Source: Caballeronia turbans
GTDB lineage: Bacteria; Pseudomonadota; Gammaproteobacteria; Burkholderiales; Burkholderiaceae
Length of the DNA: 64,000 bases
NCBI GenBank assembly: GCA_001544655.2
Contig: FCOD02000013.1
Location: 62,001-126,000 of the forward strand
Direction of reading: 5' to 3'
Made by a program: the position numbers and the translations under genes. The notes beneath the pieces were generated by a model. That model was not told the origin of the DNA and did no database searches. It saw nothing but the letters and a program-made list of their open reading frames with translations. This document shows, piece by piece, positions 1 to 64,000 of the stretch; position 1 is the stretch's first letter, and every line of letters begins with the position of its first letter.

Positions 1-1147
1 CGGGCGGCGCCGCATAGAGACCGCGCCCGAGCAGGCCTGCGCGTCCGTCGCCGCCGATCATCGCGATGGCGGCGAGTGGCGCGATACCTTCGCGCTCGAC
101 GCGGGCGGCATCGAGCACACCGGGCAGCCGCGGGAACGCGGGATGCGGCTCCGTGTAAAGGCGCGCCTGGCGCTCGCGCCAGCCGGCGGGCAACAATGCC
201 TCGAACGCCTGCGCCGGCTCCGGCGCGAGCGCCTGCGCGCCGAAACCGGCCGCGTCGATGACGCCGCTGTCGCCGGTCAGCGGCGCCGCCTCCGCCTGCT
301 GGTGCGGATCGATGCGCGGTCCTTCCGGCGCGCGGGCGTCGGCGGTGATCCACCGTGAGGGCGCGCCCGCAAGCCGGATACCGATGCGCTCGCCGTTGCC
401 CGCGAGCGCCACCACGAGCGTCGATGAAGCATCGCCCGCGCGCGCCGCCGCCGAAAGCATGAGCGCGCACGCGGCCATCCACGGCGTGAGGAAGAAAAGC
501 GGCGTCTGGGCGAGCATCGCGTCGATCTCGCCGGATGCATCGGAGAGGCGCGGCGCGAGCAGCTCGCGCAGTGCGGCGGTGGCAGCCGTGGTGCGCGCGT
601 GCAGATCGTCGCCATCATCGAGACCGGTTTGCGCCAGCGCCAGCAGATCGAGCGGGCCGCGAGCGAGCGCTGCATCGAGCGCGGGCGCGAGCACTCGGTC
701 GCGCCATTTCATGCGATCGAGAATGCGCAGATCGCGGCCGCCGAAGCGAATCTGCGGACCCGCGCCGCTGCCCAGCATGGACCACGCACGCGCGGCGGAA
801 TCGTTCGCGTCGTTCACCTCGACGAGCATCGTGCGCGGCGAGATCACGGCCGCGAGCGGCGTCACCACGCCATACGCCTGCGCGCATTCGAGCCGCACTT
901 CTCCTTGCGCGATCAGCCGTTCGGCGTGCACTTCATCCTTCGCCCAGCCTTCGTACAGACAGCACAGGACCGCAGACGAACGCACCGGCGCGGACGGCTC
1001 GCGCGGATTGTCGAACGGCGGCCCCGCATGCAGCAGCGTGAAGTCCGGCAGACGCACCGCGTCGCGCGCCGCCACGACCGCGCGCCATTGCGGACGCACC
1101 GCGTGAACGCGGCTCAGCGCGCGTGCGTTGGCATCGTCGGTGCGCAT
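1..1147 (-). CDS. DUF1116 / AllG-like protein, partial (cut by left window edge)
   Basis: The frame is open from an ATG at 1147 to the window edge, giving about 382 visible residues. The segments VRPQWRAVVAARDAV, LHAGPPFDNP, AVISPRTMLVEVND, QIRFGGRDLRILDRMKWRD and GGDGRAGLLGRG match my memory of the DUF1116 (YlbE/AllG) family. In E. coli that family works with FdrA/AllF and AllH as oxamate carbamoyltransferase in allantoin breakdown, transferring a carbamoyl group from oxalurate to phosphate. The start lies only 2 bases after the CoxG-like stop, so it is the next gene of the leftward operon that begins with an amidohydrolase and a molybdenum hydroxylase. FdrA, AllH and carbamate kinase homologues, if present, would be off the left edge. 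The family call is from recognised motifs. The exact substrate is unknown. Confidence 0.75.
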   Translation of the reverse strand, partial: MRTDDANARALSRVHAVRPQWRAVVAARDAVRLPDFTLLHAGPPFDNPREPSAPVRSSAVLCCLYEGWAKDEVHAERLIAQGEVRLECAQAYGVVTPLAAVISPRTMLVEVNDANDSAARAWSMLGSGAGPQIRFGGRDLRILDRMKWRDRVLAPALDAALARGPLDLLALAQTGLDDGDDLHARTTAATAALRELLAPRLSDASGEIDAMLAQTPLFFLTPWMAACALMLSAAARAGDASSTLVVALAGNGERIGIRLAGAPSRWITADARAPEGPRIDPHQQAEAAPLTGDSGVIDAAGFGAQALAPEPAQAFEALLPAGWRERQARLYTEPHPAFPRLPGVLDAARVEREGIAPLAAIAMIGGDGRAGLLGRGLYAAPP

Positions 1148-1149
1148 GG

Positions 1150-1812
1150 TCAGCGGGCCGCGAAGCTGAACAGTCCGCGCAGGCGCGACCACAGCATCTT
1201 CCAGAACAGATTGCCGACATCGAGCGGCGCGTTTGCCGCTTTCGCCGATGCCGCACGCACTCCCGGACGCGGTTCCACGCGCGTCTTCGGGGCGGGCGCT
1301 TCGGCTTCCTGCACGACGGCCGGCGCTGCGGCCTGCACCAGCGCGCTGCCTGCTGCCGTGTCCGCGACGTCGAGCTTCGCCTTGAGATTTTCGGCGAACG
1401 CTTCGGTCATGCGCGTCGCCAGTTCCTTCACGATCCCGCCGCGCGAAAACTGCGCGAGGCTGCCGCCGATCGTGTAGTCCACCTTCACGTCGACACGCGT
1501 TTCGCTCGCCGCCGTGGCTTCGAGCGCGAACGACGCCACGCCCTTCACGCGCGACGAACTCTTCCGGTCCACACCCGTTCCCGTGATGCTGCCGCGATAC
1601 TGCGCATCGTCGAGCTGCATCGCGCCGTCGCCCGCGAACGACGCGACGATCGGCCCGAGCTTGACGGTCATCGCGAGCTTGAGCATGCCGTTCGCGACTG
1701 GCGCTGTGAGCGAGGCGCCCGGCAGGCACGCGACGATCCCGGGCGTGTCGTGAAAGCGCGCCCATACGGCATGGCGCGGATAAGGGACGGTGAAGCTTTG
1801 TTCGATTTCCAT
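1150..1812 (-). CDS. CoxG-like SRPBCC-fold carbon monoxide dehydrogenase accessory protein
   Basis: This 220-residue protein starts MEIEQSFTVPYPRHAVW and continues with CLPGA, a segment near TVKLGPIVASFAG, and DYTIGGSLAQFSRG, the normal order of the CoxG family (SRPBCC fold, about 150 residues). A low-complexity Ala/Pro linker follows, and a hydrophobic/basic C-terminus (FWKMLWSRLRGLF) could anchor it to the membrane. CoxG is proposed to recruit CO dehydrogenase-type enzymes to the membrane. It sits 23 bases downstream of the [2Fe-2S] subunit gene, which supports a role with that hydroxylase. The ATG at 1812 begins the conserved domain. The same frame continues upstream but overlaps the [2Fe-2S] gene, so I did not extend it. 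Confidence 0.88.
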   Translation of the reverse strand: MEIEQSFTVPYPRHAVWARFHDTPGIVACLPGASLTAPVANGMLKLAMTVKLGPIVASFAGDGAMQLDDAQYRGSITGTGVDRKSSSRVKGVASFALEATAASETRVDVKVDYTIGGSLAQFSRGGIVKELATRMTEAFAENLKAKLDVADTAAGSALVQAAAPAVVQEAEAPAPKTRVEPRPGVRAASAKAANAPLDVGNLFWKMLWSRLRGLFSFAAR

Positions 1813-1835
1813 GGCGCGAATTCCGTATGAGTGTT

Positions 1836-2357
1836 TCAGGCGGTCGCGGCGGCGGCCGCGAGCGGGGCTGCGGCGCGGGCGCGACGCGCATCGAGCACGC
1901 GGCGGATCGCGCGGACGATGCCCACGTAGCCCGTGCAGCGGCACAGGTTGCCGGAGAGTTCGAGGCGCACGCGCGCGTCGTCGGCATCGGGCAGGCGCGT
2001 GACGATGTCGCGCGCGGTCATCAGCATGCCCGGCGTGCAGTAGCCGCATTGCAGCGCGTGTTCGGCGCTGAAGGCCGCGCGCAGCTCGTTCATGATGGCG
2101 TCGTCGTCGAAGCCTTCGATGGTGCGCACGGCGCTCCCCGCGCAACTGATCGCGGGAGTGATGCACGAACGGGTCGGCACGCCGTCCACGTCGATCGTGC
2201 ATGCGCCGCATACGCCCTGCTCGCAACCGATGTTGGTGCCGCACAACATGCGCTGCTCGCGCAGGAAATCGGCGAGACTCGTGCGCGGCTCGACGCGGTC
2301 CACGACCGGCGCACGGTTGACGACGAGTTCGATCGTCTTGATGAATGCGTCGCTCAT
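1836..2357 (-). CDS. [2Fe-2S] small subunit of a xanthine dehydrogenase-family molybdenum hydroxylase
   Basis: The 173-residue protein has both iron-sulfur clusters of the family: an N-terminal plant-type ferredoxin motif (GCEQGVCGAC, with a further Cys in SCITPA) and a C-terminal four-helix [2Fe-2S] domain (CGYCTPGM and NLCRCTGY). It passes electrons from the molybdenum site to FAD. Length is normal (150-180). Its ATG overlaps the stop of the FAD subunit gene in an ATGA arrangement, implying coupled translation. The Ala-rich C-terminal tail is not conserved in the family. Homologues include CoxS, QorS and the caffeine/nicotine dehydrogenase small subunits, so substrate cannot be deduced. Confidence 0.95.
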   Translation of the reverse strand: MSDAFIKTIELVVNRAPVVDRVEPRTSLADFLREQRMLCGTNIGCEQGVCGACTIDVDGVPTRSCITPAISCAGSAVRTIEGFDDDAIMNELRAAFSAEHALQCGYCTPGMLMTARDIVTRLPDADDARVRLELSGNLCRCTGYVGIVRAIRRVLDARRARAAAPLAAAAATA

Positions 2358-3190
2358 GGTGCTTTTCCGTCCTGATTGCGAATGGCCGCCGCCGCGCGCA
2401 CGAGCGCGACGCGATGCACTTCATGTTCATAGCTTCCCGCTTCGATGCCCGCCGCTTCGAGATGTGCATCGAAACACGAGGTTTGCGGATTGGCGTCGCG
2501 CAGCAGATCGCGCGCATCGTCGATGGCGAAGGGCGGTGCGTCGATCGCGCCGATCACGGCACGGCACACGCCGCGCGCCGCATCGTCGATGAACACCGCG
2601 ATGGCCTCGGCGAACTCGCCCGGCTTGCGGTTGAACTTGTAGTAGCTCCAGCGCGCCGTCGGCGAAAGACGCGCGAAGCGCACGCCGGTCAGGATCTCGT
2701 CGGCTTCGAGCGCGGTCGTGAATGCGCCGGCCATCCAGTCGCCGCCGTCGATCACGCGCGCGCCGCCCGGTCCCGCGACCAGAAACTGCGCATCGAGCGC
2801 GCACATCGTGTTGATCCAGTCCGCAGCGGGATCGGCGTGGGCGAGACTGCCGCCGAGCGTGCCGCGATTGCGCACCGCGCGATACGCGATGCCGCGCGCC
2901 ACATATTCCATGAGTCCGCGTGTGCCGGTCTCGACCTTGCCGTCCTCGATCTGCGCATGCGTGAGGCATGCGCCGAGCGTGACCGTCTCCCCTTCGATGC
3001 GGCATGCACGCAGCGCCGCGATGCCGCGCAGATCGACGAGCATTTCCGGCTGCGCGAGGCGCAGGTTCATCATCGGCCCGAGCGACTGGCTGCCGGACAC
3101 GAACTTGCCCATGCCGCCGGTCGGGACGATGAGCGCGATCGCCTCGTCGCAGGTGAGCGGCTTTGCATAATCGTAGGTCGCGGCTTTCAT
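2354..3190 (-). CDS. FAD-binding medium subunit of the molybdenum hydroxylase
   Basis: 278 residues starting MKAATYDYAKPL, the usual N-terminus of CoxM-type subunits. The FAD-binding motifs are present in slightly changed form: SGSQSLGPMMNLRL (usually AGGQSL...) near residue 32 and RNRGTLGGSLAHADPAAD near residue 108. A C-terminal CO dehydrogenase flavoprotein domain follows. It overlaps the large-subunit stop by 4 bases upstream and the small-subunit start by 4 bases downstream, so all three subunits are probably made at matched levels. The Ser in place of Ala in the first glycine-rich loop is mildly unusual. Confidence 0.93.
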   Translation of the reverse strand: MKAATYDYAKPLTCDEAIALIVPTGGMGKFVSGSQSLGPMMNLRLAQPEMLVDLRGIAALRACRIEGETVTLGACLTHAQIEDGKVETGTRGLMEYVARGIAYRAVRNRGTLGGSLAHADPAADWINTMCALDAQFLVAGPGGARVIDGGDWMAGAFTTALEADEILTGVRFARLSPTARWSYYKFNRKPGEFAEAIAVFIDDAARGVCRAVIGAIDAPPFAIDDARDLLRDANPQTSCFDAHLEAAGIEAGSYEHEVHRVALVRAAAAIRNQDGKAP

Positions 3191-5595
3191 GCGGGCATTC
3201 CTTTCATCGCGCGGGCCTGGCGTTCGCGCTCCTTCGCGAGCGCTTCGACGACGAGGCGCGGCGTGACCGGCAACTGGTCGATGCGCACGCCGAGTCCGCG
3301 CAACGCATCGTTGACAGCATTGGCAAGCGCGGCGGGCGGACCGATCGCCCCGCTCTCGCCGATGCCCTTCTGCCCGAACTCGGTGTATGGCGCGGGCGTT
3401 TCCATGTGTTCGATGCGAATGGCGGGCACTTCGGTCGCGCCGGGCAGGATGTAGTCGGCGAGCGTCGAGGCGAGCGGCTGGCCGTCGTCGCTGTACGGCA
3501 TCGCCTCGTAGAGCGCTGTGCCGATGCCCTGCGCCGCGCCGCCGTAGACCTGTCCGTCGACCACCATCGGATTGATGAGCACGCCGCCGTCTTCCACGAT
3601 CACGTAATCTAGAATCTCCGTCTGCCCGAGCGCCGGATCGACCGCGACGACCACCGCGTGGCACGCGTAGCTGAAGGTGCCCGAATCGCGCTTCGCCTGA
3701 TAGGACGTCGAGACTTCGAGGCCGCGCGGATCGACATCGGACGGCAGCAGTTGCGGCGCGAGATACCAGGTCCGCGCGATTTCCCGCAGGCTGCGCGACG
3801 CCTGTCTGCCGACCACCGCGCCGTTTTCCCAGCGCACCTCGCTCGAGGGTTCGCCGAGCAGATGCGCGCCGATCTTCAGGAGCCGCTCCTTCAGTTCCTT
3901 CGATGCGCGGCCCACCGCGCCGCCTGCCATCACGATCGAGCGCGAGCCCCAGGTGCCGGTGGAATAAGGCGTGACGCCGGTGTCGCCGAGCACGATGCGC
4001 ACGCGGTCGGTGTCGATGCCGAGCACTTCGTGCGCGATCTGCGCGAGCGTCGTTTCCATGCTCTGCCCGTGCGAATGCACGCCCACGCGCACTTCGAGCA
4101 CGCCGTCGGGCGTGAGGCGGATGACCGCCGGCTCGTAGCCCGGCACCATCGGAATGCCCCAGCCGTGATACACCGACGTGCCGTGCGCGCCCTGCTCGCA
4201 GAACACCGACATGCCGAAACCGATGCGCCTGCCGTCCGGCTCGCCGCGACGCTGCCGCGCGCGAACCGCGGACAGGTCGATCGCGGCCATCGCGCGGCGC
4301 ACCGCCTCGGGATAGTCGCCGCTGTCGAAATGCTTCCTGGTGATGTTGTCGTAGGGCATCTCGTGCGGCTCGACGAGATTGCGCAGACGCACCTCATAGG
4401 GCTCGATGCCCGCTTCGAGCGCGATCGCATCCATGACGGTTTCGATCGCGTAGCACACGCCGGTGCGCGCCACGCCGCGATACGGCAGGATCGGCGGCTT
4501 GTTGGTCGCGACCGACCACGTGCGGCACCGGAAGCGCTCCATCTTGTACGGCCCCGGCAGGATGCTGCCGATCTGCGCCGCCTCCAGACACGCCGAGAAC
4601 GGATACGACGAATACGCGCCCGAATCCACATGCGCCTCGCATTCGACCGCGAGCAGGCGGCCGTCGCGATCGGCGTAGCCGGTAATGTCGTAGTCGTGCT
4701 CGCGGCAGTTCGCATTCGCCGTGAGTTGTTCGCGGCGATCCTCGATCCAGCGCACGGGCTTCTCCAGTTGCATCGCGAGCCAGCCGCAGCAGACTTCCTC
4801 GGGCAGCAGAATGCCTTTGTAGCCGAAGCCGCCGCCCACGTCCGGCGCGATCACGCGCACTTGCCCTTCGTCGAGGCCGAGACATTGCGCAAGCCCGGTG
4901 CGCGTGATGTGCGGCATCTGCGCGGACGTGTGCAGGATCAGTTGCGACAGCCGCCGGTCCCAGTGCGCAACGCAGCCGCGCCCTTCCATCGGCGCCATGC
5001 TCTGGCGCGCCGTGCGCAGCTTGCGATGCACGCGGATCGGCGCGTCGCGGCGGATCGCGTCGAGATCGACGTCAGGGTTCGCATCGACGAAAGTTTCGAG
5101 GAAGACGTTGTCGCCCCAGTGTTCGTGCACGAGCGCGGAATCGTCGCGGCGCGCGTCGATCATGTCGACCACGGCGGGCAGCTCCTCGAAATCGACGAAA
5201 ACCTGCGCGGCAATGTCCTCGGCCTGCGCGCGCGTCGCGGCCACGCACATTGCAATGATCTCGCCGACCTGCCGCACCTTGCCGCTCGCGAGCACCGGCT
5301 GCTCGGAAGACTTGAAGCCCGGCAGGCCCGAATTCGCGACGACAGGCTTCACGCCTTCCATGTCGCCAAGCGTGTAGATCGCGTGTTCGAAGCCCTCCGG
5401 CTTCTCGATGCCGACGATATGACCATGCGCGATCGGGCTGCGCACGAACGCCACATCGACCATGCCGACCATGCGGATATTGGGCACGTATTCGCCGCGC
5501 CCGTGCATGAAGCGCTCGTCTTCCTTGCGCGTGAGCGATGCGCCGATGCCTTGCGCGCTATCGCCGCCGCCCTGTCTATGCAGACGTTTGATCAT
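3187..5595 (-). CDS. Molybdopterin-binding large subunit of a xanthine dehydrogenase-family hydroxylase
   Basis: 802 residues, the normal size for this family. It starts MIKRLHRQGGGDSAQGIG and has RKEDERFMHGRGEYV (family N-terminus), the molybdopterin motif DVGGGFGYKG near residue 250, PYRGVARTG near residue 370, and the catalytic-glutamate motif QKGIGESGAIG near residue 745. True CO dehydrogenases carry the active-site loop AYRCSF with a Cys that binds copper. Here the loop is PYRGVA with no Cys, so this enzyme should hydroxylate an organic, probably heterocyclic, substrate. It follows the amidohydrolase gene by 18 bases. Confidence 0.94.
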   Translation of the reverse strand: MIKRLHRQGGGDSAQGIGASLTRKEDERFMHGRGEYVPNIRMVGMVDVAFVRSPIAHGHIVGIEKPEGFEHAIYTLGDMEGVKPVVANSGLPGFKSSEQPVLASGKVRQVGEIIAMCVAATRAQAEDIAAQVFVDFEELPAVVDMIDARRDDSALVHEHWGDNVFLETFVDANPDVDLDAIRRDAPIRVHRKLRTARQSMAPMEGRGCVAHWDRRLSQLILHTSAQMPHITRTGLAQCLGLDEGQVRVIAPDVGGGFGYKGILLPEEVCCGWLAMQLEKPVRWIEDRREQLTANANCREHDYDITGYADRDGRLLAVECEAHVDSGAYSSYPFSACLEAAQIGSILPGPYKMERFRCRTWSVATNKPPILPYRGVARTGVCYAIETVMDAIALEAGIEPYEVRLRNLVEPHEMPYDNITRKHFDSGDYPEAVRRAMAAIDLSAVRARQRRGEPDGRRIGFGMSVFCEQGAHGTSVYHGWGIPMVPGYEPAVIRLTPDGVLEVRVGVHSHGQSMETTLAQIAHEVLGIDTDRVRIVLGDTGVTPYSTGTWGSRSIVMAGGAVGRASKELKERLLKIGAHLLGEPSSEVRWENGAVVGRQASRSLREIARTWYLAPQLLPSDVDPRGLEVSTSYQAKRDSGTFSYACHAVVVAVDPALGQTEILDYVIVEDGGVLINPMVVDGQVYGGAAQGIGTALYEAMPYSDDGQPLASTLADYILPGATEVPAIRIEHMETPAPYTEFGQKGIGESGAIGPPAALANAVNDALRGLGVRIDQLPVTPRLVVEALAKERERQARAMKGMPA

Positions 5596-5613
5596 CGTAT
5601 GAACCTCGCATTC

Positions 5614-6876
5614 TCAGGCGGCGCGCGCGAGCGGCAGGGTCGGCGAAACGGCGTCGTGGCGCACGCCGTCGCGCAGGCAGAAGAGCGGCGCCAGCATGCG
5701 GTCGGTGATGACCTGCGTGCCTTCGTTGTCCTCCAGCACCCAGCGCCCGCGCCGGTCGTCGAGCACGCTGATGTCTGCGCCGCGTCCCACCTTGAGCGTG
5801 CCGATCTCGCCCTCCATGCCGACCATCTTCGCGGCGTTGCACGTCGTCATGGCGACGACGTGATCGAGCGGCAGGCCGAGCGCGAGCATGCTGGTCATCG
5901 CGCTGACAAGGCTGAACTGCGTGCGGCCGAGGAACGAATGCTCTTCGTCGGGATGGCTGTCGGGCGTGCCGGCTGGCGCGGGCACGTGTGTGTTGTAGCC
6001 GTGCATGTCCGCGCCGAGCGTGTCGGGCACGACGCCCGCATCGAGCACGATGCGCGCCGTCCTGAAGCTGAAATGCGAGCCGTGGCCGACGTCGATCTTC
6101 AGGCCGCGCGCGACCGCTTCGTGCACGAGCGGATGCAGTTGCCCGTTCTCCTCCACGAAGCCGCCCGGATGACGGCTGAACGGATGCGCGAGGATATCGC
6201 CGGGCTTGAGGGTCTCGACCACCTGATTGAAGATGCAGTCCGGCTGGACCGGCAGGCCGCCGCTCTGTGGCTTCGGCCACAACTGGCCGAAGTGGATGTA
6301 CAGGGGCAGTTGCGCGCCACGGCCAATCTGCGCGGCGATCTTCATCACGTCGAGGCCCCAGCGCGCGAAGCCGCCGATTTCCGCATGCGCCTTGATGCCC
6401 TTCACCAGATCGGGATTGGCCTTGATGGACTTGATGGTCGCATCGGCATCCAGACAGTCGGGGCGATACAGGTCCGGATAGTAGTGACCTTCGAGCCCGC
6501 CGACGAGATAGGCGGAGATGAACGCGAGCACGCGCGTGGCCGAACGCTCCGCTACGTAATGACGAAAGCCCGGAATCGTGATGCAGCTCGGACCGCCCTG
6601 ATCGACGATCGTCGTGACGCCCGACTGCACGCCGCACTGATCGGCATTCAAGCCGAAGCGGCCCGTCACGTACTGATAGATGTGGCCGTGCGTATCGATG
6701 AGACCGGGCAGCACCAGCTTGCCGCCGCAATCGACGAGTTCCGCCTGATGTGCCTGGCTCGCGGCAGCGGCGCCGATTGCGGCAATGACGCCGTTGTCCA
6801 CCAGGACGTCGAGCGTGGCGTCGATTTTCTGGGCCGGGTCGATGACGCGCCCTCCCTTGAGCAGAACTTGTGACAT
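5614..6876 (-). CDS. Amidohydrolase/deacetylase-family metallohydrolase
   Basis: 420 residues. MSQVLLKGGRVIDPAQKIDA is the usual amidohydrolase start, DTHGHIYQY holds the HxH metal motif near residues 62-64, GIKAHAEIG gives a candidate bridging Lys, then HFG, ILAHPFSRHPGG and DVGHGSHFSF supply further His ligands, and DMHGYNT fits the final Asp region. These match the cyclic-amidohydrolase/deacetylase group (dihydroorotase-like TIM barrel). I chose the ATG at 6876. An upstream in-frame TTG at 6921 adds 15 residues without family similarity. As the first gene of the leftward operon it could open a ring, or remove an acyl or carbamoyl group, before or after the hydroxylase acts. This pathway position is inference. 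Confidence 0.88.
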   Translation of the reverse strand: MSQVLLKGGRVIDPAQKIDATLDVLVDNGVIAAIGAAAASQAHQAELVDCGGKLVLPGLIDTHGHIYQYVTGRFGLNADQCGVQSGVTTIVDQGGPSCITIPGFRHYVAERSATRVLAFISAYLVGGLEGHYYPDLYRPDCLDADATIKSIKANPDLVKGIKAHAEIGGFARWGLDVMKIAAQIGRGAQLPLYIHFGQLWPKPQSGGLPVQPDCIFNQVVETLKPGDILAHPFSRHPGGFVEENGQLHPLVHEAVARGLKIDVGHGSHFSFRTARIVLDAGVVPDTLGADMHGYNTHVPAPAGTPDSHPDEEHSFLGRTQFSLVSAMTSMLALGLPLDHVVAMTTCNAAKMVGMEGEIGTLKVGRGADISVLDDRRGRWVLEDNEGTQVITDRMLAPLFCLRDGVRHDAVSPTLPLARAA

Positions 6877-7208
6877 GTACTGTGCGCCTGGCCGAGTCGA
6901 AAGATGCGTGGTGTACCGCAAGTTGTATGCCGGTTTTTATGCATCGATTTACGAACGAATTTTCTTCATCCGAATCATTCAGTTAGCAGTGTTCTTCAAC
7001 GCCAGATACGTGCCATTCCACGGAGCTTCGCAAACTGCCTCGCACCAACTCGGAGAGCACCGACGCGTTCCCGCACCACGCCCATGCGCGATGCCTTCTT
7101 ATGGTGATTCGTCGGTGTACCCCGCATTTGCGGCGCGCCGCGATTTCGGCCTAGAATGCGGCATCGGAGCGTCCGACGCTCGTCCCTCTTTCCACGGAAG
7201 TCGCTGAC
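6877..7208 (+). promoter_or_regulatory. Divergent control region between the hydroxylase operon and marR
   Basis: These 332 bases separate the leftward amidohydrolase operon from the rightward MarR gene and hold no convincing gene. A sigma70-like promoter for marR can be proposed: TTGCGG at 7128-7133, an 18-base spacer and TAGAAT at 7152-7157. Just downstream is a perfect inverted repeat, GAGCGTC-C-GACGCTC, at 7167-7181, well placed for a repressor site. The left half (6930-6990) is AT-richer and probably holds the promoter for the leftward operon. I see no clear matching -35/-10 pair there. Confidence 0.45.
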
Positions 7209-7781
7209 ATGCGAAACACCGTCACCGATCACATCGACATCGAAAGCGTTCGCGCGGAGCTTGCGCAGCGGCAGGCGCGCTCGCCGCTGTTTGCGCGGCC
7301 CGGCTTTCTGATTCGCCGCATGCATCAGATCCATACGTTCCTGTTCGTGCAGGAAACGAGCGAGTTCAACATCACGCCGGTGCAATACAGTTTGCTCACG
7401 GCGCTGGAATCGCTCGGCGAGATGGATCAGAACTCGCTCGCCATCGAAGTCGGACTGGAGCGCTCCAGCGTCGCGGAAGTCATTCCGCGACTCAACGCGC
7501 GCGGGCTCGTCAGCCGCACGCAGGCCGAACATGACAAGCGGCTGCGGCTCGTCAAACTCACGCCGGCGGGCAAACGCCTGGTCAGGAAGATGGCCGCCGC
7601 CGTGCAGCGCGCGCACGAGCGCACCATCGAGCATCTTTCGCCTGTGGAGCGCGACGTCTTCATGCTGCAAATGATCCGGCTGGTGGAAGCCAACAACGCC
7701 GACAACCTCGTGCCCTTCCGGCTGCCCGACAGCCAGTTGCTCGCCCAGGACGAAAGCGAAAGCGAAGCCGGCGCGACGTGA
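7209..7781 (+). CDS. MarR-family transcriptional regulator
   Basis: 190 residues. The winged helix lies at about residues 60-125: FNITPVQYSLLTAL, then the recognition region LAIEVGLERSSVAEVIPRL and the wing DKRLRLVKLTPAGK. MarR proteins are dimers that usually repress neighbouring operons and release DNA when they bind a small aromatic or other ligand. It is divergent from the amidohydrolase/hydroxylase operon, so that operon and its own promoter are likely targets. The inverted repeat at 7167-7181 is a candidate site. The acidic C-terminal tail (LAQDESESEAG) is outside the domain. Its stop overlaps the start of the following GntR gene. Confidence 0.92.
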   Translation: MRNTVTDHIDIESVRAELAQRQARSPLFARPGFLIRRMHQIHTFLFVQETSEFNITPVQYSLLTALESLGEMDQNSLAIEVGLERSSVAEVIPRLNARGLVSRTQAEHDKRLRLVKLTPAGKRLVRKMAAAVQRAHERTIEHLSPVERDVFMLQMIRLVEANNADNLVPFRLPDSQLLAQDESESEAGAT

Positions 7782-8545
7782 ACATGACGCCCGAGGAGCG
7801 CCCCGCCATCGCACTGCACGCTACGCTTTCGCGCGCGGATCGCGTCTATTACACGCTGCGCGACGAAATCTTCGACATGCATCTCCTGCCGGGCGACCGG
7901 CTTACGGAGGGCGCCATCGCCGAACGCTTCGCGGTCTCGCGCACGCCCGCGCGCGAAGCCCTGCAGCGGCTTCAGAGCGACGGTCTGATGCAGGGCTATG
8001 TGCGCGGCGGCTGGGAAGTCGTGCCGATCGACAACAAGCGCTTCGACGACCTCTACGAGATGCGCCAGATGATCGAAACCTTCGCCGTGCGCAAACTCTG
8101 CGACGCGCAGACGCCGCAGGCTAAGCTGCATCTGCTGCTCGATGCGCTCGATCGCATCTGGAAAATCGGGCGCGCGCGGCGCATCACCGATGGCCGCAAG
8201 CTCGTCGAACTGGACGAAGCGCTCCATCACTCGCTCGTCGCGGCGGCGGGCAACGACGAGCTCACCTCGGCGATGCAGCGCGTCACCGACCGCATTCGCG
8301 TGGTGCGGCGGCTCGACCTGGTGCAGGGCGACTGCATCGCCGAAACCTATGACGAACACGCTGCGATTCTCGACGCCATTCGCCGCGGCGACGGCGCGCT
8401 CGGTGTCGAACTCGTGTCGCGCCATATCCGCGGAAGCCAGGCCAGCGTGAGCGGCCTCACCATGCAGCGCCTGCTCGCCGCGCGCACCGGGACAGGGCGC
8501 GAAGCCGTCGAGCACGCACCGGCAAGGCCTCGGCGCACCATCTGA
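7778..8545 (+). CDS. GntR-family (FCD/VanR-type) transcriptional regulator
   Basis: About 255 residues. The N-terminal winged helix has LPGDRLTEGAIAERFAVSRTP and AREALQRLQSDGLM. The C-terminal all-helical FCD ligand domain has YEMRQMIETFAVRKL, ELDEALHHSLVAAAGN and TYDEHAAILDAIRRGD, with the usual metal-binding Asp/His residues. Translation may start at the GTG at 7778, overlapping the marR stop (GTGA), or at the ATG 6 bases later. I used the GTG. The 24-base palindrome at 8653-8676 before the next gene looks like the TTGTATACAA-type sites of FCD regulators, so this protein probably controls the gamma-glutamyltransferase and transporter genes. That target is inference. Confidence 0.92.
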   Translation: MNMTPEERPAIALHATLSRADRVYYTLRDEIFDMHLLPGDRLTEGAIAERFAVSRTPAREALQRLQSDGLMQGYVRGGWEVVPIDNKRFDDLYEMRQMIETFAVRKLCDAQTPQAKLHLLLDALDRIWKIGRARRITDGRKLVELDEALHHSLVAAAGNDELTSAMQRVTDRIRVVRRLDLVQGDCIAETYDEHAAILDAIRRGDGALGVELVSRHIRGSQASVSGLTMQRLLAARTGTGREAVEHAPARPRRTI

Positions 8546-8652
8546 CGACATCACGAGGCTTCGCATCGGCGTCGTCGACGCGGCGCTGCAAGCCTTATCC
8601 GGCAAGCCTGATCAGGGTTATTACCAAGCGTTGGCACGGATCTCGCATTGGT

Positions 8653-8676
8653 CGTTTCGTTGTATACAAGGAAACG
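8653..8676 (+). promoter_or_regulatory. 24-base palindrome, probable GntR operator
   Basis: The core TTGTATACAA (8660-8669) is a perfect palindrome. It is flanked by G on both sides (one mismatched pair) and then by CGTTTC on the left and GAAACG on the right, so 22 of 24 positions are symmetric. The site ends 3 bases before the ATG at 8680 and covers the ribosome-binding region (AAGGAAACG). A protein bound here should block transcription or translation of the gene at 8680. The adjacent FCD-type GntR regulator is the natural candidate. Confidence 0.7.
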
Positions 8677-8679
8677 TCA

Positions 8680-10311
8680 ATGCTTCTGGAACACGCGCAA
8701 GCCGCTGCCAACACACTGAATCCCACGCGCGGATCGCGCGGCATGGCGGTCGCGCCGCACGCGCTCGCCTCGCAAAGCGCGCTCGCCGTCCTGCGCGAAG
8801 GCGGAAACGCGGTGGAGGCGATGATCGCCGCCGCCGCGACCATCGCGGTGGTCTATCCGCACATGAACAGCATCGGGGGAGACGGCTTCTGGCTGATCTC
8901 GCGCCCCGGCCACGCGCCCGTCGGCATCGAGGCATGCGGCGCGGCCGCGATGCGCGCCAGCATCGACACGTATCGCTCACTCGGTCTGAGCGCGATTCCC
9001 CCACGCGGCCCGCTCGCGGCCAATACCGTCGCCGGCACGGTGTCGGGCTGGGACTTCGCGCATCGCTACTCGAAAGACGTGCTCGGCGGTCGCCTGACTG
9101 TCGCGCGGCTGCTCGAAGACGCCATTTATTACGCGAGGGACGGCATCCCGGTCACGCGCAGCCAGGCCGATTGCATTGCGGGCAAGCGCGCAGAACTGGA
9201 AACCGTGCCCGGCTTCGCGCAGACCTTTCTCCCTGATTCACGTGCGCCGCACACCGGCGAGCGCTTCGTCAACGCGCGGCTTGCCGCGACGCTGCAACGC
9301 CTCGCGGATGCCGGTCTCGACGACTTCTATCGCGGCGACCTCGCGCGCAGCATCGCGAGCGATCTCGCATCGCTGGAAACGCTCGTCACGCTCGACGACC
9401 TCGAGCGGCACCGCGCCTGCGCGCGCACGCCGCTCGCGCTGCGGCACACACTCGGCACCGTCTACAACATGCCGCCGCCCACGCAAGGCCTCGTCTCGCT
9501 GCTGATCCTCGGCGTGCTGGACCGCCTGCTTACCCACGACATGGACCCGCTCGGCCCCGAGTTCGTGCACGCGTGCGTCGAGGCGACCAAGCTCGCCTTC
9601 AAGGTGCGCGACGAGCACGTGACCGATCCGGACCATATGCGCATCGACCCGGTCACGCAGCTCGATCCCGCCGCGCTCGACGCGATGGCCTCTCAGGTGT
9701 CGATGTCGCGCGCCGCGCCGTGGGGTCAGGGCCGAGGCCCGGGCGATACGGTGTGGATGGGCGTCATCGATCGCGATGGCGTCGCGGTCAGCTTCATCCA
9801 GAGCATCTATCACGAGTTCGGCAGCGGAATCGTGCTGCCGCAGTCGGGCATCAACTGGCAGAACCGCGGCTGCAGCTTCTCGCTCGACCCTTCGTCGCTA
9901 AATCCGCTGATGCCGGGCCGCCGCCCCTTTCACACGCTCAATCCCGCCCTCGCGCATTTCGCCGACGGCCGCACCATGGTGTACGGCAACATGGGCGGCG
10001 ACGGCCAGCCGCAGTCGCAGAGCGCGGTGTTCTCGCGCATCGCGCGATTCGGCTGGAATCCGCAGGCCGCGATCGATGCGCCGCGCTGGCTGCTCGGCCG
10101 CACCTGGGGCCAGTCCACCGATTCGCTGAAGCTCGAAGCGCGCTTTGCCGCCCCGACCGTCGACGCACTGCGCGCCCTCGGGCACGACGTCGAAGTGCTC
10201 GCCGCCTACGACGAAGCGATGGGTCATGCCGGCGCGATCGTTCGTCATTCCGACGGTTCGTTCGAGGGCGGACACGATCCGCGCAGCGACGGCGGCGTCG
10301 CAGGCTGGTAA
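8680..10311 (+). CDS. Gamma-glutamyltransferase-family N-terminal nucleophile hydrolase
   Basis: 543 residues with family landmarks: GMAVAPHALASQSALAVL near the start, AAATIAVVYPHMNSIGGDGF, NMPPPTQGL, and the autocleavage site GPGDTVWMGVIDRDG. Thr357 (codon 9748-9750) is the expected nucleophile, followed by AVSFIQSIYHEFGSG and the C-terminal NMGGDGQPQ. The family cleaves and transfers gamma-glutamyl or related N-acyl groups after self-processing. No signal peptide is visible, so it should be cytoplasmic, unlike classical periplasmic Ggt. That points to a catabolic amide hydrolase instead of glutathione turnover. Neighbours are the GntR regulator and an OxlT-like transporter. Confidence 0.9.
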   Translation: MLLEHAQAAANTLNPTRGSRGMAVAPHALASQSALAVLREGGNAVEAMIAAAATIAVVYPHMNSIGGDGFWLISRPGHAPVGIEACGAAAMRASIDTYRSLGLSAIPPRGPLAANTVAGTVSGWDFAHRYSKDVLGGRLTVARLLEDAIYYARDGIPVTRSQADCIAGKRAELETVPGFAQTFLPDSRAPHTGERFVNARLAATLQRLADAGLDDFYRGDLARSIASDLASLETLVTLDDLERHRACARTPLALRHTLGTVYNMPPPTQGLVSLLILGVLDRLLTHDMDPLGPEFVHACVEATKLAFKVRDEHVTDPDHMRIDPVTQLDPAALDAMASQVSMSRAAPWGQGRGPGDTVWMGVIDRDGVAVSFIQSIYHEFGSGIVLPQSGINWQNRGCSFSLDPSSLNPLMPGRRPFHTLNPALAHFADGRTMVYGNMGGDGQPQSQSAVFSRIARFGWNPQAAIDAPRWLLGRTWGQSTDSLKLEARFAAPTVDALRALGHDVEVLAAYDEAMGHAGAIVRHSDGSFEGGHDPRSDGGVAGW

Positions 10312-10347
10312 CGCTTCAGGGCACATCGCCATTCGCAGTCGTTTCAT

Positions 10348-10378
10348 CGTCCGGTCCCGCGATTCGTCGGACCGGACG
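10348..10378 (+). terminator. Stem-loop between the GGT-family and transporter genes
   Basis: A perfect 10-base stem (CGTCCGGTCC at 10348-10357 with GGACCGGACG at 10369-10378) and an 11-base loop lie in the 110-base gap after the gamma-glutamyltransferase-family gene. The sequence after the stem is C/T-rich (CATCCTTTTG) but has no immediate U-run. It may be a weak terminator, an attenuator or an mRNA-stabilising hairpin. Confidence 0.45.
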
Positions 10379-10421
10379 GCGCCTCTCATCCTTTTGATTC
10401 GCAATACCACCGGGGAACGCA

Positions 10422-11708
10422 ATGAACTCTCGCATCCAGCCGATGCACGACGATGCCGCAATGCCCTCGCCCGCCGTCGTCGCACATAACCGCTGGCTCC
10501 AGCTCGGCCTGGGCCTCCTCTGCATGATGGCGATCTCCAGCCCGCAATACGTCTGGACGCTGCTGACGAAGCCACTGTCGGCGAAGCTCGGCGTGCCGCT
10601 GCCGGAGCTGCAGGTGACCTTCTCGATGCTCATCATCCTGCAGACGTTCTTTTCGCCGTTTCAGGGCAAGCTGATCGACCGTTTCGGGCCGCGCCTCCTG
10701 ATCTCGCTCGGCACGGTGATGTCGGGCCTGAGCTGGGTGCTGGCGTCGATGGCCACGAGCACGTCGATGCTCTATCTCACGTATGGTCTCATCGGCGGAC
10801 TCGGCACGGGCATCGTGTATGTCGGCGTCGTCGGGCTGATGGTGCGCTGGTTCCCGGACCGGCGCGGCTTCGCGGCCGGCGCGGTGGCGGCGGGCTACGG
10901 CATGGGCGCGATCGTAACCACGTTCCCGATCTCGGCATCGCTTGCGACGCGCGGACTCGACGCCACGCTTTGGATCTACGGCATCGCCTTCGCGATCGTG
11001 GGCTTTGTCGCGTCGCAGGGTCTGCGCGTGCCGCGCGATGCGGCGCTCGGGCCGGCGTCGGCTGCGGCGGCATCGGGCGTGACGAATCTTCGTCCTTCGC
11101 AGATGATGAAGTCGCCGCTCTTCTGGCTCATGTTCGCCATGATGACGATGATGTCCACCTCGGGCCTCATGGTCACCTCGCAGATGGCGACCTTCGCGGC
11201 GGATTTCGGCATTACGAAGGTCGTCGTGTTCGGCATGGCCGCGCTGCCGCTCGCGCTGACTATCGACCGCTTCACGAACGGCCTCACGCGTCCGCTGTTC
11301 GGCTGGGTGTCCGATCGCTTCGGCCGTGAAAACACGATGTTCTTCGCGTTCGCGCTCGAAGGCGTGGCGATGGCGCTGTGGCTCCTCACGCGCGACAACG
11401 CCGTGCTGTTCGTGCTGCTCTCGGGCGTGGTGTTCTTCGGCTGGGGCGAAATCTTTTCGCTCTTCCCGTCCACGCTGACCGATACGTTCGGCACACGCCA
11501 CGCGACCGAGAACTACGGCTGGCTGTACATCTCTCAGGGCATCGGCTCGATCTTCGGTGGACCGCTCGCGGCGCTGTTGCATCAGCATGCGCAAAGCTGG
11601 GTGCCGGTCTTCAGCGTCGCGATCACGCTGGACATCGTCACCGCCCTACTCGCGCTCTTCGCGCTCAAGCCAATGCGCACTCGCTTCCTGAAACAGGGGA
11701 CTGTATAA
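10422..11708 (+). CDS. MFS transporter, oxalate/formate antiporter (OxlT)-like
   Basis: 428 residues with about 12 hydrophobic segments. It has the MFS loop motif in FQGKLIDRFGPRLLISLG after TM2 and GWVSDRFGRENTMFF between TM8 and TM9. The overall pattern (SPQYVWTLLTKPL near TM1, RWFPDRRGFAAG, FGTRHATENYGWLYISQG) resembles the OxlT group, which exchanges oxalate and formate or moves other small carboxylates. ATG at 10422 follows a GGGGAAC ribosome-binding sequence. It is downstream of the GGT-family gene, so it may import the pathway substrate or move a C2 product such as oxalate or oxamate. I saw no frc/oxc genes beside it. Confidence 0.85.
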   Translation: MNSRIQPMHDDAAMPSPAVVAHNRWLQLGLGLLCMMAISSPQYVWTLLTKPLSAKLGVPLPELQVTFSMLIILQTFFSPFQGKLIDRFGPRLLISLGTVMSGLSWVLASMATSTSMLYLTYGLIGGLGTGIVYVGVVGLMVRWFPDRRGFAAGAVAAGYGMGAIVTTFPISASLATRGLDATLWIYGIAFAIVGFVASQGLRVPRDAALGPASAAAASGVTNLRPSQMMKSPLFWLMFAMMTMMSTSGLMVTSQMATFAADFGITKVVVFGMAALPLALTIDRFTNGLTRPLFGWVSDRFGRENTMFFAFALEGVAMALWLLTRDNAVLFVLLSGVVFFGWGEIFSLFPSTLTDTFGTRHATENYGWLYISQGIGSIFGGPLAALLHQHAQSWVPVFSVAITLDIVTALLALFALKPMRTRFLKQGTV

Positions 11709-11925
11709 ACGTCCAGGCACCGCGAGAGGATTACCGTTCGACGTATGTTCGCTTGCCGCCGGGGCCGCCGATGCGCTCGCCCCGGCGACGGGCGCGGAGG
11801 CGTAACAGCCGATCAAGCGTCTCGGACATCGCATCGGCGAGGGACAGAGATTGGCCGATCTCTGCCGGGATGACCGGGCTGAATCGTTACAATGCATCGA
11901 TGAACTCCATCTTTGACGGCGTCGA

Positions 11926-12639
11926 ATGCGAGATATGCTGACTTCCTTTTTTTGGAGCGGCGACGCCATCCGCAGTCGTAACGTAAGCGACATCGTTTTA
12001 TCGGGCACGCTCGATGTGCCTGCGCCTTGTGCGTCCGTGCTTGCGGATTGGCAAAGAGAGACAGCGACCCGGCTCGCCCTGGAACCTGGGGATGTCGAGG
12101 CAATGCATCTGGCGCGTACGCAAGTGCGCTGGCCGGACTACAAGCGGTGCGTGCAGGCCATGTCCGACTGGACAGGCGCCCTGGGACTGCCCGCGGTGCT
12201 TGCCGACAGCCCCATGGCGCTGATGGCCTGTCGTGGCGCGAAACATCACCATGATGGCGAGCAATATGGCGGTGCCGCCTTTTGCAATCTCTTCCTGAGC
12301 GAAGACAAGGGTCTGGACTTGCACTTTCCCTCTACGGGCCAACGCATTCCCCTTAAGCGCGGAACAGCCGTGATTTTCGATACGGCCCAGCCCCACGGCG
12401 TCGTTCAGCGCGGCAGCGACAGGTTTTTCCCGGCCGACTTCGCCCCGGACCAAGACTTCACCCAGATTTTTCTGACGTGGGAACTTCCAATCGAAGACGC
12501 CAATATTGGAAATGCGCTGAAGATCGTCCTCGATGTTGACCGCCCGACGTCGCTACAGCTCAAGGAAGAGCAAGTCCGGTTGAACGGTGCACCGGCCGCC
12601 GTGTGCCCGGAATCGGGTCGGTGGCTCCGCGTTGACTAG
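11926..12639 (+). CDS. Uncharacterised protein with a 2OG-Fe(II) oxygenase-like HxD...H pattern
   Basis: 237 residues. I do not recognise the exact family. Residues 108-110 (HHD, in KHHHDGEQYGG) and His157 (in GTAVIFDTAQPHGVVQRG) form an HxD...H triad with the GTAVIFD-x5-HGV strand seen in many Fe(II)/2-oxoglutarate oxygenases. Arg162 could help bind the cosubstrate. The fold is an inference. Start is the ATG at 11926, with a second ATG at 11935. Preceding bases 11709-11925 hold no gene I can support. It is not obviously linked to the transporter upstream or the SnoaL-like gene downstream. Codon use appears less GC-extreme than its neighbours, which could mean transfer. Confidence 0.6.
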   Translation: MRDMLTSFFWSGDAIRSRNVSDIVLSGTLDVPAPCASVLADWQRETATRLALEPGDVEAMHLARTQVRWPDYKRCVQAMSDWTGALGLPAVLADSPMALMACRGAKHHHDGEQYGGAAFCNLFLSEDKGLDLHFPSTGQRIPLKRGTAVIFDTAQPHGVVQRGSDRFFPADFAPDQDFTQIFLTWELPIEDANIGNALKIVLDVDRPTSLQLKEEQVRLNGAPAAVCPESGRWLRVD

Positions 12640-12757
12640 CGGTCGGCGTCACGGCCTGGACCGTGGCACTGGACCGCGAAGTAAGCGACTCACAACCCAA
12701 CTCGTCCTCGCGTCGGCTCGAGGCGTACAGACATCGCCCCTAACCGGAGCGCATCCC

Positions 12758-13132
12758 ATGCTTTCAGATCTCTATCGCGGCTACATTGCCTGTCTGAACG
12801 CGCAGGACTGGCCGAATCTCGGCACATACGTTCACGACGCGGTGCAGTACAACGAGCGGGCGCTGACGCTCGATGATTACCGCGAAATGCTGAAAAAAGA
12901 CTTTCGCGAGATACCGGATCTCCTCTTCGATATTCAACTGCTGATTGAAGAGCCGCCGCGCGTCGCGTGCCGGTTGCGGTTCGAATGCACGCCGGTAGGG
13001 GAATTCATGGGACTGCGCATCGACGGAAAACGCGTCGTTTTCTGCGAGAACGTGTTCTACGAATTCCGCGAAGGGAAAATCGCCAAGGTCTGGTCCGTCA
13101 TCGACAAAGCTGCGATCGAGGCGCAGCTTTAG
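12758..13132 (+). CDS. SnoaL-like / ester cyclase-family protein
   Basis: 124 residues: MLSDLYRGYIACLNAQDWPNL, YVHDAVQYNERALTLDDYREM, DIQLLIEEPPRVACRL, GLRIDGKRVVFCENVFYEF and EGKIAKVWSVIDKAAI. This is the cone-shaped NTF2-like fold of SnoaL-like cyclases and steroid isomerase relatives. Most bacterial members have no known substrate. ATG at 12758 has CCGGAG about 10 bases upstream. Its last 4 bases overlap the end of the convergent ABC ATPase gene. Confidence 0.82.
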   Translation: MLSDLYRGYIACLNAQDWPNLGTYVHDAVQYNERALTLDDYREMLKKDFREIPDLLFDIQLLIEEPPRVACRLRFECTPVGEFMGLRIDGKRVVFCENVFYEFREGKIAKVWSVIDKAAIEAQL

Positions 13133-13899
13133 GCGGCTTCCGTGAAGAACGTATCGACGATGTCGTCCCTCAACCCGGCGACCTCGCGATCCCCCACCTT
13201 CCGCGGCCTCGCCAATCCCACGTCGATCACTTCGCCGATGCGCCCGGGCCGCGCCTGCATCACCACGATCCGATCCGAGAGCAGTACTGCCTCTTCCACA
13301 TCGTGCGTGACGAGCACCATCGTGATTCGTTCCCGCTCCCATATGCGTTGCAATTCCAGTTGCAAACGGCTGCGCGTGAGCGCATCGAGCGCGCCGAAAG
13401 GTTCATCGAGCAGCAGCAATCGCGGCCGATTGACGAGCCCGCGCGCAATCGCCACACGCTGCGCCATCCCGCCCGACAACTGATGCGGATAATGCCGCTC
13501 GTATCCCTTCAACCCGACGAGCTCGACATGTTCCGCCACCGCCCGCGCTTTCTCCGCTTTCGACAGCGGCGCATTGCGCAACGCAACGGCCACGTTCTGC
13601 GCGACATCGAGCCACGGAAACAGCCGATGGTCCTGAAACACGATCCCGCGCGACAAATCGGTGGTCACGACGCGCTTGCCGTCGAACTCGATCTCGCCTT
13701 CGTGATCGCCGTCCAGCCCTGCGATGAGCCGCAGCAACGTCGACTTGCCGCACCCGCTCGCCCCGACGATGCTCACGAACTCGCCGCTCGCAATCGACAA
13801 GTCGATGCGATCGAGCACCGGGGGCGCCGCATCGTCGTTGAAGCGCTTGCTCACATGCCGCAGCGTCAGACCGCTGTCCTGCCCGATTGCCGTCGTCAT
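13129..13899 (-). CDS. ABC transporter ATPase, nitrate/sulfonate/taurine type
   Basis: 256 residues with a Walker A (GASGCGKSTLL), Q-loop (VFQDHRLFPW), signature (LSGGMAQRVAIARG), Walker B (LLLLDEPFGALD) and switch His (LVTHDVEEAV). The sequence matches SsuB/TauB/AtsC-type ATPases. ATG at 13899 has a good GAGGAG site upstream. It is the last gene of the leftward alkyl-sulfate operon and energises the two permeases encoded just upstream. It overlaps the convergent SnoaL-like gene by 4 bases, leaving no room for a terminator between them. Confidence 0.95.
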   Translation of the reverse strand: MTTAIGQDSGLTLRHVSKRFNDDAAPPVLDRIDLSIASGEFVSIVGASGCGKSTLLRLIAGLDGDHEGEIEFDGKRVVTTDLSRGIVFQDHRLFPWLDVAQNVAVALRNAPLSKAEKARAVAEHVELVGLKGYERHYPHQLSGGMAQRVAIARGLVNRPRLLLLDEPFGALDALTRSRLQLELQRIWERERITMVLVTHDVEEAVLLSDRIVVMQARPGRIGEVIDVGLARPRKVGDREVAGLRDDIVDTFFTEAA

Positions 13900-13912
13900 T
13901 ACTGGATTCTCC

Positions 13913-14695
13913 TCAAGCCGCGCGCGACGTCTCGAACCAGCGCCGCTGCACGCCGCGCGCCAAGGCATTCAGCGCCCACCCCGTCAAACCGACCACGATC
14001 ACGCCGAACACGACGAGATCCATGCGAAATTGCTCGCTGCCATCGACAAGCGTATTGCCGATCCCGCTGCCCGCGACGAGCAGATACTCCGCCCCGAGCG
14101 TCGCGAGCCACGAATAGATGAGCGCGAGATACACGCCCGTGAAGATCGAAGGCAACGCGGCGGGCAACACCACGTACGCCAGCGTCTGCAACCGGCCATA
14201 GCGATATGCCCGCGCCACATCGAGCCAGTTGACCGGCACCGCGCGAATGCCATCGCTCGTGTGCATCACGACCGGCACGAGTGCCGCGAGCGAAAGGAAC
14301 ACGACCTTCGCGACATCGCCCAGACCGAACCAGACGGAAATCAGCGGGATCCACGCGAACAGCGAAACCTGCTTGAAGGTGTTGAAGCTCGGCGCAATCG
14401 CGCGATTCGCGAGCTTCGAGATGCCGAGCAGCGCGCCGAGCGCGAGGCCGAGACCCGTGCCGATCGCGAACCCTGTCAATTCACGCGCAAGCGATGCGGA
14501 CAACGCCCGCACGAGCGCGCCGCTTCGAACCTGCTCGACGGCGGTATCCCAGACCTGTGCGGGCGAAACCATCACGCCGTGCCCGGCTTGCGCGCCGCGC
14601 GACACGATCCACCACACCGCGAGCGCGGCGACCGGCAGCACGAGCCCGCGCCACGATCCTTTGACTGTTCCGGCTTCCCAATCCAGTGTCGACAT
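13913..14695 (-). CDS. ABC transporter permease (SsuC/TauC type), second permease
   Basis: 260 residues, about six membrane segments, with the inner-membrane EAA loop region at WLDVARAYRYGRLQTLAYVVLPAALP. N-terminus is MSTLDWEAGTVKGSW from the ATG at 14695. Upstream in-frame codons overlap the other permease and were left out. It lies 13 bases before the ATPase gene and 10 bases after permease 1. Two different permeases sharing one ATPase suggests a heterodimeric channel, whereas typical Ssu/Tau importers use two copies of one permease. Confidence 0.93.
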   Translation of the reverse strand: MSTLDWEAGTVKGSWRGLVLPVAALAVWWIVSRGAQAGHGVMVSPAQVWDTAVEQVRSGALVRALSASLARELTGFAIGTGLGLALGALLGISKLANRAIAPSFNTFKQVSLFAWIPLISVWFGLGDVAKVVFLSLAALVPVVMHTSDGIRAVPVNWLDVARAYRYGRLQTLAYVVLPAALPSIFTGVYLALIYSWLATLGAEYLLVAGSGIGNTLVDGSEQFRMDLVVFGVIVVGLTGWALNALARGVQRRWFETSRAA

Positions 14696-14705
14696 CTGTT
14701 GATCC

Positions 14706-15530
14706 TCAAACCGAGCGGCCGCGCTGAAGCCTGCGCTCGAAAACATTGAGCAGACGATCCGCCGCATAACCGATTGCACCGACGATCAGAACCGCGGCCA
14801 GCACGAGATCGAGCTGAAAGAGCTGTCGTCCGTACACGATGAGATAACCAAGCCCTTCCGACGATGCCACGAGTTCGACGACGACGAGCGTCAGCCACGC
14901 CTTCGTGAACGCGAGCCGCACGCCGGTGCCGATGACGGGTATCGCCGAAGGCAAGGTCACGCGCGCAATCACCTGCCAGCGCGAATAGCGATACACCGCC
15001 GCGACTTCCTGCAATGCGCGCGGCGTGCCGCGAAAGCCTTGCAACGTGGACAGCGTGACGGGAACGAGCGCCGCGTGCCCGATCAGCAGATACTTCAGCG
15101 GCTCGCCGATGCCGACGACGATCATGAGGAACGGCAGCCAGCCGAGCACGGGCACCTGCACGATCGCATTGAAGCTCGGCAGCACGTAAGCCTCGAACGT
15201 GCGCGACAGGCCCAGCAAACCGCCCAGCAAGATGCCGAGCGCCACGCCACCGCCGAAGCCCACGGCGGCACGCGTCATGCTTGCCCACACGTGGATCCAT
15301 AGCTCGCCGTTCTTCAGGAGCGCGCCGAGCGTTTCGAACACGAGCGCGGGCGGCGGCAACACCTGCGCGGAAATCCAGCCGTATCGCGAACCCGTCATCC
15401 ATAGCAAGGCCAAAGCGATGGGCACGATCCACGGCAACGCAGTCCAGCCGATCGAGCGCAACGTATCGCCCGGCAGCGTCCTGCGCGCGCGATATGCCGG
15501 AAGAAATACACGCGTCAGGGCGTTGGCCAT
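14706..15530 (-). CDS. ABC transporter permease (SsuC/TauC type), first permease
   Basis: 274 residues with about six membrane spans. It has the family features SRYGWISAQVLPPPALVFETLGALL, GGLLGLSRTFEAYVLPSFN and the EAA-like loop EVAAVYRYSRWQVIARVTLPSAIP. Start is the ATG at 15530, directly abutting the stop of the binding-protein gene. It pairs with the second permease and the ATPase downstream. Confidence 0.93.
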   Translation of the reverse strand: MANALTRVFLPAYRARRTLPGDTLRSIGWTALPWIVPIALALLWMTGSRYGWISAQVLPPPALVFETLGALLKNGELWIHVWASMTRAAVGFGGGVALGILLGGLLGLSRTFEAYVLPSFNAIVQVPVLGWLPFLMIVVGIGEPLKYLLIGHAALVPVTLSTLQGFRGTPRALQEVAAVYRYSRWQVIARVTLPSAIPVIGTGVRLAFTKAWLTLVVVELVASSEGLGYLIVYGRQLFQLDLVLAAVLIVGAIGYAADRLLNVFERRLQRGRSV

Positions 15531-16616
15531 TTACCTGTTCTCCGCGAGACGTTCGCCGGCAGGCTTGCCCGAGGCATCGAAACGCGGCCAGTATGCTTCG
15601 AGCTTCAGCGACTTCAATGCCTGATCGAGATACTTCGGCTCGAACCATCCGTTCACGCTGACGGGCTGGCGGATCAGGTTCAAACGCAGCGCATCGTCGG
15701 CGACGGATTGATAGCGCGCGACGAGGAACGGGTCGATGAGCGGCGAGTTGCGATCCTTCAACGGCTGATTCGCATACTCCGAAGCCCACGATTCAGGGGG
15801 AATGCCGCTCTTCGACCACAGCGCGAAGAGCGCGTTGCGGTTCGCTTCGTCGGACGACCAGTACGCCGCCTGAACGACCGCGGTCACGACTTTCTGCACG
15901 GTATCGGGATGCGCGTTTTCGAAGTCGTCGAGCACGAGCAGATGCGCCTGGCGCGTGAGCTGCAAGCCGTCGTCGCGCGATGCATAGACGATCTTCGCGA
16001 GCCCCTGACGCTGCAGCTTGAAGAGCGAATAGTCGAGGAATACCGCATCGACGCCCTTCGATGCGAGCGCGGCCTGTGCAGCAGCGGTATCGAGATTGAT
16101 CACGCGCAGATCGCGCTCGCTGAGGCCGTTTTGCTTCAGCACGTTATCGGCGACGAGTTGCAGGTTCGTCCCGCGAAAGATGGCGACGCGCTTGCCCTTG
16201 AGATCCTTCACGCTCTTGATATCGGAATCGGGCGGCACGGCGAGATAGACGCCGGCGCGCACGTTGGACGCCACCAGCAGATGCGTCTTCAATCCGTTCG
16301 CGCGGCCGATCACGGCAGGCAGATCGCCCTGATACGCGAAATCGATCTGCTTGTTCGCGAGCGCTTCGTTCACGGCCGGTCCCGCGCCTTTGAAGAAGAT
16401 CCATTCGACCTTGAGCTGCTCGGGCCGCAACGCATCCTCGACACGATGCTGCAACTGCGCGGTCGCGGCCGGTGAGCCGCCGAAGGTCGGCGGATCGCCG
16501 CTGCCCTGCTGCGCGACGCCGATGCGCACCACCGCCGGATCGGCGGCATGCGCGGGACCGATGAGCGCAGCGAACAACGTCGCCGCGCCGACGAAGAGCT
16601 TGGATCGTAGTGTCAT
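15531..16616 (-). CDS. Periplasmic substrate-binding protein for sulfate esters/sulfonates (AtsR/SsuA-like)
   Basis: 361 residues. A Sec signal peptide (MTLRSKLFVGAATLFAALIGPAHA) precedes VVRIGVAQQGSGDPPTFGG, EWIFFKGAGPAVNEALANKQ, DFAYQGDLPAVIGRANG, KGKRVAIFRGTNLQL and VFLDYSLFKLQRQGL, the pattern of NMT1/SsuA-type binding proteins. It should deliver an alkyl sulfate ester or sulfonate to the two-permease importer encoded immediately downstream. A perfect stem-loop lies between it and the upstream dioxygenase gene. Confidence 0.92.
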   Translation of the reverse strand: MTLRSKLFVGAATLFAALIGPAHAADPAVVRIGVAQQGSGDPPTFGGSPAATAQLQHRVEDALRPEQLKVEWIFFKGAGPAVNEALANKQIDFAYQGDLPAVIGRANGLKTHLLVASNVRAGVYLAVPPDSDIKSVKDLKGKRVAIFRGTNLQLVADNVLKQNGLSERDLRVINLDTAAAQAALASKGVDAVFLDYSLFKLQRQGLAKIVYASRDDGLQLTRQAHLLVLDDFENAHPDTVQKVVTAVVQAAYWSSDEANRNALFALWSKSGIPPESWASEYANQPLKDRNSPLIDPFLVARYQSVADDALRLNLIRQPVSVNGWFEPKYLDQALKSLKLEAYWPRFDASGKPAGERLAENR

Positions 16617-16642
16617 CGTGCAATGAGAGAGTGTGTGGACCG

Positions 16643-16666
16643 CCGGCGATGAAGCGTCATCGCCGG
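16643..16666 (-). other. Intercistronic stem-loop in the ats-type operon
   Basis: A perfect 10-base stem with a 4-base loop (CCGGCGATGA at 16643-16652, loop AGCG, TCATCGCCGG at 16657-16666) lies in the 63 bases between the dioxygenase stop (16680) and the binding-protein start (16616). There is no U-run, so it is more likely an mRNA processing or stability element than a full terminator. Binding-protein mRNAs often need higher levels than their neighbours. Confidence 0.5.
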
Positions 16667-16679
16667 TGCATAAGGCGCG

Positions 16680-17618
16680 TCAGACGCTGCGGGTTTCCTG
16701 CCTGACGATGCGGCTCCTGCGCCCGTCGATGCCCACGGGCACGTCGCCATGCACGGTCGCGCGGCGCACGACGCGATGCGCGTCGCCGTAATCGGCCACC
16801 GCGTAATGCTGAGTCGCGCGGTTGTCCCAGATGGCGACGTCACCTTGCGTCCAGCGCCAGCGCACCGTGTTCTCCAGACGCGTGACGTGGTCGTGGAACA
16901 GTTCGATCAGTCGATCCGAATCGCGCTGCGACAGGCCGATGAAGCGCTGCACGAAGTGCCCCAGCACGAGGGTGCGCTCACCCGTTTCAGGATGCACGCG
17001 CACGACCGGATGCTCCGTCTCGTAGAGCGTCGAGGTGAACTGCTTGCGATACTCGCGCTCGGATTCCGTGTCGGGCACGTGACGTGTCGCGGCATAGTCG
17101 TAGGTATTCGAATGCAGCGCCCACAGCTTGTCGGCGAGATCGCGCAGGGCTTGCGGCAGATTCGCGTATGCGGCGGCGGTGTTGGCCCATACCGTATCGC
17201 CTCCCGCGGGCGGAATCACGACGCCGCGAAGAATCGAGATCTTCGGATACGCATCGACGAAGGTAACGTCCGTATGCCAGGAGTTCGCGCGCGTGCCGTG
17301 CTTCGAATCGAGTTCGAGCAGGCGGCTGCCGTTCGAAAGCGACGGCACCGTCGGATGCGCGACGGTCTCGCCGAAGCGCGCGGCGAAGGCTTCCTGCGCG
17401 GCATCGTCGAGATGCGACTGGCCGCGAAAAAAGAGCACTTTATGTTCGAGCAACGCCTGGTTGATTGCGGCGATCGCGTTGTCGTCGAGATCGGCGGAAA
17501 GCGTCACGCCGCGCACTTCCGCTCCGATGCGCCCGCCGATTGGGCGCACCTGGACCGGTTCATTCGACGTGACGGCCTGAAGCGGGGATTCGGCGGCGAG
17601 CGTGGGGATATCGGACAT
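16680..17618 (-). CDS. atsK: Fe(II)/2-oxoglutarate-dependent alkylsulfatase (AtsK type, TauD family)
   Basis: 312 residues, close in sequence to Pseudomonas AtsK as I remember it. It oxidises alkyl sulfate esters with O2 and 2-oxoglutarate, releasing aldehyde and sulfate for sulfur nutrition. Iron ligands are His115 and Asp117 (SWHTDVTF) and His271 (RATQHYAVADY), with Arg282 for 2-oxoglutarate. The spacings (156 and 11) equal those of AtsK. The ATG at 17618 starts MSDIPTL and is preceded by CGGAG. The neighbouring binding protein, permeases and ATPase form the matching uptake system. TauD-type taurine dioxygenase is a less likely alternative. Confidence 0.9.
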   Translation of the reverse strand: MSDIPTLAAESPLQAVTSNEPVQVRPIGGRIGAEVRGVTLSADLDDNAIAAINQALLEHKVLFFRGQSHLDDAAQEAFAARFGETVAHPTVPSLSNGSRLLELDSKHGTRANSWHTDVTFVDAYPKISILRGVVIPPAGGDTVWANTAAAYANLPQALRDLADKLWALHSNTYDYAATRHVPDTESEREYRKQFTSTLYETEHPVVRVHPETGERTLVLGHFVQRFIGLSQRDSDRLIELFHDHVTRLENTVRWRWTQGDVAIWDNRATQHYAVADYGDAHRVVRRATVHGDVPVGIDGRRSRIVRQETRSV

Positions 17619-17735
17619 CGAAAAACTCCGTTGATATGCGTTTGTCGGATGCAGGCCGCAGTGGATGCGACGAAAACATTGAAGCATCGACAGCACGCTC
17701 GACCAACGAAGCGTTTCGACTAAGCATTAAAGCGA

Positions 17736-18827
17736 TCAGCGAGATATGTATTGCTGCAGGCCCGCGATGCTTTGCTGCAATTCCGCCTCCAGTCGCGCCA
17801 TCAGTTCGGCGGCGGGCAACTCGCGCACGAGCGCGGCCGCCTGCCCGGCCCACTGCGCGCCGTAACCGAATTCGCCTTTCGCTTTAGCGGCCGCGTGCAG
17901 CGACTTGCCCGCATCGTAGGCGATGGGATACGCGGGAACCGCCGGTGCATGCGCGCCGCGCCCCAACTCGGTGAACTTGTTGACGAGGCCGCGCGCCTTG
18001 CGGCCCGAGATTGCAGCGGTGAATGTCGTATGGTCCGCTGCATCGCTGAGAATCGCGCGACGATAGCCTTCGTCGATCGACGTCTCCGTGCACGGCACGA
18101 ACGCCGTGCCGAGCTGCGCCGCCTGCGCGCCGAGCGCCAGCGCAGCCGCGATGCCCGCGCCATCCATGATGCCGCCCGCCGCGATCACCGGCACATCGAA
18201 CCTGCTTGCAAGAAGGCGCGTCAGCGCGAAGGTGCCGAGGTTGTCGTCGCAGGCTTCTGGGTCGAAGGTGCCGCGATGCCCGCCCGCTTCGATGCCCTGT
18301 GCGACGATCGCATCCATGCCCGCCGTAACGAGCTGCTGGGCCTCTCGAACGTTAGTTGCAGACGCAATCAGTTTGATGCCGGCCCCGCGCAATGCATCGA
18401 TATATTCCTTCGACGGCAAGCCGAAGTGAAAGCTCACGATAGCCGGCTTTTCATCGACGAAAACTTCGAGCATCGCGTCATCGACGACGAAGCTCGTGTA
18501 AATCTCGCTCAGCTTCGCGGGCGGCGTCGCGCCGTATTGCGCGAACACAGGCGCGAGCCATTCGGTCCAGGCCTTCTCGACGGCGGGCTCGGCGCTGGCG
18601 GGCGCATGACAGAAGACGTTGATGTTGAACGGCCTGCTGGTGAGTTCGCGCGTCTCGCGGATCACCTTGCGCGCGCCCTGCGCGTTCATCGCGCCGACGC
18701 CGAGCGAGCCGAGCCCGCCCGCATTCGATACGGCCGCCGCGAGCGCGGGCGTGCTCACGCCTGCCATCGGCGCCTGGATGATCGGCGTATCGATGCCGAG
18801 TAACGATGTCAATGCGTTCTTGCTCAT
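17736..18827 (-). CDS. Nitronate monooxygenase (2-nitropropane dioxygenase family)
   Basis: 363 residues with the TIM-barrel FMN fold: PIIQAPMAGVSTPALAAAV, PFNINVFCH, IVSFHFGLP, IKLIASATNV, DAIVAQGIEAGGHRG, PVIAAGGIMDGAGIAAAL and AQLGTAFVPC. The HRG motif after EAGG carries the His typical of class I enzymes. It oxidises nitronates such as propionate-3-nitronate. Start ATG at 18827. Its place upstream of the alkylsulfatase gene hints that it acts within, or is controlled with, the sulfur operon, but no direct link is known to me. Confidence 0.92.
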   Translation of the reverse strand: MSKNALTSLLGIDTPIIQAPMAGVSTPALAAAVSNAGGLGSLGVGAMNAQGARKVIRETRELTSRPFNINVFCHAPASAEPAVEKAWTEWLAPVFAQYGATPPAKLSEIYTSFVVDDAMLEVFVDEKPAIVSFHFGLPSKEYIDALRGAGIKLIASATNVREAQQLVTAGMDAIVAQGIEAGGHRGTFDPEACDDNLGTFALTRLLASRFDVPVIAAGGIMDGAGIAAALALGAQAAQLGTAFVPCTETSIDEGYRRAILSDAADHTTFTAAISGRKARGLVNKFTELGRGAHAPAVPAYPIAYDAGKSLHAAAKAKGEFGYGAQWAGQAAALVRELPAAELMARLEAELQQSIAGLQQYISR

Positions 18828-18856
18828 GGATATGCATCCTTTAAACATTGCATGAT

Positions 18857-19771
18857 TCAGCGCGTCGCGAGCTTCTCGACGACGAAGTCCACGAAAGCCC
18901 GCACGCGCGACGACAAATGCCTGCCATGCGGATACAGCAGGATGAACGGTCTGCTGCAGCCGCCGAACTCGGGCAGCACCTCAGTCAGCGTGCCCGCGCG
19001 CAACTCCTCCTCGACGGTGAAGCGATAGGTCTGAAAAAGGCCCGCGCCGTGACCTGCGAGCGGAATGCCCGCGAGCGCATCGCCGGAGGTGCCGTAGCCC
19101 CCTTCTGTCGTGATCTCTACCGCGTCGCCGTTCTGCATGAAGAGCCATGGCACCGGGCGCCCGGTGCTCGGCATCTCGAACTGAATGCATTCGTGTTCGA
19201 GCAAGTCCTCGATGCGCCTGGGCGTGCCAGAGCGCTTCAGATAACCCGGCGATGCCACGACGACGAGTTCCGCATCTTCCAGCTTGCGCGCGATCAGTCC
19301 GGAATCGCGTGGCGCGCGGCCGCGTATCGCCAGATCGAAACCTTCGTCGGCAAAGTCGATGTTGCGGTTGCTCAGATGCGCCTCGACGGTCACTTCGGGA
19401 TAGCGCTTTCTGAACTCCGCGAGCAACGGCAGCATGCGATAGTGGCCGTAAGGCGTCGGCATGCTGATGCGCAGCACGCCCTTCGGCGTGGTCTGCTGGC
19501 CGGTGGCCTCGCGCTCCGCTTCCGCAAGACGATTGAGCGCGTCGCGGCATTGCTCGAAGTAGCGGCGGCCCGCATCGGTCAGTCGGATCTGGCGCGTCGT
19601 GCGCACGAAAAGCCGCACGTCGAGGCGTTTTTCCAGCCGCGCGACAGAGCGGCTCACCGCGGCGGGCGTGACGCTCGCCGCCGTTGCGGCCAGCGTGAAG
19701 CTGCCGAGTTCCGCGGCGAGGCAGAAGAGTTCGATGCTGCCGAGAAGAAGATCGTCGAATTGCCGCTGCAT
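18857..19771 (-). CDS. LysR-family transcriptional regulator
   Basis: 304 residues: HTH with LFCLAAELGSFTLAATAASVTPAAVSRSVARLEKRL, then a substrate domain (GVLRISMPTPYGHYRMLPLL, DFADEGFDLAIRG). It belongs to the large LysR group with substrate domains starting GxLRIS. It is transcribed in the same direction as the nitronate monooxygenase gene, 29 bases before it, so it may head the operon or be followed by a separate promoter. The gene order suggests control of the sulfate-ester genes. This is inference. Confidence 0.9.
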   Translation of the reverse strand: MQRQFDDLLLGSIELFCLAAELGSFTLAATAASVTPAAVSRSVARLEKRLDVRLFVRTTRQIRLTDAGRRYFEQCRDALNRLAEAEREATGQQTTPKGVLRISMPTPYGHYRMLPLLAEFRKRYPEVTVEAHLSNRNIDFADEGFDLAIRGRAPRDSGLIARKLEDAELVVVASPGYLKRSGTPRRIEDLLEHECIQFEMPSTGRPVPWLFMQNGDAVEITTEGGYGTSGDALAGIPLAGHGAGLFQTYRFTVEEELRAGTLTEVLPEFGGCSRPFILLYPHGRHLSSRVRAFVDFVVEKLATR

Positions 19772-19882
19772 GTCGATGGGCTTCGCGTCGTTGTCGCTGC
19801 ATCTTCCGCGCTTGCGGCCGCACGGTCAACCGACGCCGTTTCATTTGACTTGTGACGCACGGGAACAGATCGGCCGCGCAAG

Positions 19883-19930
19883 CCCCAAAAACAATCGCCC
19901 GCTTCTTCCACACGGGAAAAAGCGGGCGAT
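19883..19930 (-). terminator. Rho-independent terminator after the mmsA-type gene
   Basis: An 11-base perfect stem (ATCGCCCGCTT at 19894-19904 with AAGCGGGCGAT at 19920-19930) and a 15-base loop. Read on the minus strand, the stem is followed by TGTTTTTGGGG. It lies 21 bases past the stop of the leftward dehydrogenase gene and before the LysR gene. Confidence 0.85.
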
Positions 19931-19951
19931 ATTCATACGTTGGGTGACGCC

Positions 19952-21463
19952 TTACTTCGCGGTCGGCATCGCGAATTCCGCGCCCTTCTCCGTGCTCTCG
20001 GGCCAGCGCTGCATGATCGACTTCTGCTTCGTGTAGAAGCGCACGCCTTCCTCGCCGTACGCGTGCATGTCGCCGAAGAGACTGCGCTTCCAGCCGCCGA
20101 ACCCGTGCCATGCCATCGGCACCGGAATCGGCACATTGATGCCGACCATGCCCACTTCGATGCGTCGCCCGAACTCACGAGCGATGTGACCATCGCGCGT
20201 ATAGCACGCAACGCCGTTGCCGAACTCGTGTTCGTTGACGAGATCGACCGCTTCGCCGAAATCCTTCACGCGCACGCATGCGAGCACGGGGCCGAAGATC
20301 TCTTCCTTGTAGATGCGCATGTCAGGCGTGACGTGATCGAACAGCGTGCCGCCCGTGAAGAAGCCGTCTTCATGGCCCGGAACCTTGTAGCCGCGGCCAT
20401 CTACGACGAGCTTCGCGCCTTCGTCCACGCCAAGCGCGATATAGCCTTCGATGCGCTCCAGTGCGGCGCGCGTGACGATCGGGCCCATTTCCGCATCGGA
20501 CTCCATGCCGTTTCTGATCTTGAGCTGCTTCGCGCGCTCGGCAAGCTTCGGCACGATCTTGTCGGCGACATCGCCCACGAGCACCGCGACCGAGATCGCC
20601 ATGCAGCGCTCGCCCGCCGAACCGTAGCCCGCGCCGATCAGGGCATCCACGGCTTGTTCGATATCGGCATCGGGCATCACGACCATGTGATTCTTCGCGC
20701 CGCCAAGCGCCTGCACGCGCTTGCCGTGCTTCGCGCCCGTCTCGTAGATGTAGTTCGCGATCGGCGTCGAGCCGACGAAGCTGATCGCCTTCACTTGCGG
20801 ATGCGTGAGCAAAGCATCGACGACGACCTTGTCGCCCTGCACGACGTTGAAGATGCCGTCGGGCAGGCCGGCTTGCTTGAGCAGATCGGCCATGAACAAC
20901 GACGCCGACGGATCGCGCTCGCTCGGCTTCAGGATGAACGCGTTGCCCGCCGCGATTGCGACCGGGAACATCCAGCACGGCACCATGCACGGGAAGTTGA
21001 ACGGCGTGATGCCCGCGACGATGCCGAGCGGCTGGCGCGTCGTCCAGTTGTCGATGCCGGTGGAGACCTGTTCGGTGTAATCGCCCTTCAGCAGTTGCGG
21101 AATGCCGCATGCGAATTCGATCACGTCGATGCCGCGCGACACTTCGCCCTGGGCATCCGAGAACACTTTGCCGTGCTCCGCGGTGATGATTGCGGCGAGC
21201 TCGTCGCGATGCTTGTTCATGAGTTCGAGGAACTTGAGCATGACGCGCGCGCGGCGGATCGGCGGCATGTCCCGCCAGGCCGGGAACGCGGCTTTCGCGC
21301 TCGCGACGGCTGCATCGACATCGGCGGCTTCGCCCAGCACGAGCTTGCGCGGGCGCTCGCCCGTCGCGGGATTGAACACCGGCTGCGTGCGCGTGGCCGA
21401 GCCATGCGTGCGCTCGCCGTGAATGTAATGGACTACGTCGGCCGTATCGTTGAACGCTTGCAT
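19952..21463 (-). CDS. mmsA: CoA-acylating methylmalonate-semialdehyde dehydrogenase
   Basis: 503 residues of the aldehyde dehydrogenase superfamily. Key segments are [14 protein letters not shown]-like start ([10 protein letters not shown]), [47 protein letters not shown], and the catalytic Cys in [10 protein letters not shown]. The [11 protein letters not shown] and ALGGAKNH segments separate this group from ordinary ALDHs. The enzyme converts methylmalonate or malonate semialdehyde plus CoA and NAD+ to propionyl- or acetyl-CoA in valine, inositol or beta-alanine breakdown. No mmsB partner is adjacent. A LysR gene is divergent from it. ATG at 21463 has AGAGGAG upstream. Confidence 0.93.
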
Positions 21464-21547
21464 CTCGACTCCTCTGTCTGACTGGTTTGGCACTCTACAC
21501 AGTGTAAGAAGCGTCTCGTCCGCTGCAAAGACGCTATGATTGAACTC

Positions 21548-21569
21548 ATTGTTTATATCGGCGAACAAT
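21548..21569. promoter_or_regulatory. LysR-type operator in the mmsA/lysR divergent region
   Basis: ATTGTT at 21548-21553 and AACAAT at 21564-21569 form an inverted repeat with a 10-base spacer, which is the T-N11-A shape of LysR boxes. It lies between the divergent dehydrogenase and LysR genes, 7 bases before the chosen lysR ATG, so autorepression is plausible. Confidence 0.55.
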
Positions 21570-21575
21570 CGGCTG

Positions 21576-22517
21576 ATGGACGAGCAAAAGATCGAAGGTC
21601 TCTGGACCCATTTGCACTGGTTGACGGTGCTCGCGGAACAAGGCAGCTACACGGCGGCGGCGGCGCGCCTGAACGTATCGAAAGCGGCGATGAGCCAGCG
21701 CATCGCGGAGCTGGAGCGCGCGGCAGGCGTGCCGCTCGTCACGCGCACGACGCGCAGCGTGCGCTTCACGGAGGCGGGCCGAAGGCTCGTCGACGATACG
21801 CGCGAGCAATACGAGCGCATTGCGTCGAGTTTCCTGAGCGTGAAGGAAACGGCGGGCATCGCGCGCGGCCTGATCCGCGTGACCGCGCCGATGGCCTTTT
21901 CGCGGCAGCAACTCGTGCCGCGCATGTCGGGATTTCTGCATGCGCATCCCGAAGTGCGCGTGCAACTGGAGGCCTCGGACAAGCTGAGTTCGATCGCGAC
22001 CGAAGGCTTCGATCTCGCGGTGCGGCATAGCGCGCAGGTGCCGGATACGCATGTCGCGTGGAAGTTGTGCGATACGCATTCGGTGATCGTGGCGACGCGT
22101 GCGTATCTGAAGCGGCGCGGCACGCCCGCGACACCGGACGACCTCGCCACGCACGATTGCCTCGTCTATCCGCGCCCGCAGGCGTCGAGCATCTGGTCGT
22201 TTCAGAGAAAGGGCTCGCGCAAGAGTTCGACCGGGCCCTATACGCTCGCGGTGAACGGGCCGTTCGCGGCGAATAACAGCGAAGTGTTGCGCGATGCCGC
22301 GCTCGACGATCTCGGCATTGCGCTGCTGCCTGATTTCACCGCGCAAGCCGCCGTGCAGGCGGGCAAGCTCGTCGTGCTGCTACCGGAGTGGCGTCCGGTC
22401 GGCGCGTTCGCCGATCAGCTATTCGTGGTGCGGCCGTATGCGCCGCATGTGCCGCGCGCGGTTGCGCTTTTCATCGGATATTTGCGCGAGGCTTTTGCGG
22501 GTGGGTTTCCGCTTTAA
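21576..22517 (+). CDS. LysR-family transcriptional regulator
   Basis: 313 residues from ATG 21576: [35 protein letters not shown] (HTH), [20 protein letters not shown] and the substrate-binding domain ending [13 protein letters not shown] at 21540 would add 12 residues ([11 protein letters not shown]), but they overlap the proposed operator and do not match the family start, so I chose the ATG, although it lacks a clear Shine-Dalgarno. It is divergent from the mmsA-type gene and probably regulates it. Confidence 0.9.
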
Positions 22518-22538
22518 ATCGAACTGCTCTGAACGGCA

Positions 22539-22570
22539 AAAACGCGCCCGCTTTCATGCGGGCGCGTTTT
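22539..22570. terminator. Bidirectional rho-independent terminator
   Basis: A perfect 13-base stem (22539-22551, A-rich start; 22558-22570, ending GCGTTTT) with a 6-base loop TTTCAT. It has T-runs on both strands, so it serves both the rightward LysR gene and the leftward DUF4148 gene. Confidence 0.9.
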
Positions 22571-22587
22571 GTTGGAGCCCTTGTTGC

Positions 22588-22905
22588 TTAGTGATGCGCG
22601 AACGTCGGGAAAACCTCACTCTCGATCGCATTAATGTGGGCGCCCGATTGCGCCGAGCCTTCCGCCGCACCGCCGAATGCGCTCCGCGCGGCGCCGTTCT
22701 GCGCAGCGACGCGTGCTTCGGCGGCCTGGATATCAGCGGGATACCTGGAGTCGCTGATCACGCCTGGGTTATAGCCGGCCTTCTCCAGTTGCACGATTTG
22801 TTCGCGGACTTCCGCGCGCGTCAAAGGCTGATTCGATTGCGCGAACGACGCGACCGGAGCGGCAAAAGCGAGAGCGACCGCTGCAATACCGATGAACTTG
22901 TTCAT
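22588..22905 (-). CDS. DUF4148 small secreted protein
   Basis: 105 residues. Signal peptide MNKFIGIAAVALAFAAPVASFAQS, then NQPLTRAEVREQIVQLEKAGYNPG and YPADIQAAEARVAAQNG, the DUF4148 pattern that is abundant in Burkholderiales. Function is unknown. The protein is periplasmic or secreted. ATG at 22905 has a near-perfect AGGAGG ribosome-binding site. Single gene with its own terminator at 22539-22570. Confidence 0.92.
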   Translation of the reverse strand: MNKFIGIAAVALAFAAPVASFAQSNQPLTRAEVREQIVQLEKAGYNPGVISDSRYPADIQAAEARVAAQNGAARSAFGGAAEGSAQSGAHINAIESEVFPTFAHH

Positions 22906-23153
22906 GATGCTTCCTCCTGGAAGTTTTGAATTGCCGCTTCCGCGCTGTGTTGGCTGGCACGCTCGCGACCGTTGAACAGAGTTTAGGTATCGCACGTTTT
23001 AGGGTAAATACCTAAACGGCGAAATCACTTTTGGCGAAAATCCGCCTAATCCATGCAACCGCCACGAACCGACGACCTCCGAATCGCCTATAACGAAGAA
23101 CAGAGCGGCCACCGCAAGTGGCGCATAGCACGAACGATCGTCTCTTCAGGGGA

Positions 23154-24389
23154 ATGACCTTGAAACGAATCCTTGTGATCGGTGCGGGCTTCGCCGGCCT
23201 GTGGAGCGCGTTGTCGGCCGCGCGCAAGCTGGATGAACTCGATTGCACCGGCGAAGCCGAAGTCGCCATCGTCAATCCCGAGCCGTTTCATAGCGTGCGA
23301 GTGCGCAACTACGAGCAGCCGCTCGACCCGACGCTCGTGCAACTCGACACCGTGCTCAGGCCCGCAGGCGTGCGGCTGATTCAGGCGAAGGCCACCCATA
23401 TCGACAGTGCCAGCCGCCGCGTGACGATCGAGCATGACGGTGCGTCCGAATCGCTCGATTACGACCGGCTGATTCTCGCGGCGGGCAGCGTGCTCGTGCG
23501 CCCGCCGATTCCCGGCCTCGACCGCTTCTCGTTCGATGTCGATACCTACGCGGGCGCGTGCAAGCTGCAGGCGCATCTGCTGACGCTGCCCGCACTGCCC
23601 GATACGCCGGGCCGCTATACGGCGGTCGTCGTCGGCGCGGGATTGACGGGCATCGAGCTCGCGGCCGAGTTGCCCGCGCGGCTGCGCGAGATCGTGGCGG
23701 CAGGCGATCGCGACAAGGTGCGCGTCGTGCTCGCGGATCGCTCGCCGAAGATCGCGCAGTCGATGGGCGGCGCACAGCATGTCATCGAAGGCGCACTGAA
23801 GACGCTCGATGTCGAAACGCGTGCCGGTGTGTCGCTCGAATCGCTCGACGGCCAGAGCGTGACGCTCCACGACGGCACCGCGAGCGAGCGCATCGCGGCC
23901 GCGACGGTCGTCTGGTGCGGCGGCATGCATGCGAACGCGCTGGCGGCGCAACTGCCGGTCACGCTCGATCCGCTCGGCCGCGTGCCGGTCGATTCATTCC
24001 TGCGCGCGGAAGGCGTGCCGGGCGTGTTCGCGGCCGGCGATTGCGCGCGCGTCCTGATCGACGGCACGCGGCCTTCGGTGATGTCATGCCAGCATGGCCG
24101 GCCGATGGGACGTTACGCGGGCAACAACGCCGTCTGCGATCTCTTCGGACTCGAGATGCTGCCGCTATCGATCGACTGGTACACGACCATCTGCGATCTC
24201 GGGCCGTGGGGCGCGGTGTATACGGAAGGTTGGGACAGGTTGCTCGTCTCCGAGGGCGAGACGGCGAAGGCGACGAAGCGCACGATCAACGGCGAGCGCA
24301 TCTATCCGCCGAGAAGCGGCACGCGCGAGGATCTCTTCCGGGCGGCGGCGCCCGTCGTGCAAACGCCGCCGCCGACCGAACGAGGATAA
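23154..24389 (+). CDS. FAD/NAD(P)-dependent oxidoreductase, type II NADH dehydrogenase-like
   Basis: 411 residues. Two Rossmann motifs: ILVIGAGFAGLWSALSAA at the N-terminus for FAD and AVVVGAGLTGIELAAELP near residue 160 for NAD(P)H. GVPGVFAAGDCA near residue 295 is the FAD-closing motif of the pyridine-nucleotide disulfide oxidoreductase superfamily. The layout fits NDH-2 or a related quinone or carotenoid reductase. No disulfide CxxxxC is present. I used the ATG at 23154 (AGGGGA upstream). A GTG at 23118 gives a non-conserved extension. The gene is convergent with the aldolase gene, 11 bases apart. Confidence 0.88.
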   Translation: MTLKRILVIGAGFAGLWSALSAARKLDELDCTGEAEVAIVNPEPFHSVRVRNYEQPLDPTLVQLDTVLRPAGVRLIQAKATHIDSASRRVTIEHDGASESLDYDRLILAAGSVLVRPPIPGLDRFSFDVDTYAGACKLQAHLLTLPALPDTPGRYTAVVVGAGLTGIELAAELPARLREIVAAGDRDKVRVVLADRSPKIAQSMGGAQHVIEGALKTLDVETRAGVSLESLDGQSVTLHDGTASERIAAATVVWCGGMHANALAAQLPVTLDPLGRVPVDSFLRAEGVPGVFAAGDCARVLIDGTRPSVMSCQHGRPMGRYAGNNAVCDLFGLEMLPLSIDWYTTICDLGPWGAVYTEGWDRLLVSEGETAKATKRTINGERIYPPRSGTREDLFRAAAPVVQTPPPTERG

Positions 24390-24400
24390 GGGCTGAAGAA

Positions 24401-25297
24401 TCAGGCCTTCTTCACGGACGCGTCGTAGATCTCGTCAATCGACTGTTCGAGCGTCTTGTCGAACTCGCTGTCGCTCATCGACTTCTTCAGCTCGTTGATG
24501 AGCGCGCGCGAGAAGCTCGCGATCATGCCGTGGTTCTGCTCGAGCTTCTTGCACGCGTCGCTGCGCGTATAGCCGCCCGACAGCGCGACGACACGCACGA
24601 CACGCGGATGCTCGATCAGCGGCCGATAGAAATCCGCCTCGTCCGGAATGGTCAGCTTGATCATCACCTTGCTCGATTCCGGCAGCGCGTCGAGGCCCTT
24701 GAGCAATTCGTCGCGCAGAATCTTTTCCGCGCCCTTCTTGTCCGGGCTCTTGATCGAGACTTCGGGTTCGAGAATCGGCACGAGGCCGTGCTTGATGATC
24801 TGCGCGCCCACCTCGAACTGCTGCTTCGCCACCGCCGCGATGCCCTTCTCATCGGCCTGATGGATCACCGAGCGCATCTTCGTGCCGAACACGCCGAGCT
24901 TCACGGCGCGCGCGAGCAGATCGTCGAGGCCGGGAATCGGCTTCATCACCTGCACGCCGTCGGCTTCGGTTTCGAGGCCCTTGTCGACCTTCAGGAACGG
25001 CACGATGCCACGGTCTTCCCACAGGAACGTGGGGACCGGCTTGCCTTCTGCTTCGCCGTCCATTGTGCGCTCGAAAAGAATTGCACCGATTACCTTCTTG
25101 CCCGTAAATGAAGGCGCGGTCATGATGCGCACGCGCATTTCATGCATCAGCTTGAACATTTCGGCGTCGCCGCTGTAGGCGTCATCCGGGATTCCGTATT
25201 GCCGTAGCGCGCCGGGCGTCGATCCACCGCTCTGATCCAGAGCAGCAATGAAACCATCCTTCTCAGCCATTTGCGCGAGCATCTTCTCATTAGCCAC
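24401..25297 (-). CDS. Class I fructose-bisphosphate aldolase (GTG start)
   Basis: 298 residues matching bacterial class I aldolases: MLAQMAEKDGFIAALDQSGGS, TMDGEAEGKPVPTFLWEDRG, PILEPEVSIKSPDKKGAE, the Schiff-base Lys in VMIKLTIPDEADFY near residue 212, and RVVALSGGYTRSDACKKLEQN. It splits fructose-1,6-bisphosphate into two triose phosphates without metal. The start is a GTG at 25297: the family N-terminus (M/V)ANEKML begins there and GAGGAGG lies 8 bases upstream. An ATG 16 codons earlier lacks support. Confidence 0.95.
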   Translation of the reverse strand: MANEKMLAQMAEKDGFIAALDQSGGSTPGALRQYGIPDDAYSGDAEMFKLMHEMRVRIMTAPSFTGKKVIGAILFERTMDGEAEGKPVPTFLWEDRGIVPFLKVDKGLETEADGVQVMKPIPGLDDLLARAVKLGVFGTKMRSVIHQADEKGIAAVAKQQFEVGAQIIKHGLVPILEPEVSIKSPDKKGAEKILRDELLKGLDALPESSKVMIKLTIPDEADFYRPLIEHPRVVRVVALSGGYTRSDACKKLEQNHGMIASFSRALINELKKSMSDSEFDKTLEQSIDEIYDASVKKA

Positions 25298-25484
25298 GAA
25301 CGTTTCCTCCTCGAAGTTCAAACTCCGGACGATGCGCGCGTGCATAGTCCGGGCTTATGGTTCAGCTTCCTCAAGTGTAATGGTTTTGGCGGGCGCCAAA
25401 GTCGTGCAAATCCGCCATTCGTGCGCAAAAGGGGCGCAACCGCGCGTTAGCCGTGCGTTCATGCACGGCCTGCGATTGAAAAGA

Positions 25485-25907
25485 TCAGGAAGCGGCGGAT
25501 TTGAGATCGCCGGCGTTGCCGGAACGCCAGACGAAGCCCAGCGCGCGGCGAAGCAAAGAAGGCGCGCGGTCGAAGCCGGCGGTTTGCGGCATTTGCGCAT
25601 GATCGTTCGATGATTCCGCGACCGGTTCATCGACCGGTTCGTCGACCTGCACAGGTTCCGCTTCGATCGCCTCGTACTCGGAAAGCGGAGCGCGCTTTTC
25701 ACGCGCGTCGCCGCAGCGTTGATTGAGCACGCGGCGCATATCGGGGTCGTCGATCAGCGCCTGGGCGGTGGCCATGCCGCGCTCGAATTGCAGCGCATAG
25801 GCGATGTCGGTGAAATCTTCATAGCGGCCGCTATCGGCCAGCTCGAACGCCAGTTCCAGCGTGCGCCGGCGTTTCCATGCATCGAGATCGTCGTGGGCCA
25901 TGCTCAC
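25485..25907 (-). CDS. Conserved hypothetical acidic protein
   Basis: 140 residues with no family I can name. The N-terminal half (HDDLDAWKRRRTLELAFELA, GRYEDFTDIAYALQFE) is helical and amphipathic. The middle has a Glu/Pro/Val-rich stretch (VQVDEPVDEPVAE), and the C-terminus is basic. Start could be the GTG at 25907 (GAGGA 5 bases upstream, used here) or the ATG at 25901. The 187 bases between it and the aldolase start hold no gene I can support. Confidence 0.7.
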   Translation of the reverse strand: MSMAHDDLDAWKRRRTLELAFELADSGRYEDFTDIAYALQFERGMATAQALIDDPDMRRVLNQRCGDAREKRAPLSEYEAIEAEPVQVDEPVDEPVAESSNDHAQMPQTAGFDRAPSLLRRALGFVWRSGNAGDLKSAAS

Positions 25908-26057
25908 AGATGTCCTCTTCTTCGCGATGAGGTGCCGAAGATGTTAGCCCGCGCCAAACGTTTTTCCGTTGTCGCGTCACAACAAGCAGACGAAAAGCGT
26001 TCGTGAAATCGTACAAAAAGCGCTTGCCTAACGCACTCGATTCGCGATAGCCCTCGC

Positions 26058-26085
26058 TTGACACAGCTCGTGTACGGTATTTAAT
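26058..26085 (+). promoter_or_regulatory. Probable sigma70 promoter for the PBP4-like gene
   Basis: TTGACA at 26058-26063 is a consensus -35. TTTAAT at 26080-26085 is a fair -10 with a 16-base spacer. It lies in the 303-base gap 25908-26210, which otherwise holds no gene I can support. Confidence 0.55.
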
Positions 26086-26210
26086 TCACACACCGCGCCT
26101 GCAAAATGGCGGACGGCCGCCGACATCTCCTGTCAGCGCAGTGAAGCAGTCCCGACGTATCGGATGTTCGCTCCAGGTGGAGCGCGATGTGCCTTTATCG
26201 GAGCCGCGTC

Positions 26211-27863
26211 ATGTACCCGCTTTCAGGAAGTCCGGCACGCGCTGCCGCTCTCGCGCTCTCATGCGCGCTCGTCGCATCCGTCGCCGCATGCGGCGGTTCC
26301 GATTCCACTGATACGTCCGTCCCCGACGCCATCACGCAGATCATGAAAAAGCCCATGTATCAGGGCTCGACGTGGGCGCTGCGCGTCGTCGACCTGAACT
26401 CGGGCGATCTCGTCTACGACATGAATTCGAACGCGCAGGTGTATGTCGCCTCGGTGCGCAAGCTCTTTTCGCTCGGCGCCGCGCTCGATCAATACGGCGC
26501 GTCGCATCAGTTTCAGACGCCGGTGTATCGGCTCGGTACGGTCGATGCGAGCGGCACGCTCAATGGCAACCTCGTGCTCGTCGCGAGCGGCGATCTCTCG
26601 ATGGGCGGCCGCACGAATCCCGACGGCACGCTCGCCTGGACCAACTTCGACCACAACGAGGCGAACAGTCTCGGCAACGCGCAGATCACGGCGCCCGATC
26701 CGCTCGCGGGCTACGACTCGCTCGCGGCGCAGGTGGCGGCATCGGGCATCAAAAAGATCAACGGCGAAGTCGTGATTGACGATCGCCTTTTCGATCCCTT
26801 CGACTTTCGCGGCGAGTTCGATTTGCGGCCGATCTTCGTGAACGACGACGTGGTAGATACGATCATCGGTCAGGGCAGCGCGGGGGCGGCGTCGCCGGTG
26901 GATTACCGGCCGAAGTCATCGGCATTCACCGTTCAGTCCACGCTCATGACGGGCGCGGCAGGCACGCCCGCGACGATCAAGGTCACGCCCGCGGATCCCA
27001 CCTGCTTCGGCACGCTGCCCTGCGGCGGCGTGCTGAGCGGCTCGATTCCGGCGGACTACGTGCCGCCGATCGTGCCCAGCTTCCCGGTGATCCGCACGTT
27101 TCGCATCACGCAGCCGTCGAACTATGCGCGCTCGGTGCTCATCGACGCGCTCGCGCGCGCGGGCGTCACGGTCACCGCGCCCGCCGTCGAGAGCAATCCG
27201 GTGCAACTGCTGCCCGCGAAGAACGCGTATGCCGCCGATACGCGCGTCGCGCAGCTCACGTCGCAGCCGTACGGCGAATATTCGAAGTGGATCTTGAAGG
27301 TGAGCTATAACATCGGCGCGGACACGAGCCTGATGCTCTTCGGCGTTGCGAACAACGGCTCGACCACGCTCAATGCGGCGCTCGCCGCCGAGAATGCGAA
27401 GCTGTCGGCCGCGCCGTTCAATGTGCCGATGAGCCAGACGCATTTCATCGACGGCAGCGGCGGCGGCGAGACGACGGCGACGCCGCTCGCGGTCATCGCG
27501 ATGTTGCGCGCGATGAACGGCCGTCCGGTCTTCCCGGCGTATGTGGATTCGCTGCCGTTCCTCGGCGTCGATGGCTCGCTCGCAAGCACCACGGCATTCG
27601 AAAGCGATCCGACGCTCGCGGGTGCGAAAGGCAAGGTCTACGCGAAAACGGGCACTTACGCGAGCGGCACCGAGCTGGCGAACGGCCAGATCCAGACGAC
27701 GCTCAAGGGACAGGCGCTCGCGGGCTATATCGACGCGAAGAGCGGACGCCGGCTCGCGTTTGCGCTGATGGTGAACAACGTGCCGATCGCCGATGTGCCC
27801 GACATCCTCAACGTGTTCAACGACCAGGGCACGATCGCGGCGAACATCTGGAAGCTGCAATGA
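26211..27863 (+). CDS. dacB: D-alanyl-D-alanine carboxypeptidase/endopeptidase (PBP4, S13 family), lipoprotein-like
   Basis: 550 residues from ATG 26211. The active-site triad is S81-V-R-K84 (SxxK), SYN in KVSYNIGADTS, and KTGT in VYAKTGTYASG. A large insertion between the first two motifs is usual for PBP4. GDLSMGG and FIDGSGGG are family segments. The enzyme trims peptidoglycan peptides in the periplasm. The N-terminus ends SVAAC with Cys27 as a possible lipidation site, whereas typical DacB has an ordinary signal peptide. Another ATG at 26187 is possible. Single gene with a good promoter upstream. Confidence 0.9.
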   Translation: MYPLSGSPARAAALALSCALVASVAACGGSDSTDTSVPDAITQIMKKPMYQGSTWALRVVDLNSGDLVYDMNSNAQVYVASVRKLFSLGAALDQYGASHQFQTPVYRLGTVDASGTLNGNLVLVASGDLSMGGRTNPDGTLAWTNFDHNEANSLGNAQITAPDPLAGYDSLAAQVAASGIKKINGEVVIDDRLFDPFDFRGEFDLRPIFVNDDVVDTIIGQGSAGAASPVDYRPKSSAFTVQSTLMTGAAGTPATIKVTPADPTCFGTLPCGGVLSGSIPADYVPPIVPSFPVIRTFRITQPSNYARSVLIDALARAGVTVTAPAVESNPVQLLPAKNAYAADTRVAQLTSQPYGEYSKWILKVSYNIGADTSLMLFGVANNGSTTLNAALAAENAKLSAAPFNVPMSQTHFIDGSGGGETTATPLAVIAMLRAMNGRPVFPAYVDSLPFLGVDGSLASTTAFESDPTLAGAKGKVYAKTGTYASGTELANGQIQTTLKGQALAGYIDAKSGRRLAFALMVNNVPIADVPDILNVFNDQGTIAANIWKLQ

Positions 27864-27875
27864 CCCGCGTTCGAT

Positions 27876-28745
27876 TCACCACGCGCCGGCGAACGCCAGC
27901 ACCGCGCGATTGAACGCGCCGGGGCTCGCGACGTTCATCCCGTGCGATGCCCCCGCGATCGTCTGACGCTCCGCGAACTCGATCCACTCCTCGAGCTTCT
28001 CGACGTTGTTGCGAAACATACGCGGGCTTTTCTGCCCGTCGATGAGCAAGGTGCGGCACTTGATGTCGCGCGCCGCCTCACGCGTGTAGGCGGGCAAGGG
28101 ATCGCGAAATTGCCTCGGCAGCGTGAGCGCGTTGTCGAGCGCCATGCGCCGGAAGCTCTCCGTGCTTTTCTTCCAGAAGCCCGGCATGCTGACCGAATCC
28201 ACGAACATTTCGAGGCCGCGATCGAATTCGCCCTCTTCGATCAGCTCGGCCACGCGTGCGCGCAGCGCGTTGGTCGCAGGCGGCAGCGTGGCGGACACGG
28301 CCTGCGGCGCGATGTGCAGCGGGCCGCCCGGATCGGCGAGCGTGAGCGTCTTCACGAGCCGCGGGTATTCGCGCGCCAGATGAAACGCAATGCAGCCGCC
28401 GCGCGAATGCCCGACGAGATGCACCGGCGCGAGATCGAGCGATTCGATGAACCCGGCCATCTCGGCGACGTGCGTTTCCCAGCCGAACTCGCCCTGCACG
28501 AACGCATCGACGGCCGGCCAGTAATGCGACAGGCTCGGCGCGATGCAACGAAACTGCTTCGCCAGCGGAAGAATCTGCGCGCTCCAGTAGCGGTAGTCGC
28601 ATAGCGATCCATGCACGAACACGAGCGGTTCGCCCTCGCCGCACTCGACATACGGCATCGAGACGCCGGTTGCCGTCGTGGCGAACGACGGTTCGGGCAA
28701 GCCTTGTACAGCGGTGAGGACGGAAAGATCGGTTCGCGCGTTCAT
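27876..28745 (-). CDS. Alpha/beta-fold hydrolase
   Basis: 289 residues. Oxyanion motif VFVHGSLCDYRYW, nucleophile Ser114 in GHSRGG, acid Asp in LIDGQKSP, and His in AGASHGMN make a full catalytic triad. Substrate is unknown; esterase or C-C bond hydrolase are both possible. ATG at 28745 has AAAGGAG upstream. It is divergent from a LysR gene (104-base gap), which probably controls it, and convergent with the PBP4 gene. Confidence 0.9.
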   Translation of the reverse strand: MNARTDLSVLTAVQGLPEPSFATTATGVSMPYVECGEGEPLVFVHGSLCDYRYWSAQILPLAKQFRCIAPSLSHYWPAVDAFVQGEFGWETHVAEMAGFIESLDLAPVHLVGHSRGGCIAFHLAREYPRLVKTLTLADPGGPLHIAPQAVSATLPPATNALRARVAELIEEGEFDRGLEMFVDSVSMPGFWKKSTESFRRMALDNALTLPRQFRDPLPAYTREAARDIKCRTLLIDGQKSPRMFRNNVEKLEEWIEFAERQTIAGASHGMNVASPGAFNRAVLAFAGAW

Positions 28746-28849
28746 GATTCGCTCCTTTGATGCGACTATGCGCCGCGCCGAAGCAAAAGAAAAACGCATA
28801 ATTTTGATAGAATCGTTCAGGTTTTCTGATACCAAACGGTCGTTCACCC

Positions 28850-29701
28850 ATGAAAGCGCTCGATCTGGATGTCCTTTCGATGATCGTCGCCGTCGCCGAT
28901 ACCGGCAACATCAGCCGGGCGGCGGAGCTCGTTCATCGCTCGCAATCGGCGGTGAGCATGCAGATCAAGACGCTGGAAACCGCGCTCGGCAAGCCGCTTT
29001 TCGTACGCAAGCCGCGCAGCGTGGTGCCGACGCAGGACGGCGAGGTGCTGCTCACCTACGCGCGCCGCATGATCGCGCTGCGCGACGAGGCGTGGGCGGC
29101 GGTGGTGCGGCCGGACGTGACCGGGCGCGTGGTGATCGGCGTGCCGGACGATTACGCGTCGTCGCTGTTTCCGCCGATCCTCAAGAAATTCTCGGCGACG
29201 TATCCGAAGGTCGAGATTCAGGTGGTCGGCCTGCCGAGCCTCGCGCTCGCGCCGATGGTGAAGGACGGCACGGTCGATCTCGTCTGCGCGACGCGCGTGA
29301 AGGGCTTGTCCGGCGAATTCCTGCGCCACGAGCCGATGGTCTGGGCCGCGGCGCCCGGCGCCACCGAAATCTGGAAAGAGCGGCCCTTGCCGATCGCGGT
29401 GTTCCTGCCGGGCAGCGTCGCCCGCGAGAATGCGATCCGGAGTCTCGAGCGCGCGCGCATCGGCTATCGCACGTCGTATGAAAGCCCGAGCCTGCTCGGT
29501 CTGCTGACGATGGCCGAAGCGGGCCTCGCCGTGACGCCGCTCGCGAAATGCGCGGTGCCCGCGCACTTCACGCTGCTCGGGCCGGCGCAAGGTCTGCCCG
29601 AGATCGGCACGCTCGAAGTGGTGCTCGCGCGCAGCGCGGCGTCCAGACGCCCGCCTTGCGACTTCCTCGCCGAGCGCATCATGGCCGAACTGCGGCGCTG
29701 A
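28850..29701 (+). CDS. LysR-family transcriptional regulator
   Basis: 283 residues, slightly short. HTH LSMIVAVADTGNISRAAELVHRSQSAVSMQIKTLE, then VTGRVVIGVPDDYASSLFPPIL. A divergent hydrolase gene shares the 104-base control region, where TATGCG and CGCATA lie as an inverted repeat with a long spacer. Its last 23 bases overlap the end of the convergent squalene/phytoene synthase gene. Confidence 0.9.
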   Translation: MKALDLDVLSMIVAVADTGNISRAAELVHRSQSAVSMQIKTLETALGKPLFVRKPRSVVPTQDGEVLLTYARRMIALRDEAWAAVVRPDVTGRVVIGVPDDYASSLFPPILKKFSATYPKVEIQVVGLPSLALAPMVKDGTVDLVCATRVKGLSGEFLRHEPMVWAAAPGATEIWKERPLPIAVFLPGSVARENAIRSLERARIGYRTSYESPSLLGLLTMAEAGLAVTPLAKCAVPAHFTLLGPAQGLPEIGTLEVVLARSAASRRPPCDFLAERIMAELRR

Positions 29702-30740
29702 TCTCCCGCTCTATTGCACGGATGCGGCGCGAGGTCCACGCGCGCAGCATGCCGTTCGATGCCACCATCGGCAACGATGCCGCCATGATGCGATACACGT
29801 CGTTGCGCCGCACTTTCGAGATCCGGCCGGGATCGAGCCACGCATCGTTACGCGCGAGCAGCACGAGTGTGTCGAGGCCGATCATGATCGGCCAGAGACA
29901 GGCGAGTCGCAGACGAACGGCGCTCGATGGAATTGCGAGCGTGTAATCGACCGCGTCCTGAAAGAGTGCGAGCGACGTGCGCAGCAATTCGAACAGCACG
30001 GGCCGCGCACGCGCCGACGACTCCGGCCGCAACACATCCTGCGGCGTCAGCCCGTGACGCGCGAGCATCGATTCGGGCAGATAGCAGCGGCCGATGCGCA
30101 GATCGCGCGCGCAATCGCGCAGCACGTTGGTCATCTGCAGCGCCTTGCCGAAGCGCACGCCGAGCGCGAGCATCGTATCGGGCGCGGCCTCGAGCACGCC
30201 TGGCATGTGCGCGTAGGTCATCGTCGTCCAGAACTCGCCGACGCAGCCCGCGACGAGATACGTGTAGCGATCGAGTTCTTCGAATTGCCTCAACGCGACG
30301 ATCTCGCCCGATGTCTCGTCGGGGAACGTGCGCAAATCGAACTCCATGCCGGTGCTGAGCGTCGTGACGATCTCGCGAACCGCGGCCTGATCCTGCGCGC
30401 CCAGTTGCGGCAGGATCGCGAGCGCGGCGCTCAGGCTTTCGAGCAGCGCGCGCTCATCCGGCTGCGCCTGCTGTCCCGCGACTTCGCCGGCGATGCGCGC
30501 GAGCGCGCCGTCATCGGGCGCGCCATTGACTTGTGCGCGCAGCGAAAGCAGCAATTCCAGACGGCGTTGCGGCGAGATCAGCGATGTATCCGCAATCGTG
30601 TCGGCGGCGCGCGCCAGCAGATACGCAAGCCCGATGGGATCGCGCATGCCCCTCGGCAAGATGCGCAGCGTGAGGTAGAACGATCGCGATACGCGCTTCA
30701 GAAGCGGGCCCAGCAGAAAGGCCCGAGGCGAATGGTTCAT
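29679..30740 (-). CDS. Squalene/phytoene synthase family protein, resembling eukaryote-type squalene synthase
   Basis: 353 residues. The two Asp-rich Mg2+ sites are present: YLLARAADTIADTSL (DxxxD-type, near residue 47) and MTNVLRDCARDLRIGRCYLP (NxxxDxxxD, near residue 205). YTYLVAGCVGEFWTTM is the helix seen in squalene synthases. The family joins two prenyl diphosphates head to head. Phytoene synthase activity is an alternative. There is no hpnC/hpnE or carotenoid gene next to it, so it stands alone. It ends inside the 3' end of the convergent LysR gene. Confidence 0.85.
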   Translation of the reverse strand: MNHSPRAFLLGPLLKRVSRSFYLTLRILPRGMRDPIGLAYLLARAADTIADTSLISPQRRLELLLSLRAQVNGAPDDGALARIAGEVAGQQAQPDERALLESLSAALAILPQLGAQDQAAVREIVTTLSTGMEFDLRTFPDETSGEIVALRQFEELDRYTYLVAGCVGEFWTTMTYAHMPGVLEAAPDTMLALGVRFGKALQMTNVLRDCARDLRIGRCYLPESMLARHGLTPQDVLRPESSARARPVLFELLRTSLALFQDAVDYTLAIPSSAVRLRLACLWPIMIGLDTLVLLARNDAWLDPGRISKVRRNDVYRIMAASLPMVASNGMLRAWTSRRIRAIEREISAAVRP

Positions 30741-30809
30741 GACTTGGATCGAATGACGGCGGCCGGAAGCGCGATGATCGCGCGCCGCCGCATTGTATCC
30801 GTCCGCGTG

Positions 30810-31436
30810 TCAATGAGGCGTTGCGTGCTTCTTTCGATGCCGCGGATGAGGCTCGATGCGCAGCATGATGCGTTGCGGCGCGCGGGACGCCGACGCCAGC
30901 GCGACGGGCCGATCGACCGGTTCGAGGATCACCTGCGCGCTTCCCGCGCGTTGCAGACCGAGTTCGACAGCCGCCGCGAAAGACAGATCGATCATGCGGC
31001 CTTTCACGAACGGGCCCCGATCGTTGATGCGCACGACAATCGACTTCGTCTTCGCGAGATTGCTGACGCGCACATACGAGCCGAGCGGCAATGTGCGATG
31101 CGCCGCCGTCAACGCGTGCATGTCGTAGCGTTCGCCGCTGGCCGTTCTGCGCCCCTGAAACTTCTTGCTGTAATACGACGCCCAGCCGATATTCGGAACC
31201 GTCTTCGTCCGGGCGTTGCGGTAGTCGAGCGGCTCGGCATCGAGGGCGTGGCTTTCCTGAGCGGGCATCGACTCCGCGATGTGAGCGCTTTCGGTGAGGA
31301 TCGACGCCGAGTCCGCTTCCTTCGACGGGATGTCCGGCTGGTTCGCGCATCCGTTCAATGTGGCGCACGCGCCGGAAGCCGCGATAGCGGCCACGCGCGC
31401 CGCCTGCCACTGCATGATGGGTCCGTTGTTCTGCAT
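30810..31436 (-). CDS. RlpA-like septal ring lytic transglycosylase family lipoprotein
   Basis: 208 residues. The double-psi beta-barrel domain is clear: NIGWASYYSKKFQGRRTASGE, ALTAAHRTLPLGSYVRVSN, IVVRINDRGPFVKGRMIDLS and AAAVELGL. The N-terminus ends LNGCANQ, a lipobox, so it is probably an outer-membrane lipoprotein. RlpA cleaves naked glycan strands in some species; in others it has no proven activity. There is no C-terminal SPOR domain, so septal targeting is uncertain. I used the ATG at 31436 with GGAGAA upstream; the ATG at 31415 is possible. Confidence 0.9.
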   Translation of the reverse strand: MQNNGPIMQWQAARVAAIAASGACATLNGCANQPDIPSKEADSASILTESAHIAESMPAQESHALDAEPLDYRNARTKTVPNIGWASYYSKKFQGRRTASGERYDMHALTAAHRTLPLGSYVRVSNLAKTKSIVVRINDRGPFVKGRMIDLSFAAAVELGLQRAGSAQVILEPVDRPVALASASRAPQRIMLRIEPHPRHRKKHATPH

Positions 31437-31571
31437 TAGCGAGTTTCTCCATGAAATGCCGACGCATTTCATCGACTCGCTCACAACGCGCGCCTCGCCT
31501 GGAAGTTGACGCGTGCGCCGAAGATATGACCCATCTTTACAGACGAAGCGCCGGCGGCGCACTGCATTCCC

Positions 31572-32288
31572 TTACGTCCGCGGCCCGTAGTCCAGCTTCG
31601 GGTACCAGTCCGTGCCGCGTCCTTCGGGCGTCATGTCGAGCACGGTCCAGAGCGGCATCAGATCAGGCGCGCCGCGCGGATCCTCGCCGGGATCGGCGGT
31701 AGCGAAATCCATCTCGCCGCTCCAGAAATGCCGGATCACGCCGTCGCGCCGCGTGAAAACGTTGAGCGCGGGCTCATCGCCGCCTTCTTTCGATATCGCG
31801 TGATAGTCGCGGCTGAACGCGCCGTTCGTATCGGAAAACAGCCTGAGATCGCGCCAGCCGCGCTCGGTCTTGAACGCCACCAGCTTCGCGATCGGCGAAC
31901 GCGCGATCACCGCGAGCGCCACGCGTTGTTCGATGTCGCGCGCCTCGCCCTCCCATGCCGACAGCAGCGACGTGCACATCGGACACGGCCGTTCGCGCTG
32001 CGGCCCGAACATGTAGCTGTAGGTGACGAGCGTGTCCTTGTCGCCGAAAAGGCCCGCGAAATCGACCGCGCCGCGTTCGCCTTCGAATCGATAATCGCCT
32101 GTCACTTCGCCGCCGGGCGGCAGCGCGCGACGCATCTGCGCGACGCGCTCGATGTGCCGGCGCAATTCGATTTCCTCGGCCAGCAACGCGGTGCGCGCCC
32201 GGCGATACTCGGCGCTTTCGTTGGGAAACCTCATCGCGGCGCGCTTCGCGAGTTCATCGGCGGGAACGTGATTCGTGGTCGTGCTCAT
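31572..32288 (-). CDS. DUF899 thioredoxin-like family protein
   Basis: 238 residues. NESAEYRRARTALLAEEIELRRH and RRALPPGGEVTGDYRFEGERG are the usual N-terminus of this family. FGPQRERPCPMCTSLLSAWEG carries a CxxC pair in a thioredoxin-like fold, followed by WRDLRLFSDTNGAFSRDYH. Function is unknown. ATG at 32288 is preceded by a purine-rich GGAG site. It lies 26 bases after a GST gene in the same direction, so the two may be co-transcribed. Confidence 0.9.
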   Translation of the reverse strand: MSTTTNHVPADELAKRAAMRFPNESAEYRRARTALLAEEIELRRHIERVAQMRRALPPGGEVTGDYRFEGERGAVDFAGLFGDKDTLVTYSYMFGPQRERPCPMCTSLLSAWEGEARDIEQRVALAVIARSPIAKLVAFKTERGWRDLRLFSDTNGAFSRDYHAISKEGGDEPALNVFTRRDGVIRHFWSGEMDFATADPGEDPRGAPDLMPLWTVLDMTPEGRGTDWYPKLDYGPRT

Positions 32289-32314
32289 ATCCGATCTCCT
32301 GTGGCTCAAGTAGC

Positions 32315-32974
32315 TCAGTCGCGGTCCGGCGCACCGAGCGGAAACAACGCGCGATACGGCCGCGCCTCCTCGACGGCACGAGCGAACGAGGGCCGCGCGA
32401 GCAGGCGCTTGCGATACGCGATCACGTTCGGATACGCGTCCCCGATTCGATGCGACCAGTCGGCATAGAACAGAAACGGCGCGGCGCCGCAATCGGCGAG
32501 GCTGAAGGTGTCGCCCGCCGCCCATTCGCGCGTGGCCATTTTGCGATCGAGAAAGGCGTAGGACGTGTCGAGCATCGCGCGGGCATCGGCGACGCCGCGC
32601 GCATCGCGCTCGTTCGGATCGCGCATCGCGTTGAACACGATCTTCTGCTGCGGTGTGGACACATAGTTGTCGAAGAAACGATCCATCCAGCGCGTTTCGA
32701 GCGCGGCACGCGGATCATCGGGAACGAGGCGCACCGGGCCAGGGTGGAACAGCCCCAGGTGTTCGATGATCACCGTCGATTCGATCACCGGCCGACCGTC
32801 ATCGACCAGCACGGGAAAGCGCTTCATCGGCCAGATTTCGGCGAGTTCAGCCATGCATTGCGGCGTTTCGGGCGTGAGCGCGCGCCATTCGAAGCGCGTG
32901 CCGTTTTCGTACAGCGCCACCAGAACTTTCTGACAATACGAAGAAAATGGGTGTGCATAGAGTTGCAAGCTCAT
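32315..32974 (-). CDS. Glutathione S-transferase family protein
   Basis: 219 residues. Thioredoxin-like N-domain with LYAHPFSSYCQKVLVALYENG, KRFPVLVDDGRPVIESTVIIEHL (glutathione-binding ESxxI), then an all-helical C-domain ending FARAVEEARPYRALFP. The catalytic Ser/Cys is probably in SSYC. Substrate unknown. Followed by the DUF899 gene. Confidence 0.92.
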   Translation of the reverse strand: MSLQLYAHPFSSYCQKVLVALYENGTRFEWRALTPETPQCMAELAEIWPMKRFPVLVDDGRPVIESTVIIEHLGLFHPGPVRLVPDDPRAALETRWMDRFFDNYVSTPQQKIVFNAMRDPNERDARGVADARAMLDTSYAFLDRKMATREWAAGDTFSLADCGAAPFLFYADWSHRIGDAYPNVIAYRKRLLARPSFARAVEEARPYRALFPLGAPDRD

Positions 32975-33197
32975 CTGAGAGCCTCCGGATTATCGAGCGG
33001 GTTCGGAACGCGGCGATGCGCCTGCGACGATTGCAGCGCCGATATCTGGACGACGAACGGCCACCGCGCCAATCGACAAGGAATCGATATATTTTGTAGT
33101 GCGGCGCAGCGTGAGACTTTTGATTTGCTAACGTGCGCGGTTCAGGCAACCGAAGCGCGGCCGGCGGATACATTGTCCGTCGAGCCCGCCGAAAAAA

Positions 33198-33710
33198 ATG
33201 AAGCGCGAACACAAAATTAGTATCGTCGTTGCAGACGATCGCCCTGTCGTTTTGTATGGGCTGCAAAGCTGGTTCGAGTCGCACGAGCGGTTTCGGGTCA
33301 CGGCATGCGTCAAGAGCGCCGATCAATTGCTCGCGAGGCTGCGGACCGCGAGTTACGACCTGATCGTGCTGGGCTGCGGTCTGGAAGGCTGCCATGCGGA
33401 CGATTTCGCGCTGCTGCGCGAATTGCGCCGGACGTTTCCCGATACGCCCGTCGTCATCTTCACCGACGAAACCGACCCCGACGCGCTCCTCGATATGCAG
33501 CGAGCGGGCGCGTCGGGCCTCGTGAGCCCGCGCGAAGAAGCGCGTGCGTTCGAACGCGTGTGCGAGCGGGTGCTCTCCGGCGCGGTGAAAGTCCTCTCGC
33601 CGCGCATCGCGAGCTGCGGCGACGCAACCGGCGCCGCGGTCTCATTCGATGCCGCGCCCGACTATGACGGCGTGCGCATGAGCATCAGGCCGTTCAATTC
33701 GCGGCTCTGA
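33198..33710 (+). CDS. Orphan degenerate response-regulator receiver protein
   Basis: 170 residues. The first 120 form a NarL-type receiver: ISIVVADDRPVVLYGLQSWF with acidic Asp13/14, then YDLIVLGCGLEGC, TPVVIFTDET and GASGLVSPREEARAF. The phosphoacceptor Asp is replaced by Gly59 and the conserved Lys by Pro or Ser near 110-111, while Thr89 remains. After the receiver there is a 50-residue tail with no HTH. It cannot be phosphorylated in the normal way and has no DNA-binding domain, so it may be a protein-protein adaptor or a decaying gene. The 223 bases upstream hold nothing I can support as a gene. Confidence 0.75.
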   Translation: MKREHKISIVVADDRPVVLYGLQSWFESHERFRVTACVKSADQLLARLRTASYDLIVLGCGLEGCHADDFALLRELRRTFPDTPVVIFTDETDPDALLDMQRAGASGLVSPREEARAFERVCERVLSGAVKVLSPRIASCGDATGAAVSFDAAPDYDGVRMSIRPFNSRL

Positions 33711-33774
33711 GTGCAGCGGCGGCGACCGGTGCCGGCGGCTTCACGAGCGCGGGCGCTCATCGCCGGAGCGAGCC

Positions 33775-34479
33775 TCACGGCGTCGCGCTTTGCCCCATGC
33801 GCGCGCGCGTCGCGCCGCAATGCGCGACGAGATTGCGCTGCGTCGCGACGAATTGCTTGAGAGGCGTATCGATGTCGTAGAACCAGATGCTCGCGACAAA
33901 CCCATACAACGCGCAATCGATGCTCGCGGGCGCAGCGCCGAACATGAACGGCCCGTCGCCGAGCAGGCTCGCCATCGCCTGAAGGCTCGCTATGCCGCGC
34001 GCATACGCGGCCTCGGGCTCGTACCGTCCGATGCCCTGATACCGATAGCGCTCGAAGTTGTATTTTCGCGCGCCCTCGAGCGCCTCCCCGCCGATATCCG
34101 GATGCTGCTCCAGAAGCGCCGCGCGGAACTGCGGCCAATAGCGGTCGTCGCGCCAGCGCGAATACGACATCACCCAATAGAGATCGTCGAGCGTGCGGCG
34201 AATCAGCAGATCGAGGTCGCGCTGCGGGGCGGTGAGCGCGTCGTCGAGCGTCAGCGCGTACTTGCGTTTCAGATGCGCGATGATCGCATCGCTGTCGCCG
34301 ATGGTTTCATCGTCATCCACGAGATACGGAAGCTGGCCGCGCGGCGCGGCGCTCGTGTCGAGCACATGACGATGCCCGAACGGCAGGCACGCGAGCTTCA
34401 GGAACGCGAACACCTTCAACCCGAACGGGTTGTTGTCTTCGAGGCCGAACAACTGAGGATATGAATACAGCGTGATCAT
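33775..34479 (-). CDS. GST-like protein of the Faxc/metaxin type
   Basis: 234 residues. ITLYSYPQLFGLEDNNPFGLKVFAFLKL at the N-terminus, PRGQLPYLVDDDETIGDSDAII for the glutathione-binding part, and a helical C-domain with LYWVMSYSRWRDDRYW and PFMFGAAPASIDCALYGF. The latter two are typical of failed-axon-connections/metaxin-like GSTs. Enzyme activity is unproven in this group. Monocistronic, divergent from nudC. Confidence 0.85.
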   Translation of the reverse strand: MITLYSYPQLFGLEDNNPFGLKVFAFLKLACLPFGHRHVLDTSAAPRGQLPYLVDDDETIGDSDAIIAHLKRKYALTLDDALTAPQRDLDLLIRRTLDDLYWVMSYSRWRDDRYWPQFRAALLEQHPDIGGEALEGARKYNFERYRYQGIGRYEPEAAYARGIASLQAMASLLGDGPFMFGAAPASIDCALYGFVASIWFYDIDTPLKQFVATQRNLVAHCGATRARMGQSATP

Positions 34480-34611
34480 CGGCGTCTCCGGGCGTCGCCC
34501 TGCAAGGACGCGCCAACTTCGCTACGATTGCCGACTGGCCCCGCAGCTTCCCGTCACGCGGCGCGCGTTTCGGCATTCTCCCGTCACGCGCCGCCACACA
34601 CGCAAAATACT

Positions 34612-35529
34612 ATGCCCACGCCGCCTCATGCCATCGGTTTTACGCTCGATCCGCTCGATCGCGTGTCGGAAAAGCGCGACGACGAAGCGTTCGTCGCCAG
34701 CCTGCGCGACGATCCGTCCACGCGCTTTCTGCTTTTCGTGAACAACGTGCCGCTCTTCAAGCGCATCGACGGGCACGATCCGCTCTTCAGCGCGCAGGAA
34801 GCGGCGGCGGCCGGCGCGCCATCGCAAACAGTGTTTCTCGGCCGCGACGCCGAAGCGCGCGCGCTTTTCGCGGCCTCTTTCGACAACGCGACGGAAAGCC
34901 TTCCTGAAGTCGAAGCGATCGAGCTGCGCCCCATCGCGATGCAAGGGCTCGTGGCGCCCTGGCTCGTCAGCGCGCTCGGCGAAGCGCGGTCGATGCTCGA
35001 CTGGCATCGCCGTCACCGATTCTGCGCGAACTGCGGCCAGCCGACCGATTCCGCCGGTGCGGGCTGGCGGCGCATCTGTCCGAATTGCAAGGCGCAGCAT
35101 TTTCCGCGCGTCGATCCGGTCGTGATCATGCTCGTCACCGATGGAGAACGTTGCCTGCTCGGGCGTCAGCCGCAATTCCTGCCGGGCATGTATTCGGCGC
35201 TGGCGGGTTTCATCGAGCCGGGCGAAACCTTCGAGCACGCGGTGTATCGCGAGGTGCTGGAGGAAGCGGGCATCCGCTGCACGGACGTGCGCTATTTCGC
35301 GTCGCAGCCGTGGCCGTTTCCGTCGTCGCTGATGATCGGCTGCTTCGCGCGCGCCGCCACCGCCGAGATCATCGTCGACAGGAACGAACTGGAAGACGCG
35401 CGCTGGTTCACGCGCAAGGAAGTCGCCGCGATGCTCGACGGCACGCACGAAGCGGGCATGTCGGCGCCCAAGCCGTTCGCGATCGCGCATCATTTGCTGA
35501 AGGCGTTCGCGACAGGCGAGCTGGATTGA
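34612..35529 (+). CDS. nudC: NAD(H) pyrophosphatase/RNA decapping enzyme NudC
   Basis: 305 residues. Zinc ribbon with Cys138, Cys141, Cys156 and Cys159 (FCANCGQ and RICPNCKA), a Nudix box at about 199-221 (GFIEPGETFEHA then REVLEEAG), and the NudC-specific SQPWPFPSS just after it. It hydrolyses NADH to NMNH and AMP and removes NAD caps from RNA. ATG at 34612 follows an A-rich leader; an upstream ATG at 34528 gives a non-conserved extension. Confidence 0.95.
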   Translation: MPTPPHAIGFTLDPLDRVSEKRDDEAFVASLRDDPSTRFLLFVNNVPLFKRIDGHDPLFSAQEAAAAGAPSQTVFLGRDAEARALFAASFDNATESLPEVEAIELRPIAMQGLVAPWLVSALGEARSMLDWHRRHRFCANCGQPTDSAGAGWRRICPNCKAQHFPRVDPVVIMLVTDGERCLLGRQPQFLPGMYSALAGFIEPGETFEHAVYREVLEEAGIRCTDVRYFASQPWPFPSSLMIGCFARAATAEIIVDRNELEDARWFTRKEVAAMLDGTHEAGMSAPKPFAIAHHLLKAFATGELD

Positions 35530-35625
35530 AAGGCAGCGTCGCGGCGTTCCTTCGGAGATCGGCGCAGAATTCCAGGCTGTGACGCGCGGGCGCGCACCGC
35601 ATTTCTCAGACACCGGGTGAACGAC

Positions 35626-36210
35626 ATGAACATGAAAGGCGGCGTCCATATCTGGCTGATCCGGCATGGCGAAACCGAATGGAGCAAGTCGGGCCAGCAC
35701 ACCGGCACGACCGACATCCCGCTCACCGATGACGGACGCAAGCAGGCAACCGCGCTCGCGCCGGTCCTCGCGTCCCAGACCTTCGATCTCGTGCTGACGA
35801 GCCCGATGAACCGCGCGATCGAAACATGCCGCCTCGCGGGTCTCTCCGGTCTCGCGCAGGTCGAACCCGAACTGCACGAGTGGAATTACGGCATTTACGA
35901 AGGCCGCACGACGCCGGATATTCGCGAAGAAGTGCCGGACTGGTCGGTGTGGACGTCGCCGATTCCCGAAGGCGAGAGTCTCGCCGATGTCGGCAGGCGC
36001 GCGCAGGCGCTCATCGACACGCTGCTCGCAACGAACGCGACGAACATCGCGCTCTTTTCGCACGCGCATTTCTCGCGCGTGTTCGGCGCGCAATGGGCGA
36101 CCGGCTCGCCCTCGCTCGGCGCGCATCTCGCGATGGACACCGCCGCGATGAGCGTGCTCGGCTTCGAGCGCGACGTGCGCGCGATCATCAAGTGGAATCT
36201 TCTGCCGTAG
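35626..36210 (+). CDS. Histidine phosphatase (phosphoglycerate mutase-like) family protein
   Basis: 194 residues from ATG 35626. Catalytic motif WLIRHGETEWSKSGQHTG, then LTSPMNRAIETCRLAG, EWNYGIYEGRTT and NIALFSHAHFSRVF with the second His. It fits a small-molecule phosphatase of the SixA/GpmB branch. Substrate cannot be told. GTG 35617 and ATG 35632 are other possible starts. It abuts the end of the convergent lacI-type gene. Confidence 0.9.
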   Translation: MNMKGGVHIWLIRHGETEWSKSGQHTGTTDIPLTDDGRKQATALAPVLASQTFDLVLTSPMNRAIETCRLAGLSGLAQVEPELHEWNYGIYEGRTTPDIREEVPDWSVWTSPIPEGESLADVGRRAQALIDTLLATNATNIALFSHAHFSRVFGAQWATGSPSLGAHLAMDTAAMSVLGFERDVRAIIKWNLLP

Positions 36211-37248
36211 TCAGAGCGTCTCGCGCTCGACCAGCTCGAAGCCAACATCGACGCGCGTTTCCCCGGTCGCGCCGCCCAGCCTGTCGATGAGACAGCGCGC
36301 CGCCGTCGCGCCGATGCGCTTGCGGTCCACGCGCACGGTCGTGAGCGCGGGCATCGCGTCGGCGGTGAATTCGAGATCGCCGAAGCCGCACACGGCGATG
36401 CGCCCGGGAATGTCGATCGCGAGCCGGCGCGCCTCGGACACGACGCCGAGCGCGAGCAGATCGGAGCTGCAGAAGATCGCATCGACGCCCGCGCGCCTTT
36501 CGAGCACGCGCCGCAAGCCTTCCTTGCCGAGGGCGACAGAACTGGGCGGCGGCATCAGTATTTCGGCGACATCGTTCACGCCGTGTTTCTCGAGGGTCTC
36601 GACGAAACCGCGCCGCCGCGCGAGCGCGCGCCGGTCGTTCGCGGACACGAGCGCGGGGCGGCGCGTGCCGCGCGCGAGAAAGCGCTCGGCCACCATCACG
36701 CCGATGTGCTCATGCGAAAAGCCGACGAGCATGTCGATCGGATCGTCGCTCATGTCCCACGTCTCGACGATCGGAATGCCGAGCTTGCGCAGGCGGTCTC
36801 GCAGCGTCGGCGTGTGCGCGACGCCCGTCAGGAACACGCCTTCCGGACGACGGCTCAGCACGGCGTCGAGCAACGCGTCTTCGTCTTCGTCGCTGTAGCC
36901 GGACAGGCCGAGCAGCACCTGATAGCCGGCGCGCGCCATCGTATCGCTGAAAACCTGCACCGTTTCGGAGAAGAGCGAGTGCGCGACGGTGGGCACGATC
37001 GCCGCGATCAGCCGCGATTTCGCCGATGACAACCCGCCGGCCAGCCGGTTCGGCACGTAGCCCAGTTCCGCGACGGCGTGGCGCACGCGGGCGAGCGTCT
37101 CGGGCGCGACGGTGCCGGGCGCGTTGAACACGCGCGAGACGGTGATCGGCGAGACGCCCGCGGATGCCGCCACGTCGGTGATGCGCACGCCTTTCGCGCC
37201 TGTGCGCGCGCGGCGCGTGCGTGTGAGGTCCGGTTTGGTCGAGGCCAT
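36211..37248 (-). CDS. LacI-family transcriptional regulator (gluconate GntR-like)
   Basis: 345 residues. HTH RITDVAASAGVSPITVSRVFNAPGTV and hinge GYVPNRLAGGLSSAKS, then a periplasmic-binding-protein-like effector domain (IAAIVPTVAHSLFSETVQ, GVDAIFCSSDLLALGV, IAVCGFGDLEF). It closely resembles GntR of gluconate use and regulators of pentonate operons. It is the third gene of the dehydratase-RraA-LacI operon, so it should be autoregulated through the two operators at 39800-39844. ATG at 37248. Confidence 0.92.
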   Translation of the reverse strand: MASTKPDLTRTRRARTGAKGVRITDVAASAGVSPITVSRVFNAPGTVAPETLARVRHAVAELGYVPNRLAGGLSSAKSRLIAAIVPTVAHSLFSETVQVFSDTMARAGYQVLLGLSGYSDEDEDALLDAVLSRRPEGVFLTGVAHTPTLRDRLRKLGIPIVETWDMSDDPIDMLVGFSHEHIGVMVAERFLARGTRRPALVSANDRRALARRRGFVETLEKHGVNDVAEILMPPPSSVALGKEGLRRVLERRAGVDAIFCSSDLLALGVVSEARRLAIDIPGRIAVCGFGDLEFTADAMPALTTVRVDRKRIGATAARCLIDRLGGATGETRVDVGFELVERETL

Positions 37249-37297
37249 CTTGGTGTCGGCTTGAGCGGGCTTCGATGGAAACGCAAGGCCCGTACAG

Positions 37298-38038
37298 TCA
37301 GCCGACCGTGCGCCGCTTGCGCCATTCCTCGTAGGCGGCGAGCGTTTCCTCATTCGGCGGATACGTGCCGCGCAGCATCGCGCCGCCTTCCACGCGCGAG
37401 GACAGGAATTCCTCCATGATTTCCTGCCCGGTCGCGTCCTTCGCGACGTCCTCGGCCATGTAGCGCGGCACGACCACGACGCCATCCACATCGCCGACGA
37501 CGATATCGCCCGGATACACCGCCACGCCGCCGCATGCAATCGGCACGTTCATGTCGACCGCGTGATGCTTCGCGAGATTGAGCGGCGCGCTCGCGCCCGC
37601 GCAAAAGAGCGGCAGGCCGATATCGCCGATCGTGCCCGAGTCGCGCACGCAGCCGTCCGACACCATGCCCGCGACGCCGCGAACCTTGAGACGCGTCGTG
37701 AGGATCGAGCCCGTCGACGCGACGCTGCGCTCGCCGCGGCAATCCTGCACGAGGACGCTGCCCGGCGGCGCGCTTTCGACGGCCTTGCGCTGCGGGTGAT
37801 CCGGGTCCTGGAACACGCCGACGTGATCGATATCCTCGCGCGCCGGAATATTGCGCAGCGTGAACGCCGGCCCGACCATGTTCGGCGTGCCTTTCGCAGG
37901 CTTCACGAGCGGCGCGACGCCTTGCAGGAACACGTTGCGCAGGCCGCGCTTGAAGAGTTGCGTCGTGAGCGTCGCGGTGCTGACGTGGCGCAGCAGCTCG
38001 ATGGTTTCGTCGGAAATGGCGATATCGGGTGTCGTCAT
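37298..38038 (-). CDS. RraA-like aldolase / ribonuclease activity regulator family protein
   Basis: 246 residues. VSTATLTTQLFKRGLRNVFLQG, KGTPNMVGPAFTLRNIP, VSDGCVRDSGTIGDIGLPLFCAG and GGVAVYPGDIVVGDVDGVVVVP are RraA/HMG-aldolase family segments, with the Arg-Asp pair for metal and substrate. Members in sugar-acid operons are probably enzymes acting on 2-keto acids (4-hydroxy-4-methyl-2-oxoglutarate aldolase-like) instead of RNase E inhibitors. It follows the dehydratase gene by 13 bases. Confidence 0.9.
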   Translation of the reverse strand: MTTPDIAISDETIELLRHVSTATLTTQLFKRGLRNVFLQGVAPLVKPAKGTPNMVGPAFTLRNIPAREDIDHVGVFQDPDHPQRKAVESAPPGSVLVQDCRGERSVASTGSILTTRLKVRGVAGMVSDGCVRDSGTIGDIGLPLFCAGASAPLNLAKHHAVDMNVPIACGGVAVYPGDIVVGDVDGVVVVPRYMAEDVAKDATGQEIMEEFLSSRVEGGAMLRGTYPPNEETLAAYEEWRKRRTVG

Positions 38039-38051
38039 GAGGTTGCGCGTC

Positions 38052-39785
38052 TCAATGTATGTCGGGGTCGCCGCCGGTCGCGGCTTTCTCTTCGAGGAAA
38101 TCGAAGTCGCAGCCCTTGTCCGCCTGCGTCACATGCAATTGATGCATCACGCCGAAGCCGCGCTCGAACGGGCGCTTCGGCGGTGTCCACGCGGCCTTGC
38201 GCGCGGCGAGCTCGTCATCGGTGACACCGAGATGCAGGCGGCGCGCGGGCAAGTCCAGCTCGACGATGTCGCCGTCCTTCACGAACGCGAGCGGCCCGCC
38301 GACGAACGACTCCGGCGCCACATGCAGCACGCATGCGCCGTAGCTCGTGCCGCTCATGCGCGCATCGGATATGCGGACCATGTCGCGCACGCCCGCTTTC
38401 AGAAGCTTCTGCGGGATCGGCAACTGGCCCCACTCCGGCATGCCCGGCGCGCCGACCGGCCCGGCGTGCTGAAGCACGATCACCGAATCGGCGGTGATGT
38501 CGAGCGCTTCGTCGTCGATGCGCGCGGCCATGTCGGCGTAATCCCTGAACACGACCGCCGGCCCGCGATGCCTGAGCAGGCGCGCCTCCATCGCCGCCGG
38601 CTTGATCACGGCGCCGTCCGGCGCGAGATTGCCGGTCAGCACCGCGAGGCCGTCGTTCTGGACCAATGGATGGGTGCGGCGGCGAATCACGTCGTCGTTG
38701 AAAATCGCGGCCCCCGCGATGTTCTCGCCGAGCGTCGCGCCATTGACGGTCAGTTGCGAGCCGTCGATCAGATCGCCGAGTTCGGCGAGCAGCGCGCGCA
38801 GGCCGCCGGCGTAGAAAAAATCTTCCATCAGATATTTGCCCGCCGGGCGGATGTTGCCGAGCACCGGCGTCACGCGCGCGAGTTCGTCGAAGCGCGCGGT
38901 CGTGAGCGGCACGCCCGCGCGCCGCGCGACCGCCACGAGATGCACGATCGCGTTGGTCGAGCCGGACAGCGCGAGCACGGTCGTCACGGCGTTGTCGAAG
39001 GAGGCCGGCGTGAGAATGTCGGACGGCTTGAGGTCCGTCCACACCATGTCGACGATGCGCTGCCCCGTCAGCGACGCGTGCTGCGCGTGCCGCGAATCCA
39101 CCGCGGGAATCGACGCGAAACCGGGCAGCGTCATCCCGAGCGCTTCGGCGGCGCTCGTCATGGTCGATGCCGTGCCCATCGTCATGCAATGGCCCGGCGA
39201 GCGCGCTATGCCGCTTTCCACGCCCTTCCACTCGTCCTCGGTGATCGTGCCCGCGCGCAGTTCCGCCCAGTACTTCCACGTATCGGAGCCGCTGCCGAGC
39301 GTGCGGCCGTGCCAGTCGCCGCGCAGCATCGGGCCGGCGGGCAGAAAGATCGCGGGAAGGTTCATGCTGATCGCGCCCATCAGAAGGCCGGGCGTGGTCT
39401 TGTCGCAGCCGCCCATCAGCACGCAGCCGTCGAACGGATACGAGCGCAACACTTCCTCGGCTTCCATCGCGAGAAAATTGCGGTAGAGCATGGTCGTCGG
39501 CTTCTGGAACGGCTCGGCGAGCGTCATCACCGGCATTTCGACGGGAAAGCCGCCCGCCTGCCAGATGCCGCGCTTCACTTCCTCGACGCGCTGCCTGAAG
39601 TGCGTGTGGCACGAATTGATTTCGCTCCACGTGTTGAGCACGGCGATAACCGGCTTGCCCATGTAATCGGACGCGTGATAGCCCATCTGCGCCGTGCGCG
39701 AGCGGTGGCCGAACGAGCGCAGGTCGTTCGCGCCGTACCAGCGGTGACTGCGCAGGTCTTCCGGCTTCTTGCGATTCAGAGTCAA
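38052..39785 (-). CDS. IlvD/Edd-family sugar-acid dehydratase (arabinonate dehydratase-like)
   Basis: 577 residues. Fe-S ligand Cys in EINSCHTHFR, MGGCDKTTPG and SPGHCMTMG. DFFYAGGLRALL, SGTSYGACVLHVAPES and the N-terminus KKPEDLRSHRWYG match L-arabinonate or related pentonate dehydratases. The reaction is aldonate to 2-keto-3-deoxyaldonate. Start is probably the TTG at 39785: AAGGAG lies 7 bases upstream and family similarity begins there. It is the first gene of the operon with RraA-like and LacI genes and has two LacI-type operators just upstream. L-arabinonate is the best guess, not proven. Confidence 0.92.
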   Translation of the reverse strand: MTLNRKKPEDLRSHRWYGANDLRSFGHRSRTAQMGYHASDYMGKPVIAVLNTWSEINSCHTHFRQRVEEVKRGIWQAGGFPVEMPVMTLAEPFQKPTTMLYRNFLAMEAEEVLRSYPFDGCVLMGGCDKTTPGLLMGAISMNLPAIFLPAGPMLRGDWHGRTLGSGSDTWKYWAELRAGTITEDEWKGVESGIARSPGHCMTMGTASTMTSAAEALGMTLPGFASIPAVDSRHAQHASLTGQRIVDMVWTDLKPSDILTPASFDNAVTTVLALSGSTNAIVHLVAVARRAGVPLTTARFDELARVTPVLGNIRPAGKYLMEDFFYAGGLRALLAELGDLIDGSQLTVNGATLGENIAGAAIFNDDVIRRRTHPLVQNDGLAVLTGNLAPDGAVIKPAAMEARLLRHRGPAVVFRDYADMAARIDDEALDITADSVIVLQHAGPVGAPGMPEWGQLPIPQKLLKAGVRDMVRISDARMSGTSYGACVLHVAPESFVGGPLAFVKDGDIVELDLPARRLHLGVTDDELAARKAAWTPPKRPFERGFGVMHQLHVTQADKGCDFDFLEEKAATGGDPDIH

Positions 39786-39799
39786 GCGGCGTCTCCTTG

Positions 39800-39815
39800 A
39801 TGGTAGCGCTACCAT
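39800..39815 (-). promoter_or_regulatory. LacI-type operator O1, perfect 16-base palindrome
   Basis: ATGGTAGCGCTACCAT is fully symmetric with the central CG/GC typical of LacI-family sites. It lies 14 bases before the TTG start of the dehydratase, over the expected ribosome-loading or promoter region. The LacI protein encoded two genes downstream is the likely binder. Confidence 0.8.
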
Positions 39816-39828
39816 GCGACGACCAAAA

Positions 39829-39844
39829 ATGGTAACGCTGTCAT
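39829..39844 (-). promoter_or_regulatory. LacI-type operator O2, imperfect
   Basis: ATGGTAACGCTGTCAT repeats O1 with a few mismatches. The centres are 29 bases apart, close to three helical turns, so two dimers could bind on the same face of the DNA. Confidence 0.6.
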
Positions 39845-39880
39845 CCGCGAGCGTCGCTCGGGGTTTGTCCGGGAATTGCG

Positions 39881-40546
39881 CTACTTGATAGTGAGATGAA
39901 CCGACGCGATCAGCTCGGACAGTCCGAGCCAAAGAATCTCGACGCCGATGCAGAAGATGACGAACGCGAAGAGGCGCATCGCGACCTGCGTGCCGGCAGT
40001 GCCGAGCAGGCGTTCGAGATGCCCGGCGAAGCGCACGCACACATAGATGCTCGCGCACAGGACCACCAGCCCGACGCCGACACCCGCGAGATGCACCGGC
40101 TGCAGGCCGTGGCGCGGCGAGCCGGTGCCGAGTGCGATGGCAACCGCGATCGCGCCCGGCCCGACGGTGATCGGCAGCGTCAGCGGATAAAAGGCCTTCG
40201 CGCGCAGCGATGCGCCGCTGCGGGGCCTCGGCGCGGCCTCGGAGGCGTCGTCGTCATCGGGCGCCTGCAGCAGGCTCCAGCCCGCCATCGCGACGACCAG
40301 ACCGCCCGCCACGCGCAACACAGGAATCGAAATGCCGAAGAACGACAGCACGTAGGCGCCGATCGAAAGCGACGCGAGCAGAATCGCGAAACTGTTGATG
40401 CAGATGCGCCGCGCAAGCTCGGCGCGATCGTCGTCGCCGATATGCGGCAGCATGCTCAGCACGACGAGCGCCGTCGCCGGCGGATTGATGATCGGGAACA
40501 AACCGGCGACGATCACGAGGACCGTCTTGGCGAATTCGTTGAGCAT
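39881..40546 (-). CDS. MarC-family integral membrane protein
   Basis: 221 residues with about six membrane spans. MLNEFAKTVLVIVAGLFPIINPPATALV, ICINSFAILLASLSIGAYVLSFFGIS, FYPLTLPITVGPGAIAVAIALG and LRVAGGLVVAMAGWSLL match MarC/YchE proteins. Their function is unknown; antibiotic-resistance claims have been withdrawn. ATG at 40546. A Pro/Arg-rich cytoplasmic loop (SEAAPRPRSGAS) lies after the third span. Confidence 0.9.
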   Translation of the reverse strand: MLNEFAKTVLVIVAGLFPIINPPATALVVLSMLPHIGDDDRAELARRICINSFAILLASLSIGAYVLSFFGISIPVLRVAGGLVVAMAGWSLLQAPDDDDASEAAPRPRSGASLRAKAFYPLTLPITVGPGAIAVAIALGTGSPRHGLQPVHLAGVGVGLVVLCASIYVCVRFAGHLERLLGTAGTQVAMRLFAFVIFCIGVEILWLGLSELIASVHLTIK

Positions 40547-40633
40547 GCGCGTCGTTGTCCGTTCGTCGTTGGCTTGCTGCAAGCCCGGACATTGTGCACG
40601 GTAAGTCGAATCGCGTGCGCGGCAATCGACGGT

Positions 40634-40975
40634 TCAGGCGAACGGCGCCGAAAGAATCAACGCGCATTCGGTGAGAAACGACCCGAGCCCGACGCCGATC
40701 AGCACGCGCGCGATGACCGTCCACATGCGGCGATCGACATTGCCCGCGCAGCGCCACGCGAGCGTGCACCACAGCAGATACAACGCCGAGCAGAGGGCGA
40801 ATACGCCCAGCATGCCGGGCCAGAACCAGACGGTGATCAGCAGGAATGTTTCGGGAGCGACGCCGCTCGTCCAGAGGTCGAGATAGACGAACCACCATGC
40901 GAGGTGAATCGGCACGCCCAACAGCCACCAGACTTTCCAGCAACGTTCTTCTCCGCGCCAGGCCTTGCGCAACAT
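40634..40975 (-). CDS. Small integral membrane protein, unknown function
   Basis: 113 residues with three probable membrane spans: VWWLLGVPIHLAWWFVYL, FLLITVWFWPGMLGVFALCSALYLLW and VIARVLIGVGLGSFLTECALIL. Trp-rich. I recognise no family. It lies 65 bases downstream of the PilZ protein gene in the same direction and may be co-transcribed. Confidence 0.7.
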   Translation of the reverse strand: MLRKAWRGEERCWKVWWLLGVPIHLAWWFVYLDLWTSGVAPETFLLITVWFWPGMLGVFALCSALYLLWCTLAWRCAGNVDRRMWTVIARVLIGVGLGSFLTECALILSAPFA

Positions 40976-41039
40976 GCGTCGTCATGCAGTGGAAAGAGGC
41001 ACGCATTCTACTCCACGGCGCCTCGCATCCGCGTGCCGT

Positions 41040-41798
41040 TCACGCCGACAGGCTGCGGCGCTTCGCCTCCATGCGCGTGATGAGACGCTGCAGCACGTTC
41101 TCCGCCGCGCCCGAAAGCTGCACGAAACGGAATCCGACGACATAGCGCACATCGCCGCGCGGCGTGGTCACGGTGCGCGGCGACACGAGTTCGAGATCGA
41201 CGGGCAATGCCGCGCCGGGGCCGAGATGCAGCACGACATCGTTGAACAGCGTGCCGGTCTCCGTTTGCGCGAGACGCGGCGTGTCCATGCGCAGCGCGAT
41301 GCCGCCGAGCGACAGATCGTGCACTTCGTAGCGGAACGATTCGCCGTCGCCGAACGCGCCCTTCGCGTAGAACGGATCGAGAATCGGCGTCGGCACGCGG
41401 AAGTATTCGCGGCGCTGGAACTGATAGAGCTTCTCGGGAAAGGAGACTTCGAACGCCTGCCGTCCCTCGCAGGTCACGGCATGGGCGGCGTGCGTCGTGA
41501 ATTCGACGCGCACGCCGTCCGGCGCACCCTTGAAATACAACTGCCGCGCTTCGAGCAGCGCGCGGTTGTCCGATTCCACGCCGCCCCAGTCGAACACGAT
41601 ACGCGCACCGCGCACATCGACTTCCAGCAATTGCGTGACGATCTGCCCTTTCCCGCTCGTGACCGTCAGCATGTCGCGACGCTGCACGAGATTGCGCAGA
41701 ACAATGGATATTTCGGATGGCGTATGTCGCGCGAAGCGCTCGTGGTCCTCTGCGAGTTTTTCGATGTCGGATGCCTGCGGTAACGGTTCGGCGAGCAT
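41040..41798 (-). CDS. YcgR-like flagellar brake / PilZ c-di-GMP effector
   Basis: 252 residues. An N-terminal YcgR domain (residues 1-120) is followed by a PilZ domain. Its c-di-GMP motif RxxxR is R130-R134 (QRREYFR) and D/NxSxxG is D161-L-S-L-G-G (HDLSLGG). YcgR-type proteins slow the flagellar motor when c-di-GMP is high. It is the only motility-related gene in the window. A second c-di-GMP receptor, NfrB, is 9 kb away, so motility and polysaccharide could be controlled by the same signal. ATG at 41798. Confidence 0.92.
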   Translation of the reverse strand: MLAEPLPQASDIEKLAEDHERFARHTPSEISIVLRNLVQRRDMLTVTSGKGQIVTQLLEVDVRGARIVFDWGGVESDNRALLEARQLYFKGAPDGVRVEFTTHAAHAVTCEGRQAFEVSFPEKLYQFQRREYFRVPTPILDPFYAKGAFGDGESFRYEVHDLSLGGIALRMDTPRLAQTETGTLFNDVVLHLGPGAALPVDLELVSPRTVTTPRGDVRYVVGFRFVQLSGAAENVLQRLITRMEAKRRSLSA

Positions 41799-41970
41799 GA
41801 TGGTCCAATCTAGTTATCAGTTTGGGACAGTGAGCGACGACTACCTGATCTGACCATGTTGCCCGAAAAGAAAGTGCTCCAGTCCGTCAGTAACGACTAG
41901 GTTTTCACGGTAATTCAGCGTTTTGCAGAGCAGCAAACGCGCTTGCCTTACGTTTTGCCTTCGAAAGTGC

Positions 41971-41998
41971 AAAAAGGCCGGGCGCTGTCACCCGGCCT
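41971..41998 (-). terminator. Rho-independent terminator for the diiron-protein gene
   Basis: Stem AGGCCGGG (41975-41982) with CCCGGCCT (41991-41998) and an 8-base loop. On the minus strand it is followed by TTTTT, 20 bases after the stop of the leftward gene at 42019. Confidence 0.85.
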
Positions 41999-42018
41999 CG
42001 TGCTTCACGCTGAATGCG

Positions 42019-42999
42019 TCACGCGAGCGCGTCGGACTCGCTTGTGAGCGCGCGGCGTCTCATCGGCGTGAGTGCGGCGCCGAGGCGCTCGCCCTGAGCC
42101 TCGCTGACCAGACTCGTCAGAATCTCGCCGAAGCGCGGCTCGTCGACGCCGGAGATGATGTACTGCCAGCGATACGCGTCGACCAGCCCCGCATGCACGC
42201 GCGCCTCTTCGTCGTCGGACAGCGCGCGGTCGAGTAGCGTGACGAAGTAGTGCGCGTCGGCGGCGGCTTGCGCCTGCATCATGCCGTCGATCGCCGCGAC
42301 GAGTTCGATCAGATCGCCGATCGCGGCATCGCGTGCGTCGTCGTCGATGCGCGCGTCCTCGCGCACCCATTCCAGTTCGTCGATGATCGCGTGCTGCGAC
42401 TCCTCCTTCCAGTGAAACAGGAAGATGTCCTTGAAGAGCGGCGAGAGGCTCGCGTCGCTCTCCATGCTCTGCCGGTAATGCACCTGCGTGACGATTTCGA
42501 CGCAGCACGTCAGCGCGAGAATCGACCATGTGGACTTGCCGAGCACGAACGCGGCGACTTCGTCGGCCTGCGCAACGAAGCGATAGCCGGGCGGAAGCGC
42601 TTCGGCCGCGAGCGCCTCGACGCGGCGGAACAGTTCCTGATGCTTCAGCTCTTCATCGGTGAAACGAACGATCGCTTCGAGCGCGGTCTGATCGCCGAGC
42701 GCGTGATCGCGGCCGACTTCCAGCATCTTCGCGCCGACGAAACGCTCGATCATGCCGAACATGTTGGCGTACGTGCGGCCCTGAATCTGCGACATGAGCC
42801 GGCGTTCGCGCGTATCCAGAAACGGCAGGCGGTTGACTTCGGTGAGCCCGTCGGGCATGAACTTGTGCGCGGGATCGAAATGACGGCCGCGCAATACGTC
42901 GCGATCGATATCCCAGCGAATGCGGCGGGACACTTCGATGCACTTCGCATAGCGTTGTTGCGTACTGGTCTTGCTGGACTCGTGCTGAACGGCTTTCAT
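42019..42999 (-). CDS. Ferritin-like diiron protein, probable oxygenase, unknown substrate
   Basis: 326 residues from ATG 42999 (CGGAG upstream). Four helices carry a complete diiron set: Glu85 (MIERF), E117-L-K-H120, Glu168 (CCVEIV) and E200-S-Q-H203. This E/ExxH/E/ExxH pattern is that of ferritin-like oxygenases such as AurF/CmlI or reductase-type diiron proteins, though I do not recognise the exact family. The N-terminal 60 residues are basic and polar. It is a single gene with its own terminator. Upstream bases 43000-43233 hold nothing I can support as a gene. Confidence 0.75.
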   Translation of the reverse strand: MKAVQHESSKTSTQQRYAKCIEVSRRIRWDIDRDVLRGRHFDPAHKFMPDGLTEVNRLPFLDTRERRLMSQIQGRTYANMFGMIERFVGAKMLEVGRDHALGDQTALEAIVRFTDEELKHQELFRRVEALAAEALPPGYRFVAQADEVAAFVLGKSTWSILALTCCVEIVTQVHYRQSMESDASLSPLFKDIFLFHWKEESQHAIIDELEWVREDARIDDDARDAAIGDLIELVAAIDGMMQAQAAADAHYFVTLLDRALSDDEEARVHAGLVDAYRWQYIISGVDEPRFGEILTSLVSEAQGERLGAALTPMRRRALTSESDALA

Positions 43000-43233
43000 G
43001 TAAAAACTCCGGGATGACTCTGCGTCGATGACTGCGTTGAAAGGGGCGCCGGACAGGCGGCGCGCCGCGTCGAACAGGTCGGCGTAGGGTTCATGCATGA
43101 GTCATGCGTCGCGTCACCGTTCTGCTGATCATTCTCGGGAGTGCCGCGCTTTCGCACATGAGGCGCAAGTCCCGGTCGCGAACCGGGACGCGACGTTTTG
43201 GCGCCAGGGAAGGGGGACGTGTGTCCCGAAGGC

Positions 43234-44316
43234 TCAGGCAGGCGCGTCGAAGCCCGCGCGGCGGGCAAGCACGATTGCCTGCGCGCGATTCTCGACTTCG
43301 AGCTTCGCGAAGATGCTGGTGATGTGATTGCGCACCGTCTTCTCACTGAGCGCGAGGCGCGCGGCGATCTGCGCGTTGTCGCGCCCGCCCGCGATCAATT
43401 CGACGATATCCCGCTCGCGTGGCGTCAGTGCGGAGAACGCGGGATCGGCCACTTGCGCAGACGGCAGGAACGCCCGCACTTCCTCGCGCCAGCGCTGCCA
43501 GGCGGCGTCGGATTCGAGCGTGAGATGGTTCTCGCTTTCGAGCGGCACGAAGCGCGCGCCGGGAATCTGACCGGCGAGCAGCCGGCTTTCGTCGAAGGGC
43601 ACGCGCGCGTCGCCGGTGGCGTGCAGCACGAGCGTCGGGCATTGCACGCGCGGCAGCAGATCGACCACGTCGATCTCGTTGAACACGCGCATGATGCGCG
43701 CGGCATTGTGCGGCGTCGTGGTCAGCCGTTCGAGCTCGTTGAACCAGTGATGCTGCTCGGGCGTGCCGCCGGGAATGAATTGCGTCGTGAAGAATTGCCG
43801 GAACGCGGGATTCTGTTTTCCCCAGCCGAGTTCGGCGAGTTTCACGAGCATTTCGGCTTCCTCGCGCAGCGCCGGATCGCAGGTGCGCTTGAGCCGGCCG
43901 CGCGCGTAGCCGCCGTGCAGCACGAGATGCGTGACGCGCTCCGGATGCGCGACCGCATACGCGATGGCGATCGACGCGCCCTGCGATATCCCGAGCAGCG
44001 GAAAGCGTTCGAGGCCACTCGCATCGACGACGGTTTCGAGATCGCGCAGCCAGGCGTCGAAGGAAATGTCGGGGACATCGCGGTCGGAGAGACCGCAGCC
44101 GCGCTGATCGTAGCGAATCAGCGTGTGGCGGCCGCACAGTTCGAGCACCAGATGGCTCCAGACCGGACTCGTGAAGTCCAGCTCCAGATGACTCAGCCAG
44201 TTCGCCGCCTTGATGAGCGGCGGCCCTGAGCCGCAAGTCGCGTATGCGATGCGCACGCCGTCGCTCGCCGGGCAAAGGCGGATCTGCTGCCGTGGCATGG
44301 ACGGGCGCGGCACCAT
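43234..44316 (-). CDS. Alpha/beta hydrolase fused to a LuxR-type HTH
   Basis: 360 residues. Residues 15-280 form an alpha/beta hydrolase with RYDQRGCGLSDRD, nucleophile Ser111 in GISQGAS, Asp in LHATGDARVPFDE and His in ESENHLTL. Residues 293-350 form a GerE/LuxR HTH: LTPRERDIVELIAGGRDNAQ, RLALSEKTVRNHITSIFAKL. A catalytic-type sensor fused to a DNA-binding domain suggests a one-component regulator that binds, or hydrolyses, an ester or lactone. ATG at 44316 has no clear ribosome-binding site; the one at 44298 is possible. Confidence 0.88.
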   Translation of the reverse strand: MVPRPSMPRQQIRLCPASDGVRIAYATCGSGPPLIKAANWLSHLELDFTSPVWSHLVLELCGRHTLIRYDQRGCGLSDRDVPDISFDAWLRDLETVVDASGLERFPLLGISQGASIAIAYAVAHPERVTHLVLHGGYARGRLKRTCDPALREEAEMLVKLAELGWGKQNPAFRQFFTTQFIPGGTPEQHHWFNELERLTTTPHNAARIMRVFNEIDVVDLLPRVQCPTLVLHATGDARVPFDESRLLAGQIPGARFVPLESENHLTLESDAAWQRWREEVRAFLPSAQVADPAFSALTPRERDIVELIAGGRDNAQIAARLALSEKTVRNHITSIFAKLEVENRAQAIVLARRAGFDAPA

Positions 44317-44410
44317 CGGAGTGATGTGTATGTAGGGACTACGTACAAAGTCGATGCCCGCGCGGCGGCCCCGCGCGTTCGCTCATGCTCGCCCGTAATG
44401 CTTTGGAAAG

Positions 44411-45751
44411 TCAAGGACGGCGCGCGCCGCGCATCTGGCTTGTCAGGTCGCCGTGATGCATCGCGAGCGCGCGCATCGACGGCCACATATGCATGTAATG
44501 CACCATGAAGCTGTCGCTGCCCTGAAGCTGGTACGGCGTGTTGATCGTCGTGCAATCGAGAAGATCGCGATATTCGGCGAGGCCGTGCCGTTGCAGCACC
44601 TTGATGAACACGTCCTGATCGCCGCCGCTCGCGTATGTGGACGATTTATCCGCGATCCCGCCGATGGTCTGCTCGATTTCGCTCAGCACCTCGATGTTTT
44701 GCCGCGTGTTCCGAAAGCCCATGATGCCCGAGTTGAACCGCCAGCTCACGTCCGTCGCGATCACGCGGTCGCGGTCCTTCATGAGCGATTCGAGCGGCCT
44801 GCCCTGATCGACGACGAGCACGTCGGCATCGATCCAGAAGACCCATTCGTGTCCGGGCAGATGGCGCAGCAGCACCCACGGCTTGATCCAGTTGCCGCTC
44901 GCGTCCGGGCCGGCGTCCGGCGGCACGTCGCGATAGAGATGGAGCGCATAGCCGTGCCGCTCGCAATAGCGGCGCAGATTGCGCTCGGCGATCGCGCCGT
45001 ACTCGCGGATATTCGGCGTGTAGAGCATCGCGAGCGCGACACGCGCGTCGCCGTTCACTGCCTCGTAGCGCGCTTCGCCGGTTTCCGGTGCCGGCAAGGC
45101 GAGATACGGCAGTCCGCGCGCCTGATAATCGTTGACGTGCTCCGCGAGCAGATCGCGCAGGCCAGCGAAAACCGGCTGATTTCTCGGCGCTTCGCGTATA
45201 TCCGCGAGCGCGAGCGCGAATGCGGGCCATTCGGACCAGACCGGAGACACGTCCAGCGCGGCAAGCGCAACGGGCACATAGCCATTGATCGCCACGTTGA
45301 ACGACAGCGGATCGAGCGCGCGCAGCAACTCGGATTCGCTCACAAGCGCGTGGCCGCCGAACTTCGCACGCTCGCAAAGGCGCTCGACGCACTCGCGCGC
45401 GGCGGGCGTATTGCGCCAGAGCTGGAACGCCGCCATCACATCGACGTCGTGGCTGTCGCGGTACGAGATGATCCAGTCGCGGCTCCCGCCTTGCATGAAA
45501 GTCTCGCAGGGTATGTCGCGCAACAGCAGGCAGTCCTGCGTCAGCAGCAGCACGAGGTCGCCCTCGGCGCTCGTGCGCAGCGCTCGCAGCAGCACCTGAT
45601 ATTTCAGCAACATCCGCAGATGCGGCCAGCCGATCGCGCTCGCATCGACGTATTCGTGTCTGTATCCCTGACGCGCGCAGTAGCGGCGCGCATTCTCGAA
45701 CGACGCGTGAGCGTTACCGTCCGCGAAAAAACTGATGACGTGCGTTGTCAT
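44411..45751 (-). CDS. Two-lobed glycosyltransferase-like protein (GMA12/MNN10-like C-terminal half)
   Basis: 446 residues. The C-terminal half resembles GT34-type nucleotide-diphospho-sugar transferases: VALAMLYTPNIREYGAIAERN, YCERHGYALHLYRD, EWVFWIDADVLVVDQG with the DxD metal site, SGIMGFRNTRQN and DQDVFIKVLQRHGL. The N-terminal half repeats this plan in worn form: ENARRYCARQGYRHEYVD, then LVLLLTQDCLLL where DxD is replaced by TQD. It looks like an internal duplication with one active and one inactive lobe. No signal peptide. Neighbours do not reveal a pathway. Confidence 0.7.
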   Translation of the reverse strand: MTTHVISFFADGNAHASFENARRYCARQGYRHEYVDASAIGWPHLRMLLKYQVLLRALRTSAEGDLVLLLTQDCLLLRDIPCETFMQGGSRDWIISYRDSHDVDVMAAFQLWRNTPAARECVERLCERAKFGGHALVSESELLRALDPLSFNVAINGYVPVALAALDVSPVWSEWPAFALALADIREAPRNQPVFAGLRDLLAEHVNDYQARGLPYLALPAPETGEARYEAVNGDARVALAMLYTPNIREYGAIAERNLRRYCERHGYALHLYRDVPPDAGPDASGNWIKPWVLLRHLPGHEWVFWIDADVLVVDQGRPLESLMKDRDRVIATDVSWRFNSGIMGFRNTRQNIEVLSEIEQTIGGIADKSSTYASGGDQDVFIKVLQRHGLAEYRDLLDCTTINTPYQLQGSDSFMVHYMHMWPSMRALAMHHGDLTSQMRGARRP

Positions 45752-45930
45752 GGCGATGCTCCGTGATTTGCGTTCCTATCCGGGCGATTCTGGTCCCGGG
45801 GTCGGCGCGTGAGCAAGCGCAAGGACAGTTTGTTTCATCCGCTTGGGCATCGGCTGCGATCGTTTCGCGCAACGACGTGGGCAGCGTCGTTGCATTACCG
45901 ACGCTCGACGGACGAATACGGATCGCGCGT

Positions 45931-46563
45931 TCAGCGTTTTGCGCGCAGCGGCAGCGTCGCGATGAACTGATCGATCGCCGCAAGGAGCGCCGCCTTGCGC
46001 ACGCCGTCCTGCGCCTGAATCGACAAGCCCGCGAACAGCGTCATGCACAACGCGGCGAGCGCGGGAACATCGGTGCGTGCATTGAGCTCGCCGTTCTCGA
46101 CGCCTCGCGCGAGCCGCGCCGCGACGATCGACGCCACCTTGCGTCTGCGCTTCTGCATCTCGCTGCGCAACTGCGCATGCTCGGCGCCGACGGACATCGC
46201 GCCCAGAAAGATCATGCAGCCACGCGGATTCGGCGCGCCGGTGAAAAGCTCGACGCTCGTGCGAAACATCGCGCGCAGGCCGTCGCGCACGGACTCGTGC
46301 GCCTGCAACTGCCTGAGCGCGGCGCCGCCTTCCGCGTCCGTGTAGAGCTCGACCGCCTCGCGATACAAATCTTCCTTGCTGCCGAACGCGGCGTAGAGGC
46401 TCGGCGAATTGATGCCCATTGCGTCGACGAGATCGGCCATCGAGCACGTGTCGAAGCCCTTGGCCCAGAACACTTCCATCGCCCTTCGCAAGGCCGCCTC
46501 GCGGTCGAACGTGCGGGGCCGTCCGCGCGCCTTGTGCTGCGTTTCCCGAACTTCCGACGGCAT
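45931..46563 (-). CDS. TetR/AcrR-family transcriptional regulator
   Basis: 210 residues. HTH at residues 20-60: FDREAALRRAMEVFWAKGFD, SMADLVDAMGINSPSLYAAFGSKEDLYREAV. The ligand domain follows (GCMIFLGAMSVGAEHAQLR). ATG at 46563 has AAAGGAG 6 bases upstream. Two near-identical sites between this gene and the divergent secreted-protein gene are probable operators. The 179 bases after its stop hold nothing I can support as a gene. Confidence 0.9.
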   Translation of the reverse strand: MPSEVRETQHKARGRPRTFDREAALRRAMEVFWAKGFDTCSMADLVDAMGINSPSLYAAFGSKEDLYREAVELYTDAEGGAALRQLQAHESVRDGLRAMFRTSVELFTGAPNPRGCMIFLGAMSVGAEHAQLRSEMQKRRRKVASIVAARLARGVENGELNARTDVPALAALCMTLFAGLSIQAQDGVRKAALLAAIDQFIATLPLRAKR

Positions 46564-46616
46564 GTCTCGCTCCTTTGCGCGTCCCATCGATTGCTGCGCG
46601 CATTGAAATTCTGAAT

Positions 46617-46634
46617 TATGTGTCGATCGTAACA
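46617..46634. promoter_or_regulatory. Probable TetR operator, copy 1
   Basis: TATGTGTCGATCGTAACA is one of two near-copies (14 or more of 18 bases shared) 55 bases apart in the divergent region. Its centre TCGATCG(T) is partly symmetric. It lies 54 bases upstream of the tetR-type start. Confidence 0.6.
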
Positions 46635-46671
46635 AAATAACTGGACGCCGTCACGCGACGATGTTCAAATA

Positions 46672-46689
46672 TATGTGTCGACCGTTACA
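46672..46689. promoter_or_regulatory. Probable TetR operator, copy 2
   Basis: TATGTGTCGACCGTTACA matches copy 1 except for two internal bases and lies 32 bases before the start of the small secreted-protein gene, where it would block its promoter. Confidence 0.6.
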
Positions 46690-46720
46690 TAAATCTCGGA
46701 ACCTTCTTAGGAGTGTCGTC

Positions 46721-46993
46721 ATGAAATCGACTTTGTCCGCACTGGCCGCCGCGTTGCTGCTGATGAGCCCGCTGATGTCGTTTGCGCAAGCCACGGCAAC
46801 GCCGGCGTCGCCCGCGCCGTATTCGGTGTTCGTCGATCAGCCGACCGGCTTCACCTTCGTCAAGATGCCGTCAGGATGGAAGTTCGTCGGCGCGGTGTCG
46901 AAGGACGAAGCGCAGCATGTGCCGTCGAATGTGCTGACGTCGGTGTTGCCTGCCGATTCGGCGCGTGCCATCGACACGGCATCGGTCAAGTAA
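46721..46993 (+). CDS. Small secreted protein, unknown function
   Basis: 90 residues with signal peptide MKSTLSALAAALLLMSPLMS then FAQA, leaving about 66 mature residues (SVFVDQPTGFTFVKMPSGWKF, LPADSARAIDTASVK). I recognise no family. ATG at 46721 has TTAGGAG upstream. Divergent from the TetR gene with an operator copy in its leader, so probably TetR-repressed. Confidence 0.8.
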   Translation: MKSTLSALAAALLLMSPLMSFAQATATPASPAPYSVFVDQPTGFTFVKMPSGWKFVGAVSKDEAQHVPSNVLTSVLPADSARAIDTASVK

Positions 46994-47080
46994 GCGTCAT
47001 ACGCAGGCGGCCGGCAGCCACGGCCGGCCGACGAGGCAGAGCGCCGGAGCGCTTTGCGGAACTGGCGTTGCGGCGCGTCG

Positions 47081-47929
47081 CTAATGCCGTCGATACGCAT
47101 CGAGCAGGCCTTGCACGATGTCCGCGGACACATAATGCGGCCCATCGAAAAGATAGGTCTTATATCCGCGATACGCATCGATCTGCGGCCTCAGTTCGTC
47201 CACTGTCGCGGAACGAAACCCGCCGCCCACTTGCGGCCGGAACGCTTCCGCAATGATTCGCACGCGATGCCGCCCGAGCTTCGCCGCAATCTGATCCGCA
47301 TACTCCCGCGCGACGCGCGGCTCTCGCGCATACACGCCGCAGCCGTCCTGCAACAGCACGCCTACATCGCGCGGCAACCACTCATCGAGCCATTGCGCGA
47401 GCGCCGCGCCACCGACATTCGCGCGGTCATACACGCTGATCCACAACGGACGCGGCAACCCATCGAGCAGCGCGCGCAGCGCACCCGCGTTCTGCCAGGT
47501 CGGATCGATCTCGACGGGAAAGTAGTAGCCCGTCACATGCACGGGCGGATGAACTTCCACGAGCCGCATCGATTCGACGAACAACTGCGCCGCATTCGCG
47601 CGCGCCGCCGCTTCGTCGAAACGGCCCGCGAGTCCAACGATCACGTCGCGCGCCCAGGGCTCCTGCCCGATGCGCTCCCAGTCCGGCATCCGTGCCGCCG
47701 TGCGCATCCCGGCGCCGGGCACGAAGGCGATGCCGTCCACCGCCGTCCATTGCACAATGAGTTCATGCGCGCCGAGCTTGTCCCAGTCGCCGCGCGGATC
47801 GGCGTGCGCGTTGTCGGGCTGCCAGACGATGCCGTCGACGAGACGCACGCGCGAGGCATCGGCTTGAGCCGAAGCCGGCGCGAGCACAAGGCAGCACGCA
47901 ATGACGAGGGCGGAAAATAGAGAGGACAT
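47081..47929 (-). CDS. Secreted DUF4434-like (TIM-barrel) protein of the polysaccharide cluster
   Basis: 282 residues. Signal peptide MSSLFSALVIACCLVLAPASAQA, then VRLVDGIVWQPDNAHADP, HELIVQWTAVDGIAF, VHVTGYYFPVEIDPTW, PLWISVYDRANVGG, VGVLLQDGCGVYA and RVRIIAEAFRPQ. Strand ends with W, Y, D and E residues suggest a (beta/alpha)8 glycosidase-like fold similar to DUF4434. The family call is tentative. It overlaps the nfrA stop by 1 base, so it belongs to this operon, at the place where E. coli has ybcH. A role in trimming, modifying or binding the exported polysaccharide is inference. Confidence 0.65.
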   Translation of the reverse strand: MSSLFSALVIACCLVLAPASAQADASRVRLVDGIVWQPDNAHADPRGDWDKLGAHELIVQWTAVDGIAFVPGAGMRTAARMPDWERIGQEPWARDVIVGLAGRFDEAAARANAAQLFVESMRLVEVHPPVHVTGYYFPVEIDPTWQNAGALRALLDGLPRPLWISVYDRANVGGAALAQWLDEWLPRDVGVLLQDGCGVYAREPRVAREYADQIAAKLGRHRVRIIAEAFRPQVGGGFRSATVDELRPQIDAYRGYKTYLFDGPHYVSADIVQGLLDAYRRH

Positions 47930-50352
47930 CAGTACGAGAATACCGCGCCGAAGAACACGCCTCGCGCGCGATCGTCGCCGGCGACGCGCAAGCGGTACTG
48001 CACCGCGACATCCACGAACGAACGCGGCGCGTCATACGGACCGCCGCGGAACCAGTAGCGCGCCGCCACGCCCGCGCCGGCGCCCACCGGCACGCTGTGA
48101 TCGACCGCCGAATCGTAGTCCATGCCGACGACCGCATGCGGAAACACCGTCAAACGCGGACTGATCGCATCGACGCGATAGGTGCGGCCCAGTCGCGCGT
48201 TCGCGGTCGCGTAAGTCGAATCGTTCTGGATGTAATGGCCCGCCTCGCCGTACACCGTGCCCGTCCACCAGTTCGGGACGTCGAGCCTGCGCGTGTCGCC
48301 GAAGCCGTTCGAATACGCGGCGCGCGCGAGCCAGTCGGCGCGCACGTCCGAGCCGATCGGCAGAATTTTTTCGATGGCGAGAATCGCATTCGCCGATGCG
48401 AACGGCTTCACGCGCGCGCCGATCGCCGCCTGCAACGTCGATACCCCCGACGGCCCGCCGCCCTTCACGCCGAAGTTCTCGTAACCGCGCGCGTACACCT
48501 CGAACATGCGGTCACCGAGGCTGCCGAACGGCCGCCAGTACGCCTCCGCGCCCGCCTGCCAGTTGTTCGATACGCCGGGCGTGGGCGCGAACGCGAACCC
48601 TTGCTGCGCACCGTTGCCGCGATAGTTCACCGACGCGCTGAAGCCCCAGTTGCGCGTCGCTTCGGCGTGCGCCGCGCGTGCGTCGTTCAGTGCTTCAGGC
48701 GCGAGCGCCTCGCCGGCGGGCGCGCCCGCGCTATGGTCGATCGCGCGTTCCAGGAACTTCACGCCTTCGTCGGTGCGGCGCAGGTTGAGCGCCGCGTAGC
48801 CGGCGTCGGCTTCGGCCGATGCGGGCAGCGCGCCCTCGCGTTCCGCGCGCGCGAAGTAGTGCAGCGCGAGCGCGCTGTCGCCCGCGCGCTGCGCGATGAA
48901 CGCGGCCTGCGTGGCGGTCATCGAATCGAGCAGATTCGCGTCGATCAACGCGCGCGCTTCGCCCGAGGCCTCACGCGTGCGGCCCGTCGCCGCGAGCGCG
49001 TCGATCAGCGCGATGCGCGGCTGCGGATCGTCGGGCACTTCGGCGATCGCCGTGCGCCAGAAGCCGATGGCCGCTGCGCGATCGCCGCGACGTTCGGCAA
49101 GACGCGCTTCGCGTGTCGCGGCGAGTGCGGGATCGTGCGCGTAGACATCGCACGATGCGCCGAACCGGTCTTCGCGGCATTCGAAAGTCGGGCGCGCGCG
49201 CGGATCGATTTGCACGGTCTGCGTGGCCGCCATGCGCAACATCGCTTGCGCGCGATGGCGGCGTAACGTGATCGCGGCATCGGTGTCGTCGGGGGGCTGC
49301 GTGGCGACGGACGGCAGTGTATCGAGCGCCGCTTGCGGATTGCCTTGCGCGAGCCGCACGTCCGCGACGATCGTGCGCGCGACGCGCGCATCGCGATATG
49401 CGCGTGCGTCGCCCGCATCGGTGGATGCGGCCAGGGTCAGCGCGCGCGCGAAGTCGGCATGCTCTGCGCGCGCGGCGCGTGCGTATCCGCGCAAAGCCCA
49501 CGCGAGCGCATTGTCTTCATCGATCGCGATGGCATCGCCCGCCGCGGCTTCCACGCCCGCGAGATCGCCGCGCGTGAACAATATCTCGATGAGCTGCATG
49601 CGGAAATCCATCCGCGCCGGCGCATACATGACAGCCTTCCGCGCGAAATCTTGCGCCGCATCCAGGTCGCCGCGCTCGCGCGCCACATATGCGGACTTCG
49701 ACGCCCCGGGCGCAAGCCGGTCGCCGATGAAGCGCCGCCGCTCCCGCAAGGCGTCGCTGTCGCCGAAGTGCTGCGATGCGTCGACGGCCGCATCGTATGC
49801 GGCGGCATCGTCGCCGGATGCGGCGAGGGAATCGATCAGCAGATAGCGCAGACGCTCCGCCCGCGGCGCAAGACGCACGGCTTCGCGGCTTCCCGCCACC
49901 GCCGACGCGTAATCCTTCTTCGCGTAATCGCGATACGCCGCGCGCGCTGCCTTCGACGCCGGCGCCGGCAAGTCGTCCGGCACGCCGCCCTCGCCGCCCG
50001 ACGCGATCAGGATGTCGATCTGCCTGCGCCGCGCGGTCAGCGAAGGCGCCGGACCGAGCTGCGCGATGGCTTCGGCAAGCACACGGCTCGCGTCCTTCAG
50101 ACGCCCGCGCGCCGCGAGCGCATTCGCAAGCAGCAGACGCAGATCCGCGACGTCGGGCCGCTGGCGAATCGCCTCGCGCGCGCCTGCGATGGCATCGGCA
50201 TAACGATGCTCGCCGTAGGCCGCGAACGCTTCGCGCGCCACGCGATACGCCGCGCCGCTCAGAGGCAGCTGCAGGGTCTCGTCCGCACGGGATGCCGCGG
50301 CGCCGCACAAGGCGAGCGCGGCGCACAACGCAACGCGAACGTGCGGCGTCAT
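47929..50352 (-). CDS. nfrA: NfrA-like outer-membrane polysaccharide export protein (phage N4 adsorption protein A family)
   Basis: 807 residues. Signal peptide MTPHVRVALCAALALCGAAASRA, about 500 residues of TPR-like helical repeats (AYGEHRYADAIAGAREAIRQ, AAYRDYAKKDYASAVAGSREA, ERRGDRAAAIGFWRTAIAEV), then an amphipathic strand-rich C-terminal domain (WGFSASVNYRGNGAQ, NWQAGAEAYWRPFG, RYWFRGGPYD) ending in aromatic FSY, as outer-membrane barrels do. E. coli NfrA is the N4 phage receptor and the export pore for the NGR glycan. Its start overlaps the nfrB stop by 4 bases (ATGA). The open frame runs far upstream in this GC-rich DNA, but the signal peptide fixes the start at 50352. Confidence 0.88.
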   Translation of the reverse strand: MTPHVRVALCAALALCGAAASRADETLQLPLSGAAYRVAREAFAAYGEHRYADAIAGAREAIRQRPDVADLRLLLANALAARGRLKDASRVLAEAIAQLGPAPSLTARRRQIDILIASGGEGGVPDDLPAPASKAARAAYRDYAKKDYASAVAGSREAVRLAPRAERLRYLLIDSLAASGDDAAAYDAAVDASQHFGDSDALRERRRFIGDRLAPGASKSAYVARERGDLDAAQDFARKAVMYAPARMDFRMQLIEILFTRGDLAGVEAAAGDAIAIDEDNALAWALRGYARAARAEHADFARALTLAASTDAGDARAYRDARVARTIVADVRLAQGNPQAALDTLPSVATQPPDDTDAAITLRRHRAQAMLRMAATQTVQIDPRARPTFECREDRFGASCDVYAHDPALAATREARLAERRGDRAAAIGFWRTAIAEVPDDPQPRIALIDALAATGRTREASGEARALIDANLLDSMTATQAAFIAQRAGDSALALHYFARAEREGALPASAEADAGYAALNLRRTDEGVKFLERAIDHSAGAPAGEALAPEALNDARAAHAEATRNWGFSASVNYRGNGAQQGFAFAPTPGVSNNWQAGAEAYWRPFGSLGDRMFEVYARGYENFGVKGGGPSGVSTLQAAIGARVKPFASANAILAIEKILPIGSDVRADWLARAAYSNGFGDTRRLDVPNWWTGTVYGEAGHYIQNDSTYATANARLGRTYRVDAISPRLTVFPHAVVGMDYDSAVDHSVPVGAGAGVAARYWFRGGPYDAPRSFVDVAVQYRLRVAGDDRARGVFFGAVFSY

Positions 50353-52529
50353 CGAATGCCGGCCCGCGCGAGATAGCGGCGGCGCTGCTCCGCGACTGCG
50401 GCGGTGAGCGCATCGGACGTGATGATCGCCTCCGCCACCATGTAATCGCCGATGCGTCCGTGCCGCTCCGGCCGATAGTCCCGCAACGCGGCCTCGAACG
50501 CGCTGCGCGTGACGAGCCCCATCTCGATCATGATGTCGCCGAGCAAGGGCACGCCGCGCGCGGCCGTGGCGTCGGCAAGCGCCGGCGAGGCATCGTCTTC
50601 GCCATCGCCTGTCAAGACCGGCATGCCGACCGCGCGCAGCATGCGCAGGCCCGCCGCGATCTCGCTTTCGCGCACGATCTGCAGCGCGACCGGGCCGCCG
50701 GACGTCGCGCGCAATTCGGCGAGCGACGCATCGTCGAGCAGGCTCGCGCAGACGAACACGGCGTGCCCGTTCGCATCGATGCCCTGCGGCAGCACGCGCA
50801 GCCGCACGAGCGTCTCGGGCGTCGCGATGCGCGTCGGGTCCATCCGCGCCGCGTCCAAGCGTCCGCGCGGCAGGTCGGCCTGGAACGCGATCGCTTCCGC
50901 GAGCGTTTCCTCGTCGAGCCAGCCGCGTGTCACGAGCACGCGGCCGATCGGCGCTTCGCGTGCATGATCCGTCCGCCGCGCTTCTTCGAGCCGCTCGGGT
51001 GCGATCGCCTGCCACGAGACGAGCAGTTCCCCGAGATCCTGACGCGTGTCGCGCAGGGCCTCGTTGCTGGGGAAATCGTGCATCGTCTTGTCCCATGCGA
51101 GCCGCCGCCCCGTCACCATATGCACGATGAAAAGCCGCCACGCGCGCGCCACCGCCATGAAGTTGATGACGTTGCTGACGACCATGCGCGGCACCGACAG
51201 CACGCCGTGCTCCCAGCCGTAGAGCCGCGTCGTGAAGATGATGCGCTGCGTGACGCGCAGCACGAGCGCGACGGAGTTCGCGGCGAGCAGCGCCTGCAGC
51301 CACCGCGAATCGATGAACGGCGACGGAAAGAAGTCGCCCGCGAGGCCGAGATACGAAGCCGTGGCGAACAGCATGAACTGCACGGCGAGCAGGTATGCGA
51401 GCATGCCGACGAACGCCGTCACCACGCCCTTGCGGTCGCGCATCAGCAGATAGCGATTCGCGAGCGACCCGCTCCAGCCCGTCAGCGCCCATCCCTGCAA
51501 GCCGATGCCGAGCGTCCAGCGCGCGCGCTGCCGATAGGCGGTGCGAAACGTGTCGGGGAAAAACTCGCGCACGCACAGCGGCATCGACAGCCTGATTTCG
51601 CGCTCGCGGCCCAAACCGAACCAGCCCTTGCGGCGCGTCGTGAATTCGACGGGAAAGAGCGGAAAGATCGACTGCATGCCGAGCCGCGTGATGCGCGTGC
51701 CGATGTCGTAATCCTCGGTGAGGCTTTCGGTGTTGAACGGCTGGTGCTGCGTCTCTTCGACGAGCGCGCGGATCGCGCGGCGCGAAAAGCACGTGCCCAC
51801 GCCCGCCGACGGCACCGCGCCCGCAAGACTCTCACGCACGACGAGATCCTTCGCGTGCCATTCCGCGAACTCGTCCATGTACGTGCCGGCGACGAGCTCG
51901 AACCAGTGCCGTTCGAGCGACGCCACCGGCAACTGGATCATGTCCTTGCGCGGCAGGAGATAGTTGAAGAACTTCAGTTCGACGGGATGCAGCACGTCTT
52001 CGCTGTCGTGCATCACGATGCCCGCGAACTCCATCCCGGCTTCGAACTCGTAATGCAGGATCGCCTGCACGAGCCAGTTGAGGCAGTCGGCCTTGCATGT
52101 CGGACCGTCGTGCGGCACTTCCACGCGATGCAGATGCTTGTAGCGATGCCGCATGCGCTCCACTTCGGCGATCGTCGCCGCGTCGTTCTGATACGTGCCG
52201 ACGAACACCGTGTATGCGCGATAGTCGAGCACGCGCACGAGATCCTCGATCATCGCGGCGATGACGTCGTGTTCCTGCCACGCGGGCACCATGATCGCGA
52301 TGGGCTGCTCGTCGCGCGCATAAAGCTGCTCGACGGTGAGCGGCGCGTAGCGGCGCTCGACCGTCACGCGCCGCCAGAACTTGCGCGTCCAGTACCAGAC
52401 GTCGATGAACAGATCGTCCAGGCTCGAAAGCAGAATGATCGCCGCGACCGTCGCGGCCACGTATTCGAGTCCCTGGTAGTACTCGGCGAGCAGAATCTCG
52501 CCGTACCACCCGAGCGCCTCCGGCATCAC
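50349..52529 (-). CDS. nfrB: NfrB-like GT2 synthase with C-terminal MshEN c-di-GMP-binding motifs
   Basis: 726 residues. Membrane segments near 25-45, 370-400 and 410-430. The GT2 domain has PAWQEHDVI, H174-D-S-E-D178, T271-E-D273 and the QxxRW motif Q334-R-A-R-W338. Four C-terminal half-motifs of the MshEN type start near 498 (DLGELLVSWQAI), 527 (PIGRVLVTRGWL), 662 (LLGDIMIEMGLV) and 692 (RIGDYMVAEAII), the RLG-x2-L pattern that binds c-di-GMP. In E. coli, c-di-GMP-bound NfrB makes the N4 receptor glycan from a WecB-dependent precursor. Start may be the GTG at 52529 (4-base overlap with the BcsB-like stop) or the ATG at 52526. Confidence 0.92.
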   Translation of the reverse strand: MMPEALGWYGEILLAEYYQGLEYVAATVAAIILLSSLDDLFIDVWYWTRKFWRRVTVERRYAPLTVEQLYARDEQPIAIMVPAWQEHDVIAAMIEDLVRVLDYRAYTVFVGTYQNDAATIAEVERMRHRYKHLHRVEVPHDGPTCKADCLNWLVQAILHYEFEAGMEFAGIVMHDSEDVLHPVELKFFNYLLPRKDMIQLPVASLERHWFELVAGTYMDEFAEWHAKDLVVRESLAGAVPSAGVGTCFSRRAIRALVEETQHQPFNTESLTEDYDIGTRITRLGMQSIFPLFPVEFTTRRKGWFGLGREREIRLSMPLCVREFFPDTFRTAYRQRARWTLGIGLQGWALTGWSGSLANRYLLMRDRKGVVTAFVGMLAYLLAVQFMLFATASYLGLAGDFFPSPFIDSRWLQALLAANSVALVLRVTQRIIFTTRLYGWEHGVLSVPRMVVSNVINFMAVARAWRLFIVHMVTGRRLAWDKTMHDFPSNEALRDTRQDLGELLVSWQAIAPERLEEARRTDHAREAPIGRVLVTRGWLDEETLAEAIAFQADLPRGRLDAARMDPTRIATPETLVRLRVLPQGIDANGHAVFVCASLLDDASLAELRATSGGPVALQIVRESEIAAGLRMLRAVGMPVLTGDGEDDASPALADATAARGVPLLGDIMIEMGLVTRSAFEAALRDYRPERHGRIGDYMVAEAIITSDALTAAVAEQRRRYLARAGIR

Positions 52530-54748
52530 GCGCGATCCTCGTCATCACCGGCGCGCGCGCGATGCTTCCGGCGCGCCTGGCCCGCGAGCGCGATCAACGC
52601 GAGCAACAGCACCACGAGCACGGCCGGAATGCCCCAGCGCGCCCAATGCCGCGTGACCCAGTCGGCGCTCGACGCGGGTTCGTCGGTCATCTCTTCGGGG
52701 TTGACCGTGTCGAACTGCTTGAGCACGCCGCTGCCGTCGACCACGGCGATATTGCCGCGCGAAAGCTGCAGCTTGTCGGTCAGTACGGGCGCCGCGCCCG
52801 CCGATCGATACACGACGCCGCTCTCGCCGCCCGCACTCGCAACGCTCACGACCGCGACGCGCGAGAGCCCCGACATGTCGAGCAGCGTATCGCCCGCGGG
52901 TGATGTCAGCGAAAGACGCTCGGCCGAATATGCGGCGGGATTCTTCTCGTCGGCGAGCTTGACGTCGGCGGCGAGGAACGGGCCGGCCGGATTCGCCGCC
53001 GCGTCTGCCGCGTTCACCACGAATTTCGCCGATACCGGCGCGATGCCCGCCGCGCCGGTCAGCACGGCAAGGCGCGGGACGCTGTTCATTGCATCGTCGA
53101 GCCAGGCGCGCGGCACGTACACCGTCGCCGACGACGCATAACGCGCCGCCATGCCCGCGAACGTGTTGTCGGGCGGACCTTTCGCAAGCCGCAGATGGCT
53201 CGACGGCAGCACGGCGACGGGATACGTCTGGCGCGCCTGACAGCCGCCGTCCGGCTGGCGGCGGAAGGTCACGCGCAGATCGTTGGTGCGCGCGAGGGCG
53301 TAGCGCGGAATCGGCGCGACGAGACGCTCGCGCGCGCCATCGACGTTGATGAGCTTCGCGCCGATCATCACGTCGTTGAAGTACACGGTGGCGGTTGCCG
53401 CGCCGTTGGAGAGCGTCGGCGAAGCGGCGAGATCGAGCACCACCTGCTCCGGCAAGCGGCCGTTGCCCGAAGCCGCGGCGAGGTCGAAGCGCGCATCCCA
53501 CGACGCGGCCGTCTGCACGTCGACACTGCGCGGATCGCCGCCGAGGTCGGACAGCGCGATGGTGTCGCCGCGCGTCTGCTGCGCCACGTCGATGCGATGC
53601 ACGACCACGCGGTTCGATACATCGATGGGACGCCAGCCGTGCGCAAGCGCGCCGATGCCGCGCGTGTCGCCGACGACGATCATCGCGCGGCCGCCCACGT
53701 GCGCGACGCGCACTTCGCCCGGCGCGAGCGGCGAAGTCAGTTGCGACGCCGATTGCTTGCGCCATGCGTCGAAAGCGGCGAGCGCATCGCCCGATGTGTT
53801 CGTGACTTGCGCGCGCAACGCGTCGAGCGCGCGGTCGATGGTCTTGCGCATCGTCTCGTCGGCGACGACCACGTCCGGGCCGAACGCCGCGCGCGCGCCG
53901 AGCGCGACGAGCGCGCCGAGTTCCGCGTCGTCGGCGATCGCGTGCTTGCCGCCCGCTGCCAGCGCGGCGAACGCGGGCACGCCGCGCAACGGCGCCGGCA
54001 CGTCGATGCCCGTGAGATCCACGGTATCGCCCACGGCCGGCAGCGCCTGCATCACGGGCCGCTTGCCGTCGCGTTGCAGCAGCGCGTCGGTGCGCCAGGC
54101 GGTGTCGAATGCGTTCGCGGACAGCTTGCCGCCCGACACCGCGAGCACCGGCGCGTAAGGCAGCGCGCTCCATGCGGTGCGCAGGTCCTGCACGTCGGCG
54201 GGACTGAAGCGGAACGTGAGACGCGTCGTCGGATCGACGCGCAGCACGTTGCCGATGGCGGTCTGATCCGAGCACTCGCCCTGGCTGACCACCGACGCGA
54301 ACCCAAGCCCCACGCGCACGAAGCCGGCGGAACGCGCCGCGCCATCGACGCCGAGATTGACCGACACGCCGCCCGCATCCTGCGTGAACGCACGCGCGAG
54401 CACCGGCGAGCCGTCGAGAGAAAGGAGCATCGTCACGCGGCCGCCGTCGCCGCGCACATAGCCGCCGTCGAATTGCAGCGTCGCATCGGTGATCGGCACG
54501 CCGGCGGGCACAGGCAGGAAGAACTCGCGGCGCGTATCGGGTGCGCCGAGCGTCACGCTTTCGAGCAGGCCGAGTTGTCGCAAGGTCACGGTGCGCGTTT
54601 CCGGCACATCGAGGCCGAGCCGCCCGAGCGCGCCCGCGATGCCGGTGCCGGTCGCGGCAGCGAAGGCCGCATGCTGCAGACCCAGGAACAGCGCGATTGA
54701 AGCCAGAACGGCACGCTGGGCGCGCCGCTTGAAGATGTCGTTGACCAA
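52526..54748 (-). CDS. BcsB-like periplasmic subunit of the polysaccharide synthase
   Basis: About 740 residues. N-terminal signal (LASIALFLGLQHAAFA), carbohydrate-binding-like domains with EFFLPVPAGVPITDATLQFDG, GVSVNLGVDG, GLGFASVVSQGECSDQ, TATVYFNDVMIGAKLI, LRVTFRRQPDGGCQARQTYP, and a C-terminal anchor (WGIPAVLVVLLLALIALAG). These match BcsB, which in cellulose systems guides the chain through the periplasm beside BcsA. Here it precedes nfrB with a 1-4 base overlap, so it probably serves the NfrB synthase. The start is uncertain: TTG 54748 places the signal near the N-terminus; GTG 54799 is also open. Neither has a good ribosome-binding site. Confidence 0.85.
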   Translation of the reverse strand: MVNDIFKRRAQRAVLASIALFLGLQHAAFAAATGTGIAGALGRLGLDVPETRTVTLRQLGLLESVTLGAPDTRREFFLPVPAGVPITDATLQFDGGYVRGDGGRVTMLLSLDGSPVLARAFTQDAGGVSVNLGVDGAARSAGFVRVGLGFASVVSQGECSDQTAIGNVLRVDPTTRLTFRFSPADVQDLRTAWSALPYAPVLAVSGGKLSANAFDTAWRTDALLQRDGKRPVMQALPAVGDTVDLTGIDVPAPLRGVPAFAALAAGGKHAIADDAELGALVALGARAAFGPDVVVADETMRKTIDRALDALRAQVTNTSGDALAAFDAWRKQSASQLTSPLAPGEVRVAHVGGRAMIVVGDTRGIGALAHGWRPIDVSNRVVVHRIDVAQQTRGDTIALSDLGGDPRSVDVQTAASWDARFDLAAASGNGRLPEQVVLDLAASPTLSNGAATATVYFNDVMIGAKLINVDGARERLVAPIPRYALARTNDLRVTFRRQPDGGCQARQTYPVAVLPSSHLRLAKGPPDNTFAGMAARYASSATVYVPRAWLDDAMNSVPRLAVLTGAAGIAPVSAKFVVNAADAAANPAGPFLAADVKLADEKNPAAYSAERLSLTSPAGDTLLDMSGLSRVAVVSVASAGGESGVVYRSAGAAPVLTDKLQLSRGNIAVVDGSGVLKQFDTVNPEEMTDEPASSADWVTRHWARWGIPAVLVVLLLALIALAGQARRKHRARAGDDEDRA

Positions 54749-54951
54749 GTTGAGTGCTCGAAGTTGACGCAACGGGGCGGGATGGCCGCGAAGGCACACG
54801 CACGTCGCGCGCGATCCGCCTCGATTGCGTGAAGCCTGATTCCGGACTCCCTGGCCGGAACGATCAGGCGCGTGTTGCTGAAGAAAGAGCCGGTGCCCGG
54901 AGTCGCGGCCCGGCCTTTGGCGCGACAGGCTGTACGTACGCGGCCGAAGGA

Positions 54952-56154
54952 CTACGCGAACGCCTCGCCCACGACACGCGTCACATTTTTCGTGGCGCGC
55001 GGCATGACGGGTTTGAATTCCTCGAAGGGGCGGCCCGCGAGCGCCGCGACGATGCGCGCCGAGGCTCGCCCATCGCCGTAGGGATTGACATTGCGGGTGA
55101 ACGCCGCGCGGGCGTTCGTGTCGTCGAGCAGCAGATGGACCGTCGCGGCGATGGCGTCGCTGTCCGTGCCGACGAGCACGGCGGTGCCCGCATCGATGGC
55201 CTCGGGACGCTCGGTGACGTCACGCATCACGAGCACCGGCTTGCCGAGCGCCGGCGCCTCTTCCTGCACGCCGCCCGAATCGGTCAGCACGAGCGTCGCG
55301 CGCTGCAGCAGCCGCACGAAGCCGAGATAGTCCTGAGGCTCGATGAGAAACACGTTCGGCGCACCGCCGAGCGCGCTGATCACCGTTGCGCGCACGTTCG
55401 GGTTCAGATGAACCGGATAGACGATCTGCACATCGGAACGGCGCGCGAGACGAACCAGCGCCGCGCAGATATCGCGCAAGCCCCGGCCGAAACTCTCGCG
55501 CCGGTGGCCCGTGACGAGAATCAGATGCTTCGATGGATCGAGAAACGGAAAGCGTGCGTCGAGCTTGCGGCGCAGCGCATCCTGCGAATCGATGCGCTTC
55601 GTGACGGAATGCAGCGCGTCGATCACCGTGTTGCCGGTGACGAATGCGCGTCCATGCACCGTTTCCTTCGCGAGGTTGGCGTGCGAGCGCAAGGTCGGGA
55701 CGAACATCATGTCGCTCACGACATCGACGAAACGCCGGTTCATCTCTTCCGGCCACGGACTGCTCATGTCGCCCGTGCGCAGCCCCGCCTCGACGTGCGC
55801 GACCGGCACCTGCCGGTGAAACGCGGCGAGCGCGCCCGCCGTCGCGGTGGTCGTGTCGCCGTGCACGAGCACGCGATCCGGCTGTTCCTTGGTGATGACG
55901 TCGTCGATCGCCGCGATGAGGCGCGAAACCAGCCCGTTCAGGCTCTGGTTCTCCGACATGACCGCGAGATCGTGATGCGGCGTGATGTCGAACAGATCCA
56001 GCACTTGCCGGAGCATCGAGCGATGCTGGCCGGTCACGCACACCACGGACCGCACACCGGCTTCCGCTTCCAGCGCCTTGACGAGCGGCGCCATCTTGAT
56101 CGCCTCGGGCCGCGTTCCAAATATGGAAAGTATCGTTTTTCGCTTCGTGTTCAT
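54952..56154 (-). CDS. wecB: UDP-N-acetylglucosamine 2-epimerase (non-hydrolysing)
   Basis: 400 residues from ATG 56154. FGTRPEAIKMAPLVKALE, VCVTGQHRSMLRQVLDLF, RVLVHGDTTTATAGALAAF, VAHVEAGLRTGDMSSPWPEE, LVTGHRRESFGRGLR and LTDSGGVQEEAPALGKPVLV form the full family pattern. The enzyme interconverts UDP-GlcNAc and UDP-ManNAc. In E. coli, WecB is needed for the NfrB polysaccharide. Finding it at the head of this gene set supports a ManNAc-containing product. A 203-base gap (54749-54951) separates it from the BcsB-like gene; I see no clear terminator there, so co-transcription is possible. Confidence 0.95.
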   Translation of the reverse strand: MNTKRKTILSIFGTRPEAIKMAPLVKALEAEAGVRSVVCVTGQHRSMLRQVLDLFDITPHHDLAVMSENQSLNGLVSRLIAAIDDVITKEQPDRVLVHGDTTTATAGALAAFHRQVPVAHVEAGLRTGDMSSPWPEEMNRRFVDVVSDMMFVPTLRSHANLAKETVHGRAFVTGNTVIDALHSVTKRIDSQDALRRKLDARFPFLDPSKHLILVTGHRRESFGRGLRDICAALVRLARRSDVQIVYPVHLNPNVRATVISALGGAPNVFLIEPQDYLGFVRLLQRATLVLTDSGGVQEEAPALGKPVLVMRDVTERPEAIDAGTAVLVGTDSDAIAATVHLLLDDTNARAAFTRNVNPYGDGRASARIVAALAGRPFEEFKPVMPRATKNVTRVVGEAFA

Positions 56155-56502
56155 TAGGTCCCGACGATTGCACAATCTTTAACAATTTCGATTGTATTCA
56201 GACGTTTAGGACCGCCAGCCAACTAAAATGTAAAAAAGTCTAACGAGAACGCGAAGCGCCGGTTTGGCGAGTTTTTGTCCAAAGTCGAGCGGCGTTTTTT
56301 ACCTAACCAGTTAGCTTTCCCAACGTTCGGGCGAGATCGTCGAGGCGAAAATCCGACACTGCGTCGTCGCGTGATTTCGTCTGATGAAAACGCGATATGC
56401 GTGTGAGCGGCTTGCTTGGAGGCGATCGACCATTCGGGAGCTGCGGGGCCGATCGCCCTTTTGAAGGAGCGCTGAAGGACGCGCTCCGAGAACGAAACAG
56501 GC
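56155..56502. promoter_or_regulatory. AT-rich control region upstream of wecB, with two hairpins
   Basis: These 348 bases between the divergent start of wecB and the end of the alcohol dehydrogenase gene hold no gene. The part at 56160-56330 is clearly AT-richer than the rest of the window (TTTAACAATTT, AACTAAAATGTAAAAAAG, TTTTTTACC) and probably holds the wecB promoter and sites for a silencer or c-di-GMP-linked regulator. At 56421-56457 GGCGATCG pairs with CGATCGCC followed by CTTTT. At 56466-56487 GGAGCGC pairs with GCGCTCC. These hairpins may end transcripts from the dehydrogenase side. Confidence 0.5.
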
Positions 56503-57561
56503 TTACTTCTCCATCGTCGCCATATCGATGACGAAGCGATACTTCACATCGCTCTTCAACATGCGCTCATAAGCCTTGTTGATTTCGTCCATGCGAATCA
56601 TCTCGATGTCGGAGGTGATGCCGTGCTCCGCGCAGAAATCGAGCATCTCCTGCGTCTCCGCAATACCGCCGATGAGCGATCCGGCGAGCGAGCGGCGCTT
56701 GAAGATCATGTTCATCACCGAAGGCGACGGGTGCGGATGCTCCGGCGCGCCGACGAGCGTCATGGTGGCATCCCGCTTGAGCAGTGCCATGAACGGATCG
56801 AGATCGTGCGACGCGGCCACCGTGTTCAGAATGAAGTCGAAGCTGTTCGCGTGCGCCGCCATCTGGGCCGGGTCTTTCGAAATCACGACTTCATGCGCGC
56901 CCAGACGCTTCGCGTCCTCGATCTTGCCCGGCGAAGTCGTGAAGAGCACGACATGCGCGCCCATTGCGGCGGCGATCTTCACGCCCATGTGACCGAGACC
57001 GCCGAGACCCACGATGCCGACCTTGTGCCCCTTCTGCACGTTCCAGTGGCGCAGCGGGGAATAGGTCGTGATGCCCGCGCACAGCAACGGCGCGACCGCC
57101 GCCAGTTCGAGGTTCCCGGGGATGCTCAGCGTGAACGCCTCGTCGACGACGATGCTCGTCGAATAGCCGCCCGCCGTGAAGCCGCCGGACTTTCTGTCCG
57201 GCGAGTTATAGGTTTGCGTGAAGCTTTCCGGGCCTTCGCAGAACTGCTCCAGTCCTTCCTTGCAGGACGCGCACGTGCGGCATGAATCGACCATGCAGCC
57301 GACGCCCGCGAGGTCGCCGACCTTGAACTTCGACACGTCCGAGCCGACTTCCGCCACGCGCCCGACGATTTCATGCCCCGGCACGACCGGAAAGTTCGAG
57401 CCGCCCCATTCGTTCCGCGCCATGTGCAGATCGGAGTGACACACGCCGCAAAAGAGAATGTCGATGCGCACATCGTTCGGGCCGACATCGCGGCGCTGAA
57501 TTTCGAGCGGGCCGAGCGGCTTGTCGGCTGCGGCGGCTGCATAGGAATACGCTTTCAGCAT
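56503..57561 (-). CDS. Zinc-dependent NAD(P)-linked alcohol/aldehyde dehydrogenase (YahK/cinnamyl type)
   Basis: 352 residues. Catalytic zinc ligands Cys in FCGVCHSDLHMA and His in PGHEIVG, structural zinc Cys in CRTCASCKEGLEQFC, and the cofactor fold GIVGLGGLGHMGVKIA. The pattern GHMGVKIAAAMG and KRLGAHEVV fits YahK/CAD-type enzymes, which reduce many aldehydes with NADPH. ATG at 57561 has GGAAG upstream. Monocistronic. The hairpins at 56421-56487 follow its stop. Confidence 0.95.
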   Translation of the reverse strand: MLKAYSYAAAAADKPLGPLEIQRRDVGPNDVRIDILFCGVCHSDLHMARNEWGGSNFPVVPGHEIVGRVAEVGSDVSKFKVGDLAGVGCMVDSCRTCASCKEGLEQFCEGPESFTQTYNSPDRKSGGFTAGGYSTSIVVDEAFTLSIPGNLELAAVAPLLCAGITTYSPLRHWNVQKGHKVGIVGLGGLGHMGVKIAAAMGAHVVLFTTSPGKIEDAKRLGAHEVVISKDPAQMAAHANSFDFILNTVAASHDLDPFMALLKRDATMTLVGAPEHPHPSPSVMNMIFKRRSLAGSLIGGIAETQEMLDFCAEHGITSDIEMIRMDEINKAYERMLKSDVKYRFVIDMATMEK

Positions 57562-57972
57562 GATTGTGCTTCCTTCCTTGATTTGAATCTTTCGTGGACG
57601 AGCCGGCCCCGACGCAATGAAAAGGCCGGCCGATGAGACGTGTCAGGTGAACGGGTTTGTGCGGCAGCGAACTGTCGCCGTCATGCACCGCACGCGTTGC
57701 GAGTGACTTGCCGATTGCGCCGATATTTCGGCGGCGCTACGCAACCTCAATACTGTATGCCTATAAAAACTTCTCTGCCGAAATGGCGGCTCGATTATGC
57801 CTTTCGAAAGAACTGTGCAATTGCGTCGCCGGAGAATTTGACAATCGAACGCCCTTCTTTCGACTCCCTGCTAATGGGGATGGTCGAGAGCAGACGAGCG
57901 TCCTAAAGTGATCGTGCGCGAGGACACGGCCATCCTCATCGCACGGCGCCGGAACTTTGAGAGAGCGAGACC
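57562..57972. other. 411-base intergenic region, no gene supported
   Basis: This gap separates the leftward alcohol dehydrogenase from a rightward small hypothetical gene. Several short open frames exist on both strands but have no ribosome-binding site, signal peptide or family match. 57780-57870 is AT-richer, with a TTGACA at 57838-57843 but no partner -10 at the right distance. Probably a divergent promoter region. Confidence 0.4.
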
Positions 57973-58251
57973 ATGAAGGCGAAGGCAATTACGGCAAGCA
58001 TCGGCATGCCGGGCGGCGCGGTCAGCGCCGAGTTTCATATCGACACGGGGCGCCTCAGGATCTTCGAACGCGGCATGCTTCGCGTCGAATTGTTTCCGCC
58101 GCAATCATGGTTCACGGTGGCGTCGGTGGCGGGAAACAGCCGCTGGGGCACGCGGCCGCGCGAAGCGGATATTCGTCTCGTCGTCGAGAACTTCATCCTT
58201 CAGCGCTTCGGCATGACGGCGTACCGGAGCGAAACTTCATGCGCGCAGTGA
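57973..58251 (+). CDS. Small hypothetical protein
   Basis: 92 residues: VSAEFHIDTGRLRIFERGML, VELFPPQSWFTVASVAGN, DIRLVVENFILQRFG. It looks like a small beta-rich folded domain. I recognise no family. ATG at 57973 is preceded by GAGAGCGAGACC. It ends 9 bases before the end of the convergent HNH gene. Confidence 0.65.
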   Translation: MKAKAITASIGMPGGAVSAEFHIDTGRLRIFERGMLRVELFPPQSWFTVASVAGNSRWGTRPREADIRLVVENFILQRFGMTAYRSETSCAQ

Positions 58252-58260
58252 CGTGCGCGC

Positions 58261-58578
58261 TCAGCGTGCACGCGCGCGCCGCGTGCGCTGATAGAAGGCG
58301 TCCGGCTTGGTCTTCACCCATTCGACGAAGCTATGCACGCCTTCGTGCGCGAGCAGTGCATCGACGGTCGAATAGCGCTGCGCCAGCTCCTTTTCGGTGA
58401 AGAGCGCATGCAATTGCCGATGACAGATGCGATGCAGCACGGCCGTCTGCCTGCCACCGTGCGATTTCGGCACGAGATGATGCAAATCGCGCTCCGATGG
58501 CGGCACCGCGCGCCCGCACAGCGCGCAGATTTCCTCCTGCGGCGGGTGATACCACGGCTCCGGTGTGCGCTTCGCCAT
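58261..58578 (-). CDS. HNH endonuclease-like protein
   Basis: 105 residues. CxxC at Cys18/Cys21, His33-His34, Cys52-His53 and His57 (EICALCGRAV, DLHHLVPKSHGGRQ, VLHRICHRQLHALF) form the zinc-supported HNH motif. Such small stand-alone HNH proteins nick DNA in phage or restriction settings, but this family is also common as a single chromosomal gene with unknown role. No mobile-element signs are near it. ATG at 58578. Confidence 0.88.
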   Translation of the reverse strand: MAKRTPEPWYHPPQEEICALCGRAVPPSERDLHHLVPKSHGGRQTAVLHRICHRQLHALFTEKELAQRYSTVDALLAHEGVHSFVEWVKTKPDAFYQRTRRARAR

Positions 58579-58763
58579 TGCGTTCCTCGTTTGTTCTCGT
58601 CGAGTTTACGCCTCGTCTTTCCGCGCCGCATCGGACGATTCATCTGATCAACATTCCTTAGCTTCTCGATTCGACATCCTCATGCGGTGAGTCGTGCGCC
58701 GATACAATGGCTGCGTGAACGCGCGCATCGGCGCACTCCCTGCAACTGCAACGGAGATACACC

Positions 58764-59648
58764 ATGACAGGTCCGGCGAGTAACCTCTACGAGAGCTGGC
58801 AGGAACAGATTCAGCGGGAGCTGAATGCGCGCGTCAGGACGCATCAGCACGAAGTGCGGCAAGCGAAAGTGCAGCAGGCGCGTCAGACCGGCGCGCCTGC
58901 GCCGCTCGTCCTGATCGGCGAGGGCGATTCGTGGTTCGACTATCCGCTGCCGGACCCACTTCATCCCACGGATGTATTGCAGGCGCTCGAGAACACGGGC
59001 AAGCCCGTTCCGCTGATCCTCAAGCTCGCGCACTATAGCGACGCGACCACGACGCTCCTCGGCGTGAACAAGCGCAACCGCCTCATCGATCAGTTGAAGG
59101 ACCCGGCCAACGGACCCATCGACGCACTGCTTTTTTCCGGCGGCGGCAACGATGTGGTCGGCGACCAGTTCCGCTTCTGGCTCCACGATGCAGACGCGGT
59201 CGCCAACGATCCTGCGCAGGGCATCGATATCCGGCGGCTCGCGAATATCTTCGGCGTGGTCGAGAGCGCCTATCTGGATCTGATCCGCATCCGCGACCAG
59301 TTCGCGCCTCACGCACCCATCTTCGTGCACGCTTACGACTTTGCGATTCCCAGCGGCACATCGGCCTGCCATCTCGCCGGACCGTGGCTTCGTCCTTCGC
59401 TCGTCGATCGGGGCTGGCGGGACCTCGCGCCCGGCACGCTGATCGTGCGGACGATCCTCGTCCAGTTCCGCGCGATGCTGCTGCGGCTCGCCAGCGATCC
59501 CGCGCACAATCTGGTGCTGGTCGAGACGCAAGGCACGCTTGCGCCCGATGACTGGGCCAACGAACTGCATCCCACCGGCGCGGGCTTCGCCAAAATCGCC
59601 GCCTGTTTCAGGGCCGCGCTCGCCGCACGCTTTGCGCATCGCATATGA
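58764..59648 (+). CDS. SGNH/GDSL-type hydrolase family protein
   Basis: 294 residues. Block I is G54-D55-S56-W (GEGDSWFDY), the Asn block is GGGN129-D130, and the final DxxH-like block is ANELHPTG. No signal peptide, so a cytoplasmic or type-VI-like secreted hydrolase is possible. The N-terminal 45 residues are helical and Gln-rich (ESWQEQIQRELNARV). Substrate is unknown (ester or acyl). ATG at 58764 has ACGGAG upstream. It stands alone and ends at a strong hairpin. Confidence 0.82.
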   Translation: MTGPASNLYESWQEQIQRELNARVRTHQHEVRQAKVQQARQTGAPAPLVLIGEGDSWFDYPLPDPLHPTDVLQALENTGKPVPLILKLAHYSDATTTLLGVNKRNRLIDQLKDPANGPIDALLFSGGGNDVVGDQFRFWLHDADAVANDPAQGIDIRRLANIFGVVESAYLDLIRIRDQFAPHAPIFVHAYDFAIPSGTSACHLAGPWLRPSLVDRGWRDLAPGTLIVRTILVQFRAMLLRLASDPAHNLVLVETQGTLAPDDWANELHPTGAGFAKIAACFRAALAARFAHRI

Positions 59649-59669
59649 GGGCGGCGTGCGCTGAGATGC

Positions 59670-59691
59670 GAGCCGGTATCGATACCGGCTC
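59670..59691. terminator. Perfect 22-base palindrome between convergent genes
   Basis: GAGCCGGTATC followed at once by its reverse complement, 59670-59691. It lies between the SGNH gene stop (59648) and the hydrolase stop (59709), followed by CGTTTCTC on the plus strand. It is probably a shared terminator. There is no spacer loop, so the hairpin would use the central bases as loop. Confidence 0.6.
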
Positions 59692-59708
59692 GCCGCCCGT
59701 TTCTCCTA

Positions 59709-60545
59709 TCAGCCCTGCACGAATGCGAGCAGGTCGGCGTTGAGGACGTCCGCGTTGACCGTGAGCATGCCGTGCGAGAAGCCAGGATACGTTTTCAGGG
59801 TGCCGTTCTTCAGCAACTTGATGGACTTCAGCGCAGCGTCGGCGATGGGCACGATCTGGTCGTCCTCACCATGCAGGACGAGCGTCGGCACGGAAATCGA
59901 CTTCAGGTCTTCAGTCTGGTCCGTCTCCGAGAACGCCTTGATGCCGTCGTAGTGCGCCTTCGCGCTACCCATCATGCCCTGACGCCACCAGTTCTGGACA
60001 ACGCCCTGTTGGACGGTCGCGCCCGAGCGGTTGAATCCGTAGAAGGGTCCCGCCGGAACATCGACGAAGAACTGGGCGCGGTTGTCGGCCAGTGCCTTGC
60101 GAAAGCCGTCGAAAACCTCGACAGGCAGGCCTTCCGGATTTGCTTCGGTTTTCAGCATCAGCGGAGGCACCGCGCTGACGAGTACCGCCTTCGCGACACG
60201 TCCTGACGGTTCGCCGTGCTTCGCGACATAACGGGCGACTTCGCCGCCGCCTGTCGAGTGTCCGATGTGAACGGCATTTTTCAGGTCCAGCGCTTCGACG
60301 ACCGCGAATGCGTCGGCGGCGTAATGGTCCATATCGTGACCGTCCGAGACCTGCGACGAGCGGCCGTGCCCACGCCGGTCGTGCGCGACCACACGATATC
60401 CCCGCTGCACGAAGAACAGCATCTGCGCGTCCCAGTCGTCCGAGGAAAGCGGCCAGCCATGATGAAAGACGATCGGTTGCGCGTCCTTCGGCCCCCAGTC
60501 CTTATAGAAAATTTCGACGTTATCTTTGGTCGTGACGAACGGCAT
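59709..60545 (-). CDS. Alpha/beta hydrolase, non-heme chloroperoxidase/esterase type
   Basis: 278 residues. MPFVTTKDNVEIFYKDWG start, HHGWPLSSDDWDAQ oxyanion region, RRGHGRS, nucleophile Ser in GHSTGGGEVARY near residue 98, Asp in HGEDDQIVP and His in YPGFSHGM: a complete catalytic triad of the cofactor-free haloperoxidase/esterase group. The normal role is probably an esterase or perhydrolase. ATG at 60545. Upstream lie about 300 bases with no gene. Confidence 0.92.
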   Translation of the reverse strand: MPFVTTKDNVEIFYKDWGPKDAQPIVFHHGWPLSSDDWDAQMLFFVQRGYRVVAHDRRGHGRSSQVSDGHDMDHYAADAFAVVEALDLKNAVHIGHSTGGGEVARYVAKHGEPSGRVAKAVLVSAVPPLMLKTEANPEGLPVEVFDGFRKALADNRAQFFVDVPAGPFYGFNRSGATVQQGVVQNWWRQGMMGSAKAHYDGIKAFSETDQTEDLKSISVPTLVLHGEDDQIVPIADAALKSIKLLKNGTLKTYPGFSHGMLTVNADVLNADLLAFVQG

Positions 60546-60843
60546 GGTAATCCTCACTCGTGAAAAAAGGTTTGCAGGACGCCGGGCCGAGGTTTGAAAC
60601 TCAGCGCCGGCTTCGATGTTCTTGCGGCAAGACAAGCGAAGACAGACGACGTTCGATCGATCGAACTTCACCGGATCGCGTGCGGGCTATCGAGCCCGAA
60701 TCGTCGTCCGAGTAGAACCTTACACGGATACCGCGTCCGCTGGATGATTGCCCCCCATCAAGTGGGGTTGCAAAAGCCGGGACCAGTAACAGTTCCGACG
60801 CCCGGCACCAAAACGGTGAACAATGCCGACGACGCGCGCACGC

Positions 60844-61437
60844 TCACGCCGCGCTTTCTTCGTCAGCGTCGCGTTGGTGGGACAGCATCGCGAGCACGCC
60901 GTTCAGCGCGCCATCCAGGATCTGGGCGGACAGATCAGGGTCCGAAACGGCCCGCGACAACGTCACCGCGCCCACGCAGGCGCTCAGAATGTGAAGCGCT
61001 TGCGCGCGCTTCGTGGCGTTGAGCAACGCAGGCGATGCCTGAGCGATCAGCCCCACGATTTTCTCGACGCGGCGGGAATACACCTCCCGAGTCGCGCCCT
61101 CGCAGCGGCTCATGTCATTGACGAGCGCGGAGACAGGACAGGCGCGAAAAATGTTATCCCTGTGCGCCGCGGATAGATACGAACGCATCGCTCGTTGCGG
61201 CTCGGTCGGAATCGATGCTTCCCACGACTCGATGTCTCGCAGCGCACATTCGAACGCTTCCCGCACGAGTTCGTCGCGAGACGCAAAGTGCTTGTAGAAG
61301 CCGCCTACGGTGAGCCCGGCCTCCTTCATGAGATCGGCAATGCTCACGCCATCGATGCCGCGCTCACGCAACCGTTTCGCCGCCACCTCAACGATGCGTT
61401 GACGTGTCGCAATCTTTTGTGCCTGGGAATGGCCCAT
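60844..61437 (-). CDS. TetR/AcrR-family transcriptional regulator
   Basis: 197 residues. HTH: TRQRIVEVAAKRLRERGIDG, SIADLMKEAGLTVGGFYKHF then SRDELVREAF. The C-terminal ligand domain ends in DADEESAA. It is divergent from the NmrA-type reductase gene and the palindrome at 61613-61626 lies between them, so it likely represses that gene. ATG at 61437. Confidence 0.92.
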   Translation of the reverse strand: MGHSQAQKIATRQRIVEVAAKRLRERGIDGVSIADLMKEAGLTVGGFYKHFASRDELVREAFECALRDIESWEASIPTEPQRAMRSYLSAAHRDNIFRACPVSALVNDMSRCEGATREVYSRRVEKIVGLIAQASPALLNATKRAQALHILSACVGAVTLSRAVSDPDLSAQILDGALNGVLAMLSHQRDADEESAA

Positions 61438-61612
61438 TCAACATCTCCACACTGCTCTGGCGGGCAAGTGTAATCCCGCGATCCGTTTTCCATTGATGCG
61501 GGCCTGGCAATTCAGAGTTGAGCCGCGAAGAATTGCGGGACTTCTGGATTATGACTAACATCCAGATCAATGCAATATCGACAGGAAGCGTCGACACGCA
61601 TTCGCCCGAAAT

Positions 61613-61626
61613 AGTGCATATGCACT
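61613..61626. promoter_or_regulatory. Palindrome, probable TetR operator
   Basis: AGTGCATATGCACT is a perfect 14-base palindrome in the 209-base divergent region, 20 bases before the ATG at 61647. The adjacent TetR protein is the natural binder. Confidence 0.65.
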
Positions 61627-61646
61627 CTAGTCAATGGAGATTCATC

Positions 61647-62525
61647 ATGAAAGCACGCAGGATTCTGGTCACGGCGGCTGCCGGCAAGACAGGTGTTCAC
61701 ACGGTGCGAAACCTTCTCGAGAGCGGTCACGCCGTGCGCGCGCTCGTTCGCAAGGAGGACGAGCGCAGCGACGCGCTCCGGAACGCTGGCGCTGAGATCA
61801 TGACCGGCGATCTCCTCTCGCACGATGACGCCATTCGCGCAACCGACGGAATGGACGCGGCGTATCTCTGTTATCCCGTTCGTCCGGGCTTCATCCAGGC
61901 CACCGCCTATTTCGCGGATGCGGCGCGCCGTGCGGGGCTGCATGCGGTCGTGAACATGTCGCAAATCTCGGCTCGTGAGAACGCGAAAAGCCACGCGGCC
62001 CGGGATCACTGGATTGCGGAGCGCGTTCTCGACTGGGCAGGCGTGCCGACCGTGCACATCAGGCCGACCTTCTTCTCTGAATGGCTCGTCTTTCCGTGGG
62101 TGCGAGACACGATCGTTCGAAACAGCGAGATTGCATTGCCGTTCGGCGATGGCCGGCATGCGCCTATCGCGGCGGCGGACCAGGCGCGTTTCATCGCCGC
62201 TGTGCTTGCAAGTCCGGATGATCACGTCGGCAAGACATACGAGCTGTGCGGGCCGACGCAAATGAATCAAGCGGAAATTGCCGGCGTGATGAGCGGCGTG
62301 CTGGGCAGGAAAATCGTGTACCGGCCGGCGACGCTCGACGGTTACCGGGAGCATCTGAGCCACTACGATCTTCCGGATTTCACGATTCAGCACTTCGTCG
62401 AAGTAGCGATCGACTATCAGAACGGCGTCTTCGAGGGCACGGACGGCATCATCGAGCGCGTGACGGGGACGGCTCCGCAGACCGTCGAAGCGTTCGTGGA
62501 GGCGAATCGGGCCGTCTTCGGGTGA
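61647..62525 (+). CDS. NmrA-like NAD(P)-binding reductase family protein
   Basis: 292 residues. Rossmann start KARRILVTAAAGKTGVHTVRNL with the GxxGxxG-type loop altered to AAAGKTG, then SGHAVRALVRKED, PIAAADQARFIAAVL and TYELCGPTQMNQAEIA. It belongs to the NmrA/QOR2-like branch of SDRs that use NADPH or sense redox. ATG at 61647 has TGGAG upstream. Probably repressed by the divergent TetR protein. Confidence 0.9.
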   Translation: MKARRILVTAAAGKTGVHTVRNLLESGHAVRALVRKEDERSDALRNAGAEIMTGDLLSHDDAIRATDGMDAAYLCYPVRPGFIQATAYFADAARRAGLHAVVNMSQISARENAKSHAARDHWIAERVLDWAGVPTVHIRPTFFSEWLVFPWVRDTIVRNSEIALPFGDGRHAPIAAADQARFIAAVLASPDDHVGKTYELCGPTQMNQAEIAGVMSGVLGRKIVYRPATLDGYREHLSHYDLPDFTIQHFVEVAIDYQNGVFEGTDGIIERVTGTAPQTVEAFVEANRAVFG

Positions 62526-62608
62526 ACGATTCGGGTTCGGCGTCGCGATCCGGTCAGCGATGAAGTAAGCAGGCACTGCGGGAAATCCCCAAGTTTCATC
62601 GTGGCGAC

Positions 62609-62682
62609 ATTGCATACAATCGTCTCGTCGATTGCCTGAAACGAGCCCGAAGTGACGCCGACCGAAGTTGTTTTGCATACAA
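62609..62682 (+). promoter_or_regulatory. Paired TTGCATACAA sites around the GntR gene start
   Basis: ATTGCATACAAT at 62609-62620 and TTGCATACAA at 62673-62682 are near-palindromes of the same type as the TTGTATACAA core at 8660. The first is 32 bases before the GTG start; the second lies inside codons 8-11. The spacing of 63 bases is six helical turns, which could allow looping and autorepression. Confidence 0.6.
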
Positions 62683-63356
62683 CTCTGCCCGAACCGGCGC
62701 GTTCGGCGGACGACGTCTACGTCGCCATCAAAGAGGCGCTCGCGGGCGGCCAGTACAGCGCGGGCCAATATCTGCGCGAGGAGCAGCTCGCAAAAAGTCT
62801 CGGCGTGAGCCGCACCCCCGTTCGCGAAGCGTTGCGCCGGCTCGATGCGGAAGGCTGGGTCGAAACACGCGCGAACTACGGCGTGCGCGTGAAAGCGTGG
62901 ACCTTGCAGGACGCGCGCGAAATCTTCGAGGCGCGGCTTCTGATCGAGCCGTATCTCGCCGGGCGCGCGGCGCTTGCAATCGGCGCCGCCGACATCGCGC
63001 GCCTGAAAGCGCTCGCCGATGCGATGCTCGACATCACGCAACGTCCGACGACATCCGAATCCTGCGAAGCGTGGTTCGCCGCGAACGGCGAGTTTCACGC
63101 GATCATCACGGCCGCCGCGAACAACGCGCGCCTCGATCGCTCGCTCAGGTCGATGAAGGAAACGCCGCTCATCAAATGGACCTTCGACACCTATAACGAC
63201 GCGGACCGCGAGCGCAGTGCGCGCCAGCATGTCGAAATCGTTCACGCGCTGGAACAGCGCAACGCCGCGTGGGCGGAAGCCATCACGCGCTGCCATATTC
63301 TCGCCGCCGAAAAGGCGGTGCTCGACCGCCACGGCCGGGAACATCCAGCGTCCTGA
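62652..63356 (+). CDS. GntR-family (FCD-type) transcriptional regulator
   Basis: 234 residues, GTG start at 62652. Winged helix: GQYSAGQYLREEQLAKSLGVSRTP, VREALRRLDAEGW. FCD domain: EIFEARLLIEPYLAGRAAL, ANGEFHAIITAAANN, ARQHVEIVHALEQRN and CHILAAEKAVL with the metal-binding His set. It precedes the MFS transporter by 76 bases in the same direction. The TTGCATACAA sites are probable operators, and the transporter is the probable target. Confidence 0.92.
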   Translation: MTPTEVVLHTTLPEPARSADDVYVAIKEALAGGQYSAGQYLREEQLAKSLGVSRTPVREALRRLDAEGWVETRANYGVRVKAWTLQDAREIFEARLLIEPYLAGRAALAIGAADIARLKALADAMLDITQRPTTSESCEAWFAANGEFHAIITAAANNARLDRSLRSMKETPLIKWTFDTYNDADRERSARQHVEIVHALEQRNAAWAEAITRCHILAAEKAVLDRHGREHPAS

Positions 63357-63432
63357 GCCCGAAGCGGTTCGGGTCGCAACAGCATTACAAACAGTCGTTG
63401 AATAGTCGCGCGAGCGACACAGGAGACACGAC

Positions 63433-64000
63433 ATGCTGAGCACCGATGGCACGATCATAAGCACCGTAAGCGCCGGCCCGCGTCTGGACCGATTACCGAT
63501 CTCCGGGTTTCACAAGCGCGTGCTTTGGCTCATCGGCGCGGGCATGTTCCTCGATTCGTTCGACATCTATCTCGCGGGCGGCGTGCTCGGTGCATTGGCC
63601 AAGACCGGCTGGTCGACGATGCAGCTCAACGCCGCGTTCCTCTCGTCGACGTTCGTCGGCATGCTGATCGGCGCGTTCGCGGCGGGTGTGCTCGGCGACG
63701 CCAAAGGCCGCAAGTTCACGTATCAGTTCAATCTCGCGGTGTTCGGACTCGCGTCGATCGCCGGCGCGTTCGCACCGAACATGACGTGGCTCATCGTGTG
63801 CCGCTTCTTCATGGGGCTCGGACTGGGCGCGGAAATCGTCGTCGGTTATGGATCGGTCGGCGAATTCATGCCGCCCGCCGTGCGCGGCAAGTGGTCGGCG
63901 TATCTGTCGCTCATCACGAACTCGGCGCTCTTTTTCTCGACGTTTCTCGGCTACCTGATCATTCCGACGATCGGCTGGCGCGCGATGTTCGCGATCGTCG
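63433..64000 (+). CDS. MFS transporter, sugar/acid:H+ symporter type, partial (cut by right window edge)
   Basis: 189 visible residues from ATG 63433 (AGGAG at 63421-63425), with no stop before the edge. RVLWLIGAGMFLDSFDIYLAGG is TM1 with the Asp-Ser-x-Asp motif of aromatic-acid/sugar symporters. GVLGDAKGRKFTYQFN is the MFS loop 2-3 signature, and FFMGLGLGAEIVVGYG matches TM4/5. The substrate is probably an organic acid or sugar acid. It follows the GntR gene by 76 bases. Confidence 0.92.
   Translation, partial: MLSTDGTIISTVSAGPRLDRLPISGFHKRVLWLIGAGMFLDSFDIYLAGGVLGALAKTGWSTMQLNAAFLSSTFVGMLIGAFAAGVLGDAKGRKFTYQFNLAVFGLASIAGAFAPNMTWLIVCRFFMGLGLGAEIVVGYGSVGEFMPPAVRGKWSAYLSLITNSALFFSTFLGYLIIPTIGWRAMFAIV

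Follow-up and report, generated by a model that had tools for sequence, protein, structure and literature searches.

A putative NGR-type exopolysaccharide operon with wecB and a BcsB-like gene in Caballeronia turbans

According to two studies, infection of Escherichia coli by phage N4 needs NfrB, NfrA and WecB, and NfrB binds c-di-GMP (PMC8669472, PMC8669469). Caballeronia turbans has relatives of all three encoded in one row with a BcsB-like gene, and this raises the question of whether the row is a stand-alone hybrid secretion system with a cellulose-type BcsB, as held by the original prediction, or a member of a wider class, and what it would produce. The locus lies in a stretch of 64,000 nucleotides, which was analysed as a whole (the window; coordinates of the operon refer to it), from a genome assembly of 7.35 Mb in 120 contigs.

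Layout and gene content of the operon

The operon consists of five ORFs, all on the minus strand:

54952..56154, minus strand: wecB (NfrC), putative non-hydrolysing UDP-GlcNAc 2-epimerase for UDP-ManNAc supply (TIGR00236; ATG at 56154)
52526..54799, minus strand: BcsB-like gene, putative periplasmic subunit (Pfam BcsB; ORF start GTG at 54799, true start uncertain)
50349..52526, minus strand: nfrB, putative membrane GT2 polysaccharide synthase with C-terminal MshEN-type c-di-GMP motifs (PRK15489; NF053729)
47929..50352, minus strand: nfrA, putative exporter with TPR and outer-membrane beta-barrel (Pfam NfrA_C, TPR repeats)
47081..47929, minus strand: ybcH-like gene, predicted exported (beta/alpha)8 glycosidase-like protein (PRK09936; YbcH profile comparison; model)
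56155..56502, minus strand: interval upstream of wecB, presumed promoter region (sequence reading)

As originally described, the genes run leftward and the last four overlap by 1-4 bases. Coordinates and start codons give an overlap of 1 base between the BcsB-like gene and nfrB, 4 bases between nfrB and nfrA and 1 base between nfrA and the ybcH-like gene; 152 bases separate wecB from the start of the BcsB-like ORF. A sigma-70 scan upstream of wecB returned no site. The neighbours of the operon look unrelated, with a zinc alcohol dehydrogenase gene upstream and TetR-, GT34- and LuxR/hydrolase-type genes downstream. The GT34-like gene (44411-45751), which belongs to a galactosyltransferase family, shows no sign of belonging to the operon. 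The nearest NfrB loci in named genomes are from Caballeronia, with identities of 95% and less.

The identities originally assigned to wecB, nfrB, nfrA and the BcsB-like gene were upheld by profile scores above the respective cut-offs. WecB scored 458 bits against TIGR00236 (cut-off 210). NfrA, encoded downstream of nfrB, contains TPR repeats and reached 179 bits against Pfam NfrA_C (cut-off 25). NfrB scored 1038 bits against the NCBIfam equivalog PRK15489 (cut-off 537) and 676 bits against PRK11234, the NCBIfam model named for E. coli NfrB, for which the cut-off is 1170; it differs from E. coli NfrB in fitting the former model and not the latter. The fifth product matched NCBIfam PRK09936 at an E value of 1.7e-11, below that model's cut-off, and no Pfam family at E 0.01. 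Profile comparison aligned it with E. coli YbcH (96.6%, 228 columns), and two plasmid-borne relatives matched Pfam DUF4434 just below the cut-off. Judged by these comparisons, the fifth gene appears to be the counterpart of E. coli ybcH, and the locus would therefore be an NGR (N4 glycan receptor)-type operon with wecB and BcsB in addition. The NGR-like nature proposed for it holds in that NfrB with its GT2 and MshEN parts, NfrA, a YbcH-like protein and WecB are all present.

In E. coli K-12, the order is nfrB, nfrA, ybcH, with cusS next to nfrB, and the annotated neighbourhood of 25 kb around nfrB contains neither bcsB nor wecB, in line with the earlier statement that no BcsB stands beside E. 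coli nfrB. Both loci thus have the same NfrB (GT2 and MshEN), NfrA and YbcH in the same order, and dependence on WecB would be expected for the window's operon as well. They differ in that wecB, which acts in trans in E. coli, and the BcsB-like gene precede nfrB in the window. A closer likeness exists to the nfr cluster of Achromobacter xylosoxidans, for which Sellner et al. (2021) describe nfrA, nfrB and wecB together with a BcsB homologue and O-acetyltransferase homologues. The first four are shared with the window, where ybcH follows nfrA without an intervening gene. A 98-kb plasmid of Pseudomonas sp. also carries all five genes, arranged as in the window (L154, 7571-16074); its annotation lists them as wecB, BcsB, glycosyl transferase, N4 adsorption protein A and hypothetical protein. 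Given the Achromobacter cluster and this plasmid operon, the wecB/BcsB/nfr arrangement is already known and the window provides a further member.

Occurrence of the BcsB-like gene among NfrB systems

Of 315 NfrB matches in named genomes, the 80 best were inspected, a selection whose members are all close to the window; each of these 80 loci has a BcsB-like ORF directly upstream of nfrB. These loci belong to Caballeronia, Paraburkholderia, Trinickia, Ralstonia, Herbaspirillum, Herminiimonas, Pseudomonas and Microvirga as well as to several MAGs. Profiles for the other genes matched in 68 (wecB, one a remnant), 78 (nfrA) and 69 (ybcH) of them; some of the missing matches in the stretch examined (11/80 for ybcH, 2/80 for nfrA) stem from contig ends. 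The gene order exceeds chance, as it is found again in relatives with BcsB-like proteins of as little as 35% identity.

A comparison of gene order in Burkholderiaceae, which the original prediction had named as a check, was carried out on 249 genomes. After merging of split genes (two of 95 nfrB rows and two of 55 BcsB rows were second pieces), BcsB-like genes occupied 53 places in 52 genomes and nfrB 93 places in 79 genomes. At every one of the 53 places, the BcsB-like gene was located directly upstream of nfrB. In comparison with the window's NfrB, all 40 nfrB genes without a BcsB-like gene scored at most 642 bits, and the paired ones at least 768 bits, bar two that are broken into pieces. 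Both BcsB-linked and BcsB-less nfr systems are present in 11 of the 249 genomes, for example L133 and L032, which both belong to genome G410.

In an NfrB tree, the BcsB-linked rows formed one side of a single branch (SH-aLRT 99), so that the trait takes one change, and none of 500 shuffles gave a number as low. The tree comprises 69 of 107 rows, with 38 BcsB-linked rows left out by hand, and carries long-branch warnings for, among others, L008-L012 and L130. L008-L012 come with flanks of 1.5 kb only; their label refers to the lack of a BcsB next to nfrB within these flanks, and the genome to which L008 belongs (G203) does contain a BcsB-like gene on a different contig. As the tree has no known root, the trait represents one gain or one loss. 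The BcsB-like gene is thus a regular part of one NfrB branch, and the idea of a one-off, stand-alone hybrid was rejected on the grounds of this conservation across relatives. Many nfr systems, that of E. coli included, have no adjacent BcsB, and its role is therefore not general.

The available text of two 2021 mBio studies (Sellner et al.; Junkermeier and Hengge) yielded no statement that BcsB marks one NfrB branch, and no wecB comparison, YbcH barrel or link to synthases with an N-terminal MshEN. It may be asked why a BcsB-type partner is the rule in one NfrB branch when E. coli has none beside nfrB. The BcsB-linked branch also offers a compact set of five genes, precursor enzyme included, that might help in isolating and identifying the polymer. 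All five genes were also found in the insect symbiont Caballeronia insecticola (L153). A second plasmid-borne operon was seen on a 94-kb plasmid of Paraburkholderia dioscoreae (L155, 7454-20076), near integrase genes and with ybcH between nfrB and nfrA. The presence of the operon on plasmids of less than 100 kb (L154, L155) hints at transfer.

Precursor supply, c-di-GMP input and the predicted polymer

The claim that the locus has its own UDP-ManNAc supply gains support from the host genome, a draft assembly in which the operon wecB is the only wecB found. Junkermeier and Hengge reported that organisms without another WecB have one beside nfrB. Where the locus lacks an intact wecB, a WecB over the cut-off was found elsewhere in 9/9 genomes; where wecB is present, a second WecB over the cut-off occurred in 26/47 genomes and none other in 21/47 (Fisher p = 0.009 one-sided, 0.019 two-sided, in a comparison of draft genomes that ignores shared ancestry and in which the wecB-less loci are not independent lineages). 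Of the 67 loci with a wecB match, 47 entered the comparison, and the remnant in L053 was counted as lacking wecB; four more wecB-less loci (L079, L087, L106, L120) were set aside, their contigs ending upstream. This pattern of wecB loss in the presence of a second copy agrees with a continuing need for UDP-ManNAc. Remnants of wecB beside the other four genes were observed in two Caballeronia loci (L053, 7389-7664; L060, 7425-7496), with another wecB elsewhere in the genome.

NfrB also matched NF053729, an MshE-related c-di-GMP motif, with 69.7 bits in two C-terminal stretches. Alignment with E. coli NfrB showed that its DxD, TED and QxxRW sites are kept in the window's protein, as are D169, D267, W330, L490 and G491; the sixth E. 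coli test residue, L537, is replaced by Ile. According to PMC8669469, these E. coli residues had been mutated by others to show a role in N4 infection. The MshEN motif and the retention of E. coli-tested residues support the earlier claim of c-di-GMP input into NfrB. A search of the window for GGDEF motifs by a simple regular expression gave no hit, so any cyclase would act from elsewhere, and a cyclase partner inside the window was rejected. The same expression matched 7/80 BcsB-linked loci. Two Trinickia loci have an ORF for a GGDEF diguanylate cyclase, confirmed by Pfam, immediately upstream of wecB and in the same orientation (L098, 5631-6305; L108, 5657-6397), which agrees with local c-di-GMP control. 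In three other loci (L147, L148, L149), NfrB is shortened to about 569 aa and stops close to where the first MshEN motif ends; ybcH was not found there in the 16 kb examined, and AlgX/MBOAT genes are present.

As read from its sequence, the operon would most likely serve to make and export a ManNAc-based glycan under activation by c-di-GMP. We consider it probable that the genes encode an NGR-type synthase-dependent exopolysaccharide system of the BcsB-linked NfrB branch, which would work as follows. WecB would make UDP-ManNAc, and c-di-GMP acting on the MshEN part would switch NfrB. The BcsB-like protein would sit beside NfrB by means of its C-terminal helix, take over the nascent chain and guide it across the periplasm, as BcsB does for cellulose. 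The TPR domain and beta-barrel of NfrA would carry the chain over the outer membrane, and YbcH, as an exported TIM-barrel glycosidase-like protein, may trim or release it, a position occupied in the PNAG system by the hydrolase domain of PgaB. Compared with PNAG PgaABCD, the operon has no deacetylase domain and no PgaD, and the synthase family differs. As suggested by Sellner et al., such a locus might offer N4-like phages a receptor route outside enterobacteria.

Alternatively, the glycan might differ from E. coli NGR and consist of another sugar or of a mixed chain, to which WecB would contribute only partly; in that case, the BcsB-linked branch would represent a polymer class of its own. 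The position of BcsB-linked NfrB on one side of a well-supported branch would be compatible with such a difference, and the 11 of 249 genomes that keep both NfrB kinds speak against redundancy. An AlgX/MBOAT acetylation set, absent from the window's operon, is moreover found in 21/80 loci. However, wecB also lies near 12 of 16 BcsB-less Burkholderiaceae loci (L130-L145), the relation between wecB loss and a second copy is in keeping with a common UDP-ManNAc requirement, and the catalytic motifs are the same as in E. coli NfrB. A different glycan thus seems rather unlikely to us.

The YbcH-like and BcsB-like proteins

A structural model of the YbcH-like protein gave a complete barrel (pLDDT 93.7), with the PgaB hydrolase domain among the top fold matches, alongside other families. 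Four acids are kept in 98-100% of 60 YbcH sequences, E. coli's included, and two of them end strands 4 and 7. Clan GH-A glycosidases are characterized by a (beta/alpha)8 barrel in which strands 4 and 7 end in acids, and the predicted YbcH displays both features. It is predicted with high confidence to be a glycosidase-like barrel, a shared fold being no proof of catalysis. Of the original description of this gene as TIM-barrel-like or DUF4434-like, the barrel fold stood in the model, but the gene is not an extra component, as it corresponds to E. coli's ybcH.

YbcH could also serve as a non-catalytic periplasmic scaffold, a role that Junkermeier and Hengge proposed for the E. coli protein and that would suit its dispensability for N4 infection. 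For the window's protein we regard this as doubtful, in view of the near-invariant acids, two of which end strands 4 and 7. Inactive chitinase-like proteins such as 4uri and YKL-39 are also among the fold matches and would fit a scaffold. With the glycosidase prediction, the proposed scaffold becomes a hydrolase that can be tested, and the products of its cleavage would show what the polymer is.

The BcsB-like protein as a whole matched Pfam BcsB (PF03170) with 33.4 bits (gathering cut-off 21); in the genome scan, the match fell into two stretches of 20.3 and 16.7 bits, each below the cut-off alone. The same family was matched by 49 of 55 aligned BcsB-like sequences at E 1e-3. None of the NCBIfam cellulose BcsB models (PRK11114 models) matched the protein at E 0.01. 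Its hydrophobic segments at residues 30-48 and 722-740 would provide a signal-like N terminus and a C-terminal membrane anchor, and a signal-like start and a C-terminal hydrophobic helix are common to it and both cellulose BcsBs of the genome; a crude hydrophobicity scan gave two weaker internal segments (294-312 and 577-595). Direct comparison with these two cellulose BcsBs was weak (hhalign 22%, E 9e-4, 130 columns). A bridge is provided by the intermediate protein L014, which aligned with the window's BcsB-like family over 598 columns (profile comparison 99.9%) and scored 71 bits against Pfam BcsB. From the Pfam match, this bridge and the weak comparison with cellulose BcsB, the protein can be classed on sequence grounds as a putative member of the BcsB superfamily and not as a cellulose BcsB. 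The term 'cellulose-type BcsB' used at the outset therefore had to be given up in favor of a distant relationship. PDB sequence searches for the BcsB-like protein, NfrA and YbcH gave no useful match.

Two true cellulose BcsBs are encoded elsewhere in the genome (755 and 732 bits in the genome scan; 1499 and 1252 against NCBIfam BcsB models). Both genes are followed by a bcsZ-like ORF, identified by eye, and one adjoins a synthase-like ORF; the two loci (L002, L003) are of different NCBIfam subtypes. That the BcsB-like protein partners a cellulose synthase of the genome instead of NfrB would agree with public plasmid records, in which relatives are labelled as cellulose BcsB or cellulose synthase. 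With two full cellulose BcsBs at hand, one of them beside a synthase-like ORF, and with a gene that adjoins nfrB at 53/53 places and whose distant kin adjoin MshEN synthases, such a partnership is highly improbable, and a cellulose role for the gene was rejected. In cellulose synthase, the GT2 protein BcsA is paired with an anchored periplasmic BcsB, and c-di-GMP input occurs through PilZ. The window's operon shares the GT2 synthase, the anchored periplasmic BcsB-type subunit and the predicted c-di-GMP input, but has MshEN in place of PilZ and NfrA in place of BcsC, no bcsZ and a BcsB-like sequence that is far off. That the five genes are chance neighbours without a joint function, as the distance of about 150 bases to wecB and its lack from some loci might suggest, can practically be dismissed, given that genes overlap and that the arrangement recurs in genera ranging from Caballeronia to Pseudomonas and Microvirga, as well as on two plasmids below 100 kb.

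Distant relatives of the BcsB-like protein were found in class-level relatives, where the BcsB-like gene is followed by a GT2 with an N-terminal MshEN (L156, 8503-18973; L159, 8332-17567; L160, 7610-17824). As in the window, the BcsB-like gene lies directly upstream of an MshEN-bearing GT2, and L014 (the same gene as in L156) is homologous over the 598 columns mentioned above; the domain order of these synthases is opposite to that of the window's NfrB. Four of five such distant genes were followed to the next gene, and the fifth, in G121, has an in-frame stop. These clusters possibly represent another c-di-GMP-gated exopolysaccharide locus. We tentatively raise the idea, somewhat short of an even chance in our view, that BcsB-type subunits are a general partner of MshEN-controlled GT2 synthases that form a class of their own, in the single-origin NfrB branch as well as in the GH113-linked MshEN-GT2 systems. 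If so, there would be a second c-di-GMP-gated 'BcsAB-like' architecture beside the PilZ-controlled cellulose synthase, making non-cellulose glycans. In all three clusters, the GT2 gene is followed by a gene for a protein of about 500 aa, and in L156 and L160 then by one for a GH113 protein; L156 also contains a CotH kinase gene.
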